Source: Spirochaetota bacterium | GTDB lineage: Bacteria > Spirochaetota > Brachyspiria > Brachyspirales > JACRPF01 | Assembly: GCA_038043445.1 (NCBI GenBank) | Contig: JBBTBY010000152.1 | Span: 1 to 37,419 of the forward strand | DNA length: 37,419 bases | Reading direction: 5' to 3' | In this document: positions 1 through 37,419 of the stretch, piece after piece | How the letters are laid out: the number at the start of each line of letters is the position of its first letter | Numbering within the stretch: position 1 is the first letter of the stretch | Translations under genes and position numbers: made by a program | The notes under the pieces: generated by a model | Told to the model about the DNA's origin: nothing | Seen by the model: the letters and a program-made list of their open reading frames with translations, nothing else | Databases searched by the model: none

Positions 1-55
1 CCGCGGTCAGTCCGCCGAACGCTTTGGTCAGATGCTCCACCGAGAGAAGTTTCAT
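1..55 (-). CDS. livG: Branched-chain amino acid ABC transporter ATPase LivG, N-terminal 18 residues only
   Basis: The first 18 codons read MKLLSVEHLTKAFGGLTA, the typical opening of a LivG-type ABC ATPase, before the Walker A motif that lies beyond the window edge. The start ATG (55-53) overlaps the livM stop TGA (54-52) in an ATGA junction, so it is translationally coupled to livM and is the next gene of the same minus-strand operon. Partial only because the window ends. LivF would be expected next but cannot be seen. Confidence 0.85.
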   Translation of the reverse strand, partial: MKLLSVEHLTKAFGGLTA

Positions 56-1095
56 GGCCGTTTCAACCATCTGCGGAGCGCACCGATATCGGGCCTTCGA
101 AAAAGACCGTCGGGGGAGAACATTATCATGAGTATCATGATGATGCCGAAGAACGCCTCGTCATACGAGCCGAAGAAACCGCGCAGCGAAAGGAAGTTGA
201 GCACAAGGCCGGTGATGAGCGCGCCCCAGACGTTCGCCATGCCGCCGACCGCGACGATGGCGACATAGCGTACCGATTTCGCTATGCTCGCCTCCGAGGG
301 TCCGATGCTCCCGTTGTAATGGGTAAGGAGCGCCCCGCCGACCGCAGCAAGCACCGCACTCAACACGAACACAGAGAGCTTATAGCGTGCGGTGTCAATG
401 CCGATGCTCTCCGCCGCCTGTTCGTCGCCGTGTATCGCCGAAAGCGCACGCCCCGCGCGTGAATTGATGAGATTGATTATCAGGACGAGTGCGCCGATGA
501 GCACCGCCCAGGCGATATAATAGTTCTCGATGCGGTGTGCGCTCTCACCCGATACGGCGAAGGGTCCTATCGGGAATGACGGTACGCCGGAAATGCCGTC
601 GGCCCCGCCGAATATCTTCGTCCCGACGATGAGTTTCGCGACGATGATGCCGAAACCGAGTGTCGCCATGGCGAGATAATGGCCTTTGAGACGGAGTATC
701 GGTATGCCGATGGCGAACGCGATAAGCCCCGCGCTCACCATGGCGCACAGGAGCGCTATCGCCGGTGAAAGATAGACCGTTGCGGTCCCGTACATGTCCG
801 TCCCGGATATCGTCAGATGGAGCATTGCGAGGAGGTGTCCGATGCCGTCATGCACGTTCAGGTTCGTCGTTGTGAGCACGGCGTTGATATAACCGCCGAT
901 GGCGAAGAACGCCGCATGGCCGATGGATATCTGCCCCGCATAGCCCATGAGCAGGCAGAGCCCCAGTATGGGAAGCCCGTAGTAACAGGACATCGTCATC
1001 TGTGTGAGAAGGAAACTGATCCCGAGGAAGTGGAGTACGAGCTGAAGGACGATCACCGCCGCGATAAGTATCAGTACGGGTGCGAAACGCGCCAT
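52..1095 (-). CDS. livM: Branched-chain amino acid ABC transporter permease LivM
   Basis: An inner-membrane permease of 347 residues, about 8-9 hydrophobic segments. The family motif GYAGQISIGHAAFFAIGGY begins near residue 52 and the cytoplasmic coupling region with VAIVAVGGMANVWGALITG lies near residues 277-295, as in LivM. It would pair with LivH as the transmembrane channel for branched-chain or other amino acids, amides or urea; the substrate of the HAAT family cannot be read from the permease. A stretch around residues 75-105 (after GGYINAVL) is somewhat longer than I expect in short family members. Its ATG shares one base with the livH stop (TGATG), and its own stop overlaps livG. Confidence 0.92.
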   Translation of the reverse strand: MARFAPVLILIAAVIVLQLVLHFLGISFLLTQMTMSCYYGLPILGLCLLMGYAGQISIGHAAFFAIGGYINAVLTTTNLNVHDGIGHLLAMLHLTISGTDMYGTATVYLSPAIALLCAMVSAGLIAFAIGIPILRLKGHYLAMATLGFGIIVAKLIVGTKIFGGADGISGVPSFPIGPFAVSGESAHRIENYYIAWAVLIGALVLIINLINSRAGRALSAIHGDEQAAESIGIDTARYKLSVFVLSAVLAAVGGALLTHYNGSIGPSEASIAKSVRYVAIVAVGGMANVWGALITGLVLNFLSLRGFFGSYDEAFFGIIMILMIMFSPDGLFRRPDIGALRRWLKRP

Positions 1096-1985
1096 CAGAA
1101 TTTCCTGAGCGATGATGCCGCTTTATTGCCGAACAGTCCGCTCGGTTTTACGAACAGCAGGATGAGGAGTATGCCGATGGAGATGACATCCTTGAAGGCG
1201 AGGGGGAGAAAGCTTATGCTGAACGCCTCGAGCACGCCGATAAGGATGCCGCCGATGACCGCGCCGATGCTGTTTCCCAGTCCGCCGATGATGGCCACCG
1301 TGAATCCCTTCACGGCGAACGATGTCCCGCAGTCGTATTGCGTCTGGGTGAGCGGCGACACGACGGCACCGGCAGCGGCGCCGATAGCGGCCGCGAGCAT
1401 GAACGAGAGCGTTATCATGTTCTTCGTACTGATGCCGCACAGTCGTGCCGCGTCGGGATCGGATGCGGTCGCACGCATCGAACGCCCGAGCGCGGTATAG
1501 CGGAAGAACAGCGTAAGGAGCGATACGATGAGGGCGCACACACCGAGCACCCAGAACACCTGCGGGGAGATGAACGCCCCGCCGATGTTCACCGATGAGG
1601 TCTCGTCGCCGGAGAAGAAGCGGAGCGATCGTACCTTCTCGTCCCAGATATGCAGCGCCGCCTCCTTGAGGAGTATCGAGATGCCGATGGTGACGATGAT
1701 CATATTGAGGACGGTGGGCTTTTTCATGCGGCGGATGAACACGATATCGACGAGCGCGCCGACGCCGGCGGTTATGATTATCGAGAGCGGTATGGCAAGC
1801 CAGAGCGGCATTATCTTCGAGAAGGTTATCGCTATCATCGCGCCGAGCATGAGGAATTCGCCCTGCGCGAAATTGATTATCCCGGTGGTGTTATAGACGA
1901 TATTGAAACCGATGGCGGCGATGGCATAGATGGAGCCGTTGGTGATGCCTGAAAGCAGGTATTGCAGTATTTGTTCAGGGGGCAT
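1095..1985 (-). CDS. livH: Branched-chain amino acid ABC transporter permease LivH
   Basis: The second integral-membrane permease of the importer, 296 residues. The N-terminus YLLSGITNGSIYAIAAIGF and the following NTTGIINFAQGEFLMLGAM are the diagnostic LivH signature. The C-terminal KGFTVAIIGGLGNSIGAVIGG is the ATPase-contact region. It begins 80 nt downstream of livK, with a terminator-like hairpin in between, and has no strong ribosome binding site. This suggests it is expressed by read-through at a lower level than the binding protein. The order livK-livH-livM-livG is the standard one for this family. Confidence 0.93.
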   Translation of the reverse strand: MPPEQILQYLLSGITNGSIYAIAAIGFNIVYNTTGIINFAQGEFLMLGAMIAITFSKIMPLWLAIPLSIIITAGVGALVDIVFIRRMKKPTVLNMIIVTIGISILLKEAALHIWDEKVRSLRFFSGDETSSVNIGGAFISPQVFWVLGVCALIVSLLTLFFRYTALGRSMRATASDPDAARLCGISTKNMITLSFMLAAAIGAAAGAVVSPLTQTQYDCGTSFAVKGFTVAIIGGLGNSIGAVIGGILIGVLEAFSISFLPLAFKDVISIGILLILLFVKPSGLFGNKAASSLRKF

Positions 1986-2017
1986 ATGCGCACCGCATCG
2001 ATTATTTATCGCATGGT

Positions 2018-2050
2018 AAAAAAAGGCCGGAGAATGATCTCCGGCCTTTT
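2018..2050 (-). terminator. Intercistronic hairpin between livK and livH
   Basis: A 9-bp perfect stem GGCCGGAGA (2025-2033), loop ATGA, and TCTCCGGCC (2038-2046), flanked by an A-run on the left and TTTT on the right. Read on the minus strand it follows the livK stop and ends in seven U residues, a classic intrinsic terminator. Because livHMG lie downstream without an obvious promoter of their own, it probably acts as a partial terminator that keeps binding protein in excess. Confidence 0.85.
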
Positions 2051-2065
2051 GTATTCATACGCAGC

Positions 2066-3199
2066 TTATTCTTTGTAGAGGACGAACTTGCCGTCCTTAA
2101 CGGTCAGGAGCGAGAGCGAGTCCATGCCGAGACCGCTGTGATCGGTCGGCGAGTAATTGAAGATGCCGCCGGTGCCGGGGAATCCCTTGAGGTTCTCAAT
2201 GGCGGCGCGGACCCTGTCCTTCTCGGTGCTGCCCGCTTTCTTCATGGCTTCGGTGAGAATAAGGATGGCATCATAGGCATGTCCGCCGAAGGTGCTCACA
2301 TCCTCCTTGAACTTTGCTTCGTAATCTTTCTTATACTTCTGGAGCACCGCTTTCTGCGGGTCCTTGTCGGAGAGCTGATCGGCGACGAAAATGCGGCCGC
2401 AGGGGAAAACGATGCCTTCGCCCGCCTTGCCCGCTTCCGATGCGTATTTCAGATTGCCGAAACCGTGGCTCTGGAAGAGCGGCACGTTCATGTTGAGCTG
2501 TTTCATGTTCTTCGGGATGATGGACTGTGCGGGTTCGATGGACCAGTTGACGACGGCCTGAACGTTCAACGCCTTGATCTTGGTGAGCACGGCGGTAAGG
2601 TCGGTGGCCTGTTTGTCGAACACTTCGCTGATGAGTATCGTGATGCCGGAGCCGGCGGCGAGTGCTTCAAGCTGCGCCTTGCCGGATTTGCCGAAGCCGG
2701 TGTTCGCGGAAAGGACGCCTATCTTCGTAAGCCCTTTCTTCTTCATGGTGTTGAATATCCATTTCACAACATCGCTGTCCTTCTGCGGTGTTTTGAACAC
2801 CCATGACGCGAGGGGATTGACGATGGCGTCCGCGGCGGCGCAGGATATCAGTATCGTTTTCGCTTCTTCGCAGATCTTCTTGATCGCGAGCGATTCGCCG
2901 CTCGTTGTGGGCCCTATGATGGCGAACACCTTGTCCTCGTCGATGAGCTGTTTCGCGAACGAGACCGCTTTTTCCGGCGATCCTTCCGAGTCCTTGATGA
3001 CGAGGGCGAGATTGTCCCCGTTGATGCCGCCCTGTGCGTTGATCTGTTCGACGAGCATCTGTGCGGTCTTCTGTTCCGGCGCGCCGAGGAACGATGCAGG
3101 GCCGGTGACGGCGAATATCGCACCGATCTTGACTGTCTTTCCCGCAGCGGCCAGCGGCAGTACCGCTATGACGCACAGGAGTACGATGGCTTTTTTCAT
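2066..3199 (-). CDS. livK: Amino-acid ABC transporter periplasmic substrate-binding protein (LivK/LivJ type)
   Basis: A 377-residue type I periplasmic binding protein. Residues 1-19 form a signal peptide (KK, then a hydrophobic core ending AAAG) without a lipobox cysteine, so it should be a soluble periplasmic protein. The mature start KTVKIGAIFAVTGPASFLG and the later AIIGPTTSGESLAIKKI are hallmarks of the Leu/Ile/Val-binding family (peripla_BP_6). A good Shine-Dalgarno (GGAGGT) precedes the ATG. It heads the minus-strand liv operon and is transcribed divergently from the pfkB operon. The ligand could be branched-chain amino acids, other neutral amino acids, amides or urea; I cannot decide from sequence. 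Confidence 0.9.
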   Translation of the reverse strand: MKKAIVLLCVIAVLPLAAAGKTVKIGAIFAVTGPASFLGAPEQKTAQMLVEQINAQGGINGDNLALVIKDSEGSPEKAVSFAKQLIDEDKVFAIIGPTTSGESLAIKKICEEAKTILISCAAADAIVNPLASWVFKTPQKDSDVVKWIFNTMKKKGLTKIGVLSANTGFGKSGKAQLEALAAGSGITILISEVFDKQATDLTAVLTKIKALNVQAVVNWSIEPAQSIIPKNMKQLNMNVPLFQSHGFGNLKYASEAGKAGEGIVFPCGRIFVADQLSDKDPQKAVLQKYKKDYEAKFKEDVSTFGGHAYDAILILTEAMKKAGSTEKDRVRAAIENLKGFPGTGGIFNYSPTDHSGLGMDSLSLLTVKDGKFVLYKE

Positions 3200-3247
3200 G
3201 TTACCTCCGAATTGGTTACTGGATACCCAGACTTTTTCTGGACGCTG

Positions 3248-3276
3248 ACTATATCACAGGAAAGCCCAAAATGCAA
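3248..3276 (-). promoter_or_regulatory. Promoter of livK
   Basis: On the minus strand there is a -35 TTGCAT (3276-3271), a 17-nt spacer and a -10 TATAGT (3253-3248), about 49 nt before the livK start. The -35 box is part of a dyad shared with the divergent pfkB promoter. Confidence 0.65.
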
Positions 3277-3289
3277 TGTGCGATTGCAT
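3271..3289. promoter_or_regulatory. Inverted repeat spanning both divergent -35 boxes (livK / pfkB)
   Basis: ATGCAAT, 5 nt (GTGCG), ATTGCAT: a perfect 7-bp dyad. One arm contains the livK -35 box and the other the pfkB -35 box, both TTGCAT. A protein bound here would cover both promoters at once. It may also simply reflect the symmetry of two back-to-back -35 boxes. Confidence 0.5.
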
Positions 3290-3312
3290 TCACCGCAGTT
3301 TGACGGTATAAT
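3284..3312 (+). promoter_or_regulatory. Promoter of the pfkB-panD operon
   Basis: -35 TTGCAT (3284-3289), a 17-nt spacer, and a perfect -10 TATAAT (3307-3312), followed by a leader of about 30 nt and the AAGGA ribosome binding site (3337-3341). Confidence 0.75.
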
Positions 3313-3349
3313 AGCCGGCACAAATACTGCACACAAAAAGGAAGCATGC

Positions 3350-4264
3350 ATGGCTATTGTAGTCGTCGGTTCGGTAGCGCTCGATACGGTAAAGACGCCG
3401 AAAGGGACCATGTCCCGCGGCCTCGGCGGGAGCGCGCTCCATTTCTCGAATGCGGCAAGCATTCTCCACCCCATAAAGCTCGTCGGCGTCGTCGGCGATG
3501 ATTTCCCAGCCGAAGGGATGACGTTCTTCTCCGAGAAGGGCATCGATACCGTCGGGCTTGAACGCGTATCGGGAAAGACGTTCCATTGGGAAGGCTATTA
3601 CGAGAACGATATGAGCGTCGCCCATACGGTGAACACGGAGCTTAATGTGTTCGCGGCGTTCTCCCCGAAGATACCGGATTCATACAAGAAAGAAAAATAT
3701 CTCTTCCTTGCGAACATCGACCCTGTGCTCCAGCGTTCGGTGCTGGAAGCGATGGGAAAGCTCGATTGCTCGGTCATGGATACGATGAATTACTGGATAG
3801 ACACGAAAAAGTCCGACGTGCTCGATGTCATCTCCCGCGTCGATATCGCGCTTCTCAATGATCAGGAGGCGCGTTCGTTGACGGGCGAGAAGAACCTTAT
3901 TGCCGCAGCGAAACAGCTTATCACGAAAGGGCTCACGTATGCCGTGATCAAGAAGGGCGAACACGGAGCTATCGTCGTCGGGAAGGACGAATATTTCGCC
4001 ACTGTGTCTTTTCCGGTGGAGAACGTCGTCGACCCGACGGGCGCCGGGGACAGCTTTGCCGGCGGCCTCGTGAGCTATCTTGCGCATGAAAAGAAGCTCG
4101 ATGGGAAGACGATACGAAAAGCGATGCTCTATGCCACCGCGGTAGCGTCGTTCAATGTGGAGGCGTTCAGCATCGAAGGGCTCCGCCGTGTTGCGAAAAA
4201 GGATATCTCGTCGCGGATAGAGCGTATACGCGGCATTACCGAGGTAGGGGAGATACGCCTTTGA
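3350..4264 (+). CDS. PfkB-family sugar/nucleoside kinase
   Basis: A 304-residue cytoplasmic ribokinase-fold kinase. The N-terminal motif [11 protein letters not shown] with the LGGSALHFS di-glycine hinge (residues 25-33) and the C-terminal [12 protein letters not shown] (residues 228-239) with catalytic base Asp234 are all present, so it should be an active ATP-dependent kinase. Substrate is not readable; close look-alikes are annotated simply as sugar kinase or adenosine-kinase-like. I chose the ATG at 3350 because AAGGA lies 8 nt upstream and the protein then starts directly at strand beta-1 ([12 protein letters not shown]). The stop overlaps the TTG start of panD, so the two are translationally coupled. 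Confidence 0.88.
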
Positions 4265-4611
4265 CGCGTGAGATGCTGAAATCGAAGATACATCGCGCCG
4301 TTATTACCGACGCGAACGTGGATTATGTCGGATCGATAACCATCGACGAGGACCTCATGGACGCCGCCGACCTCATCGAGAACGAGAAGGTGATGGTGGC
4401 CGATGTGAACAACGGTGAACGCTTCGAGACGTATGTCATAACGGGCAGGCGCGGCTCGGGCGTCATCTGCATCAACGGCGCGGCAGCGCATCTTGTGGCG
4501 CTGGGCGATCGCATCATCATCATGGCGTTCACGTGGCTCGAAGACCCCCACGGGCGTGCGCATAAGCCCGCGCTCGTGTTCGTCGATGAAAAGAACCGGA
4601 AAAAGCACTGA
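4261..4611 (+). CDS. panD: Aspartate 1-decarboxylase (pyruvoyl enzyme)
   Basis: Converts L-aspartate to beta-alanine for pantothenate and CoA synthesis. 116 residues. With the TTG at 4261 as start, numbering matches the E. coli enzyme exactly: self-cleavage site Gly24-Ser25 (within YVGSITID), Lys9, Arg54 and Tyr58 are all in place. This supports both the function and the unusual start codon. The TTG overlaps the pfkB stop in a TTGA junction, with an AGGGGAG purine run upstream. Residues 71-76 ([10 protein letters not shown] region) match the family. It would be made as a zymogen and processed to a pyruvoyl-bearing alpha chain. Confidence 0.93.
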
Positions 4612-4612
4612 T

Positions 4613-6100
4613 ATGGGAAAGACGCTTCTCATTGTCGATCATGTGGGCGTAACGAAGTACGCCTATGGGACTATCGGTACTGCGTCCATTCCCGACATCA
4701 TCGCGCGTCGCGCGCGTGTCATGGCGGAGCGTCTTTCGGCGGACATTGCCGTTGTCGCGCTCCCGGACAGCGTCAGCCGTGTCGAGAACGCGAAGCGGCA
4801 TGTGCTTACGGATATGACCGCGAAGGGATATCTCGCGCTCATCTCGGAGATATCCGACGGTTACAGCGACATCGTTCACATGAAGGCGGATATGCCGTTC
4901 GCCGATGCCGATGAGGCCGTCCGTGCGCTTGCACTGCACAATGAGAATTTCGCGTACTATACCTACGGCGAGAACTATCCCGTCGGCGTCCTTCCCCGCA
5001 TCTACAAGCGCGGTACGCTCGAGCGTCTGTCGCTCCTTGTCGAAGAGAAGAAGCTCCCGCTGTCCTATGACATCATCCACGAAACGGTGTTCATCGATCC
5101 GAATTTCTTCGAGATAGAAGTGTCGCTCTCAAAGGATGATATGCGGTACTACCGGCTTTCGTTCCGTGCCGATACGAAGCGCAATGTGCTCCTCATCGAA
5201 CGCGTCGGCGGCGCCGATCCGTCGCTCGCATACAATGATGCGGCGAAGAACGTCCTTCGCGATGCGGCACTGCGCAGGACGCTCCCGGCATATGTGGAAA
5301 TAGAACTGACCACCGAGCGTGATGTGTGGCCGGTGACCATGCCGCCGGAAACATCATCCCGCCCGAAAGCCGCGTTCACCCGCGATTCCTTCGCCCGCGC
5401 CTGCGATACGATCGCCGCACTGTGCGACGATGTGCATCTCTCGCTCTCACTATACGGCGAGCCGCTCATGCATGCGGAGGTCCGCGGCTGCATAGAGGAG
5501 GCGCTGAAACGCGGTTTCACCGTGTACCTGGAAACGAACGGCATGAAATTCGATGCCACTTTCGCCGACTGGGTGCTCTCGCTGAAAGAACCGCGCCTGA
5601 AGACCATATTCCATCTGGACACCATCGATACCGCCCTGTATGCGAGGCTGTATCGCGGCGGCGATCTCGGCATCGTGCTCGCGAACATCGAATACTATCT
5701 CATGCGCGACAATAAGAACGCGTATGTGCAGATACGGAAAATGAAGGATAATTTCGATCACCTTATGGCCTTCTATCAGTATTTCGAGAAATTCGACGCG
5801 CAGATAATACTCCAGAAATACGACAGCTGCCGCGGGAAGATGAAAGGGCGCGAAGTGGGCGATCTCTCTCCGCTCGTCCATGTCGGCTGCTGGCATGTGG
5901 CGCGCGACCTCGCCGTGTTCGCCGACGGGAGCGTGCGTCTGTGCAAAGAGGATATCGCCGCTGAGCGGGTGATCGGGAGCATCCACACTGATGAGCTCCA
6001 TGCCCTGTGGAAGCGCATGGATGACGATTACCGCGCGACCGTTACACGATCGCACCCGTTCTGTGCCGACTGTGACGAATGGTATATCTATAATTTCTAG
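4613..6100 (+). CDS. Spirochaete-type SPASM protein: nucleotidyltransferase-like N-terminus plus radical-SAM fold lacking the cluster cysteines
   Basis: A 495-residue protein that I read as three parts. Residues 1-220 resemble a SpsF/NeuA-like GT-A nucleotidyltransferase: KADMPFADADEAVRAL (91-106) and NYPVGVLPRIYKRGTLERL (121-139) follow the D-x-P-x-x-D and YPxG...L pattern, with an RLSF/DT-like end near 181-188. Residues 228-400 resemble a radical-SAM barrel: YGEPLMH (281-287) and YLETNG (305-310) are the usual SAM-site motifs. However, the place where CxxxCxxC should stand (237-244) reads D, V and P at the three cysteine positions. Residues 426-487 keep the SPASM cysteines C426, C444, C484 and C487. 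I remember a family called spiro-SPASM with this organisation; that name is from memory. It is probably not a normal radical-SAM enzyme. It starts one base after the panD stop. Confidence 0.75.
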   Translation: MGKTLLIVDHVGVTKYAYGTIGTASIPDIIARRARVMAERLSADIAVVALPDSVSRVENAKRHVLTDMTAKGYLALISEISDGYSDIVHMKADMPFADADEAVRALALHNENFAYYTYGENYPVGVLPRIYKRGTLERLSLLVEEKKLPLSYDIIHETVFIDPNFFEIEVSLSKDDMRYYRLSFRADTKRNVLLIERVGGADPSLAYNDAAKNVLRDAALRRTLPAYVEIELTTERDVWPVTMPPETSSRPKAAFTRDSFARACDTIAALCDDVHLSLSLYGEPLMHAEVRGCIEEALKRGFTVYLETNGMKFDATFADWVLSLKEPRLKTIFHLDTIDTALYARLYRGGDLGIVLANIEYYLMRDNKNAYVQIRKMKDNFDHLMAFYQYFEKFDAQIILQKYDSCRGKMKGREVGDLSPLVHVGCWHVARDLAVFADGSVRLCKEDIAAERVIGSIHTDELHALWKRMDDDYRATVTRSHPFCADCDEWYIYNF

Positions 6101-6108
6101 GGGCGCCA

Positions 6109-6534
6109 GTGTTCGATACGCCGATAACCTATCTTTTCGCTATTCTTGCTGCCGGCGGTTTTTCCGCGGTGGTGCGCTTCGCGTTCTCGCTTTTGCCGGC
6201 GGTGGTCCGCACGCGTGAAATGCTTTCCGCATGCCCTGCGGTGCGTACCGTTCCCGGTATTGCGGACATCGTGTTCCGCGAGGCGATCGCCGCCATGGAG
6301 ATAATGCTCATCGCCGCGGTGTTCATTTTCGTCCGCTGGTCGCTCCCGTTCGACGGGGTGGCGCGCGGTATTCTCTATGCGGCGGCGGTCATCGTGCTTG
6401 AGACCGTTCCGCATATCGTGGCCCTCGCCCTCGATACATCGTATCCGAGGACGCTCCTCCTGCAGCAGGCCGCCCGCGACGCGCTTGCACGGCTGGCGAT
6501 GGGGCTTGCGCTCGGCGCGATCATAGAGGGGTGA
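6109..6534 (+). CDS. Small integral membrane protein of unknown function
   Basis: I do not recognise a family. 141 residues, starting at a GTG (6109) eight nt after the SPASM-protein stop, with GGGGCG just upstream. Three to four hydrophobic segments are visible: about residues 7-29, 57-78, 84-106 and a weaker one at 125-138. Loops are short and contain several arginines. Its position as the next gene in the pfkB-panD-SPASM operon suggests shared expression, but no functional link can be read. Confidence 0.65.
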   Translation: MFDTPITYLFAILAAGGFSAVVRFAFSLLPAVVRTREMLSACPAVRTVPGIADIVFREAIAAMEIMLIAAVFIFVRWSLPFDGVARGILYAAAVIVLETVPHIVALALDTSYPRTLLLQQAARDALARLAMGLALGAIIEG

Positions 6535-6579
6535 TCTGTATAGGATGGTGCATCGATAATGCCACCGGAGGTCATTTCC

Positions 6580-6684
6580 ATGAATGGAGAGAGACTTCAG
6601 ACTACTGACACATCGTATTACGGAACGCCCGCTCCTCGCGAGGAAAAGGAACTGTATCGGCTGCTCGCATCGGGACTGAAATGA
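6580..6684 (+). CDS. Possible 34-residue peptide
   Basis: A short reading frame MNGERLQTTDTSY... ending ...LLASGLK, preceded by a strong GGAGG (6567-6571) eight nt before the ATG. An in-frame ATG at 6559 would add seven residues. It sits 45 nt after the membrane protein on the same strand and ends just before the convergent aminotransferase gene (stop at 6688). It is hydrophilic, with no motif known to me. The ribosome binding site is the main argument; it could still be chance. Confidence 0.4.
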   Translation: MNGERLQTTDTSYYGTPAPREEKELYRLLASGLK

Positions 6685-6687
6685 TCA

Positions 6688-7851
6688 CTATCCCTTGAAC
6701 ATGCGGCAGACTTTCGTGAAAGCGCGTATGACGCGCTGTACGTCGGCATCGCTCAGTTTAGCATAGAGCGGTATGGCAAGATTCCTCTGGTAGTGATCCT
6801 CTGCGGCAGGATAGTCCCCCTGCTTATAGCCGAAATTCTTCCGATAATATGGCTGCGTATGCACGGGGATGTACAGCACTTGCGATCCGATGCCTTCCTT
6901 GGAAAGCGCATCCATGAAAGCCTCGCGCGATACGCCCAGAGCATTGAAGTCTATCTCAAGCGCATAGAGATGATACGGTGAGAATGCGTATTCCTTCTCT
7001 ACCGGTATACGGACATGGGGCGTGCCGTCGAACGCTTCGTCGTATCTCTTCACGATGCTGCGTTTGCGGCGGATGAAGGAGTCAAGATCGGAAAGCTGCG
7101 ATGCGAGGAGCATGGCCTGATAGTCGGTGATGCGGTAATTGAACCCAAGACGATGCTGTTCGTACCACCAGCGCCCTTCATGCTTTTCCATGCGCGCCTT
7201 GTCGCGTGTGAGCCCGTGCGAACGAAGCTCGCGGAGCACGTGATACCACTCTTCGTTGTTCGTGACCACCGCGCCGCCTTCGCCCGCGGTCATGTTCTTT
7301 ACCGCGTGGAACGAGAACACGCACATATCGCTGCGCGTGAGCGCGCCGATCTTTTTTCCGCGATAGCTTCCGCCGACAGCATGCGCCGCGTCCTCGATGA
7401 TGATGAGCTTTCTTTTCTTCGCGATGGCGTGTATCGCGTCCATATCGCAGGGGTGTCCTGCATAATGCACCGGCACAATCACCTTCGTCTTCCGCGTGAT
7501 GCGGCGTTCAATCTGTGCGGGTGATATGTTCTTCGTCTCGGGATCGATGTCGGCGAACACCGGTTTCGCCCCGGCATAGCAGATGGAATTCGCTGATGCG
7601 AGGAAGGTGTTCGGTGTCGTGATGCCTTCGTCGCCGGGTTTTATCCCCGCAGCGAGCATCGCGATATGAAGCCCCGCGGATGCCGATGAAACGACCACTG
7701 CATACTTTGCGCCGGTATACTCGCGGAGCTTTTCCTCGAAGTGTTCGATATGCCATCCGGTAGTGATGAAATCGTCCCGGAGCGCTTTGACGACGGTCCG
7801 TATATCCTTCTCGCGTATCCATTGGCGGGAATAGGGGAGTATCTTCTTCAT
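6688..7851 (-). CDS. DegT/DnrJ/EryC1/StrS aminotransferase, PseC-like
   Basis: A PLP-dependent sugar aminotransferase of 387 residues. The N-terminal PYSRQWI...FITTG, TTPNTFLASANS (78-89), VPVHYAGHPCDMDAI (126-140), IIEDAAHAVGGSY (151-163) and SFHAVKNMTAGEGG (180-193) track the PseC subfamily closely. Lys185 is the predicted Schiff-base lysine and Asp154 the pyridine-nitrogen partner. PseC makes UDP-4-amino-4,6-dideoxy-N-acetyl-altrosamine for pseudaminic acid, used on flagellins or surface glycans; other 4-aminosugar transaminases are possible. No pseB, pseF, pseG, pseH or pseI lies in the window. It starts 10 nt after the GH57 gene stop, with GGAGC as ribosome binding site, so the two form an operon. 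Confidence 0.85.
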   Translation of the reverse strand: MKKILPYSRQWIREKDIRTVVKALRDDFITTGWHIEHFEEKLREYTGAKYAVVVSSASAGLHIAMLAAGIKPGDEGITTPNTFLASANSICYAGAKPVFADIDPETKNISPAQIERRITRKTKVIVPVHYAGHPCDMDAIHAIAKKRKLIIIEDAAHAVGGSYRGKKIGALTRSDMCVFSFHAVKNMTAGEGGAVVTNNEEWYHVLRELRSHGLTRDKARMEKHEGRWWYEQHRLGFNYRITDYQAMLLASQLSDLDSFIRRKRSIVKRYDEAFDGTPHVRIPVEKEYAFSPYHLYALEIDFNALGVSREAFMDALSKEGIGSQVLYIPVHTQPYYRKNFGYKQGDYPAAEDHYQRNLAIPLYAKLSDADVQRVIRAFTKVCRMFKG

Positions 7852-7861
7852 CGGAGCTCCG

Positions 7862-10150
7862 TTACTTCGCTATTGCATCCATGTTGAAGTTGAACCACTG
7901 CCCGAGCATGATGAGCGATGACTGCGCTGCTATGGTAAGCGTTCGGTCGCGGCGGTAGCGCTCTATGATGGCATACACGTCGTTCTCCAGAATGGAGCGT
8001 CTGACAGGGAGCGATATCTTGTTCACGAAATGCATGTCCGCGATGACTACTGATGCAATGGCAGGGTCGAAATGCCGCAACATCTCTCTGCAGTGCTTTC
8101 GGATGTCCTTTTCTACACGCTCGGCGAACGATCGCGTATCGAGCACGATAGTGTTCTCCTTTGCGATGGCGAGAAGCGACTCTATCTCCGCATACTGGCC
8201 CACGCGGAAGCCGCCGTTCTCGGCGAGTGTTTCCAGCTTCAGCGCAAAGAACGCCGAAAAGAGCTGCATCATCTCACGCGGAGGCGGTACGCCGTGGCTG
8301 TGCGCCGTCCGTATGATGCGGAGCGAGGTCTCGAACGCGGAGCGTCCCGCGGAAAGGAGTTTCGATGTCTCCGGCAGTGTGAGCCGCCGGCTTATGCGCT
8401 TACGCTCATCATAGACGATATCGCGTAACGAGAGCGACACTGTCCCCGCATCGGTAGCAGCGGCGGCGGCGAGCGCATCCGTCGGCCGTATCGAGAGCGT
8501 GACCCGCGTTTCGCGTCCCGATGGCGAACACGACAGTGCAACGATCTTGTCGCGGTCATGTTTGATGAAGCGTACGCTGTTTCCGTAGAGCGTACTGTCG
8601 GGTATTTTCCTGATATCAAGCCCGTGCGAGATATGTTCGGCGCATTGATGATACACTATCTTTTCAGCCGGGTATCGCTCAGGGATGACCCATCGCTCAT
8701 AGCAGGTGTTCCCGTCCATTCCCGGTATGTTCGACTTCGCGTCGCCGAGGGCGTGGATGAAGCGCGCACGGGCGCTCAGGATGTACGGCGCCTTGCCGGT
8801 GGCCGAGGCGAGCAGCTCAAAAGCGATATCGGCGTATTTCAGGTTCTGTACCGGCTCAAGACCGGTGATGTCGGCGAAGAACCAGCCGCAGGATGTATAG
8901 GCATAGAGCGCATATCGATAGGAATCCATTATCTCCGTGAACGTTTCGAGCGATACCTTTTTCGCGAATTTTTCGTGCAGCGCATGGATGACCTTCCTGT
9001 CGTATGCTGCGGCTATCGCTGCATCGCGGAGTACGCGCTTATCCTCGGCGGAAAGCGGCATCACCATATCGACGGCCTCTTCATGAGCATCGCGGAGGAT
9101 ATCGACGGCCGCGCGCAAGGGGCCGCGCCAGCGCTGGTTCCAGCCGTCATGGCTTCCTGTCGCACAGCCGCAATCGCTTCTCCAGCGTTCGACACCGTGG
9201 GAACAGCTCCATGAGGTGCCGCTGCCGTTCGCGCCGTCGTGGAGCAGCACTTCCTCGGTCGGCGGTGCTGCCGCGAGCACAGCGGCGTAATTGGTCACGG
9301 TAATGCCGCGCTCGGGGATGATATCCGAGAAATATTTCGCTATGCACATATCGGCGAACGGCTCATGGTGTCCGTACGATTCTCCGTCGGTGGCGATGTT
9401 CACGAGTCCTTTGTGCTTAAACGCATCATCGATGAGCTTCGCGTAGCCGTGTGCATCGCGCAGCGCATGTTCGAAGGCGATGCCCCGTGCCAGCTCCGGG
9501 TGGTAGAAGAACACGGCTATCTCACCGCCGCGATGTCCTTTCAGCAGGTACGGCTTGGACGTATCGATAGTACCGTCGCTTACCTGCGTCGCCTGCCCGT
9601 TCGATATGACGGCGCTCGCCTGATACGGTGAAAGCACGGTAAAGCGTATGCCGCATTGCCAGAGCGCGTCAACGACATCGCGGTTTATCGCCGTTTCCGA
9701 GAGCCACATGCCTTCCGGCGTGCGGCCGAAATGACGCTCGAAATTGAATATGCCCCAGCGTATCTCCGAGATCATATCCTCGTAGCGTGCCAGGGGAAGT
9801 ATGATGTGATTGAATACTTGCGCCATGGCGTTCCCGTGCCCCGTGCGCGCAATGCTTGCGCGGTCGGCGGCGACGATGCGGGTCACCGTTTCCGGGAAAT
9901 GGGCGGCGAGGTAATCGAGGAGCGTCGGTCCGAAGTTGAAGCTCAGATATTCGTAGTTATTCACCACTTTCGTGATCCGCCCGACGCCGTCCAGTATGCG
10001 GGAATGGGCATTGGGCTGATAACATTCGGCGGTAATGCGTTCATTCCAGTCGTGGTAGGGGTGTAAGTCCTGCTCGGTAATGATGTTGCAGTACGGGTTC
10101 TCCCGCGGCGGCTGATAGAAATGGCCGTGTAGTATGAGCTTCTTTTCCAT
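7862..10150 (-). CDS. Glycoside hydrolase family 57 protein with C-terminal DUF3536 region
   Basis: About 762 residues. The N-terminus LILHGHFYQPPRENPY is the GH57 strand-1 signature with the HGHFYQP motif. EGMWLSETAINRDV carries the likely nucleophile Glu152, and NIATDGESYGHHEPF the likely acid/base Asp255 (numbering from the ATG at 10150). Residues after about 420 match my memory of the DUF3536 region that follows GH57 domains of this subgroup. GH57 enzymes act on alpha-glucans (amylase, branching enzyme, 4-alpha-glucanotransferase); the exact activity is not readable. There is no signal peptide, so it is cytoplasmic and may act on glycogen. A TATAAT box lies 11 nt before this ATG (2 nt before an alternative ATG at 10159) and there is no Shine-Dalgarno, so the transcript looks leaderless. 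Followed by the PseC-like gene. Confidence 0.85.
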   Translation of the reverse strand: MEKKLILHGHFYQPPRENPYCNIITEQDLHPYHDWNERITAECYQPNAHSRILDGVGRITKVVNNYEYLSFNFGPTLLDYLAAHFPETVTRIVAADRASIARTGHGNAMAQVFNHIILPLARYEDMISEIRWGIFNFERHFGRTPEGMWLSETAINRDVVDALWQCGIRFTVLSPYQASAVISNGQATQVSDGTIDTSKPYLLKGHRGGEIAVFFYHPELARGIAFEHALRDAHGYAKLIDDAFKHKGLVNIATDGESYGHHEPFADMCIAKYFSDIIPERGITVTNYAAVLAAAPPTEEVLLHDGANGSGTSWSCSHGVERWRSDCGCATGSHDGWNQRWRGPLRAAVDILRDAHEEAVDMVMPLSAEDKRVLRDAAIAAAYDRKVIHALHEKFAKKVSLETFTEIMDSYRYALYAYTSCGWFFADITGLEPVQNLKYADIAFELLASATGKAPYILSARARFIHALGDAKSNIPGMDGNTCYERWVIPERYPAEKIVYHQCAEHISHGLDIRKIPDSTLYGNSVRFIKHDRDKIVALSCSPSGRETRVTLSIRPTDALAAAAATDAGTVSLSLRDIVYDERKRISRRLTLPETSKLLSAGRSAFETSLRIIRTAHSHGVPPPREMMQLFSAFFALKLETLAENGGFRVGQYAEIESLLAIAKENTIVLDTRSFAERVEKDIRKHCREMLRHFDPAIASVVIADMHFVNKISLPVRRSILENDVYAIIERYRRDRTLTIAAQSSLIMLGQWFNFNMDAIAK

Positions 10151-10161
10151 TGGCAGCATGG

Positions 10162-10189
10162 ATTATACACTACCGATGCGAATTGTGAA
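10162..10189 (-). promoter_or_regulatory. Promoter of the GH57 gene (leaderless type)
   Basis: Minus strand: -35 TTCACA (10189-10184), a 16-nt spacer, -10 TATAAT (10167-10162). The predicted transcription start falls between the two candidate ATGs (10159 and 10150), so the leader is at most a few nucleotides. Confidence 0.65.
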
Positions 10190-10223
10190 GCACGATCCAG
10201 TACGAAAAAAAGCCATTGCTCTA

Positions 10224-10252
10224 TTGACATGGCCTGTGCCGAGGGGTATAAT
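10224..10252 (+). promoter_or_regulatory. Consensus promoter of the DUF4389 gene
   Basis: A perfect sigma-70-type promoter: TTGACA (10224-10229), a 17-nt spacer, TATAAT (10247-10252). It is followed by a leader of about 35 nt and AAGGAG ahead of the ATG at 10294. This predicts strong, constitutive expression. Confidence 0.9.
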
Positions 10253-10293
10253 ACGCCCCGCTACGCAATTAATAATAAGTAAAGGAGAATCGT

Positions 10294-10878
10294 ATGCAGT
10301 ACAGTGTCAAGTATCAAGACAAGTACTCTCGCGGACAGCTCTTGTTAAGGACAATTTTTGGCGGATTCTATATCGCCCTCCCTCACTTCTTTCTGATGGC
10401 TTTCGTCGGAATCTGGGCGGCTATCCTTTCCTTCCTCGCAGCATGGGTTGTGCTCTTCACTGGTAAATATCCGAAGGGATGGTTCGATTTCCAGGTAAAA
10501 TTCGGCGCTTGGGGCGCAAGATTGACTGCATCCATGATGAACTTTATGGATGAATATCCTGCGTTCGGAACGGGCGGCACGAGCGCAAGCGTAACGTACA
10601 GTGTGAATTATCCGGCATCGTTGAGCCGCGGGCTTCTCATTCTCCGCGTGCTTTTCGGCGTCTTCTATGTCTACGTTCCGCATATGTTCTGCCTCTATTT
10701 CCGGCTCATCTGGTCATCGCTTCTTATGTTTCTGGCATGGTGGGCGATTCTCTTCACCGGCAAGTATCCGAAAGGTTTTTTCGAGTTCAATGTCGGCACT
10801 ATGCGCTGGCTGAACAATGTTTCGGTATACATGTCCCTCCTTACCGACGAATATCCGAAGTTCTCAGGTAAAGAATAG
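10294..10878 (+). CDS. DUF4389 membrane protein, internally duplicated
   Basis: 194 residues made of two DUF4389-like units in tandem. Unit 1 (about 1-93) and unit 2 (about 101-190) each run: basic start with SRG.L.LR, a hydrophobic pair of membrane segments, then VLFTGKYPKGWF or ILFTGKYPKGFF, a short FQV/FNV strand, and a closing DEYPxF. Each unit has two transmembrane segments, so four in total. The function of DUF4389 is unknown to me. It stands alone behind the strongest promoter in the window and is closed by a terminator array, so it is a highly expressed single-gene unit. Confidence 0.85.
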   Translation: MQYSVKYQDKYSRGQLLLRTIFGGFYIALPHFFLMAFVGIWAAILSFLAAWVVLFTGKYPKGWFDFQVKFGAWGARLTASMMNFMDEYPAFGTGGTSASVTYSVNYPASLSRGLLILRVLFGVFYVYVPHMFCLYFRLIWSSLLMFLAWWAILFTGKYPKGFFEFNVGTMRWLNNVSVYMSLLTDEYPKFSGKE

Positions 10879-10909
10879 TTTCTTCCCGTTAGCGTAGCGT
10901 AGCAAAATC

Positions 10910-10942
10910 GCGGTGTGCCGGCAACGGTGCACCGCTTTTTTT
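10910..10942 (+). terminator. Terminator after the DUF4389 gene
   Basis: Stem GCGGTG (10910-10915) with CACCGC (10930-10935), extended by imperfect pairing inside, followed by seven T residues (10936-10942). Confidence 0.75.
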
Positions 10943-10965
10943 ATGTGCACCTCTCGGGCGCACAT

Positions 10966-11001
10966 AAAAAAAGAGGGCGGGGATAGCCCCGCCCTCTTTT
11001 T
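10966..11001. terminator. Bidirectional terminator between the DUF4389 gene and gdhA
   Basis: A perfect 10-bp stem GAGGGCGGGG (10973-10982), loop ATAG, CCCCGCCCTC (10987-10996), with seven A residues on the left and five T residues on the right. It can end transcription from gdhA on the minus strand and from the DUF4389 gene on the plus strand. A weaker hairpin (TTTATGTGC ... GCACATAAA, about 10939-10967) lies between it and the upstream terminator. Confidence 0.9.
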
Positions 11002-11023
11002 GTTCTCTTGTATTGTGGTCGGA

Positions 11024-12382
11024 TCAGACTATGCCGTACGCATGCATGGCTTTTGCGACCTTAACGAAACCAGCAATGTTCGCGCCCATGACATAGTCGC
11101 CTTTCTTGCCGTATGCTTCAGCGGCATCAAGGCATTGTTTGTGTATGCTCTTCATGATCTTGCTCAGGTTCTGATCGACCTCTTCGCGCGTCCAGTAGAA
11201 GCGCTGGCTCTGCTGCGCCATTTCAAGACCGGAAGTGGCAACACCGCCGGCATTGGCGGCCTTGCCCGGTCCGTAGAGCACGTTGCCTGCCTGATAGGCG
11301 TGTATCGCGTCCACATCGGATGGCATGTTCGCGCCTTCGGAGACGCAGAAGCAGCCGTTCTTCACGAGCGCCTCTGCGTTCTTGCCGTTCACCTCGTTCT
11401 GTGTGGCGGACGGGAAAGCACAGTCGACCTTGACGCTTTGCTCGCGAACAACGTCCCATACGCTTTTGCCGTCATAGTACTTCGCACTTTTGTACTTCTC
11501 AGTATATTCTTTCACGCGTCCGCGGTGTACTTCCTTAAGCTCGATGATGTATTTGAGCTTCTCGGCAGAGATGCCTTCTTCATCGATGATAGTGCCGCTG
11601 GAATCCGAAATGCTGATGCATTTGCCGCCGAGATGATTGACCTTTTCGATGGTGTACTGGGCGACATTGCCCGAGCCCGAAACGATGCAGCGCAGCCCCT
11701 TCATCTCTTTGCTGCGCGTCGCGAGCATTTCTGCTGCAAAATAGACAGCGCCGTAGCCGGTAGCTTCCGGGCGTATGAGCGAACCGCCGTATTCGAGCGC
11801 GCGTCCGGTGAGAACACCGGTGTGCTCATTGGTTATCTTCTTGTAATAGCCGTACATATAGCCGATCTCGCGTCCGCCGACACCGATATCGCCGGCGGGG
11901 ACGTCGGTGTCCTGACCGATGTGTCGGAAGAGTTCGCGCATGAACGACTGGCAAAAGCGCATCACTTCCATATCGGACTTGCCCTTCGGATCGAAATCGC
12001 ATCCGCCCTTGCCGCCGCCCATAGGGAGCGTGGTGAGCGAATTCTTGAAGATCTGTTCGAAGCCGAGGAATTTGACGATGCCGAGATTGACGGACGGATG
12101 GAAACGAAGCCCGCCCTTATAGGGCCCGATGGCATTGTTGAACTGCACGCGCATGCCGCGGTTCACCTGCACCTCGCCCTTGTCATCGACCCACGGTACG
12201 CGGAATATAATCGCGCGGTCCGGTTCGACGATGCGGTCATAGATCTTCGATTTGACGAATTCCGGGTGTTTTTTGACCGTCGGTTCCAATGTTTCCATCA
12301 CTTCCTTTACGGCTTGATGGAATTCCTTCTCGCCGGGGTTCTTTTGAACGACCCTGTCGATCACTTCATTTACGAGTGACAT
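11024..12382 (-). CDS. gdhA: NADP-type glutamate dehydrogenase
   Basis: Catalyses reductive amination of 2-oxoglutarate with ammonium. 452 residues, the usual length of hexameric bacterial GdhA. Seen: FNNAIGPYKGGLRFHP (81-96) with substrate-binding Lys89; LPMGGGKGGCDFDPKGKSD (119-137) with catalytic Lys125; VPAGDIGVGGREIGYMYGYYKK; and the Rossmann stretch CIVSGSGNVAQYTIEKV. The order and spacing match the NADP-dependent class. I set the start at MSLVNEV (12382) because AAGGAG lies 9 nt upstream; a frame extension further upstream is AT-rich leader. Palindromes at its promoter and the nrpR gene next door point to nitrogen control. Confidence 0.94.
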   Translation of the reverse strand: MSLVNEVIDRVVQKNPGEKEFHQAVKEVMETLEPTVKKHPEFVKSKIYDRIVEPDRAIIFRVPWVDDKGEVQVNRGMRVQFNNAIGPYKGGLRFHPSVNLGIVKFLGFEQIFKNSLTTLPMGGGKGGCDFDPKGKSDMEVMRFCQSFMRELFRHIGQDTDVPAGDIGVGGREIGYMYGYYKKITNEHTGVLTGRALEYGGSLIRPEATGYGAVYFAAEMLATRSKEMKGLRCIVSGSGNVAQYTIEKVNHLGGKCISISDSSGTIIDEEGISAEKLKYIIELKEVHRGRVKEYTEKYKSAKYYDGKSVWDVVREQSVKVDCAFPSATQNEVNGKNAEALVKNGCFCVSEGANMPSDVDAIHAYQAGNVLYGPGKAANAGGVATSGLEMAQQSQRFYWTREEVDQNLSKIMKSIHKQCLDAAEAYGKKGDYVMGANIAGFVKVAKAMHAYGIV

Positions 12383-12404
12383 ACATGCTCCTTGTGTTAT
12401 TTTA

Positions 12405-12422
12405 TAGGCAATCAATTGCCTA
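12405..12422. promoter_or_regulatory. Palindrome at the gdhA transcription start, candidate NrpR operator
   Basis: TAGGCAAT-CA-ATTGCCTA, a perfect 8-bp dyad. It contains GGCA-N6-TGCC, the same layout as the NrpR operators I remember from methanogens (GGAA-N6-TTCC and GGTA-N6-TACC). It starts at the predicted +1 of gdhA and ends 23 nt before the start codon, a repressor position. The gene for an NrpR homologue starts about 360 bp away. Confidence 0.65.
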
Positions 12423-12428
12423 CTATGT

Positions 12429-12456
12429 ATTCTAGGTATTTCTAAGAATATGTCAA
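12429..12456 (-). promoter_or_regulatory. Promoter of gdhA
   Basis: Minus strand: -35 TTGACA (12456-12451), a 16-nt spacer, -10 TAGAAT (12434-12429). The palindrome at 12405-12422 lies immediately downstream, covering the predicted transcription start. Confidence 0.7.
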
Positions 12457-12500
12457 TACATTGAATATAAATATTATTGATAGTCAAGTGTTTTATAATA

Positions 12501-12516
12501 TAGGCAATATTGCCGA
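12501..12516. promoter_or_regulatory. Second GGCAAT/ATTGCC palindrome upstream of gdhA
   Basis: TAGGCAAT directly followed by ATTGCCGA, with the core GGCAATATTGCC perfectly symmetric. It shares the arm of the site at 12405 but has a 4-nt rather than 6-nt centre between GGCA and TGCC. It lies about 45 bp upstream of the gdhA -35 box and could be an auxiliary operator. Confidence 0.45.
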
Positions 12517-12559
12517 TAAAATTTATGCATTGGGGTGCGGAGCCGCCCGAATTATCACG

Positions 12560-12716
12560 TAAGAAAAGAAAACCACGGGGGCACAGAGAGAATGTAATGA
12601 AAGGATGAAGGAAGATAATACGCAGCAGGTTTCACCTTTCGGGTGAAAATGTTCAGTTCCTATTCTGTGTTTTCTCGGCCTTTTCTCCGTGATCTCCGTG
12701 GTGCCTCTTTATCTTA
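12560..12716. repeat. Small non-coding element with inverted CCACGG/CACAGAG-type ends
   Basis: This 157-bp stretch of the 396-bp gdhA-nrpR gap has no gene. The left part (AAAACCACGGGGGCACAGAG, from 12568) and the right part read in reverse (GGCACCACGGAGATCACGGA, from 12706 leftward) are the same purine-rich style in opposite orientation. The outermost bases are TAAGA and TCTTA. A 7-bp hairpin TTTCACC/GGTGAAA with loop TTTCG sits at 12630-12648. I recognise CCACGGAG/CACAGAG runs as a recurrent intergenic repeat in many bacterial genomes, from memory. A miniature element or a structured RNA are both possible. Confidence 0.5.
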
Positions 12717-12742
12717 TGTGGGAATTGGGAGCCGTATCCTGT

Positions 12743-12770
12743 TTGACAAGCACCGATAATTGCATACAAT
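12743..12770 (+). promoter_or_regulatory. Promoter of nrpR (leaderless type)
   Basis: -35 TTGACA (12743-12748), a 16-nt spacer, -10 TACAAT (12765-12770). The ATG at 12779 comes only 8 nt after the -10 box and there is no Shine-Dalgarno. The spacer and -10 contain ATTG-CATA-CAAT, a small dyad that could be used for autoregulation. Confidence 0.65.
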
Positions 12771-12778
12771 CCCTTGCC

Positions 12779-13774
12779 ATGAATAAACGCCAGATAACCA
12801 TACTCACAACCCTGAAGAACGCGGACGGCTTGGTGACAAGCCCCGGTTTGACCGATGCCCTGCTGAAAAGCGGCTTGGATGCGAGCGAACGGACCGTGCG
12901 CTATTATCTCTCCGAAATGGAGAAGGCGCATCTGGTGAAAAAGAGCGGCAAGCGCGGGTATGCGGTCACCGAACGGGGGCTCTCCGAGCTGAAAACCCAG
13001 GTCATTGTGGAGCGTATCGGGTTTCTTTCTGCGAAGATCGACCAGATGACGTATCGTATGGATTTTGATCTGGCGCGGAGAAAGGGCACGGTGGTCGTCA
13101 ATATCACGGTCGTAGAGCCGGCGCATATCGGCAGGTTCACGAATGAGATAGAGGAAGTGTACCGCCGCGGATTTGCAATGGGAGAACGCCTCGTCATTAT
13201 CCCGCCGGGCGAGAAGATCGGCGAGATAGTCATTCCTGCGGGTTCGGTCGGCATGGGTACTGTGTGTTCGATAACGCTCAACGGGGTGCTCCTCAAATAC
13301 GGCGTTCCGACGAATTCGAAATTTGGCGGCCTCATGCAGATACAGAACAGGAAGCCCATCGGTTTCATCGATGTGATAATGTACGACGGGACGAGCATCG
13401 ACCCGCTCGAGGTGTTCATACGAAGCGGCATGACGAACTATACGGGTGCGATAACGAAAGGGACGGGGCGTATCGGTGCAAGCTTCAGAGAATTTCCCGC
13501 CGCAAGCGCCGCCATCGTGAAAAAGATCGCCCGCGAGCTGGTATCCATCGGCCTCGGCGGTTTTCTCGAGATCGGAAGGCCCAATCAGCCGCTCTTCAAT
13601 ATCCCGGTGAGCGAGGGGCGTGTGGGTGCCGTCGTCATCGGCGGGCTCAATCCCGTGTCGATATTCGAGGAGAACGGCATTCGATTATATTCGCAGGCGT
13701 TCGCCGGACTTATCGATTATGACCGATTGTTCCATTACAGCGAACTCGCCGCACAGATAAAAAAATTCCTCTGA
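12779..13774 (+). CDS. nrpR: NrpR-family transcriptional regulator (winged helix plus DUF128)
   Basis: 331 residues. Residues 1-75 form a winged-helix DNA-binding domain (RQITILTTLKNADG..., ERTVRYYLSEMEKAHLV, KRGYAVTERGLSEL). The rest is one NrpR/DUF128 effector domain, with MGTVCSITLNGVLLKYGVPTN near residue 160, DGTSIDPLEVFIRSGMTNY near residue 205 and IGASFREFPAAS. In methanogens NrpR represses nif and glnA and is released by 2-oxoglutarate. Having gdhA divergent next door with palindromic sites suggests the same logic here, with 2-oxoglutarate as signal; that is inference. I use the ATG at 12779 because it starts right at the HTH and follows the promoter; there is no ribosome binding site. 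Confidence 0.85.
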   Translation: MNKRQITILTTLKNADGLVTSPGLTDALLKSGLDASERTVRYYLSEMEKAHLVKKSGKRGYAVTERGLSELKTQVIVERIGFLSAKIDQMTYRMDFDLARRKGTVVVNITVVEPAHIGRFTNEIEEVYRRGFAMGERLVIIPPGEKIGEIVIPAGSVGMGTVCSITLNGVLLKYGVPTNSKFGGLMQIQNRKPIGFIDVIMYDGTSIDPLEVFIRSGMTNYTGAITKGTGRIGASFREFPAASAAIVKKIARELVSIGLGGFLEIGRPNQPLFNIPVSEGRVGAVVIGGLNPVSIFEENGIRLYSQAFAGLIDYDRLFHYSELAAQIKKFL

Positions 13775-13779
13775 AGCGC

Positions 13780-14721
13780 CTATTTCCGTATCACACGCAC
13801 ATCGAATGTTTCCGGCTCGATGGAAACGAGCTCAACGCCGGGCGGCAGGTCCAAGGCGATTTTGACGCCGCGGAACGTTCCCGGCTTGGTGATATCTTTT
13901 ACAATGAGCTTCGGGGCTATCTGGTCCGCTGAGAGCTGTTCTATCGTCTGGCGCGCTCCGCGTATGATGACGCGTTTGATGATGATGTCGTTCTTATTGA
14001 CGATGACAAGACGCCTCGCGGAGAGGTCGTAGTGCGGGGCTATGTTCGTAATGATGTTCGTTGCGACCTCGGCGCCGATGCGTACCGAGAGGTGAACGGT
14101 GTACGAAGGAACGGTCACATTGTCGGGGGCGATGAGCGCAACGTCGCGTTCGAAATTCGATTGTACACGGTCGACGAGCACCGTTTCGGTGGCTATCGCC
14201 GTTACGTCGCGTATGACCGATACCGGTCCGCGTATCTCCGCATCAGCAGGCGATACGACGGCACCGATGACGTAGAACCCCGGCATCGGTGTCCCGGCGA
14301 CGACCGGGTTTATCTTCACCGTGCGTATCGCGGGCGGTTCGAGCGATATCTCCACGGCCGGTGGTTTTATCGACCATTGTACTTCGGGCAATTCCTGATT
14401 GAGCGTTAATTTATACACGGCGCTCCCGACCGTGCGCTTGCCGAGGTCTATGTTCGCTTCGAGGATTTTCGGGTTGATAAGGAGGAACTTGTTCTTTTTC
14501 GCCTTGAGCGACAGTATCACTTCCTTAGGGACATCCCCTGCAACGAGGAGGTCGGCAGGAAGATTGACGACACGCAGCGGCACGCGGTAATCGCGCGATT
14601 CATCCTCCTGCGATGTCACGTAGAGCGAAAGGAGTATGGCGAGCGCGAGCGATATTATTTTTGCGACAAGGTTATCGGTGATGAAATTCGTCTTGAATTT
14701 CTTCCTGCTATCGGCGCTCAC
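13780..14721 (-). CDS. ybbR: YbbR-domain protein, CdaA regulator (CdaR type)
   Basis: 313 residues. A short basic N-terminus, one membrane anchor (about residues 18-38, VAKIISLALAILLSLYV) and an extracytoplasmic part made of about three YbbR-like beta units. YbbR/CdaR binds and modulates the diadenylate cyclase CdaA from outside the membrane. The start overlaps the cdaA stop by 14 bp, so the two are co-translated. The gene ends 5 bp from the convergent nrpR stop, with no terminator in the gap. Confidence 0.85.
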   Translation of the reverse strand: MSADSRKKFKTNFITDNLVAKIISLALAILLSLYVTSQEDESRDYRVPLRVVNLPADLLVAGDVPKEVILSLKAKKNKFLLINPKILEANIDLGKRTVGSAVYKLTLNQELPEVQWSIKPPAVEISLEPPAIRTVKINPVVAGTPMPGFYVIGAVVSPADAEIRGPVSVIRDVTAIATETVLVDRVQSNFERDVALIAPDNVTVPSYTVHLSVRIGAEVATNIITNIAPHYDLSARRLVIVNKNDIIIKRVIIRGARQTIEQLSADQIAPKLIVKDITKPGTFRGVKIALDLPPGVELVSIEPETFDVRVIRK

Positions 14722-15505
14722 GTTCTACCCCCAGGAGCGCCTCGAGTTTTGCGCCGATGTCCTCCCGTGCGATGTTGTAATCGAGCTTGCCGTTGTGCGC
14801 GAGGGATACCGCCCCGGTCTCCTCGGATACCACGATGACGACGGCGTCCGATTGTTCTGATATCCCGAGCGCTGCGCGGTGGCGTGTGCCGAAGCGCCGA
14901 ACACCGTTCTTCGTGTCCCGTTCCGAGAGCGGCAGATACGCGGACGCGGCGACCACGCGGTTGCGGTCGATGATGACGGCGCCGTCGTGGAGCGGATTAT
15001 GATGATAGAATATCGTTTCGATGAGCTCGCTTGATATTTCCGCATCGAGGGTCACTGCCCGCTCGAGGAGTCCCTTCAAGTCCACGCGCCGCTCGACGAC
15101 GATTATCGCCCCGTATCCTTTGTTGGATATCACATACACCGCGTTGACTATCTTGTACAGGGCCGAAGTGTCGAAAGAAAAGATATTCTTGAACAGTGTC
15201 CGCTCACCGAGCATGACGAGCGCGCGTTTTATCTCCGTCTGGAATATTACGATGAGCCCGAGCAGCGTGACCTTGAGCACATTGTCAAGGAGCCAGAAGA
15301 GCGTCTGCAGATTGAGGAAGCGTGCGACGAAGGTGGCAAGAAAGATGAGCGCTATGCCCTGGAGGACTATGATGCCGCGCGTGTCGGCGAGCAATCGGTA
15401 TATCTGATAGAAGACGAATCCGACGATGATGATATCGACGGTGAAGAGAATACCCTTGAGGGCGGGGTAGTTGAACAGTTCGCTGATGTTCAGAAAAGAG
15501 AGCAC
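14708..15505 (-). CDS. cdaA: Membrane diadenylate cyclase CdaA
   Basis: Makes cyclic di-AMP from two ATP. 265 residues: three transmembrane segments (about 18-37, 43-62 and 68-88), a linker, then the DAC domain with the catalytic motifs DGA (174-176, in PLHDGAVII) and RHR (208-210, in RFGTRHRAALGISE). Length and layout are those of CdaA rather than DisA. It lies between folP, whose stop is 11 nt upstream, and ybbR. Cyclic di-AMP usually controls potassium and osmolyte balance and cell-wall state; which applies here is not visible. Confidence 0.93.
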   Translation of the reverse strand: MLSFLNISELFNYPALKGILFTVDIIIVGFVFYQIYRLLADTRGIIVLQGIALIFLATFVARFLNLQTLFWLLDNVLKVTLLGLIVIFQTEIKRALVMLGERTLFKNIFSFDTSALYKIVNAVYVISNKGYGAIIVVERRVDLKGLLERAVTLDAEISSELIETIFYHHNPLHDGAVIIDRNRVVAASAYLPLSERDTKNGVRRFGTRHRAALGISEQSDAVVIVVSEETGAVSLAHNGKLDYNIAREDIGAKLEALLGVERERR

Positions 15506-15516
15506 CCTGCCTCCGT

Positions 15517-16383
15517 CTATGCCGTTTTCATTTTCAGTATCGCATCCGCTACCGCGAGCGCTTCACGCGTTTCAGCAACATCATGCGTACGTACGATGTC
15601 CGCACCGAGCGCGGCCGCTGCCACCGCGGCGCCGAGCGAGCCCGCGAGACGTTCGCCTGTCGCGCGTCCGGTGATATCCCCGATGAAACGCTTTCGCGAG
15701 AGCCCCACAAGCACCGGCCGATCGGGCGCTTCTTTCAGCTGCGGCAGCGACTTGAGGAGCGCGAGATTATGCGTAAGCGTTTTCCCGAAACCGATGCCCG
15801 GGTCGACGACGATGCGCTCACGTTCCACGCCGCGGGCGCAGGCATGGGCGATGCGTTCGTTCAGATACGTGCTTACCTCACCGACAACATCGGCGTACGC
15901 CGGATCGTCCTGCATGGTCTGAGGACTGCCTTTCATGTGCATGAGTATTACCGGCGCCTTACTGTGAGAAACCACATCCGCCATGGATTTGTCAAATGTG
16001 AGCGAACTCACGTCATTGATGATGTCCGCCCCGGCGGCAAGCGATTCTTCCGCGACGGCTGCTTTGTACGTATCTATCGATATCAGTATGCTCGGAAAAC
16101 GCGAGCGTATCTCCCGCACGAGCGGTATGACACGCGACAATTCGGTCGCGGCATCGACCGGTTCTGCGCCGGGGCGTGTCGATTCCGCTCCGATATCGAT
16201 CATCCGTGCACCGGCATCGATAATGGCTGCCGCTCTCGCGATCGCCTCTCCCGATGACGGCGTCCGGCTCCCGTCAAAAAAAGAATCCGTAGTTACATTG
16301 ATTATCCCCATCACGATGCGGCCGTTCAGTATATTCCTGCCATGACGGTCAAGCCACACGCGCGTTCTCATCTGGTGGTCCAC
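15517..16383 (-). CDS. folP: Dihydropteroate synthase
   Basis: Condenses p-aminobenzoate with 6-hydroxymethyl-dihydropterin pyrophosphate in folate synthesis; target of sulfonamides. 288 residues from the GTG at 16383. The two family signatures are present: MGIINVTTDSFFDG, and IDIGAESTRPGAEPV. ILISIDTYKAAVAEESLAAGADIINDVSS, VLMHMKGSPQTMQ, DPGIGFGKT and LVGLSRKRFIGDITG also match. I chose GTG because GGAG lies 8 nt upstream; an ATG further upstream (16422) lies before the -10 region. First gene of the folP-cdaA-ybbR operon. Confidence 0.93.
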   Translation of the reverse strand: MDHQMRTRVWLDRHGRNILNGRIVMGIINVTTDSFFDGSRTPSSGEAIARAAAIIDAGARMIDIGAESTRPGAEPVDAATELSRVIPLVREIRSRFPSILISIDTYKAAVAEESLAAGADIINDVSSLTFDKSMADVVSHSKAPVILMHMKGSPQTMQDDPAYADVVGEVSTYLNERIAHACARGVERERIVVDPGIGFGKTLTHNLALLKSLPQLKEAPDRPVLVGLSRKRFIGDITGRATGERLAGSLGAAVAAAALGADIVRTHDVAETREALAVADAILKMKTA

Positions 16384-16410
16384 ATCGCGTTCTCCGACGG
16401 TGATGCATGC

Positions 16411-16439
16411 AGTATAACACAATTATATGACAAGGTAAA
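16411..16439 (-). promoter_or_regulatory. Promoter of folP-cdaA-ybbR
   Basis: Minus strand: -35 TTTACC (16439-16434), a 17-nt spacer, -10 TATACT (16416-16411), about 27 nt before the GTG start. Confidence 0.5.
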
Positions 16440-16450
16440 GGGCAGACAGC

Positions 16451-16480
16451 GCTTGCGCATGCTTGTGCATGCTTGTGCAT
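16451..16480. repeat. Three tandem 10-bp repeats
   Basis: GCTTGCGCAT, GCTTGTGCAT, GCTTGTGCAT in direct tandem, followed by a degenerate fourth (ACCTGCACAC). One unit per helical turn, between the divergent promoters of folP and the next gene. Possibly a multimeric binding site or a variable tandem repeat. Confidence 0.6.
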
Positions 16481-16490
16481 ACCTGCACAC

Positions 16491-16518
16491 TTGCGCTTCG
16501 ATGGAAACGATGTAATAT
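16491..16518 (+). promoter_or_regulatory. Possible promoter of the 16548 operon
   Basis: -35 TTGCGC (16491-16496), a 16-nt spacer, -10 TAATAT (16513-16518), then about 15 nt to a strong GGAGGAGA ribosome binding site. Both boxes are imperfect. Confidence 0.4.
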
Positions 16519-16547
16519 ACCGGTATCAGACCTACGGAGGAGATACC

Positions 16548-17039
16548 ATGGCATTGATACCGTTGGAGTTCGTAACCTTAAAGACAAAGCTTTCACCACC
16601 GGATGTTGAGAAGCGTCTCAACGAATATACTGAGCCTAGGAAATGGCATTCCGGTTTCCTCACCGCCATCGGCATGCATAAGCCCATTAAGCCGCTCATC
16701 GGGAAGATAAAAGGGACAAAATTCACTGTGCTTCCGAACACACGCGACCGAAGCTTTCTGTTCCCTGTTGTAACCGGGGCGGTACACCCGGACGGGCAGG
16801 GGAGCGAGGTTCGCATCTTCTCCCGCGTGAACATTTTCGCCTTCATCATCCCCGCGATCATACTATCGCTCGTGTTCCTTACGCCCGCATGGATATGGGT
16901 CAAGATAGGCGTGTGTGTGCTCCTGTATCTGCTCATCATCGCCGGGTATAATTCCGAATTCGCCCATGTGCGTGAAACGATGGAGCGGCTGCTTACTGCC
17001 GGGACGCGCAACGATGAAGATGAGCGGCCGGGAAAATAG
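16548..17039 (+). CDS. Small two-span membrane protein of unknown function
   Basis: 163 residues, not recognised. A soluble N-terminal region of about 95 residues, in which strands LKTKLSPPDVEKRLNEYTEP and KFTVLPNTRDRSFLFPVVTG suggest a small beta-rich fold, is followed by two adjacent membrane segments (about 97-116 and 118-136) and a charged tail. This shape resembles small membrane proteins with a PH-like or uncharacterised soluble part, but I make no call. The ATG at 16548 is chosen because GGAGGAGA lies 5-6 nt upstream. The TPR gene begins one base after its stop. Confidence 0.7.
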   Translation: MALIPLEFVTLKTKLSPPDVEKRLNEYTEPRKWHSGFLTAIGMHKPIKPLIGKIKGTKFTVLPNTRDRSFLFPVVTGAVHPDGQGSEVRIFSRVNIFAFIIPAIILSLVFLTPAWIWVKIGVCVLLYLLIIAGYNSEFAHVRETMERLLTAGTRNDEDERPGK

Positions 17040-17040
17040 C

Positions 17041-17958
17041 ATGCTGCGTTCGGTCATAACGATATGTACGGCCGCGCTCTTCCTGTCCGCGGTGCTCTTT
17101 TCCGAGCAGGATGCGCTTGAGCTCGCGCAGTCCCTTGCCAAAGCCGGAAAATATTTCGAGGCTGCAGCGCTGTTTGAGAAGGCGGCGAAGGAAGAGCCTG
17201 ACAACGAAGAGATATGGCGAGAGGTCGGGCGGTGTTATCGCCTGTCGGGTGACAACAAGCGAGCGGCTGAGGCGTACGGCAAAGCAGCCCTCATCATCCC
17301 CGATGATCCGTACGTGCATATCGATCACGCGCGCTCACTCGATGCTGTGAGCGACAGGATATCCGCGCTTGACGCGTACGGACGCGCGGTGACGGCGTTC
17401 ACGAAGCTCATCGCGACGGAAACGAATGCTGCGAAAAAGAAAGTGCAGTATAAGGACCTCGGTAACGTCTATTTCGATATGGAGCAGTTCCCAAAAGCGG
17501 AAGAGGCGTTCAAAGAGGCGATAAAGGTCGACCCTTCCTATGCGCTCGGGTACAACAATCTCTCAGCGGTATATATGAAGTATAAGAAATATGCCGATGC
17601 TATCAGCGCGCTGTCCACGGCGTATGATCTTGACCCGGCCAACACAAAGCCGCTCCTTAATCTCATCCTGGTGTACGCCTATCTCAAGGATGCCGCGAAG
17701 AGCGAAGCGTATGCGGCGAAAGCGCTCGCGGCGAAGACGCCGTACCCTCATTTCGTCCATCTCTACCGTGCGATACTCTATGCGAATACCGGCGACAAGG
17801 CAGCGTGGATGATGCATCTTGCGGAAGCGTTCAAGGTCGATACGGCGAAACCCCTTCTCGACTATCGCGACGATATCGCGACCGAGCATGGTTTTGATGT
17901 GATACGCGCCGACGCCGATTTTGTGAAAATGGTGAAAGGGCGATTCGGCCAGCAGTGA
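17041..17958 (+). CDS. Secreted tetratricopeptide-repeat protein
   Basis: 305 residues. Residues 1-20 look like a signal peptide (MLRSVITICTAALFLSAVLF). The rest is TPR solenoid: AKAGKYFEAAALFEKAAKEEPDN, GDNKRAAEAYGKAALIIPDD, then YKDLGNVYFDMEQFPKAEEAFKEAIKVDPSYA and NNLSAVYMKYKKYADAISALSTAYDLDPAN, about six units in all. Probably a periplasmic protein-protein scaffold. It begins one base after the previous stop and its own stop overlaps the next start (GTGA), so the three genes are coupled. Confidence 0.8.
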   Translation: MLRSVITICTAALFLSAVLFSEQDALELAQSLAKAGKYFEAAALFEKAAKEEPDNEEIWREVGRCYRLSGDNKRAAEAYGKAALIIPDDPYVHIDHARSLDAVSDRISALDAYGRAVTAFTKLIATETNAAKKKVQYKDLGNVYFDMEQFPKAEEAFKEAIKVDPSYALGYNNLSAVYMKYKKYADAISALSTAYDLDPANTKPLLNLILVYAYLKDAAKSEAYAAKALAAKTPYPHFVHLYRAILYANTGDKAAWMMHLAEAFKVDTAKPLLDYRDDIATEHGFDVIRADADFVKMVKGRFGQQ

Positions 17959-19055
17959 ACAGTATTCCCTTCGGACATACAGGCATTTCGGTGACCGCGC
18001 TCGGCATGGGCGGCATGCGCTTCGGCAAAGAGATGAGCGAGAAGGACGCCGTCGGTGTCGTTCGCTATGCATGCGACCGCGGGGTTACGTATTTCGACAC
18101 GGCGCCCGGCTACTGCGACGACAGGAGCGAATCGATATACGGCAAGGCGCTTGAACGGGCGCCATACCGTTCGGCGGTACTTGCGACGAAAGGGTTCAAT
18201 ACGAAATCAGGCGATGAGATAAACGCCGCCATAGAGAATTCGCTGCGGAAGCTCAAACGGGACCATATCGATCTCTACTTTCTTTGGTGCGTCATGAACC
18301 CGGAGCAGTATGCGGCGGCAAAAGCCCCCTCTCGTTCGCTCGAGGCGATACTGAAGGCGAAGGAGCGCGGGCTCATCGGGCATATCGGCGTATCAACGCA
18401 TATGGATTCCGACGGTATTCGGTCCATCGTGGATGACGGCATATTCGAATTCATCATGGGGCCGTACAATGCGATAAATCACCGCCAGCGCGATGACGGC
18501 CTTCGCTACGCGCGTGAGCGGGGGATGGCAACGGTGGCGATGAACCCGCTCCACGGCGGCGTCATTGCGCAGTATAAGGACGCGCCCCTTTTCGGCTCAT
18601 CGGATACGATAGCATCATCGATGCGGTTCTGCCTTTCTTCACCGGCAATAACGGTGACGCTGTCGGGTATGAATTCAAAAGCACAGGTCGATGAGAACAT
18701 ATCATATACGGAGCGGCAGGATGCGGTCCGGGCTTATCTGCGCGAGGACCTTGCGCGCGAATTGTGCACCGCATGCGGATACTGTCTGGAAGAATGCCCG
18801 GCGGCGATCAACATCCCGGCATTCATGGATGCGTATAATATATTCCGCATTACCGGTGCGAAGGCTGCGGGTAAGGATAAGCTTGCCTGGCAGAAAAAAT
18901 TCGGTCTGCTCAGCAACGATGCCAAAGCGGCCGCGGATTGTACCGCCTGCGGCGCTTGCGAACGGAAATGCACGCAGTTCCTGAACATCATCGAGAGAAT
19001 GAAATGGCTTTCCGGCATGGAGAAGGAGATACTCTCGGAGCAGAAAAAATCGTAG
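17955..19055 (+). CDS. Aldo/keto reductase with C-terminal two-cluster ferredoxin domain
   Basis: 366 residues, GTG start overlapping the TPR stop. Residues 1-260 form an AKR barrel: TGISVTALGMGGM, FDTAPGYCDDRSE with Asp48 and Tyr53, and ATKGF with Lys79. The catalytic His normally found at the end of strand 4 (DLY.LH) is replaced: DLYFLWCVMN has Trp111. The C-terminus has two 4Fe-4S motifs: C271, C274, C277, C281 and C329, C332, C335, C339. The family (COG1453-like) is common in anaerobes; substrates are mostly unknown. The clusters imply electron transfer to or from ferredoxin-like partners rather than a simple NADPH reductase. Confidence 0.85.
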   Translation: MNSIPFGHTGISVTALGMGGMRFGKEMSEKDAVGVVRYACDRGVTYFDTAPGYCDDRSESIYGKALERAPYRSAVLATKGFNTKSGDEINAAIENSLRKLKRDHIDLYFLWCVMNPEQYAAAKAPSRSLEAILKAKERGLIGHIGVSTHMDSDGIRSIVDDGIFEFIMGPYNAINHRQRDDGLRYARERGMATVAMNPLHGGVIAQYKDAPLFGSSDTIASSMRFCLSSPAITVTLSGMNSKAQVDENISYTERQDAVRAYLREDLARELCTACGYCLEECPAAINIPAFMDAYNIFRITGAKAAGKDKLAWQKKFGLLSNDAKAAADCTACGACERKCTQFLNIIERMKWLSGMEKEILSEQKKS

Positions 19056-19121
19056 TATTACAGGATACTACAATGTTTTCGCAGGATAGTACTATGTGCG
19101 TATGCGGATACTGGCTATACT
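19052..19121. promoter_or_regulatory. Dyad-rich control region of the corrinoid-protein gene
   Basis: Within 70 bp there are a perfect 7-bp inverted repeat GTAGTAT-N6-ATACTAC (19052-19071), a perfect 10-bp palindrome ATAGTACTAT (19086-19095), and a further TATACTATG (19116-19124) that doubles as a -10-like TATACT. The recurring GGATA(C/G)TA motif suggests a repeated operator. I see no good -35 box, which fits an activated promoter. Confidence 0.5.
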
Positions 19122-19155
19122 ATGTGGCAACGTCCAAGTTTGTTCAGGAGTAATT

Positions 19156-19782
19156 ATGGTCGATCTAAAACAGATCAATGAGCTTCTGCAGAAGGGGAAG
19201 GCTGACGATGTCAAGCGCCTCGTGCAGGAAGCGGTGAACGAGAAGATACCCGCGGAGAAAATTCTCCAGGAAGGGCTCATCTCGGCGATGAAAGCGGTCG
19301 GTGAGCGCATGCAGCGCGGAGAGGCGTATGTGCCGGAAGTGCTCATCGCCGCACGCGCAATGAACGCCGGGCTTACCATTCTTGAGCCCGTCCTTGTCGC
19401 GCAGGGCATCAAGCCGCGTGGATCGATAGCCATCGGTACGGTCAAGGGCGACCTGCATGATATCGGCAAGAATCTTGTCGCTATGATGTTCAAGGGTGCC
19501 GGCTTCAAGGTGATAGACCTTGGCGTCGATGTGTCGGCCGAGAAATATGTTGCGGCGGTCAAGGAACATAACCCCGATGTTGTCGGGCTGTCAGCCCTTC
19601 TGACCACCACCATGGTCAATATGGGCCCGATAATAAAGGCGCTTCGCGATGCCGGCTACAAGGGCATTGTCGAGGTCGGCGGCGCCCCGGTCACCGAATC
19701 GTTCGCGAAAGAGATAGGCGCGGATGCCTACGGCGACGATGCTGCATCGGCAGTGGACAAAGCGCTTGCAGTGATGAAATAA
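19156..19782 (+). CDS. Corrinoid (vitamin B12)-binding methyl-carrier protein
   Basis: 208 residues, the usual length of MtbC/MtmC/MttC-type corrinoid proteins. Residues 1-85 are the helical B12-cap domain (IPAEKILQEGLISAMKAVGERM...EVLIAARAMNAGL). The rest is the Rossmann-like B12 domain with the base-off histidine motif Asp99-x-His101-x-x-Gly104 in TVKGDLHDIGKN, then SALLTTTM and GGAPVT. Such proteins carry a methyl group between a substrate-specific methyltransferase and a second methyltransferase. Neither partner is in the window, so the substrate is unknown. AGGAG precedes the ATG at 19156. The gene has its own control region and terminator. Confidence 0.9.
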   Translation: MVDLKQINELLQKGKADDVKRLVQEAVNEKIPAEKILQEGLISAMKAVGERMQRGEAYVPEVLIAARAMNAGLTILEPVLVAQGIKPRGSIAIGTVKGDLHDIGKNLVAMMFKGAGFKVIDLGVDVSAEKYVAAVKEHNPDVVGLSALLTTTMVNMGPIIKALRDAGYKGIVEVGGAPVTESFAKEIGADAYGDDAASAVDKALAVMK

Positions 19783-19805
19783 CGACAGCACAATAGCACA
19801 AAGGA

Positions 19806-19843
19806 ACGACGGCGTGTCCTCACAGGATGCGCCGTCGTTTTTT
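19806..19843 (+). terminator. Terminator of the corrinoid-protein gene
   Basis: A perfect 9-bp stem ACGACGGCG (19806-19814) with CGCCGTCGT (19830-19838), a 15-nt loop, and six T residues. Confidence 0.88.
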
Positions 19844-19878
19844 ATTGCTGCAACACGAGTATTTCTATCGCACGAGTA

Positions 19879-21096
19879 TCATCGGAACAGCTGCTCAAGG
19901 TCGCGGAACGATACTGTTTCATTGCTCCGGAGGAATATCCTGCCGTTGTACGGAACGTTCTCAAGCGCGGTGATATTCCACACTACTGAGGGGTCATTGA
20001 CCGGTACCACTATGCATGCGCGGGGCAGGATGATCTCTTTGCCGTACGCGGTGAACGGGAGATTCTCCTTGAGCATGCCGAGGGGGGATGCGCCATAGAA
20101 CCGTATTATCGCCCCTGAGGGGTGATAGACGTGGAGCATATCCTTCGGTTCAAGTATCATGGTGATGCGTGTCTTGTCATTGAGTATCTTCTCATACACG
20201 AAGCGTTTCGCGATGATCCCCGACAGCGGCGTACCGTCGCGATGGTACGTGACGCGGTTCTTCGCCGCGAGCGTGAACGTGCTCCCTGCGAGCGTGAACG
20301 TCGTGTCCTGCGCGGGGAAGCCGCTTTCGATAGCGCCGTTCTCGTAGAATGATACGGAGAAATTCGTCTTCGCGTCGTTGCGAATGAAGGTCGTTCTTTT
20401 TCCGCCGGTACCGAGGGTGGTATCCTTCGCGAGGAAGCCGTATCGCACGCCGCCGTTCGTATAGAACCCTATCTCGGTGTTTGCGCTGAACGCTACGGCA
20501 GCCCCTGCTATCGTTACGGTGAAATCCTTTGCGCAATACCCCGCTTTCAGCGTTCCGCTCTCATAGAACGTTACCGGTGTATCCGCTTTCAGCACGAAAG
20601 CGTTCTTCCCGACCGTCACCGTCGTGTCGCGCTCAAGGTAGCCACGTTCGAAGCGCGCGTTCGGATAGAACGACAGCGTGTAATGCTTTTTATCATCCGC
20701 CGGTTTGAACTGCATGCGCAACGCGCCGACAGCGAGAGCGACATCGTTCATGCCTGAGGGATGCCCCTCACGCACCATGCCGTTCTCATGGAATGATAAT
20801 CGCGATCCCGCGCGGAATGTCACATCATAGGCTCCGATGCTGAGCGTCGTGTCACGGAGAAGCACGCCGCTTGCCGCCCGCTGTGTCGCGTACAGGGATA
20901 ATGTGCTTCCGCCGGTGAACGGGATGCTGTAGGCTCCCACCGGGATGACGCAGTCGGACGAAAGTGTCCCATCGAAGCCGCTGTTCGTATTCCGTTCGAA
21001 TTTAGTGCAGCTCACGGACTTGCCGCCGACAAGGATATTCGTCGTCTGGGCGATGGCCAGGGATGTTGCTGCAAGGGCGATGAATAATGCTCGCAT
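19879..21096 (-). CDS. Secreted protein with about seven MORN-like beta repeats
   Basis: 405 residues, starting at MRALFIALAATSLAIAQ, a signal peptide cleaved near residue 17 (GAGGT is 5 nt upstream of the ATG). Residues 33-300 are degenerate repeats of about 34-41 residues. Each has a strand pair ending in the type F(Y)xxNGxxxxG, followed by xxxxDTTxTxG: examples are SFHENGMVREG, TFYESGTLKAG, GFYTNGGVRYG and SFYENGAIESG. The pattern resembles MORN or toxin-like beta-solenoid repeats but with an extra DTT strand. The last 100 residues differ. It probably lies in the periplasm or at the cell surface. I know no function. Confidence 0.75.
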   Translation of the reverse strand: MRALFIALAATSLAIAQTTNILVGGKSVSCTKFERNTNSGFDGTLSSDCVIPVGAYSIPFTGGSTLSLYATQRAASGVLLRDTTLSIGAYDVTFRAGSRLSFHENGMVREGHPSGMNDVALAVGALRMQFKPADDKKHYTLSFYPNARFERGYLERDTTVTVGKNAFVLKADTPVTFYESGTLKAGYCAKDFTVTIAGAAVAFSANTEIGFYTNGGVRYGFLAKDTTLGTGGKRTTFIRNDAKTNFSVSFYENGAIESGFPAQDTTFTLAGSTFTLAAKNRVTYHRDGTPLSGIIAKRFVYEKILNDKTRITMILEPKDMLHVYHPSGAIIRFYGASPLGMLKENLPFTAYGKEIILPRACIVVPVNDPSVVWNITALENVPYNGRIFLRSNETVSFRDLEQLFR

Positions 21097-21195
21097 AGCG
21101 ACCTCGTTCCAAGTATTGCAGGGATTGTACCGCATTTCGGGGCTTTCGCAATATGCCATGGCGCACCTATCGATTTGATTTTTTGCCGGTGAAGG

Positions 21196-21201
21196 TATAG
21201 T
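21196..21201 (+). promoter_or_regulatory. Possible -10 box of nuoK
   Basis: TATAGT at 21196-21201, with a poor -35 (TTTGAT, 21174-21179, 16-nt spacer), 25 nt before the ATG. GGAG (21217-21220) serves as ribosome binding site. Confidence 0.4.
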
Positions 21202-21226
21202 ATCTCAGCCTGACACGGAGTATCGA

Positions 21227-21538
21227 ATGGAAGCACTTCCCAAAGACGTTGTCATGTTCGCGTTAAGCGGCATACTCTTCGCGACCGGGCTTACCGGCGT
21301 CATCATACGCAGGAACATCATCCTGGTGTTCATCTCCGTTGAGATAATGCTCAATGCAGCGAACCTTTCATTCCTCGGGTTCGCCTATCGCTACGGCGAC
21401 ATCGTCCCTGCGGGTGCCGCGCTTTTCGTCATCGCGCTCGCCGTTGTCGAGGCGGCGGTGGGGCTTGCGCTCCTCGTGTCGCTCTATCGAGTCCGGGGTA
21501 CGCTCGCCGTTGACGAGATAAATCTTCTTAAGCGCTGA
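21227..21538 (+). CDS. nuoK: NADH-quinone oxidoreductase subunit K
   Basis: A membrane subunit of complex I, 103 residues with three transmembrane helices, the standard size. It retains the conserved helix-2 glutamate in VFISVEIMLNAANLSFLGF and the helix-3 glutamate in VIALAVVEAAVGLALLV, both used in proton translocation. Some homologues are MnhC/MrpC antiporter subunits, but the length and motif favour NuoK. It stands without any other nuo membrane gene; the next gene downstream is a TPR protein whose start shares a base with its stop. Confidence 0.88.
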   Translation: MEALPKDVVMFALSGILFATGLTGVIIRRNIILVFISVEIMLNAANLSFLGFAYRYGDIVPAGAALFVIALAVVEAAVGLALLVSLYRVRGTLAVDEINLLKR

Positions 21539-22806
21539 TGCTCCGCCCCATCGTCATCATACTTCTCATTGCGCCGCTCTGTGCGCGGAATATCGTCGTT
21601 TTCCAGGCCCAGTCGTACGGGCTGAAACCCGATCAGCGATATATCACCTATGCGTTCAGCGATATCGTGCGCAAGGACCTCATGCTGTTCTCCACGCTCA
21701 ATGAGAACCCCGACCACGAGACGAATCGGTCCTTCGATGCGGTCAAACGCAATGTCCAGCACCTTGCAGCGAAGTACAATGCCGATGTGCTCGTCAATAC
21801 GAGCATAAGCCCGTTCCGTGAGGACTTCGTCCTGCGCTATTTCATCTACGACAGGAAGAACCCGTATCAATGGAAGGAAAAGACCCGTTCGTCACGGCAG
21901 GAAAAGTTCAATAAGGTGATAACCGGGTTCCTCGAGGAGCTCTACAGCACGGCGCATGCCTCGCGGGAAAACACGATACCGCTCGATCGATTCCTGCCGG
22001 AAGAGGCGTATACACCGCACATCGGCTACTACCAGGATATGCCGGTCGTCGCCGAGCGCGATCGGCTGTCATCGCGGTACTATGCGAACATCTCGTTCAG
22101 CACGTACAGGAAATTCTATGAATTCTATCAGGAGAATTTCCTGTTCAATCTGGACTACTGTCTCGCGCTCCTTGAGAACGGGGAGCAGAAGACAGCGGAG
22201 ACGCTCATCGCTTCGATAGCGCGTCCGCTCGGCGAGAAGCATCACTACGTCAAGTGCCTTGAGGCGATACATCACTACTACCGTTATCGCGAGCGGGTAA
22301 GCCAGGACGATCTTACCGCAAGCATCGCGAGCATAGCGCAGGCGATACGCGTGCGCAATAATTTCTATACCTATCATTTCTGGCTGTCGAAACTCTATTT
22401 TCTTCAGGAAGACTTTCAGAACGCGGAGCTTACGCTCGAAAAAGTGGTCGAGCTCAACCCCTACCACGTCCCGAGCTATCGCGGGCTTATCGCCATTCTC
22501 AAGGACAGGGGTGCCACGAACGATAACGATCTTCTCATACGCTACGGCAGCCGCGTCATCGAGGTGGAGCCCGATAATAATGAGATGCATGACCTCGTCA
22601 CCGGCACCTATGAGCTCATGTCGTCATGGAGCAATGCGTACATCAGTTATGCCCGCTACAATGAATCGATCGCACGCCAGTTGAGGCGGGTGACCTCGGG
22701 CGGATTCACCAATGCACGGGCATACAATAATCTATCCATACGAAGCAAGGCCGTGTCGAAAAAAACGGCATATGCGCGGGCGATGTTCCTTCAGACGAAG
22801 CGCTGA
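21538..22806 (+). CDS. Exported TPR-containing protein of unknown function
   Basis: 422 residues. Residues 1-16 look like a short signal peptide (MLRPIVIILLIAPLCA). Residues 17-130 resemble a CsgG/TolB-like alpha-beta domain: RNIVVFQAQSYGLKPDQRYITYAFSDIVRKDLMLFS, then AKYNADVLVNTSISPFREDFVLRYFIYD. This is followed by helical TPR-like units (about 190-370), for example AELTLEKVVELNPYHVPSYRGLIAIL. Not a family I can name. It is coupled to nuoK (TGATG) but lacks any visible link to respiration. It converges with nuoG with only 3 bp between the stops. Confidence 0.7.
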   Translation: MLRPIVIILLIAPLCARNIVVFQAQSYGLKPDQRYITYAFSDIVRKDLMLFSTLNENPDHETNRSFDAVKRNVQHLAAKYNADVLVNTSISPFREDFVLRYFIYDRKNPYQWKEKTRSSRQEKFNKVITGFLEELYSTAHASRENTIPLDRFLPEEAYTPHIGYYQDMPVVAERDRLSSRYYANISFSTYRKFYEFYQENFLFNLDYCLALLENGEQKTAETLIASIARPLGEKHHYVKCLEAIHHYYRYRERVSQDDLTASIASIAQAIRVRNNFYTYHFWLSKLYFLQEDFQNAELTLEKVVELNPYHVPSYRGLIAILKDRGATNDNDLLIRYGSRVIEVEPDNNEMHDLVTGTYELMSSWSNAYISYARYNESIARQLRRVTSGGFTNARAYNNLSIRSKAVSKKTAYARAMFLQTKR

Positions 22807-22809
22807 ACA

Positions 22810-24309
22810 CTAGACGGCAAGTTTCTTTTCCAGGCGATGCACCATGTCGCGGAGCGGCAGTACCCCTGCCGGCGGTGTGATCGCACGGCGGACGAATTGC
22901 GGGATGCCGATGCGGTTGACGAACGTTCCCTCTGACTCGCCGAGCGCCGTTATCGGGAGCGACACTGCCGCACGGTCGGTTATTGCGTTCGCATGAGCGG
23001 AGAAAATGAAAAGTTCGGCCTTCGTTGCGAGAAGGGCCGTCATGATATCATCCATCGCTTCGAGCACCGGGTCGAGCACGATGACGGCGGCGGTGATGTC
23101 CGCTCCCAGTCTGTCGATGAGCGTCCGGGCAGGTGTATCCGCACGGCAGCCTGCCTCGGCGGCACCGAGCGAATTCGGGTGTCTGTCCCGGCTTATAAGG
23201 AGTTCGTCAAGCAGTTCAGTGCTGCCGGAGAGCTGTTCGTCGGTGATGCGGTGATCGATATCGGTTATCCCCATCGATAAAAAATGGTCTTTTAACGCAG
23301 CGTTGTCCTCATTGCTGTACCATGCCGACGCGATGACGGCAATATGCCTGGGCGTATGAGAACTGAGACGCGCATCGAACGCGGCAACAGCGGCATCGAG
23401 GGTCGATCCCTTCCCGCCGATACGCGCGGTAAGAAGGCGCCGTGTTCTGTCATTGCCGGACCGATACCCGAAACGCCCGCGGTCGCAGATGATGCTCCCG
23501 TTTATCTTTTCGTTCACGCGCGGTGTTATCCGCACGATGCCTTCGCCGATGCGGTTCGGGTCGCTGTGTATATCGATGGCGCATCCGGTAGCGCATGACA
23601 TGCAGAGAGAGGGCTTCTTGTCCAGATACCACACCCGGCGTTTGAAACGGAAATCCGCTGCGGTAAGCGCGCCGACGGGACAGAGGTCGACCGTGTTCCC
23701 CTGATAGTCGTTCTCCCATTCATGGTCGCGGAACGTGTCGAATTCCATTTCGCTTCCGCGGTGAACACGGGCATAGGGCGCGTCCCTGGTGACCGTTTCA
23801 AAGAACGATTGACAGCGTCCGCAGTGTATACAGCGGTTCTGGTCGCGAATTATCCGGTCCGATATCTTCTTTTTTTCCGTACGCCGTTTCTTGAACGCAA
23901 ATCGCGTCTTGCCGGCGCCGTAGGTATAGGCATAGTTCTGCAGCGTGCATTCGCCGGATTTATCGCATACGGGGCAGTCGAGGGGGTGATTGATGAGATA
24001 CATCTCCATGAGCATGCGGCGGAATGCGCGTACCTTGGCGCTCTTCATGTTGAGCACATGCATGCCCTCGCGCACCGCGGTATTGCAGGCCGGCTGGAGT
24101 TTCGGCGTCCATTTTATCGTCTCGCCGGATGCATCCTTGATGGCGCTGCCAAGTTCGACGAGACACATGCGGCAATTGCCCGATACCGGGAGGGTGGGGT
24201 GGAAACAGATATGCGGTATATGATGTTTCTTCGTTTCGTTCACGGCGTGCAGCAGATTTTTTTTCTCGTCAACCCTGAGCGTTTCGCCGTCGATGATGAT
24301 GTCGACCAT
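22810..24309 (-). CDS. nuoG: NADH-quinone oxidoreductase subunit G, short form
   Basis: 499 residues carrying the iron-sulfur part of NuoG: 2Fe-2S ligands C35, C46, C49 and C75; the His-Cys3 cluster H108, C112, C115 and C121; 4Fe-4S ligands C160, C163, C166 and C210; and a fourth 4Fe-4S motif C236, C239, C243 plus a Cys near 275 at the entry of the molybdopterin-like domain. That last domain is only about 220 residues, well short of the 650-900 residue total I expect for most NuoG proteins, though the end looks natural (LPITALGESEGTFVNRIG...). It could instead belong to a ferredoxin-linked or hydrogenase-type complex. No nuoE, nuoF or nuoI is adjacent. The start follows a promoter with no leader. 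Confidence 0.85.
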   Translation of the reverse strand: MVDIIIDGETLRVDEKKNLLHAVNETKKHHIPHICFHPTLPVSGNCRMCLVELGSAIKDASGETIKWTPKLQPACNTAVREGMHVLNMKSAKVRAFRRMLMEMYLINHPLDCPVCDKSGECTLQNYAYTYGAGKTRFAFKKRRTEKKKISDRIIRDQNRCIHCGRCQSFFETVTRDAPYARVHRGSEMEFDTFRDHEWENDYQGNTVDLCPVGALTAADFRFKRRVWYLDKKPSLCMSCATGCAIDIHSDPNRIGEGIVRITPRVNEKINGSIICDRGRFGYRSGNDRTRRLLTARIGGKGSTLDAAVAAFDARLSSHTPRHIAVIASAWYSNEDNAALKDHFLSMGITDIDHRITDEQLSGSTELLDELLISRDRHPNSLGAAEAGCRADTPARTLIDRLGADITAAVIVLDPVLEAMDDIMTALLATKAELFIFSAHANAITDRAAVSLPITALGESEGTFVNRIGIPQFVRRAITPPAGVLPLRDMVHRLEKKLAV

Positions 24310-24316
24310 GGCGGGG

Positions 24317-24344
24317 ATTTTACCATGAAATACGGCGGTGTCAA
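24317..24344 (-). promoter_or_regulatory. Promoter of nuoG (leaderless type)
   Basis: Minus strand: -35 TTGACA (24344-24339), a 16-nt spacer, -10 TAAAAT (24322-24317). The ATG follows after only 7 nt (CCCCGCC), with no Shine-Dalgarno. Confidence 0.7.
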
Positions 24345-24366
24345 CAAGATATCGGCAAAAAACGCG

Positions 24367-25656
24367 TCAGTTCGCCCGGGCGCGAACCTCGGAATCCTTG
24401 CGCATGGAGCAGAATTCGCCGCACATGGTGCACTCGGCGCTGCTGTCCGGGACATCGGCGCGGTAGCGTTCGCATTTTTCACGGTCCATGGCAAGTTCGA
24501 ATTGACCGTTCCAGTCAAGCGCTTTGCGCCGCTTAGACATGGCGATATCCCATTCCATGGCGCCCGGTATGCCTTTGGCGATATCGGCTGCATGCGCAGC
24601 GATCTTGAACGCGATGACGCCTTCCTTTACATCCTCGAGATCGGGAAGCCGTAAATGCTCGGCGGGCGTTACATAACAGAGAAAATCCGCGCCTGTTTTC
24701 GCGGCGATGGCACCTCCGATGGCGCCGGTAATGTGATCGTACCCGGGGGCGACATCGGTGACAAGCGGGCCGAGTACATAAAAGGGAACATTATTACAGA
24801 GCTTTTTCTGGAGTATGATGTTCGCTTCGATCTCATGGAGCGGCACGTGCCCGGGGCCTTCTATCATCACCTGCACGCCCTTTGCGAGCGCGCGTTCGGC
24901 GAGTTCGCCGAGGACGATGAGCTCGGATATCTGCGTGCGGTCGGTGGCGTCATGGAGCGAGCCGGGCCGCATGCCGTCGCCTAATGATATCGTTACATCG
25001 TATTCGTGGAGTATGTCGAGTATCTCATCGTACTGTTCGTAGAGCGGGTTCTCCCTGCCGTTGAGCGTCATCCATTCGAGGAGCAACGCACCGCCGCGCG
25101 ATACACAGCCGACGATGCGCGTGCTTTTCTCGTACCGTGCGAGCGTCTCGCGATTGATGCCGGAATGTATCGTCATGAAATCGACGCCTTCTTCCGCCTG
25201 CCGTGTTATCGTATCGATGAGCTCTTTCGCCGTGAGCGACGAGGGTGCGCGCGCTGCTTTTATCACATCATGCGCCGCCTGATATATCGGCACCGTACCG
25301 ATGGGGACCGTGCATTCCTTGAGGATGCGCGAGCGGATCCCGGCGAGATCGCCGCCGGTGGAAAGGTCCATGATGGCATCGGCACCGTAGCGTATCGCGA
25401 CGCGCATCTTCTCCATTTCGAATTCAGGATTGGATGCGAGGCGTGAGGTCCCGATGTTCGCGTTCACCTTCACCGAGAGTCCGCGGCCGACACCGAGGGG
25501 CGGGATACTGCGGAGCCTGTTCCTCACGAGCGATATCTCACCCGCACGTATCCGTTCGCAAAGCAGTGTACCATCGATATGCTCTCGTTCAGAGACCGAT
25601 CGCATTTCCGGCGTTATGATGCCGGCTATCGCGTTCTCTCGCTGCGTCTTATGCAT
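24367..25656 (-). CDS. thiC: Phosphomethylpyrimidine synthase
   Basis: A radical-SAM enzyme that converts aminoimidazole ribotide to HMP phosphate for thiamine. 429 residues, the short form without the N-terminal extension of proteobacterial ThiC. Recognisable: VNANIGTSRLASN, DLSTGGDLAGIR, FMTIHSGI, SRGGALLLEWM, SLGDGMRPGS, MIEGPGHVPLHEI, LGPLVTDVAPGYDHITGAIG. The C-terminal cluster motif reads CTMCGEFC, that is CX2CX3C. A TTG two codons upstream (25662) is an alternative start. No TPP riboswitch elements are visible in the 180-bp upstream region, and no other thi genes lie nearby. Confidence 0.94.
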   Translation of the reverse strand: MHKTQRENAIAGIITPEMRSVSEREHIDGTLLCERIRAGEISLVRNRLRSIPPLGVGRGLSVKVNANIGTSRLASNPEFEMEKMRVAIRYGADAIMDLSTGGDLAGIRSRILKECTVPIGTVPIYQAAHDVIKAARAPSSLTAKELIDTITRQAEEGVDFMTIHSGINRETLARYEKSTRIVGCVSRGGALLLEWMTLNGRENPLYEQYDEILDILHEYDVTISLGDGMRPGSLHDATDRTQISELIVLGELAERALAKGVQVMIEGPGHVPLHEIEANIILQKKLCNNVPFYVLGPLVTDVAPGYDHITGAIGGAIAAKTGADFLCYVTPAEHLRLPDLEDVKEGVIAFKIAAHAADIAKGIPGAMEWDIAMSKRRKALDWNGQFELAMDREKCERYRADVPDSSAECTMCGEFCSMRKDSEVRARAN

Positions 25657-25682
25657 GGACAAGCCTTACGGGTGTTTTTCAA

Positions 25683-25695
25683 CGTGCAATGCACG
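25683..25695. promoter_or_regulatory. Short palindrome upstream of thiC
   Basis: CGTGCA-A-TGCACG, a perfect 6-bp dyad 27 nt before the thiC ATG. A candidate operator or small hairpin in the leader; nothing else supports it. Confidence 0.3.
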
Positions 25696-25780
25696 AAAAT
25701 TCATTCTTGCCTTTCGGCACGGATGGATTAAATTTGACAGGTAGAGTATAATGATATTCGATAAAAAAGCAATTCTGCGG

Positions 25781-25824
25781 GACGATGCAGAACACGGGGC
25801 TTAAGCCCCGTGCTCTGCATCGTC
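25781..25824. repeat. Near-perfect 44-nt palindrome in the exbD leader
   Basis: Two 22-nt arms, 25781-25802 and 25803-25824, are reverse complements with a single mismatch and no spacer; the centre is GGGGCTTAAGCCCC. As RNA it would form a very stable hairpin ending 2-3 nt before the exbD Shine-Dalgarno (GAGGTGAG) and 11 nt before the ATG. It has no U-tract and so is not an intrinsic terminator. It resembles dispersed palindromic repeats of the REP type; copies elsewhere cannot be checked here. Confidence 0.8.
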
Positions 25825-25835
25825 GTGAGGTGAGC

Positions 25836-26267
25836 ATGAAGTTCAAGCGGCGGCTGAATCAGCGTGTGGCGACCGACATCAATTCGATGATCAATATGAC
25901 GAATATGATCGATGTCCTTTTCAATCTCGTGCTTTTCCTTCTCGTCAGCACCACGATGCTCAACACGCCGCAGATAAAGATACAACTCCCGAAGTCCGGT
26001 GCGCAGGAGAAGGTGAAGAACGAAGGCGTCATCATTACGATAAGCGAGGAAGGCGTCTATCACATCAATCGCGAGCGTGTGTCGCCGTCGGAGCTTTCCG
26101 CGAAGTTGCGGCAGCTTGCCGCCGAAAAGGGCGTCGATAATCCGCTCATCGTGCGCGGCGATGAGAAGATACCCTACGGCAGGCTCATGGACGTCATGGA
26201 CATGGCGAAAGCGGCGGGTTTCGTGAAGCTGAGCCTCGCCACAACGCCGCGAGAGCGGGGCCGATGA
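25836..26267 (+). CDS. exbD: ExbD/TolR-family biopolymer transport protein
   Basis: 143 residues: a basic cytoplasmic N-terminus, one membrane helix (about 24-42) with the proton-relay aspartate Asp26 in NMIDVLFNLVLFLLVS, and a periplasmic domain (QIKIQLPKSG..., then IITISEEGVYHINRERVS, PLIVRGDEKIPYGRLMDVMDMAKAAGF). It uses the proton motive force together with ExbB to drive TonB. No ExbB/TolQ gene is in the window. The ATG at 25836 is chosen from GAGGTGAG just upstream. Its stop overlaps the tonB start (ATGA). Confidence 0.9.
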   Translation: MKFKRRLNQRVATDINSMINMTNMIDVLFNLVLFLLVSTTMLNTPQIKIQLPKSGAQEKVKNEGVIITISEEGVYHINRERVSPSELSAKLRQLAAEKGVDNPLIVRGDEKIPYGRLMDVMDMAKAAGFVKLSLATTPRERGR

Positions 26268-26998
26268 GACGGTTCTTCAGTGCCGACAATCTGCCGTTCT
26301 CGTTCACCGGGTCGGTGGCCGTACATTTCATCGTGCTCATCCTTATCGTTCTCTTCTATCGGCCCGATGCCGCGATGATGGGGCGGCAGACGAGCATTGT
26401 CGTATCCGATGACGTCCGATTCTATGCGAATCCCGATTTCAGGGCGAAAGGGAGCGCCCCGGGTATGTCGCGTCCTGACGGCGGCACCAAGGCCGCTCTG
26501 GCCGATGCCGGTGTCACCGGACTGAAAGAAGATAGCGATATCCGCCCCGACGATATCGTCATTGATAATAAAAAGACCGCAGGCGGGGATGCGAAGACCG
26601 ATACGCGTTCGGCGCTCGAAAAGCTTTCCGATTATCTGAAAGGCACGGACGATGATTCCCTTTTTTCCGGCGGCGAGAAAAAAAGCGGCGGCAACACGGC
26701 CGGCGATAACAATGCCGAGGGCGTACAATGGGACGGGAATGCGCGCGGCATGCCGGTCTACAGGGACGATCCGTTATATCCCGCAGCGCTCGCCGGGAGC
26801 GGCATAGCAGGCACCGTGCTTGTTGCGGTAAAGGTCGCTCCGGACGGCAGGGTGTTTTCCCCGTCGGTGATAAAGAGTTCCGGGTACAATGAATTCGACA
26901 GGAATGCTGTTGCCGCTGCGCGGACATACCGCTTTCGCGCGATAGCCGGGGACCGCATCGATTCGGGGACATTGACGATACGATTTGTGCCGAAGTGA
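26264..26998 (+). CDS. tonB: TonB-family energy transducer
   Basis: 244 residues. One membrane anchor (about residues 14-32) near the N-terminus, a periplasmic linker, and a C-terminal TonB domain from about residue 163: PVYRDDPLYPAALAGSGIAG, then TVLVAVKVAPDGRVFSPSVIKSSGYNEFDRNAVAAARTYRFRA. The linker is rich in Gly, Asp and Lys and lacks the Pro-Glu/Pro-Lys repeats of classical TonB. It is coupled to exbD by an ATGA overlap, and tamB follows after 4 nt. The usual partner would be a TonB-dependent receptor, but here the immediate neighbours are outer-membrane biogenesis genes. Confidence 0.88.
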   Translation: MRRFFSADNLPFSFTGSVAVHFIVLILIVLFYRPDAAMMGRQTSIVVSDDVRFYANPDFRAKGSAPGMSRPDGGTKAALADAGVTGLKEDSDIRPDDIVIDNKKTAGGDAKTDTRSALEKLSDYLKGTDDDSLFSGGEKKSGGNTAGDNNAEGVQWDGNARGMPVYRDDPLYPAALAGSGIAGTVLVAVKVAPDGRVFSPSVIKSSGYNEFDRNAVAAARTYRFRAIAGDRIDSGTLTIRFVPK

Positions 26999-27002
26999 GC
27001 CG

Positions 27003-30000
27003 ATGAACACCATTCGTTCCTTCATTGTCAAGCATCCATTGGTCACTCTGGTGCTCGCCATTATCAGCGCGGGGTTCATACTGCAGCTCGCGCTGACCAT
27101 AGCGCTTGATATCGCCGTCCGCGGCATGCTTGCCTCGGCGTTCAAGGACACGTATCGCATATCAAAGGCATGGGTGACGTTCAGCTGGTGGGGCGGCGTT
27201 CGCATCGGGCGGATATCCGTTTCGTCGAAAGAGAAGCCCGCTGAGAAGATCATCACTATCGATGAGCTCATTCTGTCCCCGGATTACCGCGGATATCTCT
27301 CTTCGTTCGATATACGCCGTGCGGTCGCTGTCGCTACGGTAATAAGGCCGCGCGTCTATCTGCCGCTGCCGGAAAAAAAGATGGCAGCCGTTCCGTTCTC
27401 CGCCATCATCTCGAATGCCGTGCATATGGCCGAAGTGTTCAGCGGACGGACCGTCATCATCCATGATGGCGGCATTTCGTATGTACTGCCGTCAAAGGGC
27501 GAGCGGCGATATCTCGGTCTCATCAACGGTATCGATGCGGTGCTTGAGATATCGCGCAAGGAATACTATTGTGCGGTGAACACCCGATTCGGTTCTGCAC
27601 GCTGCAATATCGCGGCGACCATCGATCCGGCGCTTCTGTTCGCGGACGCCAATATCCTCGTGTATGACAGCGAGGGCATACAGCTCAAATACGGCCTCAC
27701 CCTTCGGCGTACCAACGGCATCGTGCGCGGCGACATGACCGATCGACGCGATGTGTCGGTAGGCTCGGCGTTCTGGGACAGCGACCGCGGGACGTATGAT
27801 GTCCGTTTCTCTCACGATCGCCTCAGGCCGACGCTTATCGCAAAAGCGCTCGCGCATGCGTTCCCCGCGTTCTATGACGCGAAGACCACCGGCGTACTGC
27901 AGGTGCTCCGCAATGAGGTCGAGGGGCTTTCCCTCCTCGCTGTCGATGCACGGCTGCGCAGGAACGAGATTGGCTCCGATCGATACGTCAGCCTGCGCAT
28001 GTCCGGGGGCAGCAGCGAAGTTCGGCTTCGTGTGAGCGCGGACGATAACGGGGTGACGGCGGACGCACGTGTACGGTACGGCGGCGGGAGTGCGAATGCA
28101 CAGGCGCGATTCGCTTTTTCGGGGCCATTCCCGGAACGTGTCGTTTTTTCGTCCTCTTCGTTCCCGCTCGGGGCTTCACGGCTGACCGCTCGTATCAATG
28201 CGGAGTCGATCGGATCGGATGCGGGGCAATACCGATACCGTATCGGTATCTATGACATGCGTTTCGGCGATTATTATGGTGCACGCGCCCAATTCGTCGC
28301 CGGATACGAGACGAGTTCGAAGACCATGTCTTTCTTGAGCACGCATGAAGGGTTCCGCGTTGCCGGGTCGATATGCTCGGACCCGGCAGCAGCAGCGGTC
28401 GCCGATATCTCTGTCGCCAAGCTGCCCTTATCCCTTTTTACCGCGTTCAGCGGACTGGGCGCGCTCGGGGGCTCCGCCCTCGTCGATCTCGGCTATACCG
28501 CGGTCCGCATCAAGGGGAAGGAAGTGCATCGCCTGACATCATCGGTGAGCGAGGGGTTCACCGGCAGGAAGATCGCCGGGCTCGAGGGGGGTATGGATGA
28601 TGCTCGTATCGAATGTCGCGATCTTTTTGTGCATACCGGACTGGGCACGGTGCGCTTTTCCGGCATGATAGACGGAACGACGGGTGATGCGTTCTCCATC
28701 AACGGGAGCTTGAAGACCCCCGCGGGCATCTATCCCATCGGAGGGAGTATTGCCGGGAAGGAACGGCGTACTATCGCGATAGGCTCGAAGGACGGGAATA
28801 TTTCCGTGAACGGGTTCGCCGGCATGGACGGCGTACGCATCATGGTGCGTACCGGACTTCTGCCGATTCATCAGCGAATATCGGCCGGGATACGACTTCT
28901 CATCGATACCGCGGCGACGAACGGCATAGTATCCGGTTCGCTCACCATGCGCGAGCGGTCAGCAACGCCGATATCCGCAGGGGCGTCGTTCCGGCTCATG
29001 AAAGAGCTCGTACTCGATACGCTGTACTATGAATGGGGAGGGCTGCGCCTGACGGGGAGCGGCACGGTCGGCATGAGGGATGATGTGCTTCACGCAGAAG
29101 CGGCTTTGTTCACCCCGGCATCCAACGGCACGGCCATGATCGATCTTGATGTGAACGGGGAGCGCATCAACAGCGAGATAAAGATCGATAATATCTCGTC
29201 GGCCCATTTCGTCCATGTCCCGAACGTGATGGGGGATATCGCGGCGCGTATCGAAGTGGGCGGGACGTTTTCCGATCCGTACATAACGCTCAGGAAATTT
29301 TCCCTCCTGCGTACCGATATTTTCGGCGACCGTTACGACATCACCTGTCGGGGTACCGTGAGGAACGGCGAAGTCGCGCTCTTCGACGGCGTTATGAAAA
29401 AGACCGGTGCGCGCGGGTATCCGGTCACCGACGAGCAGCTCATCTATCTCCGCCGGATATTCCTGTCGCCCGATCAGACCGATATTCAGGTCGAATGCCG
29501 CAATTTCGATTATCTGAGCGTATTCGACGGCGCGCTTGCGATACGGTCCGTACGCCGCGGGAAGACGCGCTATGTATCGGCGTCAACGGCGAATTTCCTT
29601 GTTAATAAAAAGGCCATACCGCCGTTCTCTTTTGTCATGGACGATCGCGATGGTGTGGCGATATTCTCCTCGCAGACGGGGCATGGCCTGCGCGGGACGC
29701 TCACGAGGGGCGACCGGGGACGGCGGACGGATGTCCGGCTCGGTTATTTCCTCGACAATAACGAGCAGATATCGGCAAAGGGTTTTGTGCAGGACGGTAT
29801 CGCGCGGATAGCAGTAACCTCGAGCACGATGACGGCGGCGCCGCTTGCGCTGCTCAGTCATTTCCTTTTTGTCAGGCTTGACGGCGAGGCGTACCTGTTC
29901 GAGAAGAACGGGAAGAAATATACGCTCTATCTCGATGCGACCGGCCCGCTCGGCGACCTCTCGTTCTCCGGGCGCTTCCGGAGCCGAGCCCAGGTGAGGC

Positions 30001-31319
30001 TGAACCTGTTCCAGAACGAGTTCCGCGACTGTGTTCTCGATCTCGGCTTTGAGAACAAGCGTATCGTCGCGAATGAATGCTCTTTCCGCGACGGTGCCGC
30101 GGCGGTCACGGTCAACGGCTCCGTTTCCATTGCGCGGAACATGATCGATCAGCTTGCGTTCCGTGTGATAAGCTCATCGAACACCATGCTCACCGCCTCC
30201 GCGGACCTCGGTTTCCTCAGGCTCGACGGTCCGGCAGCGTTCCATCTTGATTTTTCAGAAAGTTTCCTGTTCCCGCGGATCACGGGTGCGGTGCAGACGA
30301 GGAACAGCGATATCATGTTCATCGGCGGCGGGAACTCGGCATATCGCCCCCGCTTCGGCGAGTTCTTTATCAATGCCGCATGGAACCTTGCGATAGCTGC
30401 AGGGAACAGCGTTCATTTCTACAATGCGATCGTCGGGGATTCGTATATCAAGGACGGCTCGAGCATGCGCATACTCGGGCGCGCGTCGGACCAGACGCTT
30501 GCGCTCCGCGGGAGTATCGCCGCGCATCACGGAACGGCGTACTATCTCAACAACGCGTATCAGCTTGAGAACCTCACGGTGACTTTTCCGGAGCTTGCGA
30601 GCTTCGATCCCATCATCGAGGGACGCGGGAAAACAAGGAAAAAGTTCCGTGTCGGCAGCGAAACACTCGATGTGACGCTCTATCTCGAGGTGTCGGGGCG
30701 CTTTTCCGAGATCATGAAGAACCCCATGTACGCCACGAGCGTTCCCGCGCGTTTCTATACCGTGCCTGCTGTCAAGGACGAGTACGTGCGCGAACTGGTG
30801 GGGCTCCCCGCCGCCCGGGAAGAGCGCACTCCCGGGAGTGCGGAGGACGAGATGCAGCGTACGCTCGCGAGCGTGCTCCCCGCGGACATGATCATGCGCG
30901 ACAGCGTGCTCCGCCCGCTCGAGCGCAATGTGCGGCGTTTCACCGGTCTTGATTATTTCGGCATCGAGACAGGCGCGTTCAGCCGCCTTTCCATGTCGCT
31001 CCTGACGAATACGCTCTCGGGCGTGCTCGATAACCCCGGGTATTTCCTGCAGGACACGCGGGTATCGTTCGGGAAGTATCTGCCGTTCAATCAGATCGCG
31101 AATTTCCTTCCTGAGATCTATCTGAAATACAATTTGACGATCATCGGGAATCTTGGTTTATGGGAACATGAGCGGGTGCTTCAGCATGAGCTGGCCGTGG
31201 AACTGGACTTGGCACAGTTCTCCGACCTTGCAAATTTTATCTTTGAATATACAATTGACCCGTCAAGCGTGACCAATATCGAACAAAAAATAAGCGTTAG
31301 TACGAGATGGAGATTTTAA
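27003..31319 (+). CDS. tamB: TamB/AsmA-like translocation and assembly protein
   Basis: 1438 residues. An N-terminal membrane anchor (about 13-36, LVTLVLAIISAGFILQLALTI) is followed by a very long beta-rich periplasmic region (repeated strands such as VSLRMSGGSSEVRLRV and HAEAALFTPASNGTAMIDLD) and a C-terminal DUF490/TamB domain (about 1090-1438: AYYLNNAYQLENLTVTFPE, DVTLYLEVSGRF, then LPEIYLKYNLTIIGNL). TamB-like proteins form a hydrophobic groove bridging the inner and outer membranes and take part in outer-membrane protein assembly or phospholipid transport. Its last 13 bp overlap bamA. The start at 27003 (MNTIRSF) gives the anchor directly. Confidence 0.88.
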   Translation: MNTIRSFIVKHPLVTLVLAIISAGFILQLALTIALDIAVRGMLASAFKDTYRISKAWVTFSWWGGVRIGRISVSSKEKPAEKIITIDELILSPDYRGYLSSFDIRRAVAVATVIRPRVYLPLPEKKMAAVPFSAIISNAVHMAEVFSGRTVIIHDGGISYVLPSKGERRYLGLINGIDAVLEISRKEYYCAVNTRFGSARCNIAATIDPALLFADANILVYDSEGIQLKYGLTLRRTNGIVRGDMTDRRDVSVGSAFWDSDRGTYDVRFSHDRLRPTLIAKALAHAFPAFYDAKTTGVLQVLRNEVEGLSLLAVDARLRRNEIGSDRYVSLRMSGGSSEVRLRVSADDNGVTADARVRYGGGSANAQARFAFSGPFPERVVFSSSSFPLGASRLTARINAESIGSDAGQYRYRIGIYDMRFGDYYGARAQFVAGYETSSKTMSFLSTHEGFRVAGSICSDPAAAAVADISVAKLPLSLFTAFSGLGALGGSALVDLGYTAVRIKGKEVHRLTSSVSEGFTGRKIAGLEGGMDDARIECRDLFVHTGLGTVRFSGMIDGTTGDAFSINGSLKTPAGIYPIGGSIAGKERRTIAIGSKDGNISVNGFAGMDGVRIMVRTGLLPIHQRISAGIRLLIDTAATNGIVSGSLTMRERSATPISAGASFRLMKELVLDTLYYEWGGLRLTGSGTVGMRDDVLHAEAALFTPASNGTAMIDLDVNGERINSEIKIDNISSAHFVHVPNVMGDIAARIEVGGTFSDPYITLRKFSLLRTDIFGDRYDITCRGTVRNGEVALFDGVMKKTGARGYPVTDEQLIYLRRIFLSPDQTDIQVECRNFDYLSVFDGALAIRSVRRGKTRYVSASTANFLVNKKAIPPFSFVMDDRDGVAIFSSQTGHGLRGTLTRGDRGRRTDVRLGYFLDNNEQISAKGFVQDGIARIAVTSSTMTAAPLALLSHFLFVRLDGEAYLFEKNGKKYTLYLDATGPLGDLSFSGRFRSRAQVRLNLFQNEFRDCVLDLGFENKRIVANECSFRDGAAAVTVNGSVSIARNMIDQLAFRVISSSNTMLTASADLGFLRLDGPAAFHLDFSESFLFPRITGAVQTRNSDIMFIGGGNSAYRPRFGEFFINAAWNLAIAAGNSVHFYNAIVGDSYIKDGSSMRILGRASDQTLALRGSIAAHHGTAYYLNNAYQLENLTVTFPELASFDPIIEGRGKTRKKFRVGSETLDVTLYLEVSGRFSEIMKNPMYATSVPARFYTVPAVKDEYVRELVGLPAAREERTPGSAEDEMQRTLASVLPADMIMRDSVLRPLERNVRRFTGLDYFGIETGAFSRLSMSLLTNTLSGVLDNPGYFLQDTRVSFGKYLPFNQIANFLPEIYLKYNLTIIGNLGLWEHERVLQHELAVELDLAQFSDLANFIFEYTIDPSSVTNIEQKISVSTRWRF

Positions 31320-33946
31320 AACACTGTGGCCCGCGTGTGCGCGCCGTCTGTATTCTGGCGTCAGCCGCGGTACTCGCGCTTTACGCCGGACAGTCGGATT
31401 TCGCATCGCTGAAAGATGCCCCGCTGCCCGCTGCCTATCAGGGCCTTGTCATCTACGATATTCTCGTTAAAGGCAATGTCAATCAGGATATCGGCCGCAT
31501 CCGCGGTCTCATGGCATCAGCCCCCGGCAGAAAACTCGTGCTTTCCGAGATCAATGAGGACTTGAAGACGCTTTTCTCGACCGGCCTTTTCGATAACATT
31601 TCCATTGATGCGGCGAATGTCGGCGGGAAGGTGCTCCTTACCGTCATCGTCGATGAACGGCCGGTGGTGCGCCGCATCGAATATATCGGCAATGAAAAAA
31701 AGACGATCGAGCAGCTCAATGACACGGTGGAGCCGTATCTCAAACCGGGCGAGGTGTTCAGCCGCAGACGCCTTGATGACGCTGCCGATGCCATAACCTC
31801 GCTCTACCGCGATGACGGTTTCCTCGCCGCGTTCGTCCGTTCCGAGATGAACGCCGATGAGGCAAATGAATCGGTCGATGTGGTGTTCCGTGTCGAAGAG
31901 GGAAAGGATATACGGGTGCGGCAGGTCCGCTTCCATGGGAACAGGGAGATAGCCGAGGGCGATCTGAAGTCGGTGATGGATACGAAGGAGGATGTGTTCT
32001 TCGGCATCATCAATGAAGGAAAGTTCAAGCAGGCCGCGTTCGAGCTTGACAAAGAGAAGATAGTGACATTCTACAAGATACGCGGTTTTTACAAGGCGCG
32101 CATACGCAACGTGAAGATCGATTATCGGTGGCGCAATCCGCAGGAAAAGACCGCGAAGGACATGTTCATCGATATCGACGTTGCTGAGGGTGAAAAATAC
32201 TTCTTCGGCGATATTTCCGTCAAGGGCAATAAGCTTCTAACCACACAGTCCATCTACGACGATTTCAAGGCGAAAAAGAGCGATGTCTACAATTACGAGA
32301 TTGCCGCCACCGATCAGCAGATGCTCATGATGAAATACCGCGAGCGTGGCTATATTTTCAGTATCGTGCGCCCGGTGACCGATGTCGACGATGAGAAGCA
32401 TATCGTGAACATCATGTACGATATTTACGAAGGGGATAAGGCGCATATCGAGAACATCGTCGTCAAGGGCAATGCCAAGACGAAAGAGCATGTCATACGC
32501 CGCTTTATCGAAGTGAAAGAGGGCGAGATATTCAATGCGTTGAAGATACAGACGAGCCGCGAGAAGATATTCAATACGCAGTTCTTCAAGGATGTGAAAC
32601 TGGACGCGCGCCCCGGCACCACGGAAGGCCTCATGAACCTTGTCTTCGATGTGGAGGAGGGGCAGACAGGCATGCTCTCCGGCGGCGGCAGTTACGGCAC
32701 CGCCTCGGGACTCGGTCTGAATTTCGAGATACGCGAGATCAATTTCTTCGGCAGCGGACAGACCCTGAGCACGAAACTCGATATCAGCCAGTATACCAAG
32801 CGCATCGCGGTGAGTTTCATTGAGCCGTACGTGTTCAACCTGCCGTTCTATTTCGGCTCCGAATTGTCGTACAATGACTATGAGACGCAGGTCACCGACG
32901 TTACGAATTTCGGGGATGGAAAATATCCGAAGTACGGTACGCGAAGCATAGACCTCGGGTTGACGCTCGGTTTCTATTTCTGGGATTACTTCCGCGCACT
33001 GTTCTCCGTACGCCCGTCGTTCTTCAGTTATTACCAGATGGTCGGTGAGCCGATGTATGCTGCAACGAACGGCCCGCAGTATGTTCCGGTGTTCTATAGG
33101 ATGTCCAATGAGATGAAACGCTACCTCTATGGCGGCGGAACGAATTATTCGGTATCTACCATCGGCTGGGAGTCGCCGATGCTGTTCAATGTAACGCTCA
33201 CGCTCAATCTCACACGCGACAGCCGCAATAATATCATAAACCCCACGCGCGGATGGTCGGCAGGTATAAACGCCGATATGATATTCGGCGATACCATGCT
33301 TTCAAAGGTCGTCATGAACGGCTCGCTCGTCGTGCCGGTCAACATCGGTTCGTTCAGTTCCGCGCTTGTGTTCTTCGGCGAGTACGGCACATTGCTTGAC
33401 AGCCCGTTCAGCGGCAGCATGTCGAATATGGAAAATTATCTGTTTTATATAAATCTCCTCGAAGATGTACGCGGGTGGGATGCGGGGAGCTATGTGAATT
33501 TCAAAAGCTATCATGCGCTTCCCATTTATACCTATGCCAGTTCCGGGCAGCAGTACGCGCTCGGGAAAAGCCGCCTGCGGCTCTCCATGGAATATCGCGT
33601 ACCGGTGGTGCCGAACATGCTCGGTGCCGTCGCCTTCCTCGATGCCGGACAGACCTGGTACAGCGCGGGGCCCTATCACCCCGAGTTCTATTTCGGTGAT
33701 TTCGACAACAGCCTGCTTAATGCGAAGCATTATATCTATTCCACCGGCATCGGTCTGCGTGTGCTCATGCCCATGCTCCCGATACGGCTCTATCTTGCGA
33801 AACGTTTTGTCATGACGAGCATCGGCCCCAGGGATTTCGCGGGCGAGACCGGCGAATCGTTTTTCGGCAAGGTAGGAAGTTTCCTTAACTGGCCTTTCCT
33901 CGGTAAGGGTTGGGAATTCGTTCTCAGTATGAGCCAGACATTCTGA
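31307..33946 (+). CDS. bamA: Outer membrane protein assembly factor BamA
   Basis: 879 residues. A signal sequence (about 8-28) is followed by five POTRA domains: about 47-118, 119-200, 201-292, 293-374 and 375-452, each with the strand-helix pattern and KGN/xGN turn (VKGNVNQ, YIGNEKK, FHGNREI, VKGNKLL, VKGNAKT). Then comes a 16-strand barrel region of about 425 residues starting at MLSGGGSYGTASGLGL. A VRGWD motif takes the place of the lid-lock VRGF of loop 6, and the protein ends in Phe (MSQTF), the outer-membrane recognition signal. Five POTRAs point to BamA rather than TamA, which has three. It overlaps tamB by 13 bp, so the two are co-translated. Confidence 0.93.
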   Translation: MEILKHCGPRVRAVCILASAAVLALYAGQSDFASLKDAPLPAAYQGLVIYDILVKGNVNQDIGRIRGLMASAPGRKLVLSEINEDLKTLFSTGLFDNISIDAANVGGKVLLTVIVDERPVVRRIEYIGNEKKTIEQLNDTVEPYLKPGEVFSRRRLDDAADAITSLYRDDGFLAAFVRSEMNADEANESVDVVFRVEEGKDIRVRQVRFHGNREIAEGDLKSVMDTKEDVFFGIINEGKFKQAAFELDKEKIVTFYKIRGFYKARIRNVKIDYRWRNPQEKTAKDMFIDIDVAEGEKYFFGDISVKGNKLLTTQSIYDDFKAKKSDVYNYEIAATDQQMLMMKYRERGYIFSIVRPVTDVDDEKHIVNIMYDIYEGDKAHIENIVVKGNAKTKEHVIRRFIEVKEGEIFNALKIQTSREKIFNTQFFKDVKLDARPGTTEGLMNLVFDVEEGQTGMLSGGGSYGTASGLGLNFEIREINFFGSGQTLSTKLDISQYTKRIAVSFIEPYVFNLPFYFGSELSYNDYETQVTDVTNFGDGKYPKYGTRSIDLGLTLGFYFWDYFRALFSVRPSFFSYYQMVGEPMYAATNGPQYVPVFYRMSNEMKRYLYGGGTNYSVSTIGWESPMLFNVTLTLNLTRDSRNNIINPTRGWSAGINADMIFGDTMLSKVVMNGSLVVPVNIGSFSSALVFFGEYGTLLDSPFSGSMSNMENYLFYINLLEDVRGWDAGSYVNFKSYHALPIYTYASSGQQYALGKSRLRLSMEYRVPVVPNMLGAVAFLDAGQTWYSAGPYHPEFYFGDFDNSLLNAKHYIYSTGIGLRVLMPMLPIRLYLAKRFVMTSIGPRDFAGETGESFFGKVGSFLNWPFLGKGWEFVLSMSQTF

Positions 33947-33961
33947 TCGTCAAGTGTTTCG

Positions 33962-34822
33962 TTAAAGGTCTTTTTTGTCCTTCAGGAGCGATTTCTCTTC
34001 GCTCGAATCCTTATCGCGCTTCTGTCTGAGCTTCGTATCGACATCGGTCTCGACATCGAGGTCGCGTGTCTTCTTTATTTCATTCGCTTTCACGTCGGTG
34101 CCTTCGATGGTGACCGCGGCTTTGCCTGTGGTCTCACCTGCGCCGATGTCGCCGGAAAGCACAAGCTCTATCTTTTTTAGATTTCCCGCCATGTCGCCGA
34201 CGTTCTTTATCGAAGCGATGTCCTTGATATTGAGTATCTCCTTCACTTCACCGAAAGAATCCTTGTTAATGCTGACCACTTCGAGCTTTTTATTGGGCGC
34301 GGTAGTGAGCTCTTTCAGTTCAGGGATGCTCACTTCATTCCCGCCGCTTTTCACGGCCACCTCGCCGGTGAGCACCGCTATCTTCGTTGTGCCGGGAGAA
34401 GCCGATATGCTGAACGACGTGCCGCGAACGGCCGCTACCGCGCTCGGTGTTTCGACCGTGACCGCATCGGCGCCGTTCATGAGCTTTTTGACGCCGAAGA
34501 GCATATTGCCTTTGGAGAGGTTCATCTTCATTTTACCGGAGCGGTTCACCATGTCGTTTATCCGAACGCTCGTATTCTCCTTGAGAGTAAAGACGCCGAA
34601 ATCCTCGACCTTTATCGTTATCTCGCTCTTTGCGCCGGTCACGATGAGGTCATTGACCAGGATGGGGTCACCGGACTCCACCGATTTTGCGATCGATCTG
34701 CCGGAGTAGACCATGACCTTGCCGTTCACGCTCGTAGCGACCGCTATCTTGGAGAGATCTACGGCACCATATGAAAGCGTATACAGAAGAATACACGGTA
34801 AAACCATTCGAAGGGCTATCAT
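33962..34822 (-). CDS. Secreted FecR-domain protein
   Basis: 286 residues. A signal peptide (about 1-19, LRMVLPCILLYTLSYGA) without a lipobox is followed by a FecR domain (about 30-165): GDPILVNDLIVTGAKSEITIKVEDFGVFTLKENTSVRI, then TVETPSAVAAVRGTSFSIS and IAVLTGEVAVKS. The tail is highly charged (KKTRDLDVETDVDTKLRQKRDKDSSEEKS is the style) and lacks known domains. There is no cytoplasmic anti-sigma part, so it is not a classic FecR regulator; stand-alone exported FecR domains are common in diderm bacteria and their role is unclear. AGGAG precedes the ATG. It follows the CsgG-like gene by 80 nt on the same strand. Confidence 0.82.
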   Translation of the reverse strand: MIALRMVLPCILLYTLSYGAVDLSKIAVATSVNGKVMVYSGRSIAKSVESGDPILVNDLIVTGAKSEITIKVEDFGVFTLKENTSVRINDMVNRSGKMKMNLSKGNMLFGVKKLMNGADAVTVETPSAVAAVRGTSFSISASPGTTKIAVLTGEVAVKSGGNEVSIPELKELTTAPNKKLEVVSINKDSFGEVKEILNIKDIASIKNVGDMAGNLKKIELVLSGDIGAGETTGKAAVTIEGTDVKANEIKKTRDLDVETDVDTKLRQKRDKDSSEEKSLLKDKKDL

Positions 34823-34902
34823 AACAGGCTCCTGGATGTCATCATCAATTCTTACATTTGATATAACATACAGGCTCAGGAATCGTGAACAGATGAAAAT
34901 GT

Positions 34903-35787
34903 CTAATGTTTTGACATAGATTCTTCCCGGATACGCAGCGTCGCGAGCGGGGGGATGACTGCAGGGAATGACAGGAGCTCCATGATCGAAAAATCACGAT
35001 GTACCTCGATTATCCTGGCTTTCCCGACCAATTGCCAGGATAGCTCGCCGGGGATGAGGTTCGTGATGAGTATGTGCTTTACATTCGTCTGCCCGTCCGG
35101 AAGGGCGAAGGGTGTTTCATCACGGATGCTGACGATGTCGAAACGCTGTCCGACCACGATGCTGTGCCGTTCGCCGAGCGAGCAGTATGCCGTCCCTCTC
35201 TCTATCTTGATGATGCGCCCATCGAGCGGCGGGTATTGGAGCGCTGCGATCGCGTCCGCTATCGCTTCATCGATACAATCGGTAAGCACGGTACCTGCCG
35301 GGCTCTTGAGGAACGCGATGTCTTCCGGGCGAAGTACCGGGCAGTCGCCGTCGAGCGTACGCTCAAGCCGTTTCGTGCCCTGGTGGACGGTCCTTCCGCT
35401 CGATGCCTCGACAACACGCACGGCTATCTCGGCACTCACCTGACAGGTCGATCGCTTATCGAACGCTCGTTCGCCCGCTTTGAACGATCGCATCTCGGCG
35501 TTGATGAGATAATCCACCCCGAACACCGTGCCGCATATCTGTCCGGCCTGTCTGCTCTTGAGCGATACGCCCTGTTCGGCGATATATGCCTTTATCCGTT
35601 CGCGCTCCGGCACCGTGAACCGCTGGCTTCGCACGAAGGCGTCCGAGAGTATGAAGGTGAATGCTTCGGCTGCCGCTGCTTTCCCGCGGTATTCGACCGG
35701 AAGGATGAACAGCGAGAGTGCATGCGCCTCAAAAGCGAGCGCGAAAAGCATCGGCAGGAGAGGGCGATAGGACCGTTCCATGATCAT
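34903..35787 (-). CDS. CsgG/LpoB-like exported protein
   Basis: 294 residues. A signal peptide ends near residue 23 (ALAFEAHA), with no cysteine after it, so it is not an obvious lipoprotein. LFILPVEYRGKAAAAEAFTFILSDAFVRSQRFTVPERERIKAYIAEQGVS resembles the CsgG/TolB-N-like fold (two strands, ls..l...L, grf.vveR..i..il.EQ). The region IICGTVFGVDYLINAEM fits the next conserved strand (GxxxGADYLVxG). The C-terminal 100 residues (DGRIIKIERGTAYCSLGERHSIVVGQRFDIVSI) look like the flagellar-assembly-T/FlgT-like or SH3-like domain often attached. Start choice: ATG at 35787, or 35781, 6 and 12 nt after a -10 box, without Shine-Dalgarno. Confidence 0.7.
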   Translation of the reverse strand: MIMERSYRPLLPMLFALAFEAHALSLFILPVEYRGKAAAAEAFTFILSDAFVRSQRFTVPERERIKAYIAEQGVSLKSRQAGQICGTVFGVDYLINAEMRSFKAGERAFDKRSTCQVSAEIAVRVVEASSGRTVHQGTKRLERTLDGDCPVLRPEDIAFLKSPAGTVLTDCIDEAIADAIAALQYPPLDGRIIKIERGTAYCSLGERHSIVVGQRFDIVSIRDETPFALPDGQTNVKHILITNLIPGELSWQLVGKARIIEVHRDFSIMELLSFPAVIPPLATLRIREESMSKH

Positions 35788-35793
35788 GGCAGC

Positions 35794-35821
35794 ATAGTAC
35801 TCTGGCTATCCTTTCTGTCAA
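35794..35821 (-). promoter_or_regulatory. Promoter of the CsgG-like/FecR operon (leaderless type)
   Basis: Minus strand: -35 TTGACA (35821-35816), a 16-nt spacer, -10 TACTAT (35799-35794), then GCTGCC and the ATG at 35787. Confidence 0.7.
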
Positions 35822-35872
35822 GCCGGCACTGCCGGTGCAAGCGGCGGGACCGCTCTCCCGGCGCACCGCCTA

Positions 35873-35900
35873 TTGATTTTGCCGTCCGCTCTGGTATACT
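35873..35900 (+). promoter_or_regulatory. Promoter of the metX-metW fusion (near-leaderless)
   Basis: -35 TTGATT (35873-35878), a 16-nt spacer, -10 TATACT (35895-35900). The ATG at 35912 follows after 11 nt and no Shine-Dalgarno is present. Confidence 0.65.
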
Positions 35901-35911
35901 TTTCCGCCACG

Positions 35912-37419
35912 ATGGAAAAGATAGTTGTTGAGACAAAAATCCTCTCGCTTCCCGGCGACCACGTATTCACGCTCGATTCGGGGAAGTCGCTTCGCGGCAT
36001 GAAGATCGCTTATGAGACGTACGGGACATTGTCGGCGGCAAAAGATAATGCCATACTGATCTGTCACGCCCTTTCCGGCGATGCCCACGCGGCATTCTAC
36101 GGTTCGCCTGACGACAAGAAACCCGGCTGGTGGGATGTGATGATCGGCCCCGGCAAGCCGTTCGATACGGACAAGTACTTCATCATATCGTCAAACGTCA
36201 TCGGCGGCTGCAAGGGCTCCACGGGCCCGGCAAGCATCAATCCCGAGACGAATCGCCCGTATGGCATGACATTCCCGTTCATCACGATACACGACATGGT
36301 CCGTGCGCAATCCGTGCTCATCGATCATCTCGATATCGATACGCTCTTTGCGGTGGCCGGCGGCTCCATGGGCGGCATGCAGGCGATGGCGTGGGCGAAA
36401 ATTTTCCCCGCGCGCGTAAAGCTCTGCATCCCGATAGCCACCGCGCTCTATCAAAGTGCGCAGAACATCGCTCTCCATGAGGTCGGACGCAAATCGATAA
36501 TGAGCGATCCGAATTTCAACGGCGGCGACTACTACGGGCATGAACACCCCAAGGCGGGGCTGTCCATCGCGCGTATGGTGGGTCATATCTCCTATCTCTC
36601 CGACGATGCCATGCAGAAGAAATTCGGCAGGCGTCTGCAGAATATGGAACGCTATGCTTTCGACATCACCGATGAATTCCAGGTTGAGAGCTATCTCGAC
36701 TATCAGGGCGAAAGCTTTATCCGCCGCTTTGATGCGAATTCGTACGTCTTTATCACCCGCGCCATCGATTATTTCGATATGGGGTTTGAAACGTCGCCCG
36801 CCGGCGTTTTTGCCGATGTCACCGCGCGATTCCTTGTCCTCTCATACAGTTCCGATTGGCTGTATCCGCCGTATCAATGCGAAGAGATAGTCTCAGCGTG
36901 CAAGGCGAATGCGATACCGGTGACCTATGTGAAGGTGGAAACTGATGCGGGGCATGACGGATTCCTCATCAAGAACGATATGCATGAATCGGTGGTGCGC
37001 TCGTTCCTGGATTCCGCATACCGTGCAGAAGTCCCGGTGCGGAGCACATCGGCTGATGAGCGTCTCGATTTTCAATTCATTCTCGATGAAGTGCCGGAAG
37101 GCAGCCGCATCCTCGACCTCGGTTCGGGCGATGGGACGCTGCTCGCAAGGCTTGCGCGTTCGAAGCGATGTACCGTGCAGGGCGTTGAGATCGATCGGGC
37201 GAATTTCCTCGCCTGCGTTGATAATGGCGTCGCCGTCATGCAGCGAGACCTCAACGATGTGCTCTCCGATTACCCGGAGAACGCGTTCGATTATGTGATA
37301 TTCAATCTCACGATACAGATGACCAAGCACGCGGTGCGCGCGCTCGACGAGGCGCATCGTATCCGCCGCCGCGTCATCGCGAGCTACCCCAAATTCGGCT
37401 ACTACGCGAATCTCCTTTC
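35912..37419 (+). CDS. metX-metW: Homoserine O-acetyltransferase fused to MetW-like methyltransferase domain (3' end missing)
   Basis: The frame stays open to the window edge: 502 codons plus 2 nt. Residues 1-370 are MetX, an alpha/beta hydrolase that makes O-acyl-L-homoserine for methionine: CHALSGDAHAAF, NVIGGCKGSTGPASINP, VAGGSMGGMQAMAW with nucleophile Ser152, SYSSDWLYPP with Asp315, and AGHDGFLIKND with His348. After a short linker (about 372-384) a MetW-like Rossmann domain starts with RILDLGSGDGTLLARL (SAM site, 399-414), then QGVEIDRANFLACVDNGV, MQRDLNDVL and FDYVIFNLTIQMT. MetX and MetW are usually separate neighbouring genes; MetW is thought to assist MetX. There is no stop or start between them. 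Whether the acyl donor is acetyl- or succinyl-CoA is not decided here. Confidence 0.9.
   Translation, partial: MEKIVVETKILSLPGDHVFTLDSGKSLRGMKIAYETYGTLSAAKDNAILICHALSGDAHAAFYGSPDDKKPGWWDVMIGPGKPFDTDKYFIISSNVIGGCKGSTGPASINPETNRPYGMTFPFITIHDMVRAQSVLIDHLDIDTLFAVAGGSMGGMQAMAWAKIFPARVKLCIPIATALYQSAQNIALHEVGRKSIMSDPNFNGGDYYGHEHPKAGLSIARMVGHISYLSDDAMQKKFGRRLQNMERYAFDITDEFQVESYLDYQGESFIRRFDANSYVFITRAIDYFDMGFETSPAGVFADVTARFLVLSYSSDWLYPPYQCEEIVSACKANAIPVTYVKVETDAGHDGFLIKNDMHESVVRSFLDSAYRAEVPVRSTSADERLDFQFILDEVPEGSRILDLGSGDGTLLARLARSKRCTVQGVEIDRANFLACVDNGVAVMQRDLNDVLSDYPENAFDYVIFNLTIQMTKHAVRALDEAHRIRRRVIASYPKFGYYANLL

Follow-up and report, generated by a model that had tools for sequence, protein, structure and literature searches.

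Why are exbD and tonB encoded in one operon with tamB and bamA in a spirochaete, and which outer-membrane partner does this TonB serve? The window analyzed here, i.e. the whole stretch of 37,419 nucleotides (positions 1-37419 of contig C152, JBBTBY010000152.1), belongs to the assembly of a Spirochaetota bacterium (G000; 5.13 Mb in 178 contigs, 97% complete). Judging from the sequence comparisons reported below, exbD and tonB of the window are probably parts of the sole Ton motor detectable in this genome, carried by an old outer-membrane operon and serving receptors in this bacterium.

The operon comprises four genes, all on the + strand: exbD (25836-26267, 143 aa; Pfam ExbD, E 5.8e-30), tonB (26264-26998, 244 aa; TonB_C, E 2.8e-13), tamB (27003-31319, 1438 aa), which encodes an AsmA/TamB-type periplasmic bridge protein, and bamA (31307-33946, 879 aa). 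A 4-bp overlap (ATGA) joins exbD to tonB, a 4-nt gap separates tonB from tamB, and tamB and bamA overlap by 13 bp. The gene order and the overlaps given in the original prediction are therefore real, as both domain matches and junctions check out. In the nearest relative (G001, 60% BamA identity) the four genes follow one another in the same way, their junctions being -4, -4 and -13, so that the 13-bp overlap is conserved and does not result from an annotation accident. Just upstream of the ribosome-binding site of exbD lies a palindrome of 44 nt (25781-25824; no strand assigned) with 22-nt arms that are 95% complementary and not separated by any loop; its core occurs only once within the window. 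Downstream of bamA, the - strand encodes a FecR-domain protein (33962-34822) and a weakly CsgG-like protein (34903-35787), and a CsgG-like gene is also found at this place in G001.

TonB of the window carries an N-terminal membrane anchor followed by a linker (both within 26264-26998) in which proline accounts for 4% of the residues, in agreement with the earlier statement that it is devoid of the classical proline repeats. The TonB C-terminal domain (26771-26986, + strand) matches TonB_C and has TonB chains as its top PDB matches. It is immediately preceded by the sequence QWDGNAR (26726-26746, + strand), a W...R motif typical of the TonBs associated with the spirochaetal single-ExbD lineage described below.

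The identity of the two other proteins relies on different kinds of evidence. BamA combines an Omp85 barrel with five POTRA repeats, and its score with the NCBIfam BamA model reaches 443 bits for a cut-off of 297. No direct Pfam match was obtained for TamB, and its assignment comes from three other results: (i) an iterative search grouped it with spirochaete TamBs recognized by Pfam, (ii) its C-terminal profile matches the solved E. coli TamB (E 6e-8 and 1e-7), and (iii) the top matches of its predicted model, of low confidence (mean pLDDT 59), are TamAB and the beta-taco domain of TamB. The C-terminal DUF490 region that characterizes the TamB family was thus found both by profile match to solved TamB and by fold match; the segment aligned with it (profile positions 51-351; Foldseek matches 9xdc, 9xdd and 5vtg) corresponds to nucleotides 29907-30809 of the + strand. 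A second BamA-like barrel of 498 aa is encoded by another contig of the genome, C66 (L090:3734-5227, - strand); it shows 36% identity across residues 461-879 of BamA and is apparently missing the POTRA domains. The BamA search of G001 returned one match only.

The window contains neither exbB nor a receptor gene, as had been noticed; genome-wide, this statement does not hold. Two MotA/ExbB genes were found in G000: one on C109, which reads as motA because the adjacent gene reads as motB, and one of TolQ/ExbB type on C66. The idea of a genome devoid of exbB was thus rejected, exbB being located on a separate contig. ExbD, TonB and a TolQ/ExbB-type channel, i.e. all the components of a Ton system, are therefore encoded by G000. 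The genome search detected a single ExbD gene and a single TonB_C gene, both in the window, keeping in mind that, in an assembly 97% complete and split into 178 contigs, the absence of a second exbD or tonB could reflect an assembly gap. The suggested search of the genome for exbB and other tonB copies hence recovered the former and none of the latter, and the search for TonB in viral contigs gave no match.

Three Plug-domain receptors are encoded by G000, none of them with an adjacent tonB. The receptor of C86 is BtuB-like (TonB-B12, E 9.5e-82), carries the TonB box ADVVVTANR, and so provides an outer-membrane client with both Plug and TonB box; its gene belongs to a B12 cluster, adjoining cobT and FecCD/ABC transporter genes, without any neighbouring tonB. 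Likewise, the receptor gene of C103 adjoins cobU and cobS and has no neighbouring tonB. The original prediction suggested that the partner of TonB may be TamB or BamA instead of a receptor, and named as evidence to the contrary a receptor operon lacking its own TonB and needing this one. The BtuB-like receptor of the B12 cluster is precisely such a case, and the coexistence of a sole TonB_C gene with three Plug receptors deprived of their own TonB argues against the "rather than on a receptor" part of the proposal. Most likely, TonB of the window serves the Plug receptors of G000.

In spirochaete loci, the gene preceding exbB often encodes a BtuB-like barrel without plug. Proteins of the family that we refer to as A (476-531 aa; no Pfam match in L065) have a profile for which HHalign finds a counterpart in the C-terminal barrel of receptors of BtuB type (probability 96). 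Their predicted model, of low confidence (mean pLDDT 54.5), matches the BtuB fold (8p98, E 1.7e-11). Since their length leaves little room beyond the barrel, we call these proteins plugless, as a prediction. The protein encoded upstream of exbB on C66 is likely a relative of these barrels, as HHalign pairs it with family A at a probability of 74 (E 2.7e-5; <1 for shuffled controls), and family B can be compared to receptors with an HHalign probability of 76. HHalign did not connect family C nor the proteins of L081, L088 and L114 to receptors, so the label "barrel" is for them a matter of appearance only. Large TPR proteins (972 aa) are encoded two genes 5' of exbB in two different families (L117:2818-5733 and L088:6970-9885).

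The bamA and ExbD loci of relatives were compared in a Spirochaetota sample of 24 families (f1-f24). An exbD gene, with or without exbB and tonB, immediately precedes tamB and/or bamA in nine of them (f1, f6, f9, f10, f12, f14, f16, f18 and f20), so that the order is not confined to G000, as the proposed survey of conservation asked. In f12 and f14, tamB is the only one of the two found beside exbD, and a tonB-tamB-bamA locus without exbD is carried by f3 (G055). The complete five-gene order exbB-exbD-tonB-tamB-bamA is present in L081 (G044), and exbB lies about 4-5 kb upstream in L076 and L079. A scan for further BamA loci was run with a six-row BamA alignment, and exbB-exbD-bamA was also encountered in further Spirochaetota and in Leptospiraceae/Leptospirales contigs. 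Binomial probabilities for 9 of 24 families are 1e-12 at a per-family rate of 1% and 1e-6 at 5%, for families that are related and hence not independent. In the sister group f2, tamB-bamA is present and nothing Ton-like was detected upstream; in Brachyspira-like genomes and in f4, f8, f15 and f19, tamB-bamA has no adjoining exb gene. Some Brachyspira-like relatives carry a lone ExbD (L103:8010-8417, L110:8029-8436 and L102:2511-2918) beside which neither exbB nor tonB was detected, the neighbours in L103 and L110 having CAP-, Wzt_C- and TusA-like Pfam matches.

The spirochaete TamB profile, which a divergent TamB could escape, did not detect any TamB in f6 (G034, G057) nor in f18 (G047, G058), and gave only weak N-terminal matches in f9 and f20. 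All four families retain exbD beside bamA. TamB as the shared cause of the linkage was thus rejected, since the linkage is kept in f6 and f18 where no TamB was found: TamB is not the common reason for this arrangement.

A quick ExbD tree (88 sequences, few columns, several long branches) places all the ExbDs linked to tamB or bamA inside a set of 57 rows (SH-aLRT 87, unstarred), hereafter the single-ExbD lineage, which also contains many unlinked ExbDs. The double-ExbD receptor systems fall outside this set. Tandem ExbD pairs following exbB were observed in L131, L133, L134, L136-L139, L142 and L144, on separate branches of the tree, and these loci often also hold TonB and a receptor. Over the tree, the linked label switches at least eight times, which indicates that the arrangement is readily gained or lost. 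The motif W-x(4-9)-R precedes the TonB domain in 16 of the 23 TonBs of the single-ExbD lineage versus none of the 20 others; as it was spotted by eye in the same sequences as those counted, the Fisher value of 9e-7 is descriptive only. Three tamB-linked loci (L069, L081 and L084) have no match to it.

Five genomes gave no Plug match (G036, G042, G048, G054 and G059); ExbD is kept in G036, G042 and G054 and absent in G048 and G059. The genome of G054 (f15), a single contig 99% complete, carries exbD followed by a motif-type tonB and zero Plug receptors. In G042, exbD lies 8 nt from tamB, in a genome that is 85% complete. Both f18 genomes (G047 and G058) encode one ExbD and two TonBs, one beside a receptor and the other in exbD-tonB-bamA; in f10 (G038), a tonB gene is located near a receptor and the genome harbours another TonB-like gene. 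The additional TonBs of f18 and f10, along with the Plug-free G054, suggest a job other than receptor service for the single-ExbD lineage.

Several explanations can be proposed for these observations. The one that we favour for G000 is receptor service from an inherited locus: ExbB, encoded on C66 behind a TonB-receptor-like barrel, would assemble with ExbD and TonB into one motor that, like the Ton system of E. coli, would pass the proton-motive force to receptors with a TonB box. The clients of this motor in G000 would include at least the BtuB-type vitamin B12 receptors. The presence of exbD and tonB in a tamB-bamA operon would then be due to an old Spirochaetota assembly locus that combined both sets, exbB-exbD-tonB and (tamB-)bamA, and that would have been split or trimmed differently among families. 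The linkage would reflect the co-production of envelope parts needed together, and not a direct action of the motor on TamB or BamA. If, on the contrary, the genes were neighbours by inheritance and operon economy without any functional link, the repeated changes of the linked label on the ExbD tree would be readily accommodated; nine families out of 24 being far above chance, an estimate that is only a guide for families sharing ancestry, we consider this neutral explanation highly improbable. Direct energization of phospholipid or protein traffic through TamB is also very unlikely. It would fit the position of exbD or tonB directly 5' of tamB in f1, f10, f12, f14, f16 and f3 (tonB only for the latter), as well as the Plug-free G042, but against it speak the linkage kept in f6, f18, f9 and f20, where TamB is undetected or weakly matched, and the tamB-bamA loci of f2, f4, f8, f15 and f19 devoid of linked exb genes. 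In the open-licence literature, we found no description of a TamB powered by TonB/ExbD, which is weak evidence of novelty.

The main rival of receptor service is a Tol-like or BAM-directed motor: the single-ExbD lineage with its motif-bearing TonB would maintain or build the outer membrane besides any receptor work. Its target would be BamA or some other partner in the outer membrane, hence its staying beside bamA. We regard it as a real though lesser possibility. The bamA linkage in f6, f9, f18 and f20, seen even though TamB went unmatched in f6 and f18, speaks for it, as do the Plug-free G054 with its ExbD and motif TonB, the sharing of a sole ExbD by the separate receptor-linked TonB of f18, and the W...R motif; moreover, the sample is without convincing TolB, so that no classical Tol system was seen. 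On the other side stand the tamB-bamA loci without adjoining exb genes (Brachyspira-like genomes, f4, f8, f15 and f19) and the choice of the motif by eye on the counted set. The more specific proposal of a Spirochaetota motor of Ton type, equipped with a distinct TonB subtype and dedicated to the building or upkeep of the outer membrane via BamA (and TamB in the genomes that have it), receptors being secondary in G000, seems rather doubtful. If it were true, outer-membrane assembly would gain an input of proton-motive force. Overall, receptor service is the best-supported role, outer-membrane upkeep its main competitor, possibly as an extra role of the same motor, and direct powering of TamB appears less well supported. 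What remains reasonable in the original prediction is thus that these genes are functionally linked to outer-membrane biogenesis, while TamB as the specific target of TonB is weakened. The recurrent exbB-exbD-tonB-(tamB)-bamA locus provides a concrete gene set for probing a possible contribution of a proton-driven motor to outer-membrane biogenesis, and the barrel encoded next to exbB may be a client of this motor.

Among known systems, Tol-Pal resembles the present one by its channel components, since ExbB and ExbD of G000 score higher with the TolQ and TolR models than with those of ExbB and ExbD, below the cut-offs in each case. The third component in G000 is nevertheless of TonB type and not of TolA type: TonB_C is above its cut-off, the full-length TolA model gives 23 bits for a cut-off of 59, and the TolA PDB matches are weaker than those of TonB. 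The TolB_N matches of G000 were weak and partial, the best one (E 2.4e-4) covering positions 5-57 of 106; the rest of the sample gave weak matches or none. The assignment to Tol-Pal was therefore rejected, on the basis of the lack of a convincing TolB and of the TonB-type C-terminal domain. The family A barrel encoded upstream of exbB resembles BtuB by fold (8p98) and profile but differs from it by the lack of a Plug match and by a mature length close to that of the barrel alone, its model being of low confidence. The TamB-BamA pair of Borreliella (PMC11361582) is comparable in that TamB works with BamA in the absence of TamA, and its DUF490 domain was shown there to bind POTRA2 and POTRA3 of BamA; TonB is not mentioned for this pair, whereas in G000 exbD-tonB precede tamB-bamA. 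Another close parallel is the TonB-ExbB-ExbD system of E. coli, with the same three protein families, the same TonB C-terminal domain and TonB-box receptors in the genome. The system of G000 differs from it in that exbB is on another contig, exbD and tonB share an operon with tamB-bamA, and TonB combines a low-proline linker with a W...R motif ahead of its C-terminal domain.
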